Origin: Trichoderma breve
Taxonomy: Eukaryota > Ascomycota > Sordariomycetes > Hypocreales > Hypocreaceae
Direction: 5' to 3'
DNA length: 64,000 bases
NCBI RefSeq assembly: GCF_028502605.1
Contig: NC_079232.1
Span: forward strand, 434,001 to 498,000
How positions within the stretch are numbered: position 1 is the stretch's first letter; every line of letters begins with the position of its first letter. Below, in pieces: positions 1 through 64,000 of the stretch. A program made the translations under genes and the position numbers. The notes under the pieces are model-generated. The model saw only the letters and a list, made by a program, of their open reading frames with translations. It was not told the origin of the DNA and searched no databases.

Positions 1-995
1 TCCTTTTCGGTCAAGTGACCGACGTGGTACGCAAGTATACGAAGAGTCGAAGTGCACAAGTACGTGCCCGGGGTTGCCCAAGCCTTTCCGACGCCATCAA
101 CAAGGTGATCCCGCCACCAACCGGGGACCTCGTGCCGTTGTCTCCTCAATATACTCATACAAAACGCAAAGTATAAGTATTGAGCAGAGGGTCGAAAGTC
201 GTTCCGGAACTGCAACGAGCGCCCATGAAGCTCACGACCAAATGGGACCAATCCAGACGATTTATGGGTATCGGGATCGTCAAGGCAATGTACTTTCCAA
301 CAGCCTTTTCGTGGGTCTCCATCTGGTACGATGACCAAGCGTGCATCGTCGAAAGCCGCTTCGTACTTGTAGTATATTGGGATGCCGTTCTTGTCTGCCA
401 TTAGATGGCCATCTTTGTCGCTAAGTGGCCCAAACAGGTGGCGCGCAGAAAGCTTGCCCACTTTGTACCGAACAATATGGGCTGCCCTCACAGTGGACGC
501 CGGAAGGTATTTGCCAGAGATTACACACCACGCCGTATCCAGATCTACTGTATCGTATGCTTTCAAAACCTTCTTTCGGAACCTTTCTTGGGCACTTGGA
601 TCTCTTGAAGCAAACAAAGACAGCCTTGCTACATCATGTGCCTTGCAGCGACTGATCAAAAGATCCAGATAGGCCCCATCCGTGTTCTGACGGTCATGTT
701 GCCAAATCATATTATCCATGAGTCTACCGCTGAGTTCGTGACGAGAGGTTTGGATAACAACAACATCTCCTCTCAAGGCTGTGATCAAACGTTCCAACTG
801 CTTAATCTGGGACCGGTACTCGTCTTCCCCCAGATCGAGGCTTCCAGTGTGCCGTACATAGTTGAGCTTTATGACGCGTTTTTCAGTTTGGGCTAGATAT
901 GCCTTCTTGCTTTGAAGCCTGTCCTCGATGATGGACTCGCCCTTTTGTCTAAACTTGTCGATCTTCCGCTTCTTTCCGTGACGGTTGCTGCCCAT
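1..995 (-). CDS. HNH endonuclease-like protein, C-terminus cut by window edge
   Basis: The frame opens at an ATG at 995 and stays open to the left edge (331 codons seen), so the C-terminus lies outside the window. Residues 1-20 are basic (GKKRKIDK) and 20-100 look helical. From about residue 155 the sequence follows the fungal HNH-type (HNH_2-like) proteins: a cysteine at 157 in WCVISGKYLP, AAHIV with H173, NGIP at 203-206, then FDDARLVIVP, LQFRNDFRPSAQYLYFAF and WATPGTYLCTSTLRIL near the visible end. The order matches that family as I remember it. In bacteria the fold is a metal-dependent nuclease; the fungal proteins have no settled role and nuclease activity is inference. No intron is needed. 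An AT-rich gene-free stretch lies upstream. Confidence 0.8.
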   Translation of the reverse strand, partial: MGSNRHGKKRKIDKFRQKGESIIEDRLQSKKAYLAQTEKRVIKLNYVRHTGSLDLGEDEYRSQIKQLERLITALRGDVVVIQTSRHELSGRLMDNMIWQHDRQNTDGAYLDLLISRCKAHDVARLSLFASRDPSAQERFRKKVLKAYDTVDLDTAWCVISGKYLPASTVRAAHIVRYKVGKLSARHLFGPLSDKDGHLMADKNGIPIYYKYEAAFDDARLVIVPDGDPRKGCWKVHCLDDPDTHKSSGLVPFGRELHGRSLQFRNDFRPSAQYLYFAFCMSILRRQRHEVPGWWRDHLVDGVGKAWATPGTYLCTSTLRILAYHVGHLTEK

Positions 996-3969
996 GACTT
1001 CCTGTACTGGAAATTTTAGTAGATGTAGGTTAGCTTTTGTAAGGGAGCGCCGTTCAGCCAGCACCCGAATTTTACTATATAACAATAGTAGCAGTTACTA
1101 GAGAAATATAGATATAGTAGCAGATACTCAAAGAACTGGTGTATAATATATCGTGTGGGTGTTCAAAATCTTTTCGGTCTTGGCTTTTCTGTCCCCCGCC
1201 TTGTTGGCTTCGCCTCGCGGTCAGTCCGGTGTCACTTTCGAATACCAATGAAAGAAGAAGACGAGAGCGCAAAGAGCAGCAAAGATGACCCTTTATAGTT
1301 CCAAAGTTGCTTTGAGATTAGGTGGGATTTGAACTCACCGTAAACTTACTTCACCGCCACAGTCGAAAAGGTTCAATGTTGTAATGTGTACGTGGGCATC
1401 TAAATGTTATCTGCCCGCCCTAACAAATGCATCCATCTAACTCACAATGCGTTCACCCGTCTGGCATATGACATTGCTGCGAATACCACCTCTACCTTTG
1501 CATCTATGCCTAATATGTCGACTAATACCTCTTTCGTTGATGAATTTGCAGAGATATTAGATCTGCTTGATCTTCTATTCTTTTATCGGACCTACTAGAT
1601 CTAGATCTATTATATCCACGATGCCTGCTCGGGTAGATTTCAATCCTGTGGTAACTGGATCTACTCTTGCCAAGTCTACTACATATACCACGCGGCGCAA
1701 ATGCGATATCAATTACGGTTCAATATTACGGCTACTATGACCGCCTAATATTAGTTGCATGTTTACCGATTTAGGCATCTGTCATTATATAGAACGTATT
1801 TTATTTAAATAAAATCTTTAACACGCAATGATAATCCAATAAGACATGAGAAATTACTAATTTTTCTTCTCGATCAAAACAAATTCGGATCATCACACAA
1901 AACTCAACTAAATAACGCCTCTAGACTCCGCACCCTGTGTATGTACTTGCGAGTTGCCACCACAAAACTACATACATGTACTACACAATGGACGGCGCAA
2001 TGCAACTCATGCCACTAACATTAAAATGCCACAGGGCTCCAGAGCCATCTCAGCAAGAGATCGATAGTGTGCGATACTAAGGGATTTAGCCAGAGCAAGT
2101 GTGTTGTTCTAGAGCCCGAGGGCTGGAAGCTGCCGAAAGTGGCACATGGAAACGCGGGGATTGGATCTTTGGGCATCCACTAGGCGCCACTCTTACGCGC
2201 CACGGAATGAGTTTTGAAACGATGAGGGACAAGCTAGCAGCTGGATGGCAGAATAAGCCCCTGAGCAGATAGATAGATACGAGTAGATAGATAGATGGCG
2301 GTTTCTTGGGCTGCGTGGTGGAAACAAGTGCGAGGAGTGGTGGAAACGACATCAGTAGTATATGATGATGTTAGTATCAGCATGAGAACTGGACTCGTAT
2401 GCGGATGCAGATGCGGTCATCGCAGTCATTAAGCTGGTGGCGATCCTCATCGTCTGCAAGGGGGTCAATTGTGTGTCTCGGTTAAGGGGAAGAGGAAGAA
2501 GCGACAGCCTGAATGGAGAAGCGATATGGAGAGAGATAAAGAGGAGAGAGATGATGATGATGAAGCCAATGGCTACTAGCTTGCCGAAAACGACACCGTC
2601 TCTTCTAAGTGTACTGCATAGCAGCATCACCAGTCCGTCATCCGACGACAAGCTCCAAGTCATGCAACGAGCCATTGAAGAACCGTCAAAGCCTCCTTCA
2701 GCGCAACATGACTAAGGAGACGTGGACGTAGATACGCCGGCGGTTCGTACTCGTAATAATGCTCGAACCCAGATGGCAGATGCACAAATGGGCCAATGGG
2801 TGGAGGGCATATACGCGTGGTGGCCAGGGATTGACTCGGAGCCATTACTAGCATCCCTGGACGGGGCCTCTCCACAAATGGCCCCAAGCGGAACAACGGC
2901 TGCGTTGTCCATCAGCGGGGACGGCATGACATGACTTTTGGGAGGAGAATCTCGACTGTTGTTTGGTTCGGTTGCAGTGCGTATGTGCAATCTGCAGGAT
3001 GATTGATTCCGTGAGTTGGGTTCATGTTGATGACGCTTGCATGTGCCAATGCTCCAGTGGTTAACCGACTTTTTGCTGTCGATACAGACACGCAAGGCAT
3101 TGAATCGTATGTTCCATTGTGTTGCTTGTCGCTGTGTGGTCTCTTTCGTACTCGCCAAAAAGGAACAAAGAAGACTATCGCATCCCCGTTTTTGGAAATG
3201 ACATGCTGAGACATGGAAGATGAAGAGAGGCAAGACAATCCTCTATTGTTCACTGTAGCTGTAATACTCTAGATTATCCTCATCCTCATCCTCATATCGC
3301 CATATCATATCAAATGCAAGCAATCATCCAGTGCATCGCCCCCAATCCCACCAAAATCATGCGAGTCCCAGTCCCCTTCATCTGGCCAGCAGAAAATCCC
3401 ACGTTTCGCCCAACAAGCTGGGCATTCGCCACCCCTGCCATTTGATCCAAATTCCAGAGGTTCGTGGCATCCATTTTTCCCCTGCGTCTCGGCTGCAGCA
3501 GCTTGCAGCAGCTTGCAGCAGTACAGGACCACTAACACGCAGACGCTAGTGCGCTAAACCTTGCGGCCGTAGTGGCTCTAGCGCGCAGCTAGCCGGGGCT
3601 GTTCTAGGCTCTGGGTGGCCCGAGCGGGAGGAGGCAATCTCGCTGAGCCGGACCTTGGCGAGTCCCCTGGCAGCTCTGCAATGAGCCTTTCAATGCGAGA
3701 TACCTGGGGGCCTGTCTCTCGGGTACCTGACGAACAAGGCAGATGCTACTTGACAAGAGTATGCAGCTCTGTGCTGTTTGCGGCGTACTCTTCGGCAGTT
3801 GCACCAGGTACTCCAAGTACATCAAGTACACGCACCAGGTACCTGCGCCCGCTAGCGCCAATCTCTCTCCCCCCAGCTGCAAACGCCTCGAGCTTCAGGT
3901 TTCTTCCCTCTTTAGCCCAAGCCAAGAAGTACCTTGTCCGCTCTCTGCTGGTCTAACTCCAAGCAATTC
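996..3969. other. Gene-poor intergenic region
   Basis: I see no supportable gene. The first kilobase (to about 2000) is AT-rich with scattered stops in all frames. A short GATA microsatellite lies at 2266-2297 and a CAGCAGCTTG-like repeat at 3490-3520. Open frames here (for example 2712-3233 on the minus strand) have no family resemblance and biased composition. Confidence 0.6.
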
Positions 3970-4345
3970 GCCTCCCTCTTTTCGATATCAGGCTGCTCTC
4001 TTCTTCTTCTCGACTTTCCCCCTCTTCTCGGTTTTTGTCTCTCGATTCTGTCCAATTGCCCTTTATCCTCATCTTCCTTCATTCATCAAGGATAGATAAT
4101 TCGATCTTCATTTATCTGATTGGATATTCGTTCAATTGGAAACATTTGAAGCACCCAGCTTGCATCACATCGTCAAAACAGGTCCAAGCTCGCCAATGTC
4201 AACCTTGTAAACCGCATTCATCTCTCTCTCGTGGTTGCTTAGCACCACAGCGTCTCTCCTCTCTCCTCTCTACTTTCTTTTTCTTTCACTCTCCTCTCCT
4301 CTCCGCTCTCTCTCTTCTCTTTTCTTCGCCACAAGGCTCCCTCAT
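3970..4345 (+). promoter_or_regulatory. Pyrimidine-rich promoter/leader tract
   Basis: The plus strand is strongly CT-rich, densest at 4250-4330 where runs of CTCTCCTCT and CTTTT dominate. Pyrimidine tracts just upstream of transcription starts are typical of well-expressed genes in filamentous fungi. It lies 420-800 bases before the ATG at 4767, which implies a long 5' leader. The long plus-strand open frames over it (4035-4688) are products of the composition. Confidence 0.55.
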
Positions 4346-4452
4346 TCGAAATTCGACATTACCATCGCCACACGAATACGATTCCCCCTGCCACTTGACA
4401 AACCTGTCACCAGCTGCATTGTTCCATTCTCCAAGCTTCGTGCAACCCACAG

Positions 4453-4623
4453 GTATGATTTCTTTCCCTCACTCTATTCGCACTTCCCGTTGGCCTGCAT
4501 GTGCCGGTGGTGGCAACGTCAGGTGCTCCCCACGCATATTTTTTTTTTATTTTCGTCTCTGCGCACAGCCCCTACAAACATTCTCCCTTGCATATATCCA
4601 AGATGCTGACTTCCGTCTCCCAG
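4453..4623 (+). other. Probable intron in the 5' leader
   Basis: CACAG is followed by GTATGA at 4453, and a good fungal intron end (branch-like GCTGAC, then CCGTCTCCCAG) closes at 4623. This would be a 171-base leader intron of the membrane-protein gene starting at 4767. It is inferred from consensus only; transcript reads would decide. Confidence 0.45.
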
Positions 4624-4766
4624 ACAGCCTTTTTTGTACACTCTGTTTTGCCTCTTCTTGCTATTGTTCTCGCCTCTTTTTGATCTGACGAGAATCTGAT
4701 TTCGGCCATTCTTCCCACACCTCGTCACATATTTGCCTTGCCCTCATAACCACCACCACCATCATC

Positions 4767-5255
4767 ATGGCTACTCCCGACAAGAGGCAGTCTACTGCCA
4801 GCGTTGTTCTCACCAGAGAAGTCACCGTCGAAATTTCTGTGCCTGACAAGGCCCTCACCCCTACCGTGGGCGTTTATGCCGTGCCGACCAATGCCACCTC
4901 GGTCACCAGCATCACCTCCAACCCAAACTCCGACAAGACGAACACCAATCCCTTTGATGCCGACATTGAAGCTCTCAACTCTCACAGCTCCTTTGACAAG
5001 CCCCTCCGAAAAAGCATGACGCTGGATGCCAAGAAGAACTGCCAAGTGTGGCCCGGAAAGGACCACTGGGAGAAGCAGGCCCAGCAGACCAAAGTGAAGC
5101 GAAACAACTGCGCCTGCATGGCCAGCCTGAGCCCGCGTAACAAGATCATTGCCAAGGTCCTCATCATCGTCCTGGTCGTGGGAGTCGCCGTCAGTGTTGG
5201 CTTTGGCATCAGCAAGCCGCTGGGCGCACCACTCTGGGGCGACAAGTCGAACTGA
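4767..5255 (+). CDS. Small tail-anchored-type membrane protein, unknown function
   Basis: A single exon of 162 residues whose ATG follows a CACCACCACC-rich context. Residues 1-125 are polar and Ser/Thr-rich with NPFDADIEAL near 61-70 and CQVWPGKDHW at 92-101. Residues 127-148 (IIAKVLIIVLVVGVAVSVGF) form one hydrophobic helix close to the C-terminus, followed by only about 14 residues (KPLGAPLWG), so a tail-anchored orientation is likely. I recognise the overall pattern, WPGK..W then a basic stretch, one helix and GISKPLGA, from conserved fungal hypothetical proteins, but know no function. The CT-rich promoter and long leader suggest strong expression. Confidence 0.8.
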   Translation: MATPDKRQSTASVVLTREVTVEISVPDKALTPTVGVYAVPTNATSVTSITSNPNSDKTNTNPFDADIEALNSHSSFDKPLRKSMTLDAKKNCQVWPGKDHWEKQAQQTKVKRNNCACMASLSPRNKIIAKVLIIVLVVGVAVSVGFGISKPLGAPLWGDKSN

Positions 5256-7166
5256 AAGCAAACATGCTCCTCCGTGATGCTTCCGATGACGAAACGTCGT
5301 ACGAACCTTTTTTTCTTGCAGGTCCTCCCGGGCCAATATGCCGACCGCTTTGGAGTACCACCCATCTCCAAGGCCCTCTACTTCTTTTTTTCTTCGCCGA
5401 GTCACATTGTGCCGCCACTTCTCTTGTTCTTCTTTTATTCAACTGTTCATTGTAATCATGTATGGCCCTGCGATAGCAGAGTGAGGGAGATTTCATATCA
5501 TAGCCGGGCGTTAATGGAGTTGTGTGGATTTTAGCCCCAATATTTGGAGCGCATTTACGGTAGAAATACACGCAGGAAAGGCCGCTGGATGGAATTGTGC
5601 CTCGTCTATGAGCTCCGACCTCGAGTACGAGTTCAAGTTGTTTTTTTACAGTTACCTATATAAAGGGATACATAAAAGCATACATGCCAGCACACATTAC
5701 GAGTTAACCAAGCAGTGATTCCATTGTTGCAATGTCACGATGCTGTCTTGTGGATGGCCTGATTTGTCCGTTTTGGGATTTCTCTTCCATTTTCTTTGTT
5801 CGCCTATTCTTTTGTGACTGGTCTCTTTTTTTTCTTGCAGTTGGCGCTGATAATGACGGACATGTTACATGGCGCACTGACCCCAGTAAGGGGCTTGCTG
5901 CAACGGCCTGATTTCTGACAATGAATCGGGTCGGCAATTGATGTGATGATGCCAAGACGTGAACTTGAAGAGCAACAGACGAAATACTGGATTGATGCAG
6001 GCGTGCAATGCAGAGCAAAATACAGATAATTTTTTTTTTCATGTGAACAAATGAGATACGCCAAGGGAGACGGAGATGGCCGCATGCAGCAGTCGGCGAT
6101 GGTTGTACAAGCTCAACTCTAATCGACGCCACTAAGGGAGCAGAAGCGCCAAGTCAAAAAGGTATGGACCTCGTACTAGATACGGAGACATGGGCCAAGA
6201 CGTGGATTTTACGCGACGATTTAAACCAAGATGCAAAATCCGGAGTAGATCTGTACCCAAGAGACGAGCTGAACTGTTGAATAGACGTCAAAGGTGGGCA
6301 CACGAAATACACGTATATCAAGCACGCGCGCATGCACTTTCGAGGTTCTAATAATAAAGCGGTTCCTGTCAAATGTGGAAAAAATGGGCTATACACGTAT
6401 TTCGATTTCATGGTGTGAAGCGCCGCGGGAGATTTCGTGGCCAATCAAGGTTATGCCGCTGGTGGTGGTGGGGCGGGTGATTCGCAGAGGCGCTTTCAAG
6501 ATGGATGTGTACACAGTTGGTTAGTACAGTGGCTTTTATATAATAGATCTAATATCAATGATGTTTTTTATAGGAATTTAGGTTATATGTGTTGATATTG
6601 CAGTTTATAAAGAGATTTTGGATTAATATCTATAGGTCTAAAGGAGGGATTTGTAAATATTATTGTGCCTGGGTCGTATAGATAGTGTAAAATGCTGCAT
6701 ATCTCACTCATCGAAACATCAAACGGTATTAAACCAAGATAATACAGTTGTTTCAAGTAACGTTTTGAGATTGCTTTATTTATTATTGTATATCATGTTG
6801 CTTTTCATTATAGCACTCTCATATCAAAGAATAATGGATGGCAGCTGCCACCAGAAGAGAAAAAACAGGCAGGAAGAGCTCACCAGGTGGCTGCCAGCTG
6901 AAGAGGCGACAATACCAGATGGCAAGAACTGATTGTGCTGCTTAGTCAAAAGAAAGAAGCGAAGACAAACGAAAAGAAGAAAATTTTGCATTTTATCTTC
7001 GGATGCTTTAGAAATCTTGGTACTCGCCCTTTTTCCTCCTTTCCCAAAACTTTTGTGCAAGCTTCGTCCTCTCCCCGAAGCAACTTTGCACGCCTTCACC
7101 ACAATCATCCCAGCAACCAAACTACCCAAAAACTCTTCGATTCTATCTCTCAAAGCAAGCTTCATC
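5256..7166. other. Intergenic region, no gene seen
   Basis: The first 200-400 bases are probably 3' UTR of the upstream gene. The remainder, including the AT-rich stretch 6530-6830, contains only short open frames without recognisable domains. The last 250 bases, rich in AAGAAA and then CTTCACC, should be the promoter and leader of the gene at 7167. Confidence 0.6.
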
Positions 7167-7958
7167 ATGGAGGGACAAAGACCTTCCACTGTCTACCTCG
7201 TCATCGCCATCATCATGGCCGTCCTCATCTTTCTCAACATCCTCATCGGCATCGCCTACCTACTCATCCCCAAGGACTGCATCCGCTGCGGCCCCGAGAA
7301 CCAGCAACCACCTCGTCGTAACCCGAACAACCTTGCTCCTGCGTACAGCCTTCGCTCCATCTTCGTCTCTGGCTCTCACGGTCGTCGCGTTGCCATCATC
7401 AACGGCTTTGTTGAGGTGGATGATGACTTTGACGCTTGGGCGTACTGGGCGACGGACTCGGAAGAAACGCTCAGGGGAATCACCACCCATTCGCAGTCTC
7501 AGCCTCAGGGTCAGACTCAGGTTCAATCTCAGCAGTACCCCTACGGTCTTCACAGAGATGCAGGTGCAGGCATAGTCAGCACCAGGCCATCTGCCGCTGC
7601 CGAGTATGGCTACCAGCACCACAACGAGCGCATGGAGATTCCCCTCGAAGGCACTGTTGCCAGAGTTCCTGCCCACAGAACCAGTGGTGGATTTGCCTTT
7701 ACCGAGTACGACCTCGAGCCGCCCATGGAGTACGCCGCTGAGCGAGCTGCCTCGCGCCATTCCCACCCTCTTGCTCGTGGTAATGAGATCGACCTCCCGC
7801 AGACGCCTACGCCCACGGTGCGTACTTGGGGAAGAGACAGCGACGCTACCATTCGAGCTGTCGTGGACAATCCCCGGATGAGCGTTGGTGGCTCGAGGCC
7901 CAAGAGTTACCGCTCTGAGGGACAGGCTGCGAACGACCCTGGCCATCAGGGCTATTGA
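7167..7958 (+). CDS. Single-pass membrane protein with disordered cytoplasmic-type tail
   Basis: 263 residues from the ATG at 7167. The frame is open further upstream to 6933, but that stretch is basic low-complexity leader, and the hydrophobic N-terminus directly after MEGQRPS makes 7167 the natural start. Residues 9-34 (VYLVIAIIMAVLIFLNILIG and on) are one membrane helix, followed by PKDCIRCG with two close cysteines (C38, C41). The rest is hydrophilic: a VEVDDDFDAW motif, a Q/S-rich segment around 110-130 with QSQPQGQTQVQSQ, and a Ser/Arg/Pro-rich tail. It resembles fungal hypothetical proteins with an N-terminal anchor; I do not know its function. Confidence 0.8.
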   Translation: MEGQRPSTVYLVIAIIMAVLIFLNILIGIAYLLIPKDCIRCGPENQQPPRRNPNNLAPAYSLRSIFVSGSHGRRVAIINGFVEVDDDFDAWAYWATDSEETLRGITTHSQSQPQGQTQVQSQQYPYGLHRDAGAGIVSTRPSAAAEYGYQHHNERMEIPLEGTVARVPAHRTSGGFAFTEYDLEPPMEYAAERAASRHSHPLARGNEIDLPQTPTPTVRTWGRDSDATIRAVVDNPRMSVGGSRPKSYRSEGQAANDPGHQGY

Positions 7959-9304
7959 AGGTACGACGAGTATCCGCGGGGGATAGAGTGAGAAGAATGG
8001 TCGGGGCAAGGAGACATACTAAACAAAAAAGCACCAAAAAAGGAACATCTCACCTCTTCATGGCACAGGAATCTGTAGGGTGATAGGGGACATCGGCTGC
8101 ATTTAGATCACTTCTTGCTCGTCGAGGCACTTGGCTCGTCTAAGGTAAACGCATGTACGGGATACACAAAACAGGGAACGGGGACAAATGGGAACAATTA
8201 ACTACCAAGTCTTGGTATGTAGAGAGCTTGGCATTCAAGCTCCATATAATCACGGTATCGTAAATCGCCAAACTTCAGCATGCAAGTTCACAGTATGTAA
8301 GTTCACCACCCAAGTTCACCATGTAGGTTCATCATGTAGGTTCATCATGTAGGTTCAGCATATAAGTTCACCATCTAAAGTCATCATCACATCAGAGTAA
8401 CGAATAAGCAAAGACTGGATAAGGATTCATCTCACACCATCAAACATGAGCATATTTCATGGACTGTCACATTAACTAAAAGTAAGATTCAGAACACTGG
8501 CCCAGCCATGTCCCCCAATTCGCCATCTCGTTCTCTTTTCGCAAAAAGTTCGCATTGCGCTTGTCTAAAAAAAGAAGCAGAGGCGCCTTTCACAGCCCTG
8601 TTTTTTTTCCTTCTAGTTCTCCGTATAGTGTGTGTGCCCTTTCCTCGAGCCCTGTTTCAAAAGTAGAATTGATAGTGAAAAAAGAAAAGAACAAGAAAAG
8701 AGTAAAAAAAAGAATAAAGTGTTAAAAAAAAGGATGGGGAAAAAATACAAGTAACCTCCGTCTCTCTCTCTTCCTCATTTCCTGTGTTAGTGTCCTCCAA
8801 ATCCAAACTAGTTAATGCTCAGGCAGTTGTTGGTCTCAATGTTTCAATGTTTCTGTGTACTTCTTACGGCGTCTCTATTACGCCGTTTGTGTTTGGTCAC
8901 CGCTGAGGAGCGTCGTTGTTGTATCACCAGAGGTAGTCTATCGTGGTGTTTCTGGATGCTCGGTGCCGTGGGTGCAGGAATTCGAGTATAAAAGCAATAG
9001 GTAAAGATGGCGAAAGGACGATCTTCAAAAGGGTGGTTACAAATGCGATTCGTCGTTCCATCGTCCTTGTTATGCATGGCGAATGGCTGTCTTCTCGTCC
9101 TCGGGGGCAATAGTAATCCGCCATCATCTGTGTCGCTGGTCTGAATGCATGTGCTTTGTATTCTGCTGATGCCGCTTGTACGGACGGCTTGCGCGAGCAC
9201 TCATCCATTAAAATGTATTATCGTAAAGAAATGACTTGGCCAGAAAAGAACGAGAAAGGAGGGTCTAGTCAAGCCTTGAAGTGGGAGCAAAGCGCTATAA
9301 ATCA
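7959..9304. other. Intergenic region between convergent genes
   Basis: This holds the 3' ends of the plus-strand membrane protein and the minus-strand GTPase. It contains a 13-base tandem repeat (8271-8389, listed separately) and A-rich low-complexity sequence at 8670-8760. No gene is supportable. Confidence 0.55.
8271..8389 (+). repeat. 13-base tandem repeat, about nine imperfect copies
   Basis: The unit reads AAGTTCACCATGT or AGGTTCATCATGT and recurs head to tail, with one 15-base copy near the left end. Copies differ by one to three bases; two neighbouring copies at 8325-8350 are identical. It lies about 310 bases beyond the stop of the plus-strand gene and about 900 bases from the GTPase stop. 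A function is not evident. Confidence 0.8.
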
Positions 9305-10311
9305 TCAGACAGACTGATATAATAACAATGGCTCGCCGACGTTTTCGATTTCGGGAATGGTGCACTTGAGATCAAACGCTTTGGAAAGGACAATTTTGAA
9401 TATCTATCAATCAGATTAGCTTCCCGCAAGATAAGTACGAGCGCGTAAAAGCAATCACACCTTTTGTACGTTGATGCTGTGGCTTGTACTTGAGAAAATC
9501 AGTGATGCCCGCATGGCTTTGGCAAATCGTCTCGCCTGGAAGTTGGCATTTTGTCAGCAAATCATCCTGCAATGTGTTCCCGTCACAAACAACCTACCTG
9601 GTTGGAAATCTCCTCTTGATCCTGGATTGGAAAGTTGACAAAGTGGTCGTACTTGGTGCCAACCAAGACGGGAATTGCCGTCTTGTTGAAACCGCGGCCC
9701 TGGCGGTACCACTCCTTGATGCTGTTGAGCGTGCTCTTGCGCGTCAGGTCAAACATGAAGAGGATGGCGACAGCGTCATTGCAAACCAGCGGCAGCATGT
9801 TGACAAACTCGCGCTGGCCGCCCAAGTCCCAGATGGAAAAGGTGATTTCGGTGTTGCGGATGGAAATGGTCTTTTCCATGAAATTGACACCCAGCGTCTG
9901 GATGTAGTCCTCGTCCCAGCTTCCCTCCACGTATTTGACCATGAGCGACGTCTTGCCGATCTGGGCATCGCCAACCATGCCGACCTTGATCACCACGTGG
10001 CTCCGGCCGTTGGATTGGTCGCCTGAGCTTGGCCGATAGTCGTTGTATGGCGGAGGTGCCGGGTTTGACAAGCCGCTAGCTGGCCTCGAAAGCGATCCCG
10101 ACACGGGCGGAGTCTGTCGGCTCGGGGACTCTTCATCCTGCCTCAGGCTGCCGGCAAGGCTGTGGTCGAGCGAGTGGCTCTGCTGGTGGTGGAAGCCGTT
10201 GCTGGAAGCGGCCTCTGAAGCGCCGTCGAAGCCGCCCATGGTGTCGTCGGGGCCCTGGCTGATGTCGGCTTCGTGTGGGGGAAGAAAGTCTTGCTGCTGA
10301 GAAATATCCAT
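9305..10311 (-). CDS. Septum-promoting Ras-like GTPase (Spg1/Tem1 homologue)
   Basis: Three exons: 10311-9598, 9535-9461 and 9403-9305, giving 295 residues. The first 100 residues are disordered, Ser/Pro/Gln-rich. The GTPase domain follows: P-loop GDAQIGKTS at 114-122, switch-[11 protein letters not shown]4 motif TKYD and, after the introns, [17 protein letters not shown] and [16 protein letters not shown], the conserved Spg1/Tem1 end. It lacks a C-terminal CAAX cysteine, as this subfamily does. In yeasts Spg1/Tem1 at the spindle pole starts the septation or mitotic exit kinase cascade. The frame is open upstream of 10311 but has no ATG there. The extended N-terminal tail is usual in filamentous fungi. 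Confidence 0.93.
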
Positions 10312-12030
10312 CTCCGTGGTTTCGACGGCGGCGGCGTCGTGGAGCTGGTCTGAGCGGGCCGCGATGATGGTTGATGAATCCAGGCTGAACAAAGGGAGAG
10401 AAGGGCGGTAGAACAACGGCAGACGACGGGGCGCGGCGAAATGAAGGAGCGGAATGAGATTGAAATCAGGGCGGGTTGGATTGGTTGGTTTGTAAGGCTC
10501 GTCGGGTTTCGGATTGGAATCAGCTCGTGGTCACGTCGGCGCGGGGATCAGCGGGCGGGCGGTTGCGCAGGAGCAAGATTAAAGAAGGAGAGAAAGAAAA
10601 GAGAGAACGAAGAAGAAGCGGAAACAAAGGAAACGGGTCCAGTCCAGGTCAACGGGCAAAGTCAAAATGTCGAGGTTTTGAGTTGCTTTGGCTTTGGGAT
10701 GGGATGGGATGGGATGGGATGAGGGGTGGTGAGAGCAATGGTGGAAGACAGATTGGGCCTAGCAGGGGTTTGTTTGTCCGGGTCTTGGTCTGGGGGATTT
10801 ATTTCTGGCGTTAATCTTCTCAAGGGAAACAAAGGCTCGGGCCGGAATTACAGAGGCGCCGCCACCTGATTACAGTGAGCGAAAGCACGGGGCATCAGCT
10901 GCTCTCAACTGATCGAACTGAGCTGGATAATTGATTGAAGCCTAACATATGAATAGAGTGGAAATGGAACCAATGGATTTGCGCTACCGAGGTGCTTCTC
11001 GCTGGGCATCAGCGGCCTTTTAGTGGTCAGCATGCAGAGCATAGCACCTGTGCTGTGCTGTGCTGGCAGTTCATATTAGTGGGCGTAAAGGGGGCATGGC
11101 GATGCGTGACTGACGTGACGTGACGTGACGAGCTGAGATTTGATGGCAGAATTGGGCGGGACGAGATGGGGGATTTTTTGCGTTTGTTTAATTCCAGCAA
11201 GGGTGTACATAAGCGAGAAGAGGGTGGGGATGCTGATGACGATTGATGATGGGTGATTTAAAAAATGAGATTTGATGAACCTATTGACGGTATAAGTTGA
11301 GTGTGGTGTGTGAACGTGTAAGTGTGTATGAGTGTATGATTGAGTGAGTGAGTGAGTCTCATACAACTTCCTCTATTTCACTCAGTACCTTTTCTGTTTC
11401 TCCGCCGACGATTGAACCTTGATTGCTTAGATACTTTGGACGTGCATTAGAACATGATTTCCAGCGCTCCGTAATCATCATCCAAGCTCCTCGTGTTATG
11501 CTGACGGTTAATTCCAACCCAGCCAATCACACGGCCAGGCTACGCCCCCAAAGGCATCAACAATCGACGCACAAAACAAGTGGCTTGAACCATGTACTCC
11601 GTAGCTACATGACGCTTGGCTAGATCCAGACCAGCGCAGAAGTCAATCAATGTCCCGGCTACCGGACGGGAATATTGTAAACAATTTAATGCAAAACAAA
11701 CAAAGCAAAACAGATGGTTTCAACAACAACTCTTTTATTTGCTGTTCCGTAATGGATGGCACCTTATCCCTTATCGATTCCATGTGCTTTTTGTACCTCG
11801 AACGGCTCCATGTTAGGCATGTCGTCTCACGTGACGTATCAGCTCTGCCTGCCTTGTTACTGCAAGTCACTCGCACTCCATCGGCGCTTCAAGTGACTGC
11901 CGACTTGCACCATCACTTGCACCATCACTTGCATGACTGACCGCTGATGTTTTCAATACGCATGTCGTTACCTTAACTCATTCTTCATTCATTCATACAT
12001 TCATATACATATAGGCGAATATCAGCTTCA
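10312..12030. other. Intergenic region with simple repeats
   Basis: Promoter side of the Spg1-like gene. It contains a GGGAT repeat (10696-10721), a GTGAC repeat around 11110-11130 that makes overlapping TGACGT sites, and GTGA/GAGT repeats near 11340. A short direct repeat of CACTTGCACCAT lies at 11905-11932. No gene seen. Confidence 0.5.
10696..10721 (+). repeat. GGGAT pentanucleotide repeat
   Basis: Five perfect units of GGGAT about 385 bases upstream of the Spg1-like start. The G-runs on the plus strand could form a G-quadruplex; that is inference from spacing alone. Confidence 0.8.
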
Positions 12031-13000
12031 TCAAATCGACGACAGCAAGGACCTCCTCCAAACTCCCATCCCAACCCACGCAAACAGGCCCACGCCCCCC
12101 AAAATGCCCAGCCAAATCAGCATCGCCGTGCGAAACACCCCCCTGGCAAACTTTTGCATAGCCTCACCATCATTTGCGTGAGGAAATGGCTCGTTAGGGA
12201 CCGGCTTGTCGAGAAACTTGGCCAGTGGCTCCCAGCCTTCTTTGAGGTCCATGGTCAAGAGTCGATCTTTAGGAACATGGTTGTGGACCCATTCATTGTG
12301 AATGAGGATGGAATCTACCCAGATTAGCACCACGGTTGCAACAAAGTCACTGCCCGTAATTGCACAATTACACCTACCTCGAGTCATTGCCGGTCCAAGA
12401 CGGGTTGATTCTCTGCCCACGAATATCAACATCAACAAAAAACAACAGTCAAGCGCACTGCCTCGACTCACACAATCTGTAGGTATCTGAACCATGTTGG
12501 CGCCCACCTCCATCCAGGACATGGCCACAGAATCGCCTTGAGCACCGACATCGACCCATAGCCGTCCTTGAGCAGTGTCTGCATGCTGTTAAACCATCGA
12601 TCCGGATCCCGCGTCACGAGCACCACCTTGGCATCCGGGTACAGCTCGACCAGTTCGGCAATGAAGGCGTTGGTGGGAACATCAGTGACGGCAGCAAAGC
12701 CGGCCGTGGCCTCGCGCAGGAGCTTCATGAGGACGGGCTTGTTATTGCGGTTGGCGAAGGCGTCGCACCATAGCTTGACATAGGCTGTTTCCATGAGTGT
12801 GAGCATGAGCACAAGAAGCATGAGGGGCTGGACCAACCGTCTTCTCGGCCAAACAGCTGCGTTCCCCCATGCATCACCGGCTCTCCCAGCAACCTTTCCA
12901 GGGCCAGGGCCATGGATACAGTGCCGGTGCGGGAGTAGCCGGCGCCGATGACCTGCACGGTCCGGGTCCGGTCGGTGGGGATTGATGGAACTCCGCCCAT
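12031..13000 (-). CDS. Sulfotransfer_4-type P-loop protein, four exons
   Basis: Exons 13000-12838, 12784-12472, 12412-12378 and 12314-12031 give 264 residues. All phases agree and the donors include GTGAGT and GTAGGT; the first donor (GTTGGT) is weak. Markers of the fungal sulfotransferase-like family (Sulfotransfer_4): VIGAGYSRTGTVSMALAL (5'-PSB/P-loop-like) near residue 17, HGGTQL, then VVLVTRDPDRWFNSM (3'-phosphate loop), VPKDRLLTMDLKEGWEPL and PFPHAND. Residues about 240-260 form a hydrophobic helix, so it is probably membrane-anchored at the C-terminus. True sulfotransferase activity has not been shown for most such fungal proteins. A shorter-flanked, intronless paralogue lies at 31916-32704. 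Confidence 0.85.
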
Positions 13001-13749
13001 TTTGACGGCGCTCGACGAAAAGATGTAATACTTTGCTTTTAAAAGACGTTGGTATCGCACTCTTAGTATCGATCAGAAAGCTAGATTACGACAGAGGAGG
13101 TGTGCTGCCCTTATACTGCCCGAGCGCGACCACCATCGGATCATCGGCAGCATATACTATGTGCTACCCCCCTACTTTGGACGCATCCTCATCACCTGTC
13201 TGCCGTTACAACACCGGCAGGCCTCTCAAAGATGCGCTAGGAAATGCCAACTGACATCACCAAGCTTGTTAATCCCCTACTGGGCTTTAAACTTGAATTC
13301 GTTTTCGAGAAGGATCATCCAAGAGGCAGCCTCTGATTCCGTCTAGCTTCGGAAGTCGGCGATCCTACCTCAGCACCCAACTGGACGCAGGACTGCACTT
13401 GGAATCCTGTGCCCCATTTTTATTAATAGAACCCAATCAACAGAGGAAGCCAGGATTCTCTCTCTTCCTTGTATTCATCGGCGATAGTTGTCTTGGCGCT
13501 GTGGTTGTCCTTGGTTGATTCGCCAACGTCGCTCTTTGTCCAATTGCAGCCCTGGCTTGTGGCTGCCCGAGCCGGGTAATGAAGACATCAGTGGGGGTTT
13601 TCACGAGCATGTGGAAGTGGTGAGTCTAATGCCGCTGTGGGTATGTAAGAGCAAGTTTGGACTATGTACGGATGCTGATGCATCGCCAGATATATACGCT
13701 TACACTTTCCGTCGTGTCGCTTTTTTTCACCCTCATAAATTCATCATAT
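13001..13749. other. Intergenic region
   Basis: Promoter of the sulfotransferase-like gene plus the 3' flank of the deformylase gene. In-frame sequence continues upstream of 13000 to another possible ATG-like start at 13060 but the glycine-rich family start is at 13000. No further gene seen. Confidence 0.5.
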
Positions 13750-14677
13750 TTAGAACACAACAGTCTTGTGTCCGTTCAAAAACACTCTTCCTTCGGCATA
13801 CCAGCGAACCGCCGCCGCCAGCACCTGCGTCTCGACCGTGGATCCCTCCTCTGTCAGCTTCTTGGGGTCCATGCTGTGGTCGACTCGGGTGACTTGCTGC
13901 TCGATAATGGGGCCTTCGTCGAGATCGGCCGTGACAATGTGCGCCGTGGCACCGATAATCTTGACTCCGCGGTCGAAAGCCTGGTGGTAGGGCTTTGCGC
14001 CGATGAAGCTGGGCAAGAAGCTGTGGTGGACTGTTGGTCATTGTGTTAGCCTAAGGGCATGGGAATGGGACAATGCGACAGGGGTTCGACTGACTGTTGA
14101 TAATCTTTCCGGACATTTCCTCGCACAGCTTGGGCGACAGCACCTGCATGTATCGGGCCAGGACAACCAGCTCAATGTTGTGCTGCTTGATCAGCTCCAG
14201 CACCTTGGCCTCCTGCTCCAGCTTGGTGTCCTTGGTCACCGGTATGTGGTGGAACTCAATGCCGTAGCTCTTGGCCAGGGCCTCAAAGTCGGGGTGGTTG
14301 GAGACAATGATGGGCACCTCAATGAGCAGCTGGCCAGTCTTCATGCGGAACAGCAGGTCGTTGAGGCAGTGGCCAATCTTGGACACCATGATGAGCACGC
14401 GGGTGCGGCGCTTCAAGGGCCGGAAGTTGTACTTCATGCTGTACTCGGTGGCGAGGGCCTGGAAGTCGGGCTCGAGGTGCTCAGTCGACGAGGCATCGGC
14501 AACGTCCGGGGCAGGGCCAAAGTGCACGCGCATGAAGAACTTGTTGGTGACGGGGTCGGAGAACTGCTGCAGGTCGAGCACGTTGTGGCCCTTTGCGGCG
14601 AAGATGCCGGTGACGGCGTGGACAATGCCGGGCTTGTCGGGGCAGCTGAGGGTGAGGATGTGACCGGAGGAAGCCAT
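13750..14677 (-). CDS. Formyltetrahydrofolate deformylase
   Basis: Exons 14677-14095 and 14030-13750 give 287 residues, close to the 280 of bacterial PurU. An N-terminal ACT-like domain ([20 protein letters not shown], residues 6-25 onward) is followed by the formyltransferase-fold domain: [17 protein letters not shown], the VSNHPD segment, FHHIPVTKD, then across the splice site [20 protein letters not shown] and [19 protein letters not shown]. The conserved HxSFLPxFxG and the histidine and aspartate of the GATAH..LDEGP region are present. The enzyme hydrolyses 10-formyltetrahydrofolate to formate and tetrahydrofolate and balances the one-carbon pool. The splice A|TCCACC restores the codon for isoleucine exactly where the family needs it. 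Confidence 0.93.
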
Positions 14678-15682
14678 TGCGACAGATTTCGCGGGTTGAT
14701 CGGGCGTTGAAGCGCAAGATTGCTGTTGGCGAGTGCGATATCGCAGAGGAGAGAATCTCGAGTTGAGTCGAGATTGCTAACGATGACGAACTACGTCAGA
14801 CACTGGAGAACAGCAAACAGCTAAACGGACAGCTTTCAATTTCAATTGAGCAGTTAAAGAGGAGAAAGAAGAGAGTTGAAAAACAAGGTTCGACGCCGCG
14901 CTGGCTTAAAAAAAAAACCAATTGGAGCAGAAAAAGAGTCATCCGGATGTAGCTCGGCGAGTTTGGCCTCTGACTCTTACTATTTACTAAGTAGCTGAAA
15001 TATTAGCTGAGCCCAGCCCAGCTTCCAGACTCGGGAGGAAAACTCCCCCCACTGCGGGCTGCTTAGCCCTCCGGACCGGTAGCTTTGTTTAATTTATTCT
15101 GCATCGCGTAAGCTGTTTTGCAAGACTATTTAGTAAGAGTATAGCCTGAATGATTTTCTAGATGCTTCTCTTCTCTTTTTTTGTGACGGTTGGAATTTCA
15201 GAGTGTGAATGGGGCCGAGAACCGGGGCTGGTGGAGCTCCGGTTGTGGTGTCTTGTCGCTTTTGGCTATTTTGACATGTGTCAGATCGGACGTCTTGTAT
15301 TACTGGGTCTGTGTCTTGGTGGGATTGAATTATGTGATACGAGAAAACAGTAACGTTGATGAGAGCATCTTGGAATGAGCCAATAGTCAACCTTGCATGC
15401 CATATGATGATCGAATCAACAATATTGATAACTTTTTTTTTTAACACAAAAGAATTGTATACTAATTAATCAACTGCGGGTATTATAAAACATTAACCGT
15501 GTAGAAAAAGCCACGCCCTCATTAGCATCATTGCTCATTACGCATATCCAGATGCAATAACACGAACAACACCACAGCACGCCCAAATTTTCAATCTCTC
15601 GTACAACACAAAAGAAAAGAAACGTTTCTCAAGAAAGAGACATTGACAAATTGAGTTGGCTTAAAACTGCCATGCCAACATC
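14678..15682. other. Intergenic region
   Basis: Promoter of the deformylase gene on the left, 3' flank of the PAP2 gene on the right. The short open frames at 15130-15450 lack any domain. A poly-T run lies at 15432-15442. Confidence 0.5.
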
Positions 15683-17012
15683 TTACACCATCTGCTCAGG
15701 AGGGTGTCCAACCGCCCGTCGAGGCATCGTTGGGTTTGCATACTCTCCATTGGCCGCGGGTCCAGCGCCATTAGTATACCCAGCGCCATTAGTATGACCG
15801 GCACCGTTGGTATATCCAGCACCGTTATTATATCCGTATTCATGCTTGCCATGGTGGTGTCCATATCCGTTGCCAACACCATTAGTCGTGCCACCGGCAA
15901 AGCTCTCCGTTCCCCATCCAACACGCCTCGTGAAAGTTGAGTCGAACAAGTCGCCATTGCCCACGGTATACGGGAACGCCACGCCGCGGTTCAGCGGGAT
16001 GTGGTTGAAGCGCCAGTCCCAGATAGATGCGTACAGCATGCGGTATGCGGAAAAGGCCATGATGGTGCCAATGATAGCTCCGGCGACGATGTCGTACCAG
16101 TTGTGGAACTCATCAATAGTGAGAGCACCGCCGATGAGGACCGCGCCGAGGATGGGGGCGTAGACGGCGATGAGCTTCCACATTGCCGGGTGGTAGTTTG
16201 CAAACACCTTGAGCTTCGCGTTGAGGTACAAAGAGAGGTAGACGAAGCCAGCGAAAGCCGCCGTGGTGTGGCCGCTGGGGAACGATTCCAGGCTGTCGTC
16301 AATCTGGTCTGGGTCTCCAGTGCAAATGTCCCGCGTGAAGTAGATCTGCTGGAATCCGGTTCTGTCGAGTCCTGAAGTTGTGACGCGGCTCAGATCAGGC
16401 TTGCACACGTCGAGAAAGTGTGGGCGAAGGCCTCCGATGAGCCACTTGCAGAACACTTGGAACACGGCTGCGCAGATGAGAGAGTACAAGAGACCAATGA
16501 CACCGTTGTTGACGTCCCAGAATGAGCGGATGCGGATCTGCATGACGAGGATGATGAAGATGGGGATAATGGAGGCGAGGAAAGCTGCCAGCCAGATGGG
16601 AACAATCTCCTTGCGAAGAGGGTAGCCGAATTCAGGCCAGACGATTTCTCCATCGGAAAAGGTGACGGGGAACGAGCGTGTCGGTGCAGGTTTGGCTTCG
16701 TAGACCTAGGTGAGACGTCAAGTCAGCTTCGTTACTTGTTTGCATTTGCATCTCTGGTAGAGCTCGACTTACACCGAGGCCGATGGCTCCCATAGCCACC
16801 ATGGTCAAGATGTCCAACCAAGTGACTCTGAGCCACTGTCCAAAGCTAGGACGTAAGTGCATCGCATACGGAGTGTGTTGGCGACCACGGCCAAATCCTC
16901 CACCACGACCGAGTCCCCATCTCCGTTTTGTTGTCGTCGTCGGAGCCGTCGTAGTGTTAGCTGCTGGGGCCTGTGCCGCAGGGGCACGAGCTCTATTTCC
17001 AAAGAGAGCCAT
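15683..17012 (-). CDS. PAP2-family lipid phosphatase with NGAGYT repeats
   Basis: Exons 17012-16773 and 16705-15683 give 420 residues. The N-terminal 45 residues are Ala/Thr-, then Gly/Arg-rich. Several membrane helices follow. Phosphatase motif 1 is KWLIGGLRP (167-175) and motif 2 is SFPSGHTTAAFAGF (222-235). At motif 3 the nucleophile-partner histidine and aspartate are in FHNWYD (H281, D285), but the usual SR ahead of the histidine is replaced by ALTIDE. The protein should dephosphorylate phosphatidate, diacylglycerol pyrophosphate or a related lipid in an internal membrane (Dpp1/Lpp1-like). The C-terminus has about four hexapeptide repeats, AGYTNG/AGHTNG, and a hydrophilic tail. The second exon's frame is continuous with GLG|VYEAKPAPTRSFP at the splice. 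Confidence 0.88.
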
Positions 17013-17748
17013 GGCCGATGACTGTAAGCAATCCCCAATATGGATGATAGAAATCAAGCGATGAGAGGTTGAGCAGAAGAAAGACAAGTCCAACTAGAAG
17101 TCAACGCCGCGGCACCTCCCTTTATCTCCCAGCACCAGCACCAGCACCCAAACCCAAACTCATCATCATGATACACTCCTTCCAACAAACACGCACGCAA
17201 AACCACCAAATTCAAGATCGTCACCTCCTGACGTCAACCACAACCTTTTCCACCGTCATCGCCACCCGCTCCAGTGGCCCTGGGCCGTTGCCATCCCGCT
17301 GCCCTGTCCTTGCCTGTCCTGCACTTGGCTTGTCCCCCCTGTCCGCTCCCGCAAATCAAAGAGGCCACAGCCGTGAATAGCGTCATACGTGCAACAAGCT
17401 TGGCAGTAACGTTGTTTAGCCGGCACCTTTGCTCCGAGTGGGGGTTGCGAGAAGCCCAATCAAAACGTCATCGCTTGTCATGGTCATCGAGATTTCCACC
17501 CGCCATCCACTTTCGGGCTGCTTCACCGACCGGCTGTCGTCTCACCGAATTCACCGAACTCATTCAATCTTCCAAGTGTTCCTCCAATCGAGACTTGATC
17601 GTAACTACATAATTCAAAATATCTTCAATCCAATCTGCTAGTTGTGGTATGATAGAACAAGTTATGATATCCAATCTCCGCTATAAAAAAAAAAAAAAAA
17701 CTTCCAAACACAGTCCGTCCCTTTCCAACTGGCAATCTGCAATTCCTT
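17013..17748. other. Intergenic region
   Basis: Promoter of the PAP2 gene and, beyond a 17-base A-run at 17684-17700, the 3' flank of the Argonaute gene. No gene seen. Confidence 0.5.
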
Positions 17749-20700
17749 TCAAATGTAAAACATACTATCCTTAAGCCTCTCATGGACCTGCACCTCCTGC
17801 TGCAATGCCCCAGTATTGAGACCACCCGCAGCGCCTTCCACCATTGATGTCGCTTCTGAAGCAGGCGGCGACTCAAATAAACTGCTGAGATAGCACCGTG
17901 ACCGCTCGCACAAGACATCCGCATAGTATGCCGGAGCGCAGTAGCTCACGGCCTTGGTGGCCCGACCAAATGCATAACACATACTCTGCGTCAGATTCGT
18001 GAACTCGTCTGCTATGTTCTTTCCAGGCGTCTTCGCGTATCGTGAGCGAAAGATTTCATCCAGCACGACATAGTAATGCGCTGGTCTAGCCGTTCCCTGT
18101 AGTGCTGTGTGCGCCTGGAGGAAAAAGTCCCAACTGCGAGCTTCCGTGACGCCCCGATCAACCACAGTACCAGCCTTGGTGTTTCCGCCCTTGTCCGCGT
18201 CGGCGGCTGTAGTTGGATAAAAACGAGTATGGTGGCGTTTGCCGACAATGGCGACAGTCATGCGTGGCAAGCCTTTCTTTTGATCTGGTGCTGGGTAGAT
18301 CTCTTTGCAGGCGGCTCGTAGCAACGGGAGCTCTTGGTCTAATACCGGCTGATACTGCCCCTCTGAGACGCCGTCACGGTATACAATGATATTTTCCGGA
18401 AACTCTGAGTGCTTGCCCTTCTGGCGCCACAAACGTAGACGCGATTTTAGCATTTCAGTGAGATCCGCAACCAACTCCTGGCGACTTTTAGGCTGGATGC
18501 TGAGGATACCGGGCCACTGGCCGAGCTTTTGGTCAATGCTAGCAACCATACTGGCTATACTGGGAGCCTGCTTATTTCCGGCCGTCGGATGAGTTACATC
18601 GATACCAACAATCATGGTTTTATTCTCAGTAATGAATCCCAAGTGTGTTGGATCGACGAGATGGTTGTTGCCGCCAAGCTTTAGGTTAAACTTGAGCGCG
18701 AGATTGCGAAGATACTGGTCTTGACCCTTGGGGTTGGCAATCTTGGTGCCGACGCTGCAGACGGTATGGATGCCATATTTCACATCGCCAAGATACTTGA
18801 CTCGGTTGTACAACGGAATAGGAGTTGCAGGCAGGATGACAAAGAGCAGCTGTAGCGATGATGCGGCACGTTTCATCAGCGCCTCGAGTTCAGGATCGTC
18901 ATTATTACTAAGTTGAAGTCGTTGAAATGGTTGAAGCGGCGGGCTGGCAGCGATGCCGGTATCGCCCAGCACGGCATGGAAGCTCCGTAAGACTTCGGTC
19001 AGGCCTGCACTAGTGAATGTCTGGGCGTGTGGATAGTCGTTGGGCATCTCAATGTAGACGCAAGACCACTTCTGCATACTGCCGGCGTTGCTGAATTTGA
19101 GACTCGGAGAGTCCCTTGGTAGCATGTTCCAACTGCCCCCAAACGTGGGAATTTGTCGATTCTGGCCGTAACCAACTTTTGGGCTAGCGATAATGCGGCC
19201 CGAAACGGTAATGAGGTCCTGAGAAATATCGATTCCAAACTGGGCCTGGGAGGAATGAGTAAGCCAGTCGTTCGTTTTATAATGCCAGAATCGCAACAGG
19301 AGCTCACCAATAATGGGTTTGTTTCAGAAGACAGGCCCGCAATTTTCAGTCCCTTTGTCACAATAGATGTAGCGTTGTCGAACGGCTTACGAACAGCAAA
19401 CCTGATCATTTGCTGGGCCTGGGCCGTGCTGAGCGTGGTATTGCACGGCTGGCCAGGCAGCACATAACAAACCTGGAGCGGCAAGTAATTGGGATTTGCT
19501 CTATCGCCGACATTGATGACGGGCAGTCGAGTATCTTGGATATGGATTTTATGCTCTGTGGGAATGTCAGCTAATGGTGGACGGATCAATGAGCGTGGTA
19601 TGATGGGAGGCTCACGTTTGGCGAAGAAGTCATAGACAGAGATGTACTGTCCTCCTTGAGCTTTGGCGCCTTTCCCACCCTGCTTCTTTGTATCTTTTGA
19701 ATCCTCTTTGAGCCAAAACTGGACATCCTTTGGCCCAGCTCCAAACGCTTTTACTCGAGAGGGGTTCTTGAGGCCTTGTCCATCGTTTTTATCCGCCAAC
19801 CACCCAATGGTTCTCACTCGCGAAACGGGTTTACCTCGTTTATTTAGCTTGTCAGGTAGGTGAGTAACTCTGATTCGAATCCCTTTGATGAATGCCTGTA
19901 ACTTATGCAATCCCCCCTGAGTGCCTAGGCGGAGAATGAATTGATCCAATGGGCCTTCCTGGAAAAATGCAGCCTGGCTGACGTTGATATTGACAAGCAC
20001 ACGAGCCGTAGCCGCACGGACACTGGCAAAGAAGCCACGTATAGCAGTGAGGCAGTTTCCAAGGTCCCATGTATCAGACAATTGACCTATAGCAAACGTT
20101 TTAGATGATCCGCTTTCGGCCGACCCCATGGAGACGAGGTTGTCGCCCGACTTGGCGTAGTGTTTCAAGAAGATGTTGAGAGCCTGGATGAGGGGCAGCT
20201 TTTCGTCATACTGGGCAGATGGGTTCGTCGACGTGAGGTATTCTATCAACTCTGAGGTGGCCAAGGTATTGGTGAGATGGAGCTTGACCTGATACTGAAC
20301 ACCATCCTCCTTTGGTGCATCTTGTCCAATGGATCGATACGCGATGTTGATGGTCCGATCACTAAATTTCTGTCGGCTGAGGATGGTTTTCCTGAAATCA
20401 CTCACAAGGCCATGTTTATACTCGGCCAGCTCTGGTGCCTCCAATAGCAAGCGAACAACCTGTGTCAGCTTATTTCCAGTCGCGGCCGGGGTGACAGACA
20501 TCTCATATCGGTATAAGACCAGCTTGGACGATGCGGTCAAAGAGACGTAGTTTGCCCACAGGGTAATCTCCGCTCCTTTAGTGCCGTATGCTGGCCGGCG
20601 AGGGAGAACATCTTGTAGGCCGAGCGTACTTAGGTCGACTGATTTGCCCGGAGCTATAAGAGCATCTTCCGTTTTGGTCACCGTCTTATCGGGGGCGGGG

Positions 20701-21037
20701 ATTCCGCCGGGAACACTGTGGCAGCCGCTGTGATGAGTGGTTATGGCCCCATGATAGTGGTGTATAATGAGAATGCTGGTGCTCACGAATAGACTTGAGG
20801 CGGCCCTCCACCTCGGCCACCTCTGAAAGAACCTCCTCCTCCCCGGTCTCCTCCTCCTCCTCCTCCTCCTCTAAAGGAACCTCCCCCTCGGTCTCCTCCA
20901 CCACCACCACCTCGACCCCCGCCGCCTCTATAACCTCCCCCGCCGCCACCTCTATAACCTCCTCCGCCTCCTCCACCTCGTGATCCTCCACGATCTTGAT
21001 ACCCTCCGCCGCCTCTGCCTCTTCCTCGCGACGACAT
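17749..21037 (-). CDS. Argonaute (QDE-2/Ago-like)
   Basis: Exons 21037-20787, 20715-19308 and 19245-17749 give 1051 residues. Residues 1-84 are almost pure Gly/Arg (RGG and YRGGGG repeats). ArgoN follows (to about 270), then ArgoL1 with VLVNINVSQAAFF, PAZ ending near LPVINVGDRANPNYLPLQ, then MID and PIWI. PIWI holds the slicer tetrad: D769 in VGIDVTHPT, E810 in RQELV, D844 in YRDGVSEGQ and H943 in RPAHYYVVLDE, so it should be cleavage-competent. The end SMFYI is near the usual C-terminal hydrophobic end. A GTG in frame at 21049 is ignored in favour of the ATG. In fungi this protein carries small RNAs for quelling or antiviral silencing. RGG tails are often methylated and bind Tudor proteins; here that is inference. 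Confidence 0.95.
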
Positions 21038-21590
21038 TTGCAACGACACTCGGATCTTCTTCCTAGCTTATAAGCTATCCGTTGAGTTTAGGACCGGTGG
21101 GGCAGCTTCTTAGTTCCAGGACCGTCGTAGTCGGATGGATGCCAAAAGTGGGCTTATCGCGAGTCCAGCATTTTAAGGTGTGCGGGGTCACGAGCTTGTG
21201 CTGCAAGTTGACTAAGCCAGCATTTCACACCACCAAAACACCAAGAACTCCGTATAAGTTTGTTGCTGATATCAAGAAGCAAACACATCAAAAAGGCATC
21301 AACATTAAATTTCTTTTCTTTGGTATATCCTCATGACGACGGCCTCAAAGAAAGCAAAGCAAGCGTCCATGATCGCTGACAAACAAGAGGCCAACGCTGT
21401 GTAACTTGACATCTCTCCTCTTCCCTCGCTGCCACCATTCAATCATTTCATCACTGCCCAAACGCCGATACCTATGCACATGAGCTCTAGCAACCAGCCG
21501 TCATCCATAAACTTGCCCAACCTACCGGAGCTCCGAAACAAAGATACAATGAAAGCAAATACCCGACACGGCGACACAAGCGCTGTCCCT
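21038..21590. other. Intergenic region between Argonaute and SRP54
   Basis: About 550 bases holding the Argonaute promoter and the SRP54 3' flank. Nothing else seen. Confidence 0.5.
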
Positions 21591-23238
21591 TCACCTCCGT
21601 CCACGGCCTCCTCCTCCTGGCATACCGGGCATACCGGGCATCCCAGGCATGCCACCGCCCATGCCCATCTGTCGCATCATTGCCTGCATGTCCATTCCAC
21701 CAGGCATGCCGCCGCCGCCGAGCATCTTCATTAATGATCCCATATCTGGCATGCCTCCAGCACCACCGGCACCGCCCATGCTCTGTAGACGCTTCTGCAT
21801 GGCAGCCATCTGTTGCGCCTTGTTTGCACCCGACATGGCTTGCTGTGCTCTCTGCATGTTCTTCATGTTGCCACCCATCTTCTTAGCCATGCCGGCCATC
21901 ATCCGCTGCTGCGTCAGAAGATCTTCCACCTCACGCACCGAAGTGCCTGATCCTCGAGCAATACGTGTCATGCGGGTTGGCTCGTCAATCAAGATCTTGC
22001 CATCAGAATCGAGCTCCTTGTCTGTCATGGAGTCGCAGATGTAAATCATGCGCTTTAGCTTTGCGCCTCCCTCCTCGTCATCCATGCCTTGCATAAGGCC
22101 GCTCATGCCAGGAATCATGCCGGCCATTTTCGATAGTGGTCCCATCTTCATAATGTTGGATAGCTGGTCTCGTAAATCTCGCACGGTAAAAATACCCTCT
22201 TGTAGATGTTTCATGGTATCCTTCTGATTCAAGTTGAGGCTCTGCACGTGCTCAACCAGTCCGGCCATGTCGCCCATTCCCAGCAGCTTCTGGACAAATC
22301 GCTGAGGCTCGAATCTCTCTAGGTCCAGCATGTGCTCTCCAGTACCGATGAATACAATGGGTGTGTGCGTAGCGGCGACGGCGGAAATGGCACCACCACC
22401 ATGGGCGTGGCCATCTGTCTTGGTGATGATGATTGCTCCAAAGTCGGCAGCCTCCTTGAAGGCTTTGGCCTGAGCCTCGGCTTGTTGACCTATTGAGGCG
22501 TCCAGTACCATGATAGTCTCGTCGGGAGTAACTGCCGCCTGAATGTCAATCATCTCCTGGAACAGGGCGGATTCCTGTCTGTGTCGACCCGATGTATCGA
22601 CAATGATGACGTCGAACTTTTCCTTCTTGAACTGCTCAACACCAGCTCGGGCAACGGCAGCAGGGTCCGTCTCGGTAAGCGAGCCGTAGTACGGAATCTT
22701 GGCCTTGGTTGCATTCTGCTTCAGCTGATCAAAGGCACCAGCACGGAACGTATCGGCACAAACCAAGCACGCCCGCAGGCCTCTTGTCTGGTAGTGTCGC
22801 GCCAGCTTTGTACACGTCGTAGTCTTACCGGCACCCTGCAGACCGACAAACATGATGACATTCGACTTGCCCTTCTTGGGCTTGAACGGCTCAGCATGGG
22901 GGTCGACAAGTTTGACGAGTTCGTCGAAAACAGCCTTTTGGATCAGACGCTTCTTGTTGACGGCGGGAGGCAGTTCTTTGAAGTTGACGGTGCTGCGAAT
23001 CGATTTTCGGAGTTGGCCGACGAGTCGAACATTGACATCGGCCTCGAGAAGGGCGGCGCAAATCTCCTTGAGCATAGAATCGAATGCCTGAAGCCGTAGT
23101 CAGTCAGTGGTTCTGCACTTTCGCCATCCGAGAGCGCGGGGCAAATGCATTGAGTCGCACCTTTTCGTCGAGATTCTGCTCTCGCGTGAGGTTTGAAACA
23201 GCCGCATTGATGCGACGCCCGAGATCTTGCAACACCAT
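21591..23238 (-). CDS. SRP54: Signal recognition particle 54 kDa subunit
   Basis: Exons 23238-23161 and 23087-21591 give 524 residues. Exon 1 encodes [20 protein letters not shown], the start of the N domain. The G domain carries the P-loop [37 protein letters not shown] and the [12 protein letters not shown] motif. The M domain has the helical MxGMIPGM and [20 protein letters not shown] segments; the C-terminus is Met/Gly-rich ([14 protein letters not shown]) and binds signal sequences and 7S RNA. SRP54 takes ribosome-nascent chains to the ER translocon through its GTPase pairing with SRalpha. The 73-base intron after codon 26 has GTGCGA as donor and CTTCAG as acceptor. Confidence 0.96.
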
Positions 23239-25537
23239 GTTGACGGTTGTATCGGTGCCCTCGCTGAAGCAATTGCGGATTTGTCACGGCACCGTTGGAT
23301 GGATGAGGCGACCAAGTTCAAATTGTTGGCAGCTGGCATTTCGGCGTTGCTTGGAGTGGGGCGCTTTTGGTTATGCATTAATCTTTCTCCGGTGCCGAGC
23401 ATTAAGTACCAGGTTGGCAGCCAGCCAGTTTGCATAGGTAATTACGAGCAGTATTACACTTTTTCTCAAGCCTTTGATGGAGTTAATAATGCTGTGCAAG
23501 TTTGAGTGGCCGTGCCGCCACATGATCGGTCTATTGGTGAAAGCATTTGAGGTCGTTGGTCTTACAAGAAGTTGGAGCCTATCAAACCAGGTTTTCCCCA
23601 AGCCTTGCCGGTTAAGAATGCTGTGAAGTTTGAGTCCTACTGAATTCCAATTGGCCTATTCTCTATGCTCGGCAAGAAATTGGAGCTAACCCAGTGACAT
23701 CAAGAAAACTTTCCACAAAGCCTTGAGGGGGGTTAAAAACGCTGTGAAAGATCCTGAGACGATGGTTAATTTTGGAGCCATGAATTGAAAATTATGATTC
23801 ATTTATCGTCCGGGAGCAACAGGAGTCAAGCCTACCAGTACTAAAGCAGCTTTTCCCCAAGCCTGGAGGGGGTTAAAAATGCTGTGAAACTGACGTGGCT
23901 CTAGAATCCATGCTTGCCAACTCATCAGCCAACCCTATCAAAGCAGCCCCTTTGCCTTGAGGTGGATTTTCTTGTGACGTCGCACGCATATTGCTAGCGA
24001 AGCAGCTATTCTTCAAGGGCTGAGGGAGGTTAAAAATGCTGTGAAATCAGTGGCTCTAGTTGTGGTGCACAGTATAAAAAAGCGCAGCACAAGCAACAAA
24101 GTGTTATTGGTCTATCTTATACAGAAATCAAAGCCACGTCTATCAAAGGAGCTTTTCCTCAAGCCTTGGAGGGGAGTTAAAAATGCTGTGAAATTGTAGT
24201 TCAGCAACGAGGCTGTGCACTGCATATCAAAAACGGTGAACCATATTTCGGAACGCCACATCACATTGCTAAACGACACCACAGTTGAATAAATCGCCTT
24301 ACGTATTCGTCCAGATTTCAAAGCGAAATAAGCTTCACTTCGATACCTGTCTTGAAGAGGATATAGGAACTCAATAACGGGGGGATATTAATAACTATGC
24401 TAGGTCACATGTGAGCATTCATACTGCGCCCATGGCCTTTCAATGCAACGTTCAACAATATCAAGAGAGATCAATATCCAGCTTCTAAAGTCCCTATCTA
24501 CGGTGAGAGAGTAAACGCTTCTCTGCTGAGTACCTAGGTGACATTAAAAGTTGAATGGTTACCATTGTGGAAGTTTGTCTATCCATCAGCAGCTGCATAT
24601 ACTGCAAGCCTATCTTGGTATATTTACCCAGACATTTAGGCAGCAATATTCCGTTCCCCATGCAAGATGCAATGGCAGTCTATTCTCCTTAGTTAATATA
24701 CACCAAAATGAACTACCGAGAGAAAAAGAACCGCCGAGAAATAGATCACCGACTATCTGCAATGCAACCTCTTTCCATCCCATCTGCATCAGCCCGGATG
24801 ATTAGTGATAGTGTCCTGTCCTTGCACCAAATAGGGACCAAACCCCGGCCTATTCTTCAATACAACTCTAAAAAAATACGAATGTTTCCTAGGATCATTT
24901 CGCCCTAATATTATGGGGCCTGGTTGCACTGGGCATTCATGCTTCAGCAGAATAGGCCCGATATGTTCAAATTACGACGAAACCAAGGCATCACTGATGC
25001 AAGCCGAAACTTCCCGATCTATAATGATACACACCAATTATTTTTACATGAGCTTTCACTTCAATATTACTCTATATCCCAACCAAATGAGAGGGGTTTG
25101 CATCAGTTTTGTATATAAGTCATCAAATAACCGTCGGCATTCAGACCCCCACGATAGCAATCACACGCCCTGAGAAGCCTCCTCCGTCGGTGGCGCCATC
25201 CAAGCATTTTACTCCAACAAATCTAGAGATTTTTCTTCCCCCGCATCTTACCCCAGGTTTTTGCTCATGCAAGGTGAGGCAAAAATTTCCCTGCTAATGC
25301 AGCGGAACGAGCACAGTCCGAAAGGATAAAATCTCCTTTGTTTCTCGGCTGAATTGAATTGATCTCAGGGGGGGACCCCTCACGGCATGATGTAAATTAT
25401 TCTAAAGGATTCGGCCGAGATGATTAATCAAGCATAATTTGGGTATCAATTCGGAAAAGCCTCTGTTGGAAGCATTTCATCACATGTCAAGTTACATTAT
25501 ACGGTCATTGGATGTAGAGTGGTATTCATCCCTGTGG
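23239..25537. other. Long gene-free region upstream of SRP54
   Basis: About 2.3 kb. Its left half is filled by the six-copy repeat array at 23461-24193 (listed separately). The right half, 24400-25500, is AT-rich with only short frames and no domain. SRP54 and the XlnR-like gene are both on the minus strand, so this is SRP54 promoter and regulator 3' flank. Confidence 0.6.
23461..24193 (+). repeat. Six dispersed copies of a ~40-base conserved core, spaced 120-160 bases
   Basis: Cores at about 23461-23500, 23591-23630, 23709-23750, 23849-23890, 24006-24047 and 24149-24193, all in the same orientation. The shared parts are a CTTTTCCCCAAGCCTTG-like left half, a G-run (GAGGGG) and GTTAAAAATGCTGTGAAA as right half. 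Distances between successive GTTAA points are about 130, 121, 139, 158 and 147 bases. Weaker matches flank the cores, for example CTATCAAAGCAG before copies and GTGGCTCTAG after copies 4 and 5, so the ancestral unit was longer, roughly 130-150 bases. No open frame or tRNA-like fold. A seventh core, inverted, is at 31841-31873. Confidence 0.85.
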
Positions 25538-28500
25538 CTACAATGCCAGCCCCTTGGCTCCCTTTGTCCACCTGTACAAGGATAGAGCTCTGCGTCGTGA
25601 GCGGTGCTCATCCCAATTTGTAGTTCCTGCGCCCTGAACGCTGTATAGAGTGGATCGTAGGACCGTACGGAAGTTTTTCTGTGTGGAAGTTAGAATTGTT
25701 TCTGGGTGAGTGGAATTTATGAGTGCTCTCCATACCTGAAACTCTGTACTCAGCGTCACAACGCACACCTCATGGGCTCGAATGATATTCTCGCATGCCT
25801 GCGCCACTGACTCATTGGGACCCAATTGCGGCATCCTGTCTGCGAATAGGAGAAGGATGAAGCTTCCTTGAAGCAGATATATGCCAAAAAGATAGGACAT
25901 GAATGTTAGCTCCGGGTCAATGGTCAAGATGGTCGAGACCGATTGTGATGCAGAAATGGCGTGAGACGCGCACTCGTTGAATCTCTTCGACGTGATCCAA
26001 TCGTCGCCGTCGTCCAGCATAGATATAGCATCCCATTTACCGTGTAGAAGCACATGCAATACGTGTAGAATGTGAGCGCTATAGGCCTTCGCTAGCCGCA
26101 TCTTGGAAGGGTCACTTGCGTTGTATGGAGCTGCAGAGGGTGGGTGCTGGTGAGAGATGGATGGCCTCGAAGGCATTCCGGCGACCATGCCCTTTGGGGT
26201 ATGGATAGGCAAAGGCATGGTGTTGTTATCATTGCTCTCTGGAGAGAGAGCGGCAAGACTGAGCTCGTACGTGGAAAGGAGTTCCTGAATCATGGCTACA
26301 GAGTGCGAGTCGTCGAGACCTGCCAGTCTTGGATGACGGCGCCTGTGGTGGACTTCTATAATGTCGCCCAGTATCGCCATGAGCGGCAAAAAGTATTCGA
26401 AAAAGGCAGATCCAGAGGCTGTCGTTGGCGGTCCGACCCTTCGCGCAGGGATTTCGCTAGGTGGGATTGTATCGAGGTTTTCCCAAACAGCTTCAGGCAA
26501 CGGGGCTGAGAGCAGAATTAGCAACGGCTAGTCAAAAAATTGGAGGCATCAAATAGTATGCTTACAATAAACTTCGCAATAAGAGTCAGGTATCGTCAGA
26601 GCTGAGTTGAAAGACAGGGCTAGATGGCGATCCAGCGCATATAGAAGCCAAAAGACTCTTCGGCGCTCTTCTCGTAGCTCCAGATTATATATACTGCCAT
26701 CTTGATCTTTCTTGCATGAGCAAAGGGGGTTTGCGCAAGGGGTCACAGGTCCGGCACATTGCTCATCCTCTCGGTGTAGACCCAGCGAAAAGGCCAACCG
26801 TGTTGCCTTGGACCACCATTTGTAGCAGTCCGACTTGAAGTCAGAGCCCGAGACAGCAATGGAGAGAAGGATAAAGGTCAGGACATCGTCAGTCTCGCCA
26901 GCCGGTTCGTTATTCACCGTGGTCTTTGGCACGGTTGGAGCATTGGGGAGCCGAGGATGGGGTGTCTCGTTTTCTGCTCGGAGGCCGCCTGGAGGAGGAA
27001 TGTTGTTAGCATCTAGTTATTTTTAGGGGTAATGGGGTCTGTCTCACCATGAATTCGACGCCATCGATCTGGATCACGTTCGGATATTAGAGATGTTGCC
27101 AAGTCGTACAAGTCGTTGACAACCTTGGCTCTTGAGCCCGGAACATGCAGCATCATGACATCAGCAGTCTGTGCCACACACCATAGGATTGTTGCCAACA
27201 ACGCTGGTGTGGTATATCTGGGATTCGTTGGATGTACAATAGACTTTTTACGAAAAACTCTGGTCAAGATGTATGGAGATGCGACACGAAACAAGGAGCT
27301 CCCCGGATCGGTCAGGAAAATGTCGAGCAAATCGCACGCAACAGAGGCGGGAATGATGTTGCGGATGTATGGCAAGATTGGCTCAAGAAACTTGTACCAG
27401 CAGTCCTCGTTTGGGGCCTTGTGAAAGAAGTCCAACATGAGACCTGCAGCATCATGGCCAGTCGCAGCGGTGCTAAACGACTCTCGGTTCCGTTCATGAC
27501 TAGGCGTCGACTTGAAGGAGCCTCTGTGCTGGCGAGCACTTCCAGCCTCGATAGGTGCCCGTCCGTTAACTGGTGAGGGATAGCCAGCGCTTTCATCAGA
27601 CAGGACGACCTCTGAGTCAGCAAACTGTCCGTCAAACACGCTGACTGATAGGGAGTTGCCTATGGAAGAACGCTGGGGGGGAGGCGGTTGAAGTCCGACT
27701 TGGATAAGAGACGGGACGCTGAGTGGAGGAGCAGTTCGACCTGAAGAGTAAGGCTGACTGATGGAGTGCAGCATGTCTTGGCGAGCGTCAGGTACAGTGA
27801 CCTGATCCCGCTGATCCAAGGTTACACTTTCGGGACCGGCCGACGTTGCATCCACTGTGTCGGCAAAAGGATGCTGTCCAACGGTGCTAGAGCTGATGCT
27901 TGCCGATGGAGATGAGCATGACGCCTGGGAGATGCCATTGCTGTTGCTGTTGCTGTTACTATTGCCATTGCTGCTACGGCCCAGGTTTGAATCGTTTCGA
28001 ATGCTGCCTCGTCGATGTGATTGAGGCCAAGAGTCTCTTCGGGCATTGGTGCTGCTGCCGTTGGTGTTGTGGTTGTTGGCAGTGGCCGAGGCTGGCAATC
28101 GACCTCGCTTCTTGACTTCGCGATTGTAACGACAGGTATATCCGTAGTCTTTGAAAGTGGTAAAAGGGATAACATGTTAGATACGCCAAGCGTTGAAAGT
28201 GAAACAATGAGGCGGAAATGAATGAAGATGAAGCTCCAATGGGGGAAAATGGAATGTGGAAACAGAAACAGAAACAGTTGCTTAGCTTACCTTCACAACG
28301 GCGACAAGGACTGCACGCGGGCACAAATCTCAGTCAGATATCAACGATGAGGAGCTTCAGCCGCAAGCATCAGACTTACCATTCTCCATCGCATCGCGTC
28401 CTCGAGGCACTGCACTTATCACAAGCCCTACGGGTCCGTTTCCGTGGGCGGGCGTGCTCCGTGTCTGGCGTTTCGCTGCGGTGCATCAATGACGCGACGA

Positions 28501-28546
28501 GAGGCTCAGGACGATCCCGTTCTTGACCGTCGGCTTCGGCTGCCAT
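25538..28546 (-). CDS. Zn(II)2Cys6 transcription factor, XlnR/Xyr1-related
   Basis: Six exons: 28546-28380, 28310-28291, 28148-27048, 26988-26566, 26505-25736, 25678-25538; 873 residues with every phase in agreement. The zinc cluster is C42-x2-C45-x6-C52-x5-C58-x2-C61-x6-C68, followed by YNREVKKRGR; an additional cysteine (C56) is created at the exon 1/2 junction. Residues 80-350 are Ser/Asn/Pro-rich. The fungal regulatory domain (RWRRIHGGLRAENE, RLAFSLGLHRED, RRRVFWLLYALDRHLAL) follows. The C-terminus LSLYRWTKGAKGLAL is close to the XlnR/Xyr1 end LSLYRWTGDGTGLAL as I recall it. The binding domain differs from that of Xyr1 (CDQCNQLRTKCDG), so I read it as a paralogue, with targets unknown. 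Regulation of plant-polymer or sugar genes is only a guess. Confidence 0.88.
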
Positions 28547-29720
28547 GTTTTCGTTCGTGCGGAATCCACCTTTGGCTTGCCCTTCTGCCCGTAAAAGATG
28601 GAGACTTGCTGAAATATCCGGGCACGATTCAAGGAGAGAGAGACGAGGCTCAGGGGGTCAACGCAACGGGGACCCGACGGATTGGCGACTGGTTATTATG
28701 CGGGGACCCAGCATCAGCTCCGGCCTGGACTTGGACGGCCGTGCCTTTTATGAAACACGAACGAAAGAGCAACTGCAATCATCCAGTACAGTACAAGTAT
28801 AGTATCATTCGCAACTTGGTGCCCGTCCCAGAATGCGGGGAGAAAGTCGATGCTAAATGGCATGAGGCTTGGCCATTTTGCCCCAATTGGTTTCGCGCAG
28901 ACTCTTGCTAGCAAACCTCTAGCAAAGCTGCCAGGGCTTTTGCCTCATGCCGGCACCGTCATTTTTTTTTCTCCTCTGCGGCCTGGGATCCAGAAGAATA
29001 GCCGTGTTTCCCCAGGTTTCCATAGTTGGAGGTTGTGGAGAGGGTGGAACCGCGCGATGCTACTGTGAACGGCCAATTTGGGGGCATAATTCGGCCAATC
29101 GTGTCAGCTCGTCTGTTCCGTCGGAAGAATTATCCAACCGGAGTGCGGCCCTTTGTCTCCTCTTCTGTTGTTGTGTTATTCACATGACGCCGATCCTGAC
29201 AACCATCACCGTATGGACATGGAAGACCTAGTTGAATAGCACTAGCACCAGAGTTGCGAATTACGGGATGCTAATGCACCTGTGGAGCATCGGGGAACAA
29301 CTGAACAAGGCCCAGGCAGACATTCTAAGAGGAGATGAGATGGAGATGGAGGCGGAGACGGAGATGAACTTCCAATTGCCGTGTCAGTCGATACCCAACA
29401 ATCGACCCATGCAATTGGAAACGTAAATTAGGCCGAATTGCATGAGACAAAGGTTACCGTACCACTATATTGAAACCACTTTAACCAGATGTTAAGTTAG
29501 ATAAAAGTAGGTAAAGTTCTTCGATTGCTTCTAGAACAATCTGATAAATAGACACGGGTTCAAAGTACATAACTGCATGCAGGCAACATGCTCTGTACAC
29601 ATGTGACAAACAACTTGAAACTTCAACAACAGCAAAAGGCCACTCCCGTCCCGAAACAAATATAACGATAACGCCGCAATACAATGCAAGCCAGATTTCC
29701 CTCTCTATGGCGTCAATCCT
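28547..29720. other. Intergenic region, promoter of the zinc-cluster gene
   Basis: About 1.2 kb. Open frames at 28444-28911 overlap exon 1 in antisense and lack domains. A GGAGATGGAGATGGAGG-like purine repeat lies near 29335-29365. Nothing else seen. Confidence 0.5.
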
Positions 29721-30692
29721 TCAAATCCACGCGCCGTCCACCTTGTACACGCTTCCGCTAACAAACGTGCTCTCCGGACCCAGCAGGAAAGCAATGACAT
29801 TTGCCGTCTCCTCAGCTGTGCCCTGTCGCTGAAAGGCTGTGGGATCATCAAATGCAGCGTCCTTTGGTCGGCCTGAAAAATCCCAGTTCTTTTGCATGAG
29901 GGGTGTATATATGGCGCCTGGAGCTACGCTGTTGACGCGAATCTCGCGCTCTCCGTTCTCGAGGGCGGCTGCTCGTGTCAAACCGACGATGCCGTGCTTG
30001 CTTGCGTCATATGCACCATGTCTAGCAAAGCCTAGTAACACGCAGTCAGCATTGAAAGACACCAAATAACTTCACATGAAAAGGGCAAAATTACCCTTGA
30101 GACCGTGAATCGATGAAACGTTGACAATGGATCCGCGATCGTTCATATTCCTGAGCTCAGCCCTCATGCAGTACATGGTGCCCGTCAGGTTCACGCCAAT
30201 AATCCTATCCCACTCGACATCGTCGAGCTCTGAAACTGGAGACACGCCGTGGTATTTCCCAATCACTCCTGCTACGTTGGCCGCGCCGTCCAGCCGGCCG
30301 TGCTCCTTGACAATCGACTCGATCCAGGCGTCGACCTCCTTTCGCTTGGAAACATCCACCTTTGTGATCATGTGAGGCACTTGCAGCGAGGTGAAGTAGA
30401 CTTCGGCAGCCTTCATTGCTTCAGGATCTACATCGGCGATGCATACAACTGCTCCTCGTCTTGACAGAACCTGGGCAGTCGCCAAACCAATCCCACTGGC
30501 GCCGCCTGTGATTGCAAAGACTTTGCCGCTCAAGGTCAACGGTCCAGCTGGTACAGTAGGTGGTGGTAGCGGCGTTGCCACGACCTGCGGCGCCTTCTGA
30601 ACCATCTGAGGTTTTTGAGAAGTCTTGGCGAAGCCGTTTCGAAGGCCCGAGGGCTGTGACGAGGATCGAGGGGTTGACTTTGAGTTGCCCAT
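29721..30692 (-). CDS. Short-chain dehydrogenase/reductase
   Basis: Exons 30692-30095 and 30031-29721 give 302 residues. Residues 1-50 are a Ser/Pro/Gln-rich extension ending in PLPPPTVPAGPLTLSGK, which is not part of the fold. The Rossmann start TGGASGIG is at 62-69, ADVDPE (acidic end of beta-2, NAD preference) near 90, NVAG in place of the usual NNAG, catalytic serine in NVSSIHG (193/194) and Y207-x3-K211 in YDASKHG. The C-terminal part has RVNSVAPGAIYTPLM and VSGSVYKVDGAWI. It is a classical SDR of about 250 residues plus the extension. The substrate cannot be told from sequence. The first in-frame start (TTG at 30713) is not ATG and was rejected. Confidence 0.9.
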
Positions 30693-31915
30693 TTGGTCCA
30701 ACGACGGTGACAACGGGTTAGAGGAGGGGAGAGATTGGTGATTATTGGAGATGATGGAGCTACAAGTCTACAGCTGTTGCGGCTGATGGCGATATATAAA
30801 GGTCGAGATAAGGCGGGCTGAGAGATCCATCTCCGCTAATTAGGAGAACATGGAGCTGAGATTGGGGTGGAAAGCCCCGAGGCTGTCCATTGAGCAACGG
30901 AAGGGACAGGATAACGGAAACGCCTGGCGGGTAATAATAATCCGGCAGCAATAGAATTCGACGGTGATGGCCATCATCTGAGTCTCGAAGCGCCTCTGAT
31001 TGGCAATCTGGAGCTTCCGTCGGGGCCATGATTTGCGGCTGGAAAATACCCGACGGCTTTTATCGTTGCGCCATGGTTTATTGGTGGCTAGGCGGTCTTT
31101 TTGGTAGGGGACGAGTAAGATTGAATTGTTCGGGAATAAAACGATTTTTTTGCTGACCAAGGTGAAAGCTGTCAAACTATTGGATCTGGGGTAGAGGTGG
31201 TTGTGCCGCTTTGGCGATTCTCATTGGCCTGTTCGGCTCTTTTACATGATGATTGAATATGAGTATCTCAAGAAATAGTCATTATGAATTTTCGCTTCAG
31301 AGGTGATTACACAATTGAAGAAGGAAATAACTACTGTTGGTGTTGTACAAAGGCGTTAATCCTTTTACCTATCAGTAAATTCGATCAGTTGCAGTACCAA
31401 TCGGCACCTTCGTTGAACTACTCCCTGTCTCCATAACCATGCACTCTATGACAGCTCGCCGCCGGTAAATTGGCAACAGGATCACTACCAAGAAACAACA
31501 CAAAATGTTTAAAGAGTAAGAGAGTAAAATTATTCATCCGAACGTTGTGAGTATCAGTTTAGTCATTACTCAATCTCAAATACATTGATAGTTTCCCTCA
31601 ATGTTTGAATGAAGCTGAACGTTGCTGGGTTTAGAAACTTTATCCCTGTCCAATGTACATGTACTTTACAATGCCCTTTCTCAATACCTTGAATATAACC
31701 TTGATGAGTCCGGTTAATGCAGCTGTGATTAGATAAAATAAACTCAGTTTATTCTACTAGCCCCATCAAGATAGCCAATGGTGGTCTATCTACATCTAAG
31801 GCATCTTCCATCTAATGAGAATCGCCTTGGTGCGAATCCCCTTCACAGCATTTTTAACTCCCCCCAAGGCCTTACATCTACATACAACTCTCATAATCCC
31901 CTAGAAATCACATCA
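30693..31915. other. Intergenic region
   Basis: Promoter of the dehydrogenase on the left. The inverted seventh copy of the dispersed repeat (31841-31873) lies near the right end. No gene; minus-strand frames at 30760-31175 are without domains. Confidence 0.5.
31841..31873 (-). repeat. Seventh, inverted copy of the dispersed core
   Basis: Read on the minus strand this is AAGGCCTTGGGGGGAGTTAA followed by AAATGCTGTGAAG, matching the 23.5-24.2 kb cores across the left CCTTG, G-run and right TTAAAAATGCTGTGAA. It lies 43 bases past the stop codon of the intronless sulfotransferase-like gene, in the sense direction of that transcript, so it is probably in its 3' UTR. None of the longer unit around the six clustered copies is obvious here. 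Confidence 0.8.
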
Positions 31916-32704
31916 TCACATCCATTTTCTCACAGCTAGAGCCATAGATGCTCCCCCAACGGCCAACAAGACGGCCCATCTTGTCAACCCCCGCCGAACC
32001 TGCCTCTTTGCCAATTCATCAATCGCCTTGCTGTCATTAATATTAGGAAACAGTACGTCCTTGGGAACTGGAAGGTCCAGCGCTTTGCATAACGGCTCCC
32101 ATCCATCCTTGACATTTATAAAGACGAGTCGTTCAGGTGGCACAATCTCTTTCAGCCACTCGACATGTCGGTTGTATGACTTTCTTGTCGGCGGCTCGGT
32201 CTCTCCATAGCGAAATAGCCATACAGGGCGCATTGAATCGATGAATTGAACAAAGTAGCGCATTGTAGGCAAGGGGAACAAGACAAAACGGAGGAACCAC
32301 ATAGTCGTGGCGTTGGAAACAGCCTCCATGCTCTTCTCCCAAGAGTCAACGTCGCGCTGTGTGCATATTACCAATGCCTCTGGATACAGCTTCATCAGCT
32401 CCGGAACGAGCACGAGGCATGGGTTGTCAGTCATGGCGACGAAGCCATCTGTTTGACTTCTGATGAGCTCCAGATTCGTCTTTTCGGTGGCTTCGTCTTG
32501 GGCCGGCCAATGAGAAAACAGGTCAAGCCAGGTCTTGACACCTCGCTCTGGGCCGAGTGTGACTTGAGTGCCGCCGTGGTATACCGGGCCGTCGAGGAGG
32601 ATTTCTAAAGCCCGGCTGAAGGAGGCGGTTCCGGTTCGGGGCATGCCGGCGCCGATGACACGGAGCTTGGCGCCTTTGCGGGGAATGGACGCCTGTTGAC
32701 CCAT
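31916..32704 (-). CDS. Sulfotransfer_4-type P-loop protein, intronless paralogue
   Basis: A single exon of 262 residues with the same layout as the four-exon gene at 12031-13000: LRVIGAGMPRTGTASFSRAL near residue 15, VYHGGTQV, LVICTQRDVDSWEKSM (3'-phosphate loop), VPPERLVFINVKDGWEPLC and LFPNINDSKAID, and a hydrophobic C-terminal helix (RWAVLLAVGGASMALAV, about 243-259). The two proteins align end to end but are clearly diverged, roughly a third identical by eye. The same reservations on enzyme activity apply. The ATG at 32704 starts MGQQASIPRK, and MGQQ could be a myristoylation signal (G2, S6); that is inference. A member of the dispersed repeat family sits 43 bases after the stop. Confidence 0.88.
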   Translation of the reverse strand: MGQQASIPRKGAKLRVIGAGMPRTGTASFSRALEILLDGPVYHGGTQVTLGPERGVKTWLDLFSHWPAQDEATEKTNLELIRSQTDGFVAMTDNPCLVLVPELMKLYPEALVICTQRDVDSWEKSMEAVSNATTMWFLRFVLFPLPTMRYFVQFIDSMRPVWLFRYGETEPPTRKSYNRHVEWLKEIVPPERLVFINVKDGWEPLCKALDLPVPKDVLFPNINDSKAIDELAKRQVRRGLTRWAVLLAVGGASMALAVRKWM

Positions 32705-33996
32705 TTTGGTAGGTGACGAAATATCGAGCTGGAGATGGGCTTGAGATGTGGTGTTCGAGGGTTTAAGAGGTGAGGAGCAAAGGAAATTTATAGAGACACG
32801 TCATGGTAAATAGGATTCGCTATTTGTTGATGCATGAGGCATTAGCGCTCGGTTGTGCCCAATGGAGATATAGAATTTGGATCAAACTGAGCATTTGGCG
32901 TGTGAAGGATGCGCTAATGGTTGGTGATCCTTCTGTGAAGCGAGACTAGAGTAGAACAATGCATAAATTGGTGGGCTTGTACTCCGTAGATGCGTCCCAA
33001 AACAGATAAAGGTTTTACTACAATGAGCAAGTAAGCTGATGAAGGTTTATATGTGTCGGAGTTTGTTTCATGACAATGCATGAACATAATTACTGTCCCG
33101 TCTCTATGGTTAGTCTTGATCGTGTACTTTGGCAGATGCTGACTGAGAATCGCTTATTGATTCACTTGAGCCGAATCCAGTAGTCTATAACCGAAAATAC
33201 ATACTAGTAAGTTAGTGCGATACATTATTCGGCGCTGATGACATGGTGCTGGTTGAGCTTGATGAGGTTGAGCTTGCTTGTGGCACACTACGCAGTAGTT
33301 CAATCAAGAGCTGTGGCCAACTAATAACAAGTAGATGGAATAGATAGATCTATGTGACATGTAATACAATAAAAATCTGATGAAATTCTTATCGTTATTC
33401 CTATACTATTGCATTGTTTTCATCTCACTTTGGATCTAGTAATACCCTGTGATCCCCTCTCATACAATTACACTCTGTGAGCATAGCCAGCAACTACCGT
33501 CCAATACAATCGCATTGACAGAGTATATCATCTTTAACCCATCTAAATCTTTATTATCGAGGATAATCTTATCGCAAAATATTATCAGATTGACAACACA
33601 CCTCCCGCGTGCCATCAGCCCAAGATCCCCCATCCATCACACCACCAACACGCCAAAAATAACCAACCTCTCCCCTATATCGCCAACATCCGCCACAATC
33701 ACCCTTTTGCTTGAAATCCCCATAGTTTCTCCTCAAATTACTTAATTGCCTATGCCAATCCAATATCGCTGTTAAATGCGGGACACGCATCTTCTCTTCG
33801 CAGCCCGCACGTCATGCCCGCATCATACCGCCACCGCATTGAAGTCATCGATCATCCAGGCACTTACTCACAATAAAAAGCCCCTCTTGCACACTGTCAC
33901 AGCTCCTGCACACCCTCTTGTTCTTGTTCTAAACACCAAAAAAAATTCCATTCCCAATCAATCCAATAAACACAAACCCGAATCAAGTTCTCAACA
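32705..33996. other. Intergenic region between divergent genes
   Basis: Shared promoter region of the sulfotransferase-like gene (minus) and the small mitochondrial-type protein (plus). It is AT-rich at 33000-33480, then C/A-rich on the plus strand. Open frame 33449-33745 is low-complexity and unsupported. Confidence 0.5.
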
Positions 33997-34412
33997 ATGT
34001 CTGCAAGATCCATCGTCGCCTTCCGCACCGTCCTCCGTCCGGCGTTTGCCTCCCGCTCCGTGATTGCCCCATTTAGCACCACAGCGCCGGGCCGGGCCAC
34101 CACCTTCGGCTCAGGCAAAGATGACCTCGGTGGTCCCGGAGGCCAACAGCCGCCACCTCGGAATCCAGGTGGACCTGAAGCTCTCAAGCGTAATTGGTAT
34201 GTCTTTGCGTATTTCTTCCTGGTGTATAGTGAGGGTGTCGACTAATGGAGTATCACCCTAGGATGGTCATTGGAGGTGGTGCCCTCGCCGTTCTCATAGG
34301 CTACAACTGGATCGTCAAAAACCCCGATGAGGCAAGGCAGCAGCGTGACAAGACTATGGGCGAAATGAGTGGGAGGACAAAGACTGAGTTGGGAAGCTTT
34401 CGACATGACTGA
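33997..34412 (+). CDS. Small mitochondrial-type membrane protein
   Basis: Exons 33997-34196 and 34262-34412 give 116 residues. The 65-base intron has GTATGT, a CTAAT branch site and a CCTAG acceptor, and it restores W67. Residues 1-35 (MSARSIVAFRTVLRPAFASR onward) are rich in Arg, Ser and Ala without acids, a good mitochondrial presequence, with a likely cleavage region near STTAPGRATTFGSG. Residues 36-62 are Gly/Pro-rich. MVIGGGALAVLIGYNWIV (68-85) is one membrane helix, followed by a charged tail, KNPDEARQQRDK. It is likely an inner-membrane protein of unknown function. I cannot tie it to a named complex. Confidence 0.78.
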
Positions 34413-34716
34413 TAGGGAGGTGTGTCTGCTTTGCCCGGGATTGCCACCCAAATGAAAGAGAAACGGGATCAAAACAAGGTCGGAATGACAAACAATGGTC
34501 ACCAAAAACAAAACCTTCATTCATTTGGTTTGTAAGAGTAGGGGAGAGGATGGGTCAAAGTGTATATGGCTATCGCATTAATGCATCAACACAAATAAAT
34601 AAATACGGCATTCCAAGTTCTAGTAAGCCTGGTCTTCTAAAACAGTCTATGCTCTTGCACTCTGATCTTCTTGGGTATCTTATATCCCACCTCTCTCACA
34701 AACATACAGGTCCGTC
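34413..34716. other. Intergenic region between convergent genes
   Basis: A 304-base 3'-to-3' gap with an AATAAATAAATA stretch at about 34590-34605 that could serve as polyadenylation signal for either strand. Nothing else seen. Confidence 0.5.
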
Positions 34717-36303
34717 TCACTCCCTCTTCGCCGCCGTCTCCGTCTCAGTTCTCACGGCCTCCTCGTTCTTCTTCGCTTTACTCTTTTGAAGTAAATAGTC
34801 ACCTCCCTTCACCGCACTATAGAACCCTCTCAATCCCGCCAACGGCCAAAGATCCCAAAACCCGGCCTTGCACCTTGTCTTCCACGTCGCATTCCTCGCC
34901 CTCTCTTCACCATCCACATCGACCTTTACCTTGTCGTATACACTCGGCAGATACTCGGCCTTGTACTTTTTTCTCAGAGCGTCATACGATGTCCTGTCGT
35001 AATGCGCCCAAAACTCCTCCTCTGTATAATATGCGTGAGCATACAGCCACTTCTTTCCATTCAACTCCTGCACTTTACGTTCCAGCGCGCGATTCTTTTC
35101 GATGACTTCTCGACGAGTACCCTTGACGCCGCCCCAGACACCGAAGTTCATTAGGTCAGGGACATCAGGGTTTGCAAATTCCGAGTGCAGGCCGTGGCCT
35201 GAATCCGGATCATCACGACGGATGCGCAATGGGCAGATCCAGAGAGGGTAGATGTGCAGCTCCTTGTCCAGCCAGGCTTGGAACTCAACAACCTTGTCAT
35301 ACGGAACGCCGACGTCTTGGACCATGTAGTAATCGGCGAGACCGCTCTTGTGGACGGCGCGGTACATTTCGCGAGCGTGCATAAAGGGATCCAGAATGTA
35401 TCTGGTGATCCTGTTGAAGGGCGTGATAAAGTACTGGTAGGCATACACGGCAGTCCAGAATCCACCGCGGTCGTATCGGAAGAGATAGTCCTCGAGGGGG
35501 ATATAATCCGCCACTGTCGTTTGTTTCTCCTCCCCTCCCTTTGCCGTCGTCTTTTTGAGCTCCTTGACAACATCTTTGGCACGGGTATAGAACCATGGAT
35601 CGCTTCGGCCCAGAAATCCGACTGGCTTTATCCCCTGTGGCAGCTCATCCGCTAGTCTCCCCGTGCAGACAACTGTCGTGTCCATAGAAAACACAATAGC
35701 ATCCACATAGTCATTCTCTTCCACCGAACACGCTCCCTTGACCTTCTCTAGCCAGTCCGCCGCGCCTGATGCCAGCGAATACTCGAGCTTCACATACTTC
35801 TTCGCCTCCTTCAACTGTACCTCCAACAGCGTTACAACTCCCAGCGTCCCAAACGCCGAGGCTGCGCCCCAGAACAAATCCTGACGCTCCGTCTTGGACG
35901 CTCGCACCACTTCGCCGTCCGGCAGCACAATCTCGATCCAGTTGATGTTCGCGTCAAACGCGCCGTAACGGAATGAGCTACTCTCTCCTGAAGTTCCCGA
36001 GAAGCCACCCCCAACTGTGATTCCCGGGAGTTCCATCACGACTGGCGCGACTAGGCCATGACGCAGCGTCTCGCTCACGAGAAGATCCATTGGCACATTG
36101 GGCTCTACAATGGCCGTCTTGGCGGTGGCATCAACGGAGAGCACATGGTTGAGCTGGCTGGTGTCGATTGTGTTGTCTGAGCGGCGATGAGATCGACGCG
36201 TGCTGTTTGTGGCGCCATGATAGATGCGGAAGGGCTTTTGCAGCTGATGGAAGTGCTTGACGCGGGATGATATGGATGCGATGACTTTATCGTGAGCTTC
36301 CAT
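34717..36303 (-). CDS. FAD-linked oxidoreductase, DHCR24-like
   Basis: 528 residues from MEAHDKV at 36303, which fits the start of related proteins. The frame has another ATG at 36462 that would add 53 residues, including a short hydrophobic stretch; the choice is uncertain. The FAD-binding PCMH-type domain is evident: FRIYHGATNSTRRSH near 27-41, LNHVLSVDATAKTAIVEPNV, ELPGITVGGGFSGTSGESSS and FGTLGVVTLLEVQL. The C-terminal half has YPLWICPLR and MNFGVWG, the substrate cap found in delta(24)-sterol reductase (Seladin-1) relatives. Reduction of a sterol side chain is the family's known reaction; fungal members are numerous and their substrates are mostly unknown. No introns. Confidence 0.87.
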   Translation of the reverse strand: MEAHDKVIASISSRVKHFHQLQKPFRIYHGATNSTRRSHRRSDNTIDTSQLNHVLSVDATAKTAIVEPNVPMDLLVSETLRHGLVAPVVMELPGITVGGGFSGTSGESSSFRYGAFDANINWIEIVLPDGEVVRASKTERQDLFWGAASAFGTLGVVTLLEVQLKEAKKYVKLEYSLASGAADWLEKVKGACSVEENDYVDAIVFSMDTTVVCTGRLADELPQGIKPVGFLGRSDPWFYTRAKDVVKELKKTTAKGGEEKQTTVADYIPLEDYLFRYDRGGFWTAVYAYQYFITPFNRITRYILDPFMHAREMYRAVHKSGLADYYMVQDVGVPYDKVVEFQAWLDKELHIYPLWICPLRIRRDDPDSGHGLHSEFANPDVPDLMNFGVWGGVKGTRREVIEKNRALERKVQELNGKKWLYAHAYYTEEEFWAHYDRTSYDALRKKYKAEYLPSVYDKVKVDVDGEERARNATWKTRCKAGFWDLWPLAGLRGFYSAVKGGDYLLQKSKAKKNEEAVRTETETAAKRE

Positions 36304-37038
36304 GGTGATTATATGAGCGATTTTATGGTAGTTTACACATGTATACAAAAGAAACGCTGGGGAAAATGAAACCAAACTCTGGCAAACGGAATTGAGTCGC
36401 TGTTGAAGATGTTTGAGTGAGATTGAAGCGGTTGGCGTCACATTGGAGACGGTGGTTGACATTTGAAATTGCGGATTACGTTAGTACGTGACACAGCCAC
36501 ATTGAATGGTCCGAGTCCCAAGGAAACACTCCAGAAAAGACGGCAATAGTTTTGCAATTGAGCGATGCAGAGATTAACTAAAATAGAAACGTTTCGATTA
36601 CAATAATATCAATATTAAGAGATTGATATGTTCCCCAAATATTGGGCTATGAATGTTTACAGAGGTGAAAAGTATTCGACTTGTGTATGCGCTGGCACTT
36701 CCGGAGTCGCAGCGCTTACTCCCACTTACACGATCGTCAATGTAATTCAGTTCCATACCAGGTGCATGTATACCTTTAAGACGAGACGAGGAAGTTAGAA
36801 TCGGGGCTCTCGTAATTCTAACTGTAGTGCCACATCTATTTATCACTTTAACCACCCAAGCCAATCGCAATTGTTTCTCGTGCATGCGTTGGTGCGCAGC
36901 TATCGCATCCCTGCGACTCTCAGCGCTTAAATGTGGGAAAGACGACATAGGTATATATACCTGTATATAGTTGCCAACATTTATCTTCTGGATTCATCTA
37001 GAGGTTCTGTACATAATCCCTCACCAACCGATAAAGCC
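36304..37038. other. Intergenic region between divergent genes
   Basis: Divergent promoter of the FAD oxidoreductase (minus) and the PNP_UDP gene (plus). It is fairly AT-rich and includes the palindromic TATA element at 36949-36962. Minus frame 36598-36948 lacks any domain. Confidence 0.55.
36949..36962 (+). promoter_or_regulatory. Palindromic TATA element before PNP_UDP gene
   Basis: AGGTATATATACCT is a perfect 14-base palindrome 77 bases ahead of the ATG at 37039. A second TATATAG follows at 36964. Its position supports the start at 37039 rather than the in-frame ATG at 36931, which lies upstream of the TATA. Confidence 0.5.
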
Positions 37039-38216
37039 ATGAATACTGTCGACTCTTATAAAATCGGGTGGATTGCTGCTCTTCCCATCGACCGTGCCGC
37101 AGCCATAGCTGTGCTCCATGAGCGCCATGAAGCACCCGAAGAATTCGAGCAACACCCGTTCGACACAAACTCATACATTTGGGGCCAGATAGACAGGCAT
37201 AACGTCGTCATAGCTTCACTTCCTGCCGGTGTCCCCGGAACTCGTTCTGCAGCGGTTACGGTAGCAAAGTTCCTCTCATCTTTACCTCATATTAAGATCG
37301 GCCTGTTGGTGGGCATCGGGGCGGGTGTCGCTCGACCTGATCAAGGTCAGGATATCCGCCTCGGTGATGTCGTTGTCAGCCAGCCTCAAGGACGAACGGG
37401 AGGCGTCATCCAATATGACCTTGGAAAGGCCAAAACAGGACAGGTATGGGAACCCAAAGGCATTTTGAACACACCTCCCTTGGTCCTCCTTCAAGCGGTG
37501 GCGGCTCTACAGGCAGAGCATGAGGTCAGTTCACCAAGGATTCCAACCACTCTCAAAGAGATGTACATAAACAATGCACAGTTATGGGCGATCACTCCTC
37601 TAGTACACCGGCCCTCAACTCAAGGCTCAAAGTATATGCACCAAGGATTTGAGAATGATCGGCTCTTCAAAGCAACATTTGAACATGTTGAGGGTGATAC
37701 ATGCGCCAATTGCGATCCAGCCTATGAGATTAAGCGTGCAGCACGCGGTGCCGAAGACCCATGGGTTCATTACGGCATAATTGCTTCTGGAGACACCATA
37801 ATTGAGGACGCCGCCACTCGAGACAAAATTCTAAGTGACGTCGGAGAAGACATTCTTTGCTTTGATACAGTAGCGGCTGGCGTAATGCATAGCTTCCCTT
37901 GTCTCGTCATCAAAGGGATAAGCGACTACGCAGACTCTCACAAGAATGATCAATGGCAACGATATGCAGCTGCAACAGCAGCCGCGTATGCAAAGGAGCT
38001 TCTTGGCTGGATTCCTGGAGGACAGCACCCAAAAATGGGATCAATCGATGAAATTTCACTGCGTTAGTTTTCTCATAATCGGGTACTTACTTGATGGCAT
38101 CCAAGAACTCACCTGCTTATGTAGCAGATCATGTCCCTCCCGAAACCAACAGGCATGTATCTCGTGTTTTTGAGGATCATAAATCTAGCGATCAGAGTTT
38201 AGAAATGGTTGATTAA
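37039..38216 (+). CDS. Stand-alone PNP_UDP (nucleoside phosphorylase-like) protein
   Basis: Residues 6-15 (SYKIGWIAAL), then FDTNSYIWGQIDRHNVVIAS, GTRSAAVTVAKFLSS, IGLLVGIGAGVA, RLGDVVVSQP, VHYGIIASGD and FDTVAAGVMHSFPCLVIKGI with ISDYADSHKN are the standard order of the fungal PNP_UDP_1 domain found at the N-terminus of many NLR proteins. One exon would end at TAG 38067 (342 residues). A spliced model (37039-38062 joined to 38125-38216; donor GTTAGT, acceptor TATGTAG) keeps frame and adds DHVPPETNRHVSRVFEDHKS, giving 371 residues; I favour it but the donor is unusual. No NACHT or ankyrin part follows. The gene converges on the NACHT-WD40 gene 570 bases away. Likely activity: nucleoside or nucleotide glycosidic cleavage. 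Confidence 0.82.
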
Positions 38217-38784
38217 GTACCTCAACGCTCGATGAACTTTTGGTCGTCCAGTTTGGAATATCGAATCCTCACAGTCAGGAGGGTAGACCTACTTTATAGG
38301 CGGATCTTTATTTTTCCAACTTGCTACATTTACTTGGGGTACAGCTCTGAAGTGGTCCTTCGCTCGTGACCAAACTACATAGACACCAAGGGACACCGCT
38401 TGTGTGTATCTTACATCCCGCTTATTTCCCACTTAGGCACTTGGCGGATGCGATCAATACCAACAGGAAATTCAGAGTCACAGATTACGCTACAGTGAAG
38501 TTTCCTGGGTTGCTTTAGATTCCCATACCTAGCCTGTGGGGAAAGAGCTGAGAGGAGTATACAAAATATCGTGGCAGATGGATCAGCCGGGATAAATAAC
38601 CAATTCATGCATCAATTTATAATTATCTAAGTCAAAAACTATCTAAGTTAAAAACTATCTAAGTTAAAAACTATCTAAGTTAAAAACTATCTAAGTCAAA
38701 AACTATCTAAGTTAAAAACTATCTAAGTCAAAAACTATTCACTGATCAACCATAAACCTAAACCATAAATGATCAATCGTAACG
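38217..38784. other. Convergent 3' interval between PNP_UDP and NLR genes
   Basis: About 570 bases shared by the two 3' ends, containing the 16-base tandem array at 38625-38736. No gene. Confidence 0.6.
38625..38736 (-). repeat. 16-base tandem array, seven copies, in NLR 3' flank
   Basis: Seven head-to-tail copies of ATCTAAGTYAAAAACT with no other variation. The single variable base (C or T) runs C,T,T,T,C,T,C. It begins 49 bases after the NLR stop codon, so it probably lies in that transcript's 3' UTR. Near-identity points to recent expansion or ongoing turnover. Confidence 0.92.
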
Positions 38785-41700
38785 TCAAATCTCAGTATCA
38801 TCTCCCTCAAAGTTCAACAGCGTCACATGGCCCGACTTATATCCCATTGCAATTCTTTTCCCGCGAATCCAAAGCATCCGTATACCGTGCCAGTGAGACG
38901 GGAAATAACTGGATGGAAACTTGACCAATGGCTTACCCTTCCAACTAATCTCAAGTTCCCACCCATTTAATGTACATGATTCTGATTGCGGACCCGATGA
39001 CGTGTTCACCTTGTCCGTCCAGTAGCCATCCTCATATCGTATCGACTTCGATGTTGCAACCTTCGTTTCAAACACATAGCCGATGAAAAAGCGTCCAAGT
39101 TCTGTAAAAATATATTCCGGTTTCCTTGCGTCCCATCTTAGAGACTGAAATATCATCGGCACATATCTAATCAATATTAGGAATTTTTTGGATTCTATAC
39201 TCCAGATACTCAAATGCCTATCTCCAGACGCAATAATGAAATTGGCGTCCTGTGAGAAGAAGATGCGCTCAGAAAGGGAGAGGCAGTTATTAAAAGCATC
39301 CTTTGCAGAATGCAGTTGTTGAGAGTGTTGAGAGGCATCTAGTGAACCATCTGGCTTCACGTTCCAGATTTGAACGGCAGCACCACCTCTCACGCTGCAA
39401 GCTAATTGTGTTCCGTCTGGTGAAAACGCCATGCATGCTCGGATGACACCTTTCCTGTCGAATCCGTTCGAGCACTCGAACTCGGCCTGAATCTGATGTG
39501 CCGGTTTCGTTTCTGCAATATCATACTCGTTTAATAGATCCCAAATTCCAATAGTTCCGTCGTGTGACGCTGACGCCATGTGCCTCCCATCCGGAGAGAA
39601 TTCGACGCATAATACCTTGTCTCGATGGCCGATAAGTTTTCGTCTCAGAAGCCAATTTCCTGTATTCCAAATGGCCATCACACCATCGGCAGAAGAAGTG
39701 ACTAGGCTCTGGTCGTCCGGCGAGATCAAGTGTAATTCACAGCCCTTGCTCTCAATGGAAATCCTATAATCTCCTGTTTTCCCATCCCAAATACATATTT
39801 TTCCATCGCGATCTGCAGTAGCAAAAAACTCTCCGTTATGTGAGAACCTTAAGCATTGAATAGCACAGGTATGCCTGTCTATTTGAGTAACAGAGCCTTT
39901 CACTTCGTGCCGAAAGGCGCAAGTATCCCAAATCCGGATCAGGCCGCCGGTCAATACTGACGCCAGACTGAGATCCTTTGGTGAAAATACTACTGATTCA
40001 ACGTGTTTCGAGTCTTCGAAGTGCTCAATTCTTCTCATATTTAATCCCTGAGGATCCGGGCCCATATTCTCAAAGTCCCAGATTTCGATAGCATCCTTGT
40101 ACCCTGATGCCAGCTTCGTCTCATCAAATGAGAAAGAGATGGATCTAATGCCAGGGTTATGACTATTCAGGGTATATAATTCCAATCCCGAGTTTGGGTC
40201 CCATAATCGTATAAAACTCTCATTCTGTGATGCAGATGCCAACCACTGATGTTTGGGTAAGAATTCCAGGCTAGTAATATGCTCTTTGTGCCCGCGAAGT
40301 ATATGAACATTCTCCGCCGTCTCTTCACGCCAGAGAGTAATAATGTTGGAGGATGGAAATGCAATTAATCCATCTCCCAAAAACTTTACACAACTAATTG
40401 TGTCTGGTGTATTGATTCGATATTTGTGCTCTTCGAAAGACGGTAAAGCCCAGGTCAAGAAAGATTTACCGTTGGTTGTGGCTAATTGCTTCCCATCTGG
40501 TGAAAATGTAAGACCCTGTAAATCTCCAAACCTGTAATATTGTCTGTCAAGGTTTTTGCGGATCGTCTTGATATGTTTGCGAGTGGGAAAGTCCCAAACA
40601 TCAATAGTATTTAAAGAAGTTAGTGCCGCCAACGCCCCCGAGACTGAGAAGGCGATGTAGAATCGATTGAAGCCATCAGGAGCCCGAGTCTGGAGCTGAT
40701 CAGTCTTTGTACCATTATGGATATCCCATACGGATATTGTTTTGTCGGATTTCGAATATGAGGCGAGAAAACGGCCATCTGGGGAGTAGGCGCAGGTGAG
40801 GACCTGGGACTGAGGATGGAGGTTCAGAGCTATGTCTTTCATCTTGTATTCCGTCGCTGGCTTATTCAACAGCCGCGGAAAGTTTTTCTTGAGTAACTTC
40901 AATCTGAAGTCTTCATATGGGTAGAATAAAAGACTATCCTTTAGGCTGACGTTGCCCATGTCGTAACTGAAACGAAGGAACCGCACGGCGTCCATTACAT
41001 CGGCGATAATGCAATCATGAGGAATGTCTTGCTCAACTTGTTTACTTTCACATCCCTAATATTTTTCTGTTAGAAGATTCTGATTGCGCACCATCCCTCC
41101 AACCGAAAGAGATCAGGGGAGTAGTTGATTAATTTTGAAGAAGGTGCTTGGAGGCCCTGACTAGGCCGGGGGTTATAACTCACTGTGAGGAAATTCCTAA
41201 GCTGTAGAAGATCTCTGCTAACTCCTGACACTGGGTAGCGGATCTGCTTTATTATATCGAGCCACTGAGTGAAGCCAAGGCTCAACACGTCCGTTAGTGC
41301 CCCGAGACCTGTGCGCCTTGCATAAAGATCTCCAGATTTTGACTGCGATATCAAAAAGTGTTTGATCCAGTGAGAAACAGCGTAATGAATTGGAAGTTCG
41401 TCAGAAAGGTTGCCGGAAGAACTGCTTGAAGCAAAAAAGTCCAAGCATCGAAGCGCAATTTTTCCATGTATTTCCGGCTTTATCTGACCAACGTGTTTCT
41501 CCATCAGATACTTCTTAGCTAACTCATGACTGAAGCGCACAATATCATCTTGAACTTCCAACAAGAACAAGAATCGCCGCTTGATCAATATTTCCAAGTC
41601 AACAGCATCTGACAGCTGGACAAGAAGTCGGAGTTCGGAAATCGCAAGTGGTCGGCAGGCGGCTGCCAGTATAGTAACAATCTCCCCTAAATGTTTATTT

Positions 41701-43462
41701 TCTTCTGCTGTCAGCAGCAGCTGTACCTGCAGCAGGTTATTGAAGCGAACGTATAAGGCTTCAATTTTCTCTTCAACGTTCCCAGCTATGTGCATGGCAT
41801 ATATAGGGTCTTTCTTTATAATGCTGCACGCCAGAGTGATCCAGAGAAGATTTCCTTTCGATCTCTTCATCAGGGTTTTTTCAAGATCTTCCCGGGAAGG
41901 TTCTGGGATGCCAGTTTTTTTGAAAAATGTATCAACCTGCATTGAAACAAACTTCTTTGCAGCATCTTTCAATTTCTCGTTGTCACTAACGTCTGCTAGT
42001 GTATAACTAATGTCCTTGATGGCTGTGCAATTTCTGAATGATCTGATAGAAACAATCCAGTGAATCTTTGGTGATAAGTTGATAGTCGTGGAAATCAGCT
42101 TGAGCAAGTAGGACAAGTACCCACTGTACTTGTCAAACCCGTCTAATATGATATATATTGTTGTATTTTTATTGTCGTCGGAAAACTTGCCCAATGTTTT
42201 GCCTACATCGTCGAAGGAGATGTTCCCTTTGGGATCAGGCGAAAGCTGGAACCCAGCATCATTGTTCCCTTCGAGTTGCTCCCGCAGTGATGAGAGGCAA
42301 TCTTGAATTGTGTTCTTATCCTCAGAAAAATGCGTAACCACTTTATGAGGGTCTGAATGGGCGTATGATCTTCTCTTCAGAAGTAGTTTGGCGATATGTA
42401 AGAGCAGGTTTGTCTTGCCACATCCTGCTTCGCCAGTCACCAACAGCAGACGACTTTTTTCTTCAAAGCTATCGCCTAAAGCAAGCTTCCTAAGACAAGA
42501 AGACTCCCACAAATCAGGCTTAGTAGTGGCATCCCGCAAATCTTTGTGTATATTCCAGTAACCGCTCGGCAGCCTTTTTAGGCAACATGATTGTTGAAGC
42601 ATACAATGAACTTCATCGCTAAGCTGTGAGATTTTTGAAGTCACCGTTTCGCAGATATGTGGATATATATGTTGAAAAATGGAGTATTCGTTGTATAGAA
42701 TACCAGTAATCTCCAATTCGTGTATGAATGAATATAGTTGATCATCGCAACGTATACGAAGCCGTCCGCGGGGCTCAAGCTAAGTGGGCTTTAGTGCTGG
42801 CTTTTTACAGGATATGTCCTTGAGAGAATCGGTATTACTTACAGGTCTCATGGTTTTTGCAAAATGCAAACGTTTCTTGGATTCATCTTTCACCTCTCTC
42901 GTCACTCTGAGTCTTGTCGCAATACGTAAGAAAGTGTCCTGATGCTGCTTTGGTATCAGCAGCCTTAGCTAGTTCCGTCCTCATTACATATTAAGAATCT
43001 ATAACTTACATCATCATCTAAGGCATCTCTTAACAGTTTAGCCTTTTCATAGGCCCAGGCTTCCCAGGCTTCTTGCAGTCGTTCAAAGTCACAGAAAGAG
43101 ACAATATAGCCAACCAGATCGCGCAACGAATCGTGAAGAGGATTCTCGAGATAGTATCCAGGGACAGATGCCACCAATTTATTTTCCAGCGTGCTGAAGG
43201 CCGTTAAACAATCGCGGATGATACGTCTTTCATCTTCAGAGCTAGAGCGTTGACAGCGGAGGTGTCGGCAGAAAGCGTCTGAAAGGACATAAAGGTTATT
43301 CACCAAAAGAGATACTTCCCGCAATGGATCCTCTAGGGAGTATGGTACTTCTGGCAATGGATTATTGAGGGAATGTGTTCTTTTCCCCAATGGATCCTCA
43401 TATGGTGGGGGGTCCATAATGTATGTAGACTTGTAAGATGCAAGTTTTTCGGAGTTTGACAT
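38785..43462 (-). CDS. NACHT-WD40 NLR (STAND NTPase)
   Basis: Exons 43462-43010, 42944-42843, 42779-41184 and 41055-38785 give 1473 residues; all junctions are in phase. Residues 1-250 form a mostly helical N-terminal region I cannot assign (not HET, Goodbye, patatin or PNP_UDP as far as I can see). NACHT: Walker A GEAGCGKT at 301-308, Walker B IYIILDGFD at 393-401, sensor-like WIVSIRSF, then a winged-helix-type region to about 700. The MDAVRFLRFSYD linker that precedes WD40 in HET-E/HET-D-like proteins is at 738. Then about 11 WD40 repeats (790-1350), each with a WD/WN end such as SVWDI, RLWDP, GIWDL, and a non-repeat tail. Exon 4 opens at ATTAG|GGATGTG after a CTAAC branch site. Fungal NLRs act in heterokaryon incompatibility and defence. 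M16 (43417) is another possible start. Confidence 0.88.
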
Positions 43463-43493
43463 GATCCCTCTAGACAAGAGCTGAGTCAAGGCC

Positions 43494-43502
43494 TCTTTAT
43501 AT
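43494..43502 (-). promoter_or_regulatory. TATA element of the NLR gene
   Basis: Read on the minus strand the sequence is TATATAAAG, 32-40 bases before the ATG at 43462. If transcription starts 30-60 bases downstream of it, the leader would be very short or the M16 start at 43417 would be used. Confidence 0.45.
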
Positions 43503-43552
43503 AACCCTAACCTACAAAACTGCAAGTTCCTGCGATATACAGATGAAACGAC

Positions 43553-44080
43553 GCCATGTTTGAACAAAGGAGCCTGTTGTAAGCTGGCTGGCGGAATACT
43601 AGTGTTCACATTGCGGCTTCTTTGTTTGAGTGGATCGATTTACCTTGATGAGTTCTGACTTGATAAAGAAACTTGATAGGTGTCTATTAGTTGACTTATT
43701 TGAGTGGTACAAGCTTGCAAGTTAGGTAGTCAATGTTGTCAAACTTGAGGACAAAGGAGCCTGTTGCCTGTTCACGTCTGCTTTGATAAGTCCACACCAC
43801 GTACTTGAGACCAAAGAAACGGAACAGCTACGCTGAGCCATGTCCCCTGTTGAGTTGACTGATTGGCTTGAGTGAACAGGCATCCTTGTTAGTCGAAGTT
43901 ATCAAACTTGGACAAAAGAGCCTGTTGTCCGTTCACAGACGATTGCTCACAGACGAGAGTTCAGAGTTATATTGCCTCTACTTTGTTTGACTGAACCGTC
44001 TGCTTTGATAAGTCCAAACTCCGTAATTCAGACCAAAGAAACGAACCAGCCACGTTGAACCATGTCCTCTATTGGATTAC
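43553..44080 (-). repeat. Imperfect direct repeats upstream of the NLR
   Basis: Two main copies, about 43732-43860 and 43893-44080, share GACAAARGAGCCTGTTG, GTCTGCTTTGATAAGTCCA, GACCAAAGAAACG and TTGAACCATGTCC-like segments in the same order. Offsets are 161 bases at the left and 222 at the right, because the second copy has about 60 extra bases with short CACAGACGA repeats. A third fragment, AACAAAGGAGCCTGTTGTAA, is at 43562-43581. Copies are perhaps 75-80 percent alike. Confidence 0.75.
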
Positions 44081-44199
44081 GTCTGACGAGCCTGCACAAA
44101 GCCATCTTGTCAAAAGAACACCACTGCGATTCATCGCAGTCATTTTATTCGACCACGGGCTACCCTTGCTTCAAACAAAACAAAATTATATTACATCTC

Positions 44200-46213
44200 T
44201 CAATTCCTTTTATCCCTCTTATACTTGCCAACCTGCTTCGGCTGGCTACCATACGACCTCCTCGCCTGCACCTTATCCCGTCCCATGCTGGCCCCCAGCG
44301 TAATGTCCACGCGCGGCGGCGTGGGGAAGCCGAAGCTCTTTGCAATCTTAGCCAGGTCCAGCTTCTGCACGTCGTACACGGACCGCAGGCTGTGGCTGGC
44401 GTAGGCGTGGAGGTAGGACTTGAAGGCGTCCTTGGCGCTCTGCTGGAGGTAGTAGTTTTTGCCGATGAGCTTCTCGAGCTGGGACTGGACGTTGATGATC
44501 TTTTTGCGGGGGAACTCGAACTCGACGACGGGGACGCGGGCTGCCTTGAGGTAGGACAGGAAGCCGACCTCGTTGGGCTATGAGGAATGTTAGCAATTGC
44601 TAGATGGGAAATGTGAGGATGATAATCGTACCTGAAGGAAGAGAAGACTTCGTCCCTTGGCATCAGTGCCTCGGGCAGTTCGTCCCACACGGTGAATGTA
44701 GTCGCGAGTGTTGTCCGGGGGGTCAAATTGAACAATGAAATCGACGGCAGGGATCTATTTCAGTCGTTAGCAACAATAACTTTTTGAACTTTTTGAGCCC
44801 AATGACAAGCCGGCAAAATACTCACATCCAAACCACGAGCGGCAACATCGGTACAGATCAGAATACCGTGGGGCGCATTGCTAAACTCAAAGAAAGTGTT
44901 GGTCCGCTTCTGCTGCTTCTGCTTGCCGTGAAGATCCAAAACAGGGCAGTCAATGTAGTTCAACAGCTCAGCGTAGTATTTGACAGAGGCACAGCTGCTG
45001 AAGAAGACAATGACCTTCTTCTTCTTAGCCTGCATTTTTCGGAGGAAGGAGAACAGCAGGAGGAAGCGCTCGTCGCCTTCGCAAAGGACGTAGCCCTGCT
45101 CCAGACCATCGACTGTGCTATGCTTCTGCTCCTCGTCGACGTTGATGTATAGCGGGCCGGGTCGCAGTGAGATTCTGGCAAGATCCTCTGTGAATCGCAT
45201 TTAGTCAGATACGTGCGCTGCAAGATGTGTGAACTTAAGCTCGGGAAAATACTCACCAACTTTGGTTGTCTGTGTCGCAGAAAACAGCATAGTCTGTCGG
45301 TCCTCGTTTGACAGAACCTTGACAATCTGTCTCATTTCATCTTCGAAACCAACTTCCAAAATTCGGTCCGCCTCGTCAATGATCAAAGACTTCAAGTTCT
45401 TGAAAACGAATTGAGTGTTGAGAAGGTGATCGAGCAGTCGGCCAGGAGTGGCAATCAAAAGGTTGACACCCTTGGTCAACTTTTCAACCTCTGCTCTTCG
45501 GTTCGCTCCGCCAATGACGATACCGTATGTCTGTGAGTGGTGCTTCATCAGCTCGCGTGCAACGCCGAAAATCTGGAGCGCGAGTTCTCGAGTCGGGGAG
45601 ACGACAATGACACCGGTGCCGTTTCGGGGCTTGAATCGCAGGGAGCTGAGAATCTCTATGGCGGGAATGAGGAAAGCGAGCGTCTTTCCGGAACCTGTCT
45701 TGGCGGCACCGAGAACGTCCTTGCCCGCAAGAAGAGGTGGAATGGCCTGTTTAAGAAGCAGGTTAGTACAAGCTGTGCCATTGGAGATGGAGATTGATTG
45801 GGTAGACTAACGCTACGCTGAATGCTAGTCATCTTGGTGAAGCCCATCTCCTGGATCGCCTTCATCGTCTTCTCGGACAGCTTGAGGTCTTCAAACTTCT
45901 GGGAGTCGGCCAGCGTCGATAGTATGGGCGCAGAGTTGTTGGGTATGACATCTCCATCGGCATCTCTGGCGGCGGGCTTGTCTGCGAGATCTGATCCAGC
46001 ATCTGATTCTCCATCCTCATTGTTGTTTTCCTTGTCCTCGTTTGAGACAGCCTCTTCTTCTTCCTCTTCCTCCTCGTCCTCTGCTACCTCATCTTCAACC
46101 TCGGGCTCGACTGGTGGCGGGGGATTCTTGGACTTTTTTGACTTTTTCGTGGCATCAGCAGCAGCCTCAACCTTGTTCCGCTTGCGCTTCTTGTTCAATG
46201 TGGCGGCATCCAT
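44200..46213 (-). CDS. HAS1: DEAD-box RNA helicase Has1
   Basis: Exons 46213-45812, 45746-45257, 45187-44826, 44754-44632 and 44577-44200 give 584 residues. The N-terminal 100 residues are Lys-rich then strongly acidic (EEDE runs). Helicase motifs: Q-motif [27 protein letters not shown], Ia PTREL, Ib [36 protein letters not shown] and [10 protein letters not shown]. The stretch [20 protein letters not shown] and the DUF4217-type C-terminus ([33 protein letters not shown]) identify Has1 (DDX18), needed in the nucleolus for 40S and 60S pre-rRNA processing and snoRNA release. The end is basic (KYKRDKRN). The first intron's donor is GTTAGT, unusual but forced by the Q-motif. Confidence 0.95.
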
Positions 46214-46619
46214 TGTGACGTTTGTTGGTGCTTTGCGATGCTCCAGGCGGTTTGTAATGGAAGGCTCTGCAGCAGAAATATTTCGCCAGCAATCAGGAAC
46301 CGATAAGAAAAAAAAAAGTTGCTAGTCTGCGATTTGCAAAAATCGGTTCCCACAGTGGTGGGGCTGCGCCACAGGTGTCGATGAGACTAGCAAGGCACAA
46401 GCCACAGTTGACTTGACCGATGCCACAAGGTACATGTGCTTTGTACCGTCTAATTGGAAGCTCTTTACCAGAAGCCGTTGATTATAAAGTCCATCATAAT
46501 AAGTGATCTCGTAAGACGGCATTCAAAGATATAGTTCTTATTCAAGATTAATAAACATTTCCTTTCCTTCTTTCTTTCTTTCTTTCTTCATTATATATTC
46601 ATCATTATTCCCATCTCCA
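46214..46619. other. Intergenic region
   Basis: Has1 promoter and the 3' flank of the nitronate monooxygenase-like gene. It has a CTTT microsatellite at about 46567-46589. No gene. Confidence 0.5.
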
Positions 46620-47672
46620 TTATAATCGACTCTTAGCCGTCAAATACGTCCCTCCTAGCTTGAGCATCTCAACCGCCTCCTCCACCATCTCAGCAACAAT
46701 CTCCCCAGCAGGCTGAATCTTCTCAATCGCACCCGCAACCTGTCCCATCAAGTGCGGCATATCCACGTCTCTGCCCTCATCCAAATCATGCTCCAGCGGC
46801 ACAATTCCCTTGTCGCACAGCGCCTTAATATCGCCAGGTCGGTCATGCCAGCTCTGGATGTAGTCATTCGTCCTCATCCGCAGCGGCCGTCCAGAAATCA
46901 CTAGAGTCCTCTCCGTGCCCTCAAAGCCGCAGGTCACGACGGCCTCTTTGGCGGCCTGGCTGCATCCGGCTTCCTCTGAAGCCACGAAGCGTGTGCCCAC
47001 CCACACGGCCACCGCTCCCTGCATCAGCGAGCTGGCCAGACTGCGTCCATTGCGAATTCCTCCCGCTGCAACGACGAGAGCCGTCGAGCCCTTGAGCATG
47101 GGAGGCTTGTATTTCCTCGCTACGTCGACGACGGCTGGGATCAGCACTGAATTGGCAATGTCGCCTGTGTGACCGCCTCCCTCGCCACCCTGAGCGCATA
47201 CAATATCCACGCCGAGATCCAGCGCCTTGACCGCGTGCTTCGGGTGTCCCACCATGTTCATGACCAAAATGCCGTTCTTGTGAAGCTTCTCTATGATGTA
47301 CTTGGGTGGTACGCCGACGGCACTGACGAACAGCTTGGCGCCACTGTCGATAGTGATGTCAATCAGCTCGTCGAGCTTGCCGCCTGTGTAGTCGTGATTC
47401 GTCTTACGCGCGTTGCCTCCGATTTGTGGCAGCGCCAAATCAACACCAAATGGCATGTCCGGACTCTTGAAGTTTGCCTTCATCTCGGCAATAATCTCGC
47501 GAAGCTGGTCGGGCGTGTACTGGAACCCGCCAATGACACCAAGGCCGCCTGCATTGGACACTGCTGCAGCAAGGCGACCTCCAGAAGTACGCGCCATACC
47601 AGCGAGGAGGATGGGATGCTGGATGCCCAAAAGGGTGGTGATGGGAGTGGTGATGGGTCCAGTGGGCGCCAT
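46620..47672 (-). CDS. Nitronate monooxygenase-like FMN protein
   Basis: A single exon of 350 residues. The TIM-barrel of the 2-nitropropane dioxygenase/nitronate monooxygenase family is complete: LLGIQHPILLAGMA at the start, AAAVSNAGGLGVIGG, DMPFGVDLALP, CAQGGEGGGHTGDI, VVAAGGIRNGRSLASSL with GAVAVWVGTRF (phosphate-binding), and SGRPLRMRTNDYIQSW. FMN binding is secure. Members oxidise alkyl nitronates such as propionate 3-nitronate, a toxic plant and fungal metabolite, but some act on other substrates, so the reaction is a family-level call. No targeting signal is seen. Confidence 0.9.
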   Translation of the reverse strand: MAPTGPITTPITTLLGIQHPILLAGMARTSGGRLAAAVSNAGGLGVIGGFQYTPDQLREIIAEMKANFKSPDMPFGVDLALPQIGGNARKTNHDYTGGKLDELIDITIDSGAKLFVSAVGVPPKYIIEKLHKNGILVMNMVGHPKHAVKALDLGVDIVCAQGGEGGGHTGDIANSVLIPAVVDVARKYKPPMLKGSTALVVAAGGIRNGRSLASSLMQGAVAVWVGTRFVASEEAGCSQAAKEAVVTCGFEGTERTLVISGRPLRMRTNDYIQSWHDRPGDIKALCDKGIVPLEHDLDEGRDVDMPHLMGQVAGAIEKIQPAGEIVAEMVEEAVEMLKLGGTYLTAKSRL

Positions 47673-48601
47673 GATGATGATGGAATGAATGAAATGAAGG
47701 GAGTGATGGGTCGTGATACCAGGTGATGTAAGTGACGCTCGTAATAGAGTACGACGCGATATCCGACCGCTATGGATAGGTAATCACAGAGCAGCCAACA
47801 GTGACGCAAAATGGATAATAGACAGAGGAGGAAGAAGCAGCTTCCAGCAAGACATGCCCCGGATTTGTACTTGATAGCACGGGGAATTGATCCTTGACGG
47901 TCCCTTCTGGGGACATGTAGGCCTACGGAGTACGGAGTAAGGTGGCCCCCAACCCGTTAATATTCACTGGCTAAAAGCTGGAGGACCTGCGCTGGTCCCT
48001 GAAAACGGCTACGGCTGCGGCTGGTAGACGATTCGCGGGGAGGCACTTTGCGGGGAAGCGGCCGCTACCGAGGTATCAAGTGCGGCTGTGAGACGAACTG
48101 CCGTGGCATTGGCATTAGCTGCCCTGCATTTTTATCAGAGACAACGATAGTTAAGAGCTGTAACGGGTATCAACGGCAATAATTAAAATGCACAAGTAAA
48201 TGTTTGGCCCAAAGGTAGCAACACAACATGGGAACTGAACAGTTTCCAGTCTCTTCACCGGCCGGGCGCGGCGGTGTTAAGTAAAGATGGTCGTCTTCTC
48301 TAACACAAGGCCATCACTATTAGAGCACGATTCATATATATCATCAGAGAAAAAAAAATGTGTGATTCATCATTCATCATTGTCGTCAATCGATATCAGT
48401 AAGCCCATGTCTGCTTCACGTCATTCCCACGTAAAGCAGCTCCCAGGCGTTGTAAATGTTCCCCCAAACCCCATCATAACAATAAACTGTGACATCTAGA
48501 TATCCCATGTCAGTAATACATATGGCCTTCAAGGCCAAGCATGTCCCAGCCAGCTAGGTTTCAGCAAAGCTAGCAATCAATCCCAAAAGGCTCCGTTGTA
48601 T
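47673..48601. other. Intergenic region
   Basis: Promoter of the nitronate monooxygenase-like gene and 3' flank of the next gene. A CGGCTACGGCTGCGGCTGG repeat lies at 48007-48025. No gene. Confidence 0.5.
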
Positions 48602-49888
48602 TCATCCAAAATGCGGCAGCCGCGCAGGTACGAAAGCGCTCTGGACAGGCGGCGATGCCTTATCCTTTACCCGTATCTCTAAATCACCCCCGGATAACCC
48701 GGAGTCGTGACGTGCCTCGTCGTCACTATCCTCGTCGTCGTCCAAGTGAATTTCGTGAGGCTCTTGGGGCAGATATTCGTCATCTGCCACATCTGCTGGT
48801 TTCGGCTCCGCTTCTGTTTGCAAACCTCGATCCAGCGCCAATTGAGCTGCGGCTTCTTTCTTCTTTGCCAACTCTTGGTCTTCTTCTTTACCTAGAGCCT
48901 CTTCTTCCAACTCCAAGTCCTTGAGTGATGGCAAGAGTTGAGCATCTTGTGTGGGGTCCTGAGTTACCTGGCCAAAAATTGCCAGGCCAAGCGAGTCTTT
49001 TGACGCAACCGAGCCAAGTGTTGTCCTCGACACCGTTCTGGAGACGGTATGCGCCGGTCGCTTTCCTTTGCTACTCGGTGTTCTTCCGCTCATGGCGCTA
49101 CTCCTATCATCTCTCCTAATCATGTCATAGGTCACATCGTCATCGAGCGCCACTGCATCCTCATCACCCTCACCGTCACTTGGAAACAAATCACCACGAG
49201 AGCGATAGGAATCCGACGTCCCACCCGATCCCGTAGTACCGCTCCGCTTCCTTGATCGGGACGGTTGTAACAATCTCTCGTGGTCCGAATCATCTTCCGC
49301 CCCCAGCAGCGGCTGTGTCTCGGTGTATTCGTGTTTTCTGGTGCCAGGGTGTTCCTGTAGATCTGCCGCACTAGGTTTATATCTCAGAGTGCCACCCATT
49401 TTCCAGGGGAGTTTGCTCAAAAAGCCAATGGGTTGTGTGCTGGGGATAATGGTGGGGTCTTGTTCGCTGTTTTTCCTCCTGGCTCCCCGTGTGCCATAGC
49501 TCATGCCCCTCTTGCGTCGGGGTTGCTCAACGGTCTCGCCTCTCCTCTGGCTCCCAGAGCCCGCCAAGAGACGATCCCAGTCTTCCCCTCCCCAGTTGCC
49601 CAACAGGCCGCCGCTCTCCTCTTCACGATCCCAGTCATCGTAAAAATTAAAACTGTATTCTGTCCGCTCGCGAGCGCGCTCTCGCTGCCGTCGAAGGCGC
49701 TCCTCGGGGTCGCCCAGACACACGGTTGTGCATTGCTCAATGGCCCCTCGTAATGATCCCAGACAAGGGTTGATGTACTGGTGCTGAAAGGTCCAAATGC
49801 CGGCGGCGGCATTCTCAGTCACCGTCTCTGCATCGTGTGTAATCTGGTTCCAGCGCTGACGCAGACGCGGATCCTCGAGGAAAGCCAT
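48602..49888 (-). CDS. Acidic, largely disordered protein of unknown function
   Basis: 428 residues from MAFLEDPRLRQRWNQ at 49888; an ATG at 49969 in the same frame would add 27 residues of ordinary leader-like sequence. Residues 1-70 look folded and helical (ITHDAETVTENAAAGIWTF, INPCLGSLRGAIEQC), followed by an Arg/Glu-rich helix (EERLRRQRERARERTEYSFN) and FYDDWDREEESGGLLG. The rest is disordered: basic PRRKRG and SRSRKRSG patches, Ser/Thr-rich 260-310, then an acidic region (LELEEEALGKEEDQEL, HLDDDEDSDDEARHDSG). Long clean coding frame and codon use argue that it is real. I do not recognise the family. Confidence 0.8.
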   Translation of the reverse strand: MAFLEDPRLRQRWNQITHDAETVTENAAAGIWTFQHQYINPCLGSLRGAIEQCTTVCLGDPEERLRRQRERARERTEYSFNFYDDWDREEESGGLLGNWGGEDWDRLLAGSGSQRRGETVEQPRRKRGMSYGTRGARRKNSEQDPTIIPSTQPIGFLSKLPWKMGGTLRYKPSAADLQEHPGTRKHEYTETQPLLGAEDDSDHERLLQPSRSRKRSGTTGSGGTSDSYRSRGDLFPSDGEGDEDAVALDDDVTYDMIRRDDRSSAMSGRTPSSKGKRPAHTVSRTVSRTTLGSVASKDSLGLAIFGQVTQDPTQDAQLLPSLKDLELEEEALGKEEDQELAKKKEAAAQLALDRGLQTEAEPKPADVADDEYLPQEPHEIHLDDDEDSDDEARHDSGLSGGDLEIRVKDKASPPVQSAFVPARLPHFG

Positions 49889-50903
49889 TGCTGGCGGTGG
49901 GCGGGATGGTTGATTTATGGCTCTGGGAAATCGTGCCCAATTGGTGACGTCGCAGACATGGGACGACAACGGACGGCAAGATTGCTAAGAACAAGCGGCA
50001 CGCAGCGGGCACATCAGTGTGCCATCATCGGCGGGCAATTGCTGGCAAGGCTGAGAAATACGCAGTCGGCTTCTCGCTCTCGGCAGGCGTCACGATTCGC
50101 ACGATGTTTGCAATGTTGGTGACGAGTTTGAGACAATGTCAAAGATCAAACCTCTCGGTGTTTTCGATGAATTAGGCTGGTCAAGCCCTCGATGAAACAG
50201 GTTGAACAAGGTGGCACGTGCAGACCATCCCAGCTTATGTAACGCAGCTTGGCTTGGGGTAAAGTGGGCATGATGGCATGAAGCTCTCCACATTGTTGTT
50301 AGTGCACAGGCTACTGCACTTTATTGCCGTCTTGGCTCTGCTTTTTCCTGGTGGCTTGAAGACAGTTTGGACGCCGCTTGGAGATGCAAATTATTATACG
50401 AGGCAGGGCGTCGGTTGCTGAGACGGCATGTACCTTAGATTCATGACCTGCATGTGCCTTGCGGTGGTTTAGCACGATGTCTCATGTTAGTTCGGGCATG
50501 CAGACGCTGTAAGCACAGCGCATTATGGGTAGTACATGAACGCCAAGTGATGTAAGGAGCACGATTGAGCACACAAGAAAAACATGTGACAGAACAACAA
50601 GGCATTCTTACTTTGCTGCACTGCATAAAAACTAGATTCCAATTCTCACAAAACTTTATCAACGAGGAACCGAGAAAATGGGGGCATATAAAGAACGTGG
50701 GTGTGGGATATCTACGAGTGGAATCCAATGTCGATGCTTACTCGGTACCTGACTTATTACACTAATGCACTATACGATCGGACACACTCTTACGAAAAGC
50801 TAAATAAATTAACACACTCTTGGGAAATAATGCCAACTATCAACTGTCATATTTCCTCTCACATCAACAACATACAGAGCTTCTCCTAATTCCACCTGCC
50901 CCA
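49889..50903. other. Intergenic region
   Basis: Promoter of the acidic protein gene and the 3' flank of the VOC-fold gene. No supportable gene. Confidence 0.5.
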
Positions 50904-51553
50904 TCAAAATAACGGTACGGTGCTCAGGTCCCGCGGTCCAATATTCGGCCTCTTGTGAATACTCTCCTTTGACTCTCCACTCTGCACCCGTCTCAGCATA
51001 TCTTCAGGGTCAAAATCCACACCAATGGGATTCTCCACAAAGTCCTTCGACGTCATATACGCATCCTGCTTCTCCAAATCGTCAAAGGCATCGATGAATG
51101 TTTCCAACACGTTGCCATCCGGGTCTCGGTAGTACATACTGATGGTGAGCCCGTGGTGGACGCACCAGACCGGCGTGACTCCATGCTCCTTGCGCTGCGA
51201 GTATGCTTTGAGTAGGCCCTCGATGTCGTCAAACCCAAACGCGATGTGCTAGAAAAAAGGAAAGATTATTAGCAACATTGCTACTTGCTCAATTAGTGTT
51301 TTCTGATGCTTACATCAAGACCACAGGACTTTGGTGGCAGTGTTTGCAGATCTGGCCGCGAAACGAGAGCAATGCGATGGTGCTCATCGTCGTAGGTGAT
51401 GAAAGCGACCTGGTCGCTCTCAACTTGAGCTTTTCCGCCCAGGAAAGTCTTGTAGAATGGGGACATTTCCTTGAGGTTGCCGGTGCGCAGAACCACATGT
51501 GCCAGCCTCGAGGGCGACGTGATGAGGGGAGTTTCCTTGGTTCCTTTGGACAT
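50904..51553 (-). CDS. VOC-fold (glyoxalase/extradiol dioxygenase-like) protein
   Basis: Exons 51553-51314 and 51248-50904 give 194 residues. The vicinal-oxygen-chelate pattern is clear: first half RLAHVVLRTGNLKEMSPFY with metal-type H19, FLGGKAQVESDQVAFITYDD and HHRIALV; after the intron HIAFGFDDIEGLLKAY with a second histidine, PVWCVHHGLTISMYYRDPDG and NVLETFIDAF with the metal-type glutamate. The pattern resembles BphC-type biphenyl-2,3-diol dioxygenase annotations in fungi, but at one module it may be a lyase, isomerase or dioxygenase. The 65-base intron (GTAAGC...TTTCTAG) splits the two halves of the fold. Confidence 0.88.
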
Positions 51554-53041
51554 TTTGAGAGAGATGGTAGTTATTCTTGAGGGATTGAGATGAAAGATAG
51601 ATTGGTTGATGTATGCAAAGCTCAGAGGTTGGTTGCTATATATATATTCGCATGTGTATTCGTAGTGTCTTGTGAGTAAGACCCCTAAATGGGATACACT
51701 TCACGAGGCGCATGTGAATGAACTATGCCCCTATTTTCCATTGTAATATAATTGCGGAGTTGAACTCTACCAATAAAATATTCTGTTCAATATCAACTTG
51801 TATTGATGAGTTTACAGAGTGTGGTGAGCGTCACTCACCTTGTAATTCCGACCCGGAATTACATAACTTCAATGGCGGAGAACTGCCGATTTCTATAGTC
51901 AATCATATATGATATCACTATGATCCCTTTTGATACGAGCTTAATGATATATTATCTCCGTTATGTGCATTTTAAACGAAAGAAAAGACACTTTTCGGGT
52001 TGGAAGCATTACCTAAGTCCGAGACCTATGCTGAGTCTCGGCCTAACAGACGGTCACATACAGAATTAATGAAATGAGACGTATAGGAAATAAGAACTGA
52101 TGTTGCTATATAGCATAAATAAATAAAAAATTGAGAAGATAATGGATTAGGAAGAGAGAAAGCTGTAGATTATTTGCGCGGTTCTGATGAGCACCAATAA
52201 CGACGTTCAGCTTGAGTCCTTATCCAAGTCACTTCAACAACACCAACCTAGGACCACGCATATCTTCTAAAGACCGAGTTACCATCCCTTCTTATTCTCA
52301 AGGATAGTGTAAAGTTCCAAGTTGAAGAAGGAATTAAAATCTGTATAAGTTATTCCGCTCGTATGGCCGTGCAATGCCCGTTGAGGCAACCGATAATTCC
52401 GACGTTCACTCCTAGAATTGACTATTTGTGTCCATGTGAGCACATCACCGCATGTGTATCATTCATGTTCGTATCCGTAAGTGTCAGTACTAGGGAGGGC
52501 CTTATTCATGTAGCTCAGCTCGGCATTCCTATTTATAACCAGCGACCACGTATAGAAAGCTCCATCCAGTTGAACAGCACGCACACTATTTTCAATCTCT
52601 TTATCCAATTTTGTCTAAAGTCTAATTTCGCATATTCTTCGTTCCCGTTTCACCATTATTTTTTTTCCCGTAATCCAAAAACACCTTTTTATCCCAGCAA
52701 AGCAGTAATAGCACCCAATATACACACCGGAAATCCATACCAGAATTCAATGCCATCTAAATTGCCAAGAATCAGCATCCCTTTTCCATTTCCTAGCTCT
52801 AAGCCCTGTATAGTCATAAATATCGTGAAAACTTTCATTTCCAAGGGTCAACTATCCAAGTGGTCGGTTGTCCGAGGGATAGATTATCCAAGAGTCAGCT
52901 ATCCGAGTGGTCGATTGTCCGACGCTACTCAGTCCTTATTTCCCTCTCCAGTCTTCGTTTCATGAGAGAATGCTGTTTGGAACGCACACATCCATAGACG
53001 TGGAATCTCTCTCTTGAGCAAAATTTGGAAACAACGCCCGA
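51554..53041. other. AT-rich intergenic region
   Basis: No gene supported. An open frame at 52363-52965 (200 codons) has a TATAA-like element inside it and no domain; it is discussed under rejected items. The short tandem repeat at 52849-52928 lies in it. Confidence 0.5.
52849..52928 (+). repeat. 15-16 base degenerate tandem repeat
   Basis: About five units of CRRYTATCCRAGTGGT-like sequence alternate with CGRTTGTCCGA variants. It ends about 110 bases beyond the stop of the F-box-like gene, which is read towards it. Confidence 0.6.
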
Positions 53042-53836
53042 CTAGAACAGTTCAGGTTCCAAATTAAACGTCTCGAGTTTCCCGAAACTTCTAGCAATCT
53101 CCTTCATCGTCTGGTATCCAAAGCGGCGCAAGTTTAGCGGACGAATAGTCAACTCTTTCACGCATCTCACAGTCGGAAGCTTAGTCGTTCGCCCATCGCC
53201 CATGCTGCTAAAGTCAAGCTCGATGTTTTCCACGGTGCGCAGCTCCTCGACGAGATCCATGTGGGTGCGAACGATGTCGCATATTTCTTCGCGCAGCTCG
53301 AATGGCCGCAATTGCCGAGATAGACTGCAGCTTTCATCCATCGTACACCACTCAGGTAATCTGCATGGATAGATATCTTTATCAAAGGTGCAGCAGTCGA
53401 AGCGATGCCTCAGTTTGCTTTCAACATGCACACTAATCTCCAAGGTGAGCCCCGAACCACTGTCGCTTCCATCTACTTCACCCCAGGAACTGAGTATGTC
53501 CATCAGTGTCCACAAAGCATTTGTGAAGATTTGGTTATTTCTGGCAAGCTGATCAAATGGTTCCAAAGTGCCACAAGTGAAGCACTCCCATGTCGGGGGT
53601 TGGATGCGCAGCCAAATACGCTTGATAATATCCTCCCGGCCCCGGACGATTTGGCGAAGGTCATCGACGCACGAGTAGTTTAAAACGAGCGTCCGGAAGG
53701 TCTTCTTTTCAAAGTAATACTGCCATTCTCTATTAACCGCGGCGTACTTAGCTGTACTTTGGTAGGGCCATGCCTTGGGTATGGCTTCAAAGATTTGATA
53801 CTTGAGTTCGGGCGGTAAGTCTTTCCACTTCGCCAT
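53042..53836 (-). CDS. F-box-like protein, possibly shortened
   Basis: 264 residues from MAKWKDLPPELKYQIFEAIP at 53836. This opening is the F-box signature (LPPEL..IFE.IP), and the next segment, YAAVNREWQYYFEKKTFRTL, is the usual continuation in large ascomycete F-box families. FTCGTLE, CRLPEWCTMDE and VKELTIRPLNLRRFGYQTM follow. Relatives I know are often 400-600 residues with a leucine-rich second half, so this copy may be shortened or have further exons I could not place. F-box proteins link substrates to SCF ubiquitin ligases. The TTG at 53854 is not a start. Confidence 0.6.
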   Translation of the reverse strand: MAKWKDLPPELKYQIFEAIPKAWPYQSTAKYAAVNREWQYYFEKKTFRTLVLNYSCVDDLRQIVRGREDIIKRIWLRIQPPTWECFTCGTLEPFDQLARNNQIFTNALWTLMDILSSWGEVDGSDSGSGLTLEISVHVESKLRHRFDCCTFDKDIYPCRLPEWCTMDESCSLSRQLRPFELREEICDIVRTHMDLVEELRTVENIELDFSSMGDGRTTKLPTVRCVKELTIRPLNLRRFGYQTMKEIARSFGKLETFNLEPELF

Positions 53837-54825
53837 ACTGGATGAACCGTGCAATTAGCTACCTGAGAAACGAGTAAGATTGAGTAAGGAGTGAAATTGA
53901 GCAAGGAGTGAAGGGGAAATGGGAAGAATGAAGAAGATATAGTCGGGCGAGAAGAGTAAAAAAGCCATGGCTGAAGGAAGCTCGCGAAAGTAAAAGCTGA
54001 AAGTTCTTCAATACTATAGTTCAGATTGATAGCATATTCCGAATATTTGAATTATCGGCATCGCCACAGCAGATACCTTTATCTCAGGCGAAATTTGAGT
54101 TTATTTGTATGAACCTGGCCTTGCCTATAGCTCTTCAAGTCAAGCTCACAGCTATACATTGTTCAAAAGCTTAAGCCACTCTGGAGATCCAGAAGAGTTA
54201 CCCAGCCTCACAGGGTATCTAAGTTACAGATTCCAGTGAATGTAAAAGATAAATGCACTTTGGCCATGCTGATATTCGAGACCCTGTTCAGATTGGAACT
54301 ATACGTTAAAGCTTACTTGTCTCTCGAAAAGAAGAACAGGAACCTTGAGACAAACTTGATCGCCTCAAGGAGACTGAAGCAGAGTAGATTATTAGATTAG
54401 GAGCCCGTAAACTCAAGCAAAACAAGTCACTATCCGGGGGTTGGAACAGATTCGGAATGATCTAAGTGAGAAAATCCGGCTGTATCTGCTTGCTGCCGGC
54501 CGTCGGGAAGCGGTTACGCAGGCAGTAACGTCCCAAATATCCGGAATGACACAGTTCTCGAATAGAGAGCACGAGAAACAAGCCAGCTTTGAACGCCTCG
54601 CGGCAGAAGAGAAGGTCCTGTAACAATCCAAGCCGCGCGCCTCTAGATCTTCCCGATCGCGGCTATTATGTTCTTACCCCTGCTATTTATGTTCGTATTT
54701 TCCCGACGTGGCATGCCGAGCATCCGGACAGCATCTGACTCTAGAAGTATCATCCACTGTCCCGGAAAGTCACTATCCGCAGATTCCAGGTCCCCAGCCC
54801 TGTGCCCCACGTCGATGATGCCGAG
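53837..54825. other. Intergenic region, possible relic
   Basis: Promoter of the F-box-like gene, then sequence with a 60-codon plus-strand frame at 54441-54623 that is helical and charged (EKIRLYLLAAGRREAVTQ, EKQASFERLAAEEKVL). It may belong to a decayed mobile element next to the LINE remnant but I cannot prove it. Confidence 0.4.
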
Positions 54826-55190
54826 TCAGAGCCGATAGAATAGAGCAGAAAGGCGCTTTATGGTTTTCGCCCCCATTTTCTCACAGTGGTAGTCCCAGTG
54901 CAATCTAGTTTCTATATGGACTCCCAGGAAACAGCAGGATGGTGATGCCTTGGTTGTGGCGTGTGGTAGGCGGAGGGCATGTGTATTATTTTGAGTGGTT
55001 TCTCTAATGAAGTGTATTAGTTCAAGAGAGGGTGGTAGGCATCCGCAAATTGCACAATTATCAATATCCCTACTCCATAAAAAGACGGGAGATTCTATCC
55101 ACTCCATCTTCTCATCGGCAACTATAATCGGGAAAACGCCAGAGCGGCAAAAGCCCGGCGGCGCCCCCATCAAACCAAGCTGGACTTCAT
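54826..55190 (-). mobile_element. Non-LTR retrotransposon (LINE) reverse-transcriptase remnant
   Basis: The minus-strand translation contains SLELIHFIRETT, then LPHATTKASPSCCFLGVHIE, then TRLHWDYHCEKMGAKTIKRL and SAL. This follows the reverse-transcriptase thumb-side pattern of Tad-like LINEs (KTELIHF..., RFLGV.LD..L.W..H......A...L..L). Upstream the frame is poor and no YADD catalytic motif is seen, so this is a short dead fragment of a few hundred bases, with no termini or target-site duplication. Confidence 0.7.
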
Positions 55191-55845
55191 AGTCTCAACA
55201 CCATCATTGTCTCACACATACTGGTCTGATTGCTCATCAACTTGATCCATCAGTAACGTGGCGTATTACCGCTTAGAGTAACATCCTAGTTTATCTGCCA
55301 GCATAAACCTAGATACGGTTTATCCCTTAGGAATCTCTGTCTTATTCACCCTACGCCAGGATATATAAGTCAGGCCGTCATATAGTGCCTCTCTTGATTG
55401 CAGTAAAAGGCAAGCATCGGTCATTGTAGCTTAACATTGCTACTGGTATCTTATTGCGTGTAAATAAGCAGCACTGAGATACATACATACATTATCCTCG
55501 CAGTAGTGATGTACACGCTGCTATGAGGAGGGCAACTTGAGAAAATTCAATAGCCATCCAAAAGATTTACTATCTCGTATCATTTGGAATCAAATCTGAC
55601 TTGCATACTATTGCTTTTCTTCTGGAACCAAATCTGACATGCATACTATTGCTAACACATTATAATGGAACCTATCATGATTACACGTACTATTGCTTAG
55701 AATGGTTGCAAGAGTCTGCTTCCAGTCATGCAATTGTGTCACTAGGTATATAAACTCATCTGTTTCACCTTACACAGTGATCTTTTCAAACTACTTCAGC
55801 ACTGAATTGGTATCATCTTGACCTCTTGCTACAGCTTTGCCCGAA
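55191..55845. other. AT-rich intergenic region
   Basis: Promoter of the secreted-protein gene. A short local duplication, TCTGACWTGCATACTATTGCT, occurs at about 55599 and 55632. No gene. Confidence 0.5.
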
Positions 55846-56872
55846 ATGAAAGCCTTGTAAGATACCTTTAGTTGTCTTTTGCGAATTAACTCAAAAAATA
55901 ACAAAAAAAAACAGGTCGTTGATAGTAACCCTTAGCGCTTTGGGCGTTTGTGCGCACCCGAGCCCCCCTCAGCCAGCCGAGCATAGCTTGGAGTTTCGAA
56001 ACGCAGAGTTCAACGAGACGCTTGCTCTGCAGGAAGACGTTGAGAAAAATCCCCCGGAGAAGAGATTTTTCGGCGCAATCATCAACGTGGTCTTCACGAT
56101 TGCCGAGCCGTTCTTTCCTGTCGAGGTTGGGTTGCTGAAATTCGTTGGCAATAGCGTCAACCTAGGAGTCCAGTGTATTGGATTTGCAACTGGCGCAACC
56201 TCGGGGACCGATTGCATAGTCGCCGCGGCCGATCTTGCTCTTAACGGATACATGGTGTCCGCAGCAGTTAATCAAGCAAACGGCATAGACAAGAGATTCG
56301 AGAATAGCACGTTCGTAGCCGCGCCGTACATGGTCTTCCACAATGGCGTTCCCGGAACCGCCGACTTTCAGGATCTTATTAGAAACCGCCTGAACGATAC
56401 TCACTGGGTACATATAGCCTCCAGCTCAAAATACAGCAATCTAGATCAACAGCTTCACATTAAACACGCAGATAAGTCGGTCTTAGGGCCATCAAGCAGA
56501 TCAAAGCCCGTGTTCCATGTCCGAGTCAACACCACCATGACTTCAAGTTTGAAACGGAACGAAGGTTCTGTTAACGGTCTTGTATTCGACTACTTGTGGG
56601 ACGAAGGCAATGAGAGTCTGGCGAGACAGTTCATGGACAGTGGAGCCGAGGATGTAGGCGCTGACTTGGGGTTTGCCATTTCCGGTTGGATGGAGGATAA
56701 CAGCTCAGAGGCAAATTGTGCTTCACTGGCGGCTGGATCAGTTGACGATAACGGGGACTCTGACCCTCCCGTGATTAACAGAGCTTTGGCGGCCTATGGC
56801 TGGAACAATCAGGCTTTTCAATTTAACGGCCGAGCTGGTGGCTGGATTGATCAGTGTGGAGGGCCCTTTTAG
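55846..56872 (+). CDS. Secreted protein with two dibasic (Kex2-type) sites
   Basis: An 11-base first exon (55846-55856) joins 55915-56872 to give 322 residues; the splice completes the signal peptide MKALSLIVTLSALGVCA, with likely cleavage before HPSPPQ. EKR at 52-54 and DKR at 129-131 are Kex2-type sites. Between them lies a hydrophobic segment (FFGAIINVVFTIAEPFFPVE, LLKFVGNSVNLGVQC, TGATSGTDCIVAAADLALNG). After the second site comes a hydrophilic 190-residue domain with several N-glycosylation sites (NST, NDT, NTT, NES, NSS) and few cysteines. The layout (pro-part, hydrophobic middle, glycosylated end) suggests a processed secreted factor. I do not recognise the family and assign no activity. 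Retained isolation in AT-rich sequence beside a LINE relic fits an accessory gene. Confidence 0.75.
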
Positions 56873-59800
56873 ACTTCGACCTATTGAAGGTTATATGTAC
56901 TCTACCTCCCGTTCTCAACACTCTTTCTGCCTTTATTACATATTTGGGTCTAGTCTTGTTACAGGAAGCCGCGATGGCGCTGATCGTTACATCAGTTTCA
57001 AATATTAAGACCTACCAGTTTCCATTCCTTTGACCAGATCTACTTAAGTACCTTAGCGAAGATATACTCGGAAATGTGCGCAATAAGGAGTTCACGGAAC
57101 GATACGGAGGGGGGTCTTCTAAATTGATTGAGGTTAGTCAGTCTAATCAAGTTCATCTCATACAATCGCATATTGGCATTAGAGTGTCTGTTTAGATTAG
57201 AATTATAGTATTAAAATTCACTTCGGTTGTAATTGTACTCAGGGACAGGAAACTACGGAGATATGCGGGAGCTTCGAGCTTTGATCTGTGTACAGGAGGT
57301 TGAACCTGGATCGCTGGTTTATAGGATTAGGGGTTAAAATATCGGAGTGAAAAAGCAGAGATAGTTGCGATTCCGCATATTGAACCGCATCATCCTGTGT
57401 GAGGGCGACAAGCAACAAGCAACCATCGTATGTGGAGAATTGATGATGGCTCTAGGGTATAAGAGCCGTTTGGTGTACCTTGCGGAACACACAAAATACG
57501 GAGTGCATGTACATGGTACCTGCTGCCGAATTCCGTACATATCGCACTGGATGATCCCGATAGATCTCATTCCGAGAGATCCCTGTGCATGGGCATCGTA
57601 GAATACGAGTTTTCGAAAAGCTTGTGTGTGGTTGCGATGACTAAGTGTCTCAGTGGTTGGCCAAGCACGATGCTTAAATGAACGTGGTGTGTAAGGCAGA
57701 GTACGAGATGTTAATAACCGGGTTAGCACCCTATTCTTTTGCCTATTTCCGTCAAGTCAACTGTTGTCCCGTAACTGTATCAATCAATCAGGACACAATT
57801 CTCCCAATACGAAGTAGAGGCGGCTGTGTGGCTTTCCGAGGTTCCCAAAAGAAAACAACCGGACAATGTTGCTAAATTTATCACTCAATATCGGCTAAGA
57901 AGCGAATGGTCATTGGATGGTGGCAAGTCGCAACTGCAAATGAGTCGACTTTGGTCTTACTCTTCTTCTTTTTTCTTTTTGCCCCCGAATCTTTTTTTTT
58001 TACTTTTCCAAGTCCCATCCAAGTGGGACTTGCTGGGATCCTTGACAAGCTGATAAAGGGTGCGTGGATGCTTGTGCCTGTCCTGTGCCTGGGAAAATGG
58101 GTCCGAGACTCTGCGAGCACAGATTCAGGGGATTTTGGTGTCATCCTGGCCCCTCTTGGTCACTGGACGGCGCATTCTAGCGCATGTGGATTTGCATTTC
58201 AACGCCCTTGTTTAAAGGCCGAGGAGGACGGCTAGCTTGATTCACAATAGCCAGAATGCCAATTGGAGGGTCAATCCTCCAAAGCTGGAGAGTCGATGGC
58301 CCGCAACGTTGCTGCTCAACACCACGAACGATAAGAGAAAAGCTGAATGAAATGTCATCGCTTTGGGTCTAAAAAGGCGCTGCCGGCGATATGATACGCT
58401 GCATAACGCCACCAGAGATTCGCCCAGTAGCGCCGCGTGGCGTCCCAAACGGCCATGCTAATGCAGCAGCTTCATCCTTCCGTGGCATGTGGCATCAGTA
58501 AGTCGAGGATTTGGATCTGGATCGAATCAAGGTTAGCATAGAAGCACAAGATGCATCGACGCCTCCTGTTTGAGCTGCTGCTCCTTTACGCCAAGTACTG
58601 GTACTCTGACGCTGTGCAGCAGCAGCGCACGGCCTTGCCGCAAGGCCTTTCCCCCTTCTTCGCGAGGCTCGCAGTAATTGCAGGACTCGCAGCCCAGCAC
58701 AAAAAGACGACTGACTGGCCCCTCCACTGCAATTTCAAGAGCCTGATTATGCGCTTCCGGAGACCGATGGAGCTTCCCGAACTGGCCTCTTTCAAAGACC
58801 TAAAGACCAAGAGCCAAGTCGATGACTTGCCTCCTGCATTAGTGCGGTACTCGTAGGAGCCACCCAAGTCTTTGCCCGGCGTGTGTAACCAATTATCTCG
58901 GCCGGTGGGGATGGTGCCCCTGTCGAATATCAAGCTGCTTGGATGGCAACCCCTGGCTCATCCCCTTTCTTGGGTGGATTGTTGCTTGGATGAGTGGCCC
59001 CCCCCCGCGCGACTCGGCTCTTTTTGGAGGCAAGTTCGCAGCAGAAATCGGCCAGTAGCCAGTAGGAGCGCCAGCAGTGCGGCGAGGCGCCCAAAGCAGC
59101 TGGAGAAGCGCCATCGATGAATCTGACTGCAGAGCGCAGAGCGTGTACGAGTAGTGCGGTGTGGTGCAGGCTGTATGTATGTACTGTAGGTAAATCGGCG
59201 CAGGAGATGTCGAGGTGCATATGCTCGCACGTGTCCGAGTGCTGGTATCGCTGCAGCCTCTCTATCTCTGCTGCTGCTGCAAGATATCGCGTCATGGGTT
59301 GATTTGTTGGGTTTGGGTTAGAGAGACTTGACAGGAATGAACTCAGTTCCGGTGTGAGGAGGAGAATGTCGCCGGGAAAATAGCCCGTTGAGGAGCCAGG
59401 CACAAGACCGCCCAGATGATAGAAGACACAAGTAGAGGTAGCGGTACCCGAGCAAGTACGGCCCTGCACGCGCTCAAGCACCAGACCCGTCAAGGACTAT
59501 CGGTAACGGTACTAGCACCAGTACCAGTACCACCAGAGGATCCCCTGATGCCCCTGTAGAAACGGCCGGTACAGGGCTGCACAGGCTCCAGCGCCCTGTA
59601 GAAGCCCGCCGAACAGCCCCTCCCCCGTCGCCGGCACGCAGCACCTCTCGCCGCTAGACGTGTTCCCCAGCGCTGTCAATGCCAGGCCCCAACTGCACAA
59701 GTACCGGTACAAGGCCCAAGCAAGGCGGGACGGACCTCGTCGCGAGCACTGCGAGTACATGTAGCTGCTCGCATCCGCCTTCACCTTGATCCCCTTTCTC

Positions 59801-60648
59801 TCCCCCTTTGGAACTTGTTGGACCGCCCACGTCTTTCTTTTTCGCTCCCTTCCAGTTTGTTCTGTGCTTCTGTTGTCTTCTCTCCTTCCCTTCCAACTGA
59901 TTCACCGCAAGACAAGCAGACAAGACGCCAGTGGCCTCTTCCTCTCAGTACCTGATCTTCCAGCATCTCCAGCATTCATCGTTTTTCCTCCCTGCAAATC
60001 CCCCCAATCGCGCCAACGCAACCGCAATAACAGGCTGAACTGGTGCATTTGCATGCGTTGATCTGCGCCGCACCCACCGAAGATCTTGCAAAATCCAAGT
60101 CGCCTGACCAGCATCTGCATTCGCTGTCGTCACAGCAAAGTCATTCAAATCTCAATCTCATTGTGTGGCCTCCTCAAGAAGCTACAGCTAAACAGACGCA
60201 CACACAAACGCCTCCCGGCCGCCACTTTCGAGACCGCGTTTCTTTTTTTGGAGTCTCGGCTCCAATCCGTTCAATCACATTCTGTTTTGGCGCCTCGGCC
60301 GTTGACGTTTGGAGAAGGATACCCCATTCACAGCAGCTTTATTGTTTTTTATTTATTTTTTCGACCAACTGTCTTCATTATCCCCGCCAGGTGCAACGTG
60401 CACTTTGTCAGTGGCTGAATCTTATTCTTGTATGCGCACAGGCCTGGTTGCTGCTTGTTCTCTCAACTCTCTTTTCGCACCGCTGCTGCGCATTTCTGCC
60501 GCGGCCTGGACAAGCGATTTAGTCGAACGCTGGTGCTGAAACCTACGCGCCATCAAACTCTCCCCTATTCTCCCCCCTTTCAACGCTTTCTCGAATTCCT
60601 TGCGCCATCGCAGCTTCAGTCGGGTGATTGCCCGCGACAGAATCAACA
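56873..60648. other. Long gene-free region, CT-rich leader at right
   Basis: About 3.8 kb. I see no gene: frames at 57334-57729, 58551-58856 and 58930-59493 have no domains and the last two are in GC-rich sequence where chance frames are long. 59780-60640 is CT-rich on the plus strand and is probably the promoter and long leader of the Knr4/Smi1 gene. Short GTACCAG-type repeats lie at 59500-59540. Confidence 0.5.
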
Positions 60649-62374
60649 ATGGCCAATGCGTGAGTCGACTCCCTTCGTTTCCAGGGCGATGCGGCAATTG
60701 TCATGATCTGCAAGCTAATGGACATAACACACAGAATTGGATCCGTCTTTCGCGATTTCTGGCATACTATGACCAGCAATGACCGACGTATGTCTTAGGC
60801 CCTTTATCTTCCACCACATTCAGAATTAAGCAGTCGACCATGTATACTAACTGCGCCGGCTTCTTCTAGACTCCTCCTTTGATTCACCGCAACGAACGGG
60901 TCGCCATGTCCCTCTTCAGAATGGCCGCAACATCATGACTGGTATCGCAACCGCTTCCGACTCTCGAGCCGACATCCATAGCCCGTACTTTGACGATTCT
61001 CGGGCGCCCTCTGTGCAAGGCTCGCCTACCAACGGCACCCGAGGATACTCGCCCGGCCTCCGATCGCAAAACGTAAATAAGGATGGTTTCGAAGTTCAGT
61101 CGCCTGGTGACGTAGCCATGCAGTCATTTGAGAATGGCCTGCCCCCGCCGCCCCCTGTTGCACACTCTTGGAGGCGCATAGACGCGTGGGCTGAGGAGAA
61201 CTACCCAGAGCTGTTTGACCAGCTGTGTGAGGGTGCCACAAACAACGACCTCAATGATTTGGAGCACCAATTGGATTGCTCGCTGCCTCAAGATGTCCGC
61301 GAGTCTCTCATGATTCACGATGGTCAGGAGCGAGGTGGAATGCCCTCGGGTATCATTTTCGGCTCCATGTTGATGGACTGTGAGGAAATTCCCCAGGAGT
61401 GGGAGACGTGGCGCCAGGTGAACCAGCAGTTCATGCTGGATGCCGCTGCCAACAAGCCGCCGACCCCATCGGGTAGCGAGGCGTCCTCGTCCAAGCAGCG
61501 ACCTGGCTCGTCTTCGTCATCAAACGGCCCCGGCGAATGGAGACAGAATCTCTTGGCCAAGCAGACCTGCATTCCTCCCAACACCGTCCAGAAAGCATAC
61601 GCACACTCCGGCTGGATTCCTCTTGTCCGTGACTGGGGTGGCAACAACTTGGCTGTTGATCTTGCCCCCGGACCGGCTGGTCGTTATGGCCAGATTATCC
61701 TCTTTGGTCGTGACTACGATACCAAATACGTAGTTGCTCGTTCTTGGGCGGCATTCCTTGCCGTGGTGGCTGACGACCTCAACAGCGGCAAGTGGTTCGT
61801 GGACGAAGAGACTAACGAGCTCAAGCTACGAGAATTCAAAGACGCACGCGTTGAGCCTTCTTACTTCAATATTCTCCGATGGAGAATGGACCAGAAGCAC
61901 GGTCGCCGCGCCGCCGCAGCCCGACGGCAGTCACAGGGACCCACCTCCCAGACAGCTTCCAAGAGCAACTCGCCTCTGGGCTCTAGATCAGCCTCTCCCT
62001 ATGCCAACCCCCAAGACTCGGCTGGTGACACCCGTGGTCGGTCTTTGCAGCGACTTCGCGACTCCGCTCCTCTTACTAGCCCCATGAGGAACGGTCTCGG
62101 CAAACCTCAGGCTCCTCTTCTCAGCCGCGTAACGGAGGAGGCAACAATTGAGCTTACCGATGCTGTTATCGAGCCTAGCACTTTGGTTGACGTGGAGGAC
62201 GATGATGACTCACCGCGAAACAGCGAGGAGGGCAAGCGTCCAACAGTCACAACCCTTGAGCGGACATCATCAGACTTGGCCAAGGACAAGGGCAAGGAAG
62301 TCGAGGTTCCCAAGGCAACCAGCAAAACCCCCGAGGTTGTCATTGATGACACCATGAAGGAAATTGAGATTTAA
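60649..62374 (+). CDS. Knr4/Smi1 homologue, cell-wall synthesis regulator
   Basis: Exons 60649-60659, 60735-60787 and 60870-62374 give 522 residues. The 11-base and 53-base first exons yield MANAIGSVFRDFWHTMTSND, which matches the conserved opening of filamentous-fungal Knr4/Smi1 proteins. The SMI1/KNR4 fold spans about 115-330: WRRIDAWAEENYPELFDQL, DVRESLMIHDGQE, GIIFGSMLMDCEEI, WIPLVRDWGGNNLAVDLAPG and VVARSWAAFLAVVADDL. An Arg/Ser-rich then acidic disordered tail follows (DVEDDDDSPRNSEEGK). In yeast Knr4/Smi1 links cell-wall glucan and chitin synthesis to the Slt2 MAP kinase pathway. Long CT-rich leader upstream. Confidence 0.94.
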
Positions 62375-63564
62375 ACGAATTTCGCATAACGAGTCGAGGC
62401 GGCAGAAATGAAGGAGCTACCGAGTTGATATCGAACACTCCATGATGGCACGACTTGAAGTTCCCGTAGACCGGTCAATGACAGAAGCGGTCTCCGTTCA
62501 CGCGTCAGTATCTACGTTTTAACAAAACACACTTTGGGCGTTGGTGGCGTTATGGCGGCCGCTGGAGGCGTGTCATAAGCATTTTGCTTTTTTCCTTTGC
62601 TTTTCTTTTTCTATTCGTTTCTTCTTCTACTACTTCAGTTTTTTTATTCTTTCCATCAAACTTTATTCTCTTTGGAAGATGTACAGCGCTTGAGAAAGCA
62701 TTAGAGCGGCAGAAGAAATCGGCACACGACTTTATACTAGGCTATTGCCTTTTTTTCTTTACAGAAAATGCTTTAGCGAAAGACCCTATTTGGCCGAGGT
62801 TTTTTACATCTGGTTGCTGCTGGGGCATGATGAGCGAAGCTGGGCTATGAATGCAGAAAGGGTTGTAATTGCTGTGTATCATTATGAAGGCTTTATTCTG
62901 CATTGGACTGTACTGGTAATTAGAAGGATAAAATGGATTTTGCCATGATTAGTCGAGGATGAATGGAAAAAACGATTAATTTCAGATTACTTAATTGCCT
63001 GCTTGCTTGACTGCTTGTTCTAGTAGTTTGTGTTGACGTGGATTTGTGGCGTGAACTTGGTTGCCATGGCCAAGACATAAACAAGCGGGAAAGGCGCTGT
63101 TGATGGCAATTGGCCAATGAGAAGAGGGCGGCTCGGGAAGCGCAGGACGGACGCTGGCGCTAAATGGGTTTGGCGCATTCTTTTGTTTTCAATTCGTTTT
63201 CGGACATGGGATTTTGATGGCGTCTGGGGACGATTGTTTGGCACAGTTGCTGCATTTTGTGGTTTTTTTTTTTTTTCTTTTTGGAGGTGTCGTGGAGGGT
63301 GATGTCATATCATCCGTCATCTTATAGCAGGTGAGTTTGGCCATCAAGGTGCGCTTAAGTAAGCGGAATTTACGAGTACTTTGTCGAGTTCGTATTGATG
63401 GAGTATTTGCCATAAACCTCTCCCCCTTGCCTTATCTAGCATTTTTCACTGCAACTGCTTCCAATCACCATCAGAAATATCTCGTATTTCACAGTTACAT
63501 CTTTTCAATATACTAGTACATGTTGTTGTCATTGTTTTTTCTTGTTCTTTCTCGTTTCTGTTTA
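62375..63564. other. Intergenic region
   Basis: 3' flank of the Knr4/Smi1 gene with T-rich tracts (62580-62660, 63262-63280). No supportable gene. Confidence 0.5.
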
Positions 63565-63937
63565 TCAATCATCTAGGGGAATCACGTATTCAGTCGACGG
63601 AAGAGATCTCTCTACATAAGAACCATACGGCGTCCCATATTGTCGTCTCCCTAATCTGTCCTCGACTTTATACCAGCTCAGAGCACGAAACCAATAGTTA
63701 TGAAGCGATTTGACCTCATATTGGTCGATGGTACCGGCTAGCAGGCGGTTGTGTAGCATTGTCACGACGCAGTGGCACCGATTGATAGCCAGAGTGCGCA
63801 GTCCGACGTGAAATAGCTGGCAGGTCGAGGATACAGTATAGTAGCCGGCTGCGCAGAACGTCACGAAAGCTCCGTTGTCTAGGTATGGGTTATAATGCAA
63901 GCTGCGTATCAGGTACGATGCAGACATCAAGATTGAC
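63565..63937 (-). CDS. Probable last exon of a gene entering from the right edge
   Basis: A minus-strand frame of 124 codons ends at 63565 with YVIPLDD. At its upstream end GTGATAACAG at 63938-63947 looks like a splice acceptor, and the frame beyond is stopped by TAA, so the ATG at 63927 is probably internal. The text has GAFVTFCAAGYYTV, CQLFHVGLRTLAINRCHCVV and NYWFRALSWYKVEDRLGRRQ, which is even in composition and could be a folded domain. I do not recognise it. It could also be a chance frame. Confidence 0.35.
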
Positions 63938-64000
63938 CTGTTATCACGGTTTGCGGAAACACATTAGCCGTGCTTTTGGACCAGATTCCTGACTCAGGGA

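What the first reader, a model, noticed from the sequence alone, without database searches (positions are those of the whole stretch)
37039..43462. Convergent PNP_UDP gene and NACHT-WD40 NLR: candidate split receptor/effector pair
A stand-alone PNP_UDP gene and a 1473-residue NACHT-WD40 NLR lie tail-to-tail, 570 bases apart. PNP_UDP is normally fused to the N-terminus of fungal NLRs (established). Here the domain is separate and the NLR has an unassigned N-terminus. Known fungal clusters pair an NLR with a separate effector (NWD2 with HET-S), but I know of no described PNP_UDP/NACHT-WD40 pair. Related bacterial PNP-fold effectors destroy nucleotides during phage defence, so nucleotide depletion on activation is a plausible mechanism. 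The functional link is inference.
Basis: partly seen in the sequence, partly recalled or inferred. Interest (0 to 1): 0.78.

Follow-up and report, generated by a model that had tools for sequence, protein, structure and literature searches.

The report
Inactive-looking enzyme beside fungal immune receptor
In the soil fungus Trichoderma, a small enzyme-like protein that seems to have lost part of its active site sits tail-to-tail with an immune-receptor gene; a similar pairing with another receptor type is recorded in a related species, which suggests the small protein is a non-enzymatic partner rather than a weapon.

Summary
The window is taken to be Trichoderma breve. It holds a stand-alone PNP_UDP gene (37039 to 38067 or 38216, +) and an open, four-exon NACHT-WD40 NLR (43462-38785, -, 1473 aa) whose first 294 residues match no Pfam family. 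The kind is not new: stand-alone PNP_UDP genes beside NLRs were published in 2012 and 2022, and this genome holds a pair of the published amyloid-linked type on C3.

Three things differ here. (1) The window pair shares no sequence motif, by a test that finds the C3 pair. (2) All six members of the PNP orthologue group have lost the family's E-M-E motif (ribose-binding in MTA/SAH nucleosidases); it makes up three of the four clade-wide changes at 130 conserved positions. Nucleotide destruction is therefore unlikely, though untested. (3) Linkage recurs with a different NLR type: T. aggressivum PNP (86%) and a 40%-identical NLR relative carry consecutive locus tags (Triagg1_1716/1717); in T. velutinum both lie on contigs of equal length.

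Best reading: a conserved linked unit in which a non-catalytic PNP is the partner (guarded protein, decoy or regulator) of a changing NLR slot. Function is inference.

The parts
37039..38062 (+). Stand-alone PNP_UDP gene, exon 1 (if unspliced the frame ends at TAG 38065-38067, 342 aa)
   Evidence: Open frame; PF01048 31.5 bits over cut-off 25.1; orthologues at 95, 86, 85, 70 and 66% identity
38063..38124 (+). Probable 62-base intron (GTTAGT ... ATGTAG)
   Evidence: Splicing gives a C-terminus homologous to T. velutinum P0002; annotated T. aggressivum P0003 ends unspliced, so the 3' end is uncertain
38125..38216 (+). Probable second PNP exon, short C-terminal tail ending SLEMVD
   Evidence: T. 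velutinum P0002 also ends SLEMVD
37090..37092 (+). Codon 18, Asp in place of Glu (Glu in 115 of 115 other relatives; aligned with the catalytic Glu of MTA/SAH nucleosidases)
   Evidence: (weak N-terminal match); Asp in T. breve and P0001, Glu in P0002-P0005
37864..37872 (+). Codons 276-278, Asp-Thr-Val in place of the family's Glu-Met-Glu (ribose-binding motif)
   Evidence: Profile alignment to MTA/SAH nucleosidase 1zos; lost in all six orthologues; codons checked
37924..37926 (+). Codon 296, Asp aligned with the purine-protonating Asp; kept
   Evidence: (Asp in 113 of 115 other relatives)
38624..38738 (.). 16-bp tandem repeat, 7.2 copies, in the gap between the two 3' ends
38785..41055 (-). 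NLR exon 4: WD40 region and stop
   Evidence: WD40 1.7e-54
41184..42779 (-). NLR exon 3: pre-NACHT linker, NACHT/NPHP3_N NTPase and following region
   Evidence: N-terminal part homologous to T. velutinum P0126
42411..42434 (-). Walker A codons GEAGCGKT, intact
   Evidence: Translated
42843..42944 (-). NLR exon 2 (acceptor 42945; 42939 and 42969 also keep frame)
   Evidence: junction DDDHQDTF as in annotated P0122 and P0123
43010..43462 (-). NLR exon 1: Pro-rich imperfect repeats, then a region predicted helical with low confidence, without Pfam match
   Evidence: mean pLDDT 54

Best explanation
The two genes form a conserved, genetically linked immune or allorecognition unit in Trichoderma. 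The NLR is the receptor: WD40 repeats sense, the NACHT oligomerises. The small protein belongs to the PNP_UDP family but has lost the ribose-binding Glu-Met-Glu motif throughout its orthologue group. It therefore most likely acts as a non-catalytic partner, either a guarded protein or decoy whose state the NLR reads or a regulator bound by it, not as a nucleotide-destroying executioner. The locus keeps the PNP and changes the NLR: type A in T. breve, type C in T. aggressivum, perhaps a fourth lineage in T. velutinum. Shown: both genes, motif loss, no shared motif, adjacency in T. breve. Read from locus tags: adjacency in T. aggressivum. Inferred: the guard/decoy function, the receptor steps (from what is known of the family), and adjacency in T. 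velutinum.
For: Adjacency in T. breve DNA. T. aggressivum: PNP orthologue Triagg1_1716 and NLR relative Triagg1_1717, contig length 1,153,190 for both. T. velutinum: PNP (85%) and NLR (41%) both on contigs of 3,403,378 bases. In T. breve each is the only close member of its family: searches with NLR types B and C at E<=1e-10 find the window NLR best (42-47% pieces), then rows of at most 33% (type B) and short pieces of at most 42% (type C); the PNP sister clade's best match is the window PNP at 61%, next 54-58%. Of 130 positions conserved at >=93% in 115 other relatives, 4 are changed in all six orthologues, and 3 of those are the contiguous E-M-E; the relatives change a median of 2 conserved positions (maximum 10), the window 13. 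No shared stretch between PNP C-terminus and NLR N-terminus (794 of 1000 shuffles as good), while the C3 pair in this genome scores 85 with 0 of 1000. NLR tree: types A, B and C are each a clade with support 0.997-1.0.
Against: No contact, expression or activity data. Adjacency in T. aggressivum rests on locus-tag numbers and equal contig lengths; no fungal DNA but T. breve could be read. Triagg1_1717 and Trihar35433_2274 are annotated without a NACHT, so the receptors there may be broken or mis-annotated. A sister-clade PNP with an intact E-M-E (P0023, 60%) and a type-A NLR (P0166, 67%) are both on Logan contigs of 31,900 bases, so motif loss is not a condition of linkage. None of the 120 PNP rows shown bears the name or contig length of the other type-A genomes; T. 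breve's own gene is missing there too and many rows are unnamed, so this says little. The window PNP also differs at 13 conserved positions, more than any of the 115 relatives, which fits general relaxation as well as a new role. Changed residues at the ribose site do not prove loss of activity.
Confidence: 0.45

Rival explanations
1. Split receptor/effector pair: on activation the NLR switches on the PNP, which destroys nucleotides or ATP and kills the cell.
For: Stand-alone PNP_UDP genes beside NLRs are published as candidate effector pairs, and PNP domains of bacterial defence degrade (d)ATP (table entry in PMC10952713 citing Rousset 2023). The Asp aligned with the purine-protonating Asp is kept. 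An intact sister-clade PNP may be linked to a type-A NLR.
Against: E-M-E lost in all six orthologues, and codon 18 also changed in T. breve; no shared motif although the test works on the C3 pair.
Confidence: 0.2
2. Brake: the inactive PNP co-assembles with the PNP domains of active NLRs elsewhere in the genome and blocks them; the neighbouring NLR removes or redirects the brake.
For: The genome has 39 PNP loci followed by a NACHT and 3 adjoining NB-ARC; a lost motif inside an otherwise recognisable family member would suit an inhibitor. That PNP-family enzymes oligomerise is recalled.
Against: No interaction data. The nearest in-genome paralogues are 54-55% identical, which makes mixed assembly uncertain.
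Confidence: 0.15
3. Linkage without function: NLRs and PNP genes gather in the same fast-changing regions and these two are neighbours by history.
For: NLR-rich genome (at least 141 NACHT-like loci); excess of unfused PNP near NLRs only 8 against 3.1; the other near pairs have mixed orientations, and the C3 pair has other open frames between. T. harzianum 35433 has two NLRs of this family with tags 2274 and 2276, so the locus may simply be an NLR cluster.
Against: In T. aggressivum the PNP orthologue and a relative of the window NLR carry consecutive locus tags although the NLR type differs, and in T. breve both families have one close member each, adjacent.
Confidence: 0.2

Closest known systems
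UDP-phosphorylase/STAND and PUASM pairs (Daskalov 2012, PMC3321046; Wojciechowski 2022, PMC9815663)
   Same: Stand-alone PNP_UDP gene next to an NLR (in 2022, NACHT or NACHT-WD40) that lacks a known N-terminal effector domain
   Different: No shared C-terminal/N-terminal motif found; PNP lacks the ribose-binding E-M-E; the NLR has a long (about 290 aa) unassigned N-terminus, not a short motif
HET-S/NWD2 of Podospora anserina
   Same: Two-gene unit of NACHT-WD40 NLR and separate small protein
   Different: Small protein is PNP_UDP, not HeLo; the shared-stretch test is negative (a HET-s motif profile was not run)
PNP_UDP-NACHT NLR fusions of fungi
   Same: Same PNP_UDP subfamily; fused relatives reach 57-60% identity to the window PNP (P0028, P0048, P0097, P0111, P0117)
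   Different: Separate gene, its NLR neighbour on the opposite strand; probably its own short C-terminal exon instead of the linker and NACHT; active-site motif lost
MTA/SAH nucleosidases (PDB 1zos and others)
   Same: Family relation by profile match (E 6.3e-06); purine-side Asp kept
   Different: Position of the ribose-binding Glu is Val; position of the catalytic Glu is Asp in T. breve
Bacterial PNP-domain defence effectors (Detocs, CBASS Cap17; Rousset 2023, not read)
   Same: Same Pfam family PF01048
   Different: Those degrade (d)ATP (as tabulated in PMC10952713); this one looks inactive

Membership tests
PNP_UDP_1 (PF01048) | Profile score over curated cut-off | tested here: met
   31.5 bits against 25.1; four of four orthologues scanned (P0002-P0005) also over it, P0004 narrowly at 25.7
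PNP_UDP_1 (PF01048) | Ribose-binding Glu-Met-Glu motif of the nucleosidase branch | tested here: not met
   Asp-Thr-Val (Asp-Gly-Val in P0005); Glu at position 278 in 109 of 115 other relatives
Fungal NACHT-WD40 NLR | NACHT/NPHP3_N with Walker A, followed by WD40 repeats | tested here: met
NLR/effector two-component pair (NWD2/HET-S type) | Effector-type gene adjacent to an NLR without annotated effector domain | tested here: met
NLR/effector two-component pair (NWD2/HET-S type) | Amyloid motif shared by effector C-terminus and NLR N-terminus (PUASM, HET-s, sigma, PP) | tested here: not met
   No PUASM pattern in six relatives nor in the window ORFs of 120 aa or more (the short second PNP exon only by eye). 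No shared stretch: 414 and 391 of 500 shuffles as good, 794 of 1000; C3 control 0 of 1000. HET-s, sigma and PP motifs were tested only through the shared-stretch test
NLR/effector two-component pair (NWD2/HET-S type) | Linkage conserved in other species | tested here: inconclusive
   Consecutive tags in T. aggressivum, equal contig length in T. velutinum; no DNA of other species could be read
Guard/decoy pair | NLR activation depends on the state of the partner protein | not testable with these tools
   Needs genetics or biochemistry

The most novel reading that the evidence does not exclude
A fungal guard or decoy locus: a PNP_UDP pseudo-enzyme, related to the domain that dozens of NLRs in the same genome carry as effector, is kept as the bait of an exchangeable NLR slot, so that interference with PNP effectors is sensed. 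This would be a fungal counterpart of plant pseudokinase decoys (recalled) outside the amyloid-signalling scheme.
Probability: 0.22. Interest if true: 0.8.

Novelty: new variant of a known kind. Interest (0 to 1): 0.52.

Why it matters
Stand-alone PNP_UDP/NLR pairs are read as receptor and executioner joined by an amyloid motif. This pair keeps the genomic arrangement but shows neither the shared motif nor, in its orthologue group, the ribose-binding residues of the enzyme, and the NLR type recorded beside the PNP differs between species. If confirmed, a separate effector-like protein beside an NLR may be what is sensed or what restrains, rather than what kills. The same genome offers a ready control, the amyloid-linked PNP/NLR pair on C3.

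Tried and rejected
Broken fragment of a longer NLR: rejected. tblastn with seven relatives, five of them annotated with NPHP3_N (PF24883), found the PNP frame and no credible NACHT piece downstream (best other hit E 0.014, on the other strand).

Amyloid-type pair: not supported by the PUASM pattern or the shared-stretch tests. The one positive control is the C3 pair. It fits the published pattern FxGxGxQxxGxGxF except that the last residue is Leu, and was found with the looser core GxGxQxxGxG; that scan gave three hits, the third in a long unrelated open frame on C7.

Structure: AlphaFold2 of the PNP with a 25-sequence alignment was poor (mean pLDDT 42) and of NLR exon 1 low (54); no fold search was run on them. 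phmmer of the PNP against the PDB gave nothing at E<=0.01; the profile gave MTA/SAH nucleosidases.

Literature: five searches. For this locus: 'Trichoderma / NOD-like receptor / NACHT / WD40 / nucleoside phosphorylase / gene cluster' (12 of 31 papers listed) and 'pseudoenzyme / fungal / NLR / decoy / phosphorylase' (8 of 18 listed). No listed title or abstract start describes this pair. Passages were read in PMC9815663, PMC12258605, PMC4986451, PMC12881547, PMC10197012, PMC3321046 and PMC10952713, no whole text. The library lacks most subscription papers. Rousset 2023 was not read; it is cited through a table passage in PMC10952713.

Rows dropped: 13 short or weak NACHT rows were not typed into (one would add a locus; counts unchanged), and itself says further matches were not listed. 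In one search, 63 of 69 PNP loci gave sequence; five had no single fetched locus covering them and one gave no hit. The census of position 278 covers 62 other own loci, 2 with a gap. The PNP tree used 59 own loci of 280 or more residues and 120 relatives. One search lists 120 of 5712 hits, 120 of 3773.
Full report
WHAT IS THERE. The window lies on a 7,587,385-base contig of a 38.5-Mb genome. A WD protein of Trichoderma breve (P0121), 100% identical to the window's NLR over the aligned 82%, is recorded on a contig of that same length, so the source is taken as T. breve. On the plus strand, 37039-38067 encodes a 342-residue protein with PF01048 over its cut-off. On the minus strand, 43462-38785 encodes an NLR. 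I rebuilt it with three GT-AG introns (43009-42945, 42842-42780, 41183-41056); the frame is open throughout and gives 1473 residues, or 1471 or 1481 with two other in-frame acceptors for intron 1. The choice of 42945 rests on the junction DDDHQDTF in the annotated relatives P0122 and P0123. The annotated T. breve model P0121 skips part of this region; my model of it is supported by its homology to the N-terminus of the T. velutinum NLR (score 168, 0 of 100 shuffles).

THE PNP GENE END. A likely 62-base intron (38063-38124) adds a tail ending SLEMVD (371 aa in all), and the T. velutinum orthologue ends the same way. The annotated T. aggressivum protein ends unspliced. With the second exon the genes are 568 bases apart, otherwise 717.

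HOW UNUSUAL IS A STAND-ALONE PNP HERE. I merged the genome hits into 69 PNP and 141 NACHT-like loci (inputs; some are fragments; 142 with the rows I had left out). 39 PNP loci are followed by a NACHT within 3 kb on the same strand, and 3 adjoin NB-ARC. The other 27 are unfused; 8 of 27 lie within 10 kb of a NACHT, against 3.1 by local shifting (p=0.007), and 4 against 1.8 at 5 kb (p=0.11). So the neighbourhood is modestly enriched and not, by itself, proof of a unit. A pair of the published type is present: PNP C3:1780661 and NLR C3:1786286 carry HFSGTGMQHSGAGTLSVGGDVNI and IFQGSGVQHSGQGPLIVGGNVNI, the PUASM pattern but for its last residue, found in loci already held.

LINKAGE ELSEWHERE. Only protein records of other species were available. 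The PNP orthologues are P0001 (95%), P0003 T. aggressivum (86%), P0002 T. velutinum (85%), P0004 (70%) and P0005 T. ceciliae (66%); with the window protein they form one clade (support 1.0). The NLR relatives fall into types A (T. breve, T. harzianum, SZMC 28012, SZMC 28015, T. pleuroticola, one Logan contig), B and C, with T. velutinum apart; the root is uncertain, since one of the two distant sequences added fell beside type A (0.94). Triagg1_1716 is the PNP and Triagg1_1717 a type-C NLR relative (40%), both on a contig of 1,153,190 bases. T. velutinum PNP and NLR are both on a contig of 3,403,378 bases; by chance that would be roughly one in ten if the genome is about 40 Mb (recalled size). 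Trihar35433_2276 (type A) and _2274 (type B) leave one gene between them, whose identity I could not see. In T. breve neither type B nor type C was found as a separate gene: the best match of each is the window NLR. Thus, as far as the records go, the PNP is constant and the NLR type beside it is not. Against: two of these NLR models (Triagg1_1717, Trihar35433_2274) start after the NACHT, and P0123, P0124, P0125 and P0165 also lack the Walker A stretch, so decay or mis-annotation is common at this locus.

THE LOST MOTIF. A profile of 25 relatives matches MTA/SAH nucleosidases (1zos, E 6.3e-06); its N-terminal stretch, a weak match (8.3 bits), aligns codon 18 with the second glutamate of AMPEE, and its C-terminal stretch aligns the E-M-E and the Asp of the SD motif. 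That these are the catalytic, ribose-binding and purine-protonating residues is recalled knowledge of E. coli MTAN (Glu12, Glu174, Asp197). In the window protein they read Asp18, Asp-Thr-Val 276-278 and Asp296. Of 130 positions conserved in at least 93% of 115 other relatives, 13 differ in the window protein (median 2, maximum 10 among the relatives); 4 differ in all six orthologues: 252 (Asn to Asp) and 276-278. Position 278 is Glu in 109 of 115 relatives and in 55 of the 60 other own-genome loci with a letter there. The sister clade (P0006, P0013, P0014, P0015, P0023) keeps E-M-E. The loss is thus concentrated on one motif, shared by all six sequences down to 66% identity, and fits a pseudo-enzyme; activity was not tested.

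NO AMYLOID LINK FOUND. PNP C-terminus against NLR N-terminus: as good in 414 of 500 (two-exon) and 391 of 500 (one-exon) shuffles, and 794 of 1000. T. velutinum: 214 of 500. The C3 pair: 0 of 1000. The C8, C7 and C5 neighbours also show nothing (272, 413 and 992 of 1000; their N-termini were read by eye from frames). The N-terminal 294 residues of the window NLR and 182 of the T. velutinum one hit no Pfam family.

MECHANISM. Shown: two open genes, tail-to-tail; motif loss; no shared motif found. Read from tags: adjacency in T. aggressivum. Inferred: because the PNP looks inactive yet is conserved, and the NLR slot changes, I take the PNP to be a non-catalytic partner of the NLR, as guarded protein, decoy or regulator. 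The executioner reading is not excluded, because an intact sister-clade PNP (P0023) and a type-A NLR (P0166) share a Logan contig length of 31,900.

KNOWN OR NEW. The arrangement was described in 2012 (PMC3321046, passages) and 2022 (PMC9815663, passages). [quoted passage not shown] reviews PMC12881547 and PMC10197012 (passages) describe PNP_UDP as a module acting on ATP in immunity. New here, as far as the searches named in Tried and rejected show: the inactive-looking variant without a shared motif and with a changing NLR.

Noticed in passing
L011 (C3:1780661-1781761) and L011/L012 (C3:1786286-1789144): PUASM-type amyloid pair of PNP_UDP protein and NACHT NLR in the same genome, with other open frames between them; shared stretch scores 85, 0 of 1000 shuffles.
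   Followed up: yes
L015/L016 (C5:2584009-2596332): A NACHT-WD40 NLR with a PNP gene on either side; the left one is the best own-genome match of the window PNP (54%) and carries a Gly/Ser/Pro-rich tail.
   Followed up: partly
L023/L024 (C8:641436-646518): PNP gene head-to-head with a NACHT NLR that apparently has a short, Asn/His/Gly-rich N-terminus (read by eye); no shared motif found.
   Followed up: partly
L017/L018 (C7:2262291-2269575): NLR with apparent N-terminus ISGNTIGNNVTIVQGDL convergent with a PNP gene; a decayed second PNP copy lies between them.
   Followed up: partly
window 38624-38738: 16-bp tandem repeat (7.2 copies) between the 3' ends of the two genes.
   Followed up: no
window 43300-43420 (NLR codons 15-50): Pro-rich imperfect repeat whose copy number differs between NLR orthologues (T. 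breve, P0122, P0125), by eye.
   Followed up: no
window 43540-43930: Imperfect repeats of ...ACAAAGGAGCCTGTTG upstream of the NLR start, seen by eye; not reported by the tandem-repeat finder.
   Followed up: no
P0123, P0124, P0125, P0165, P0171, P0174: Annotated NLRs of this family in other Trichoderma lack the Walker A stretch or the whole NACHT: decay or mis-annotation.
   Followed up: partly
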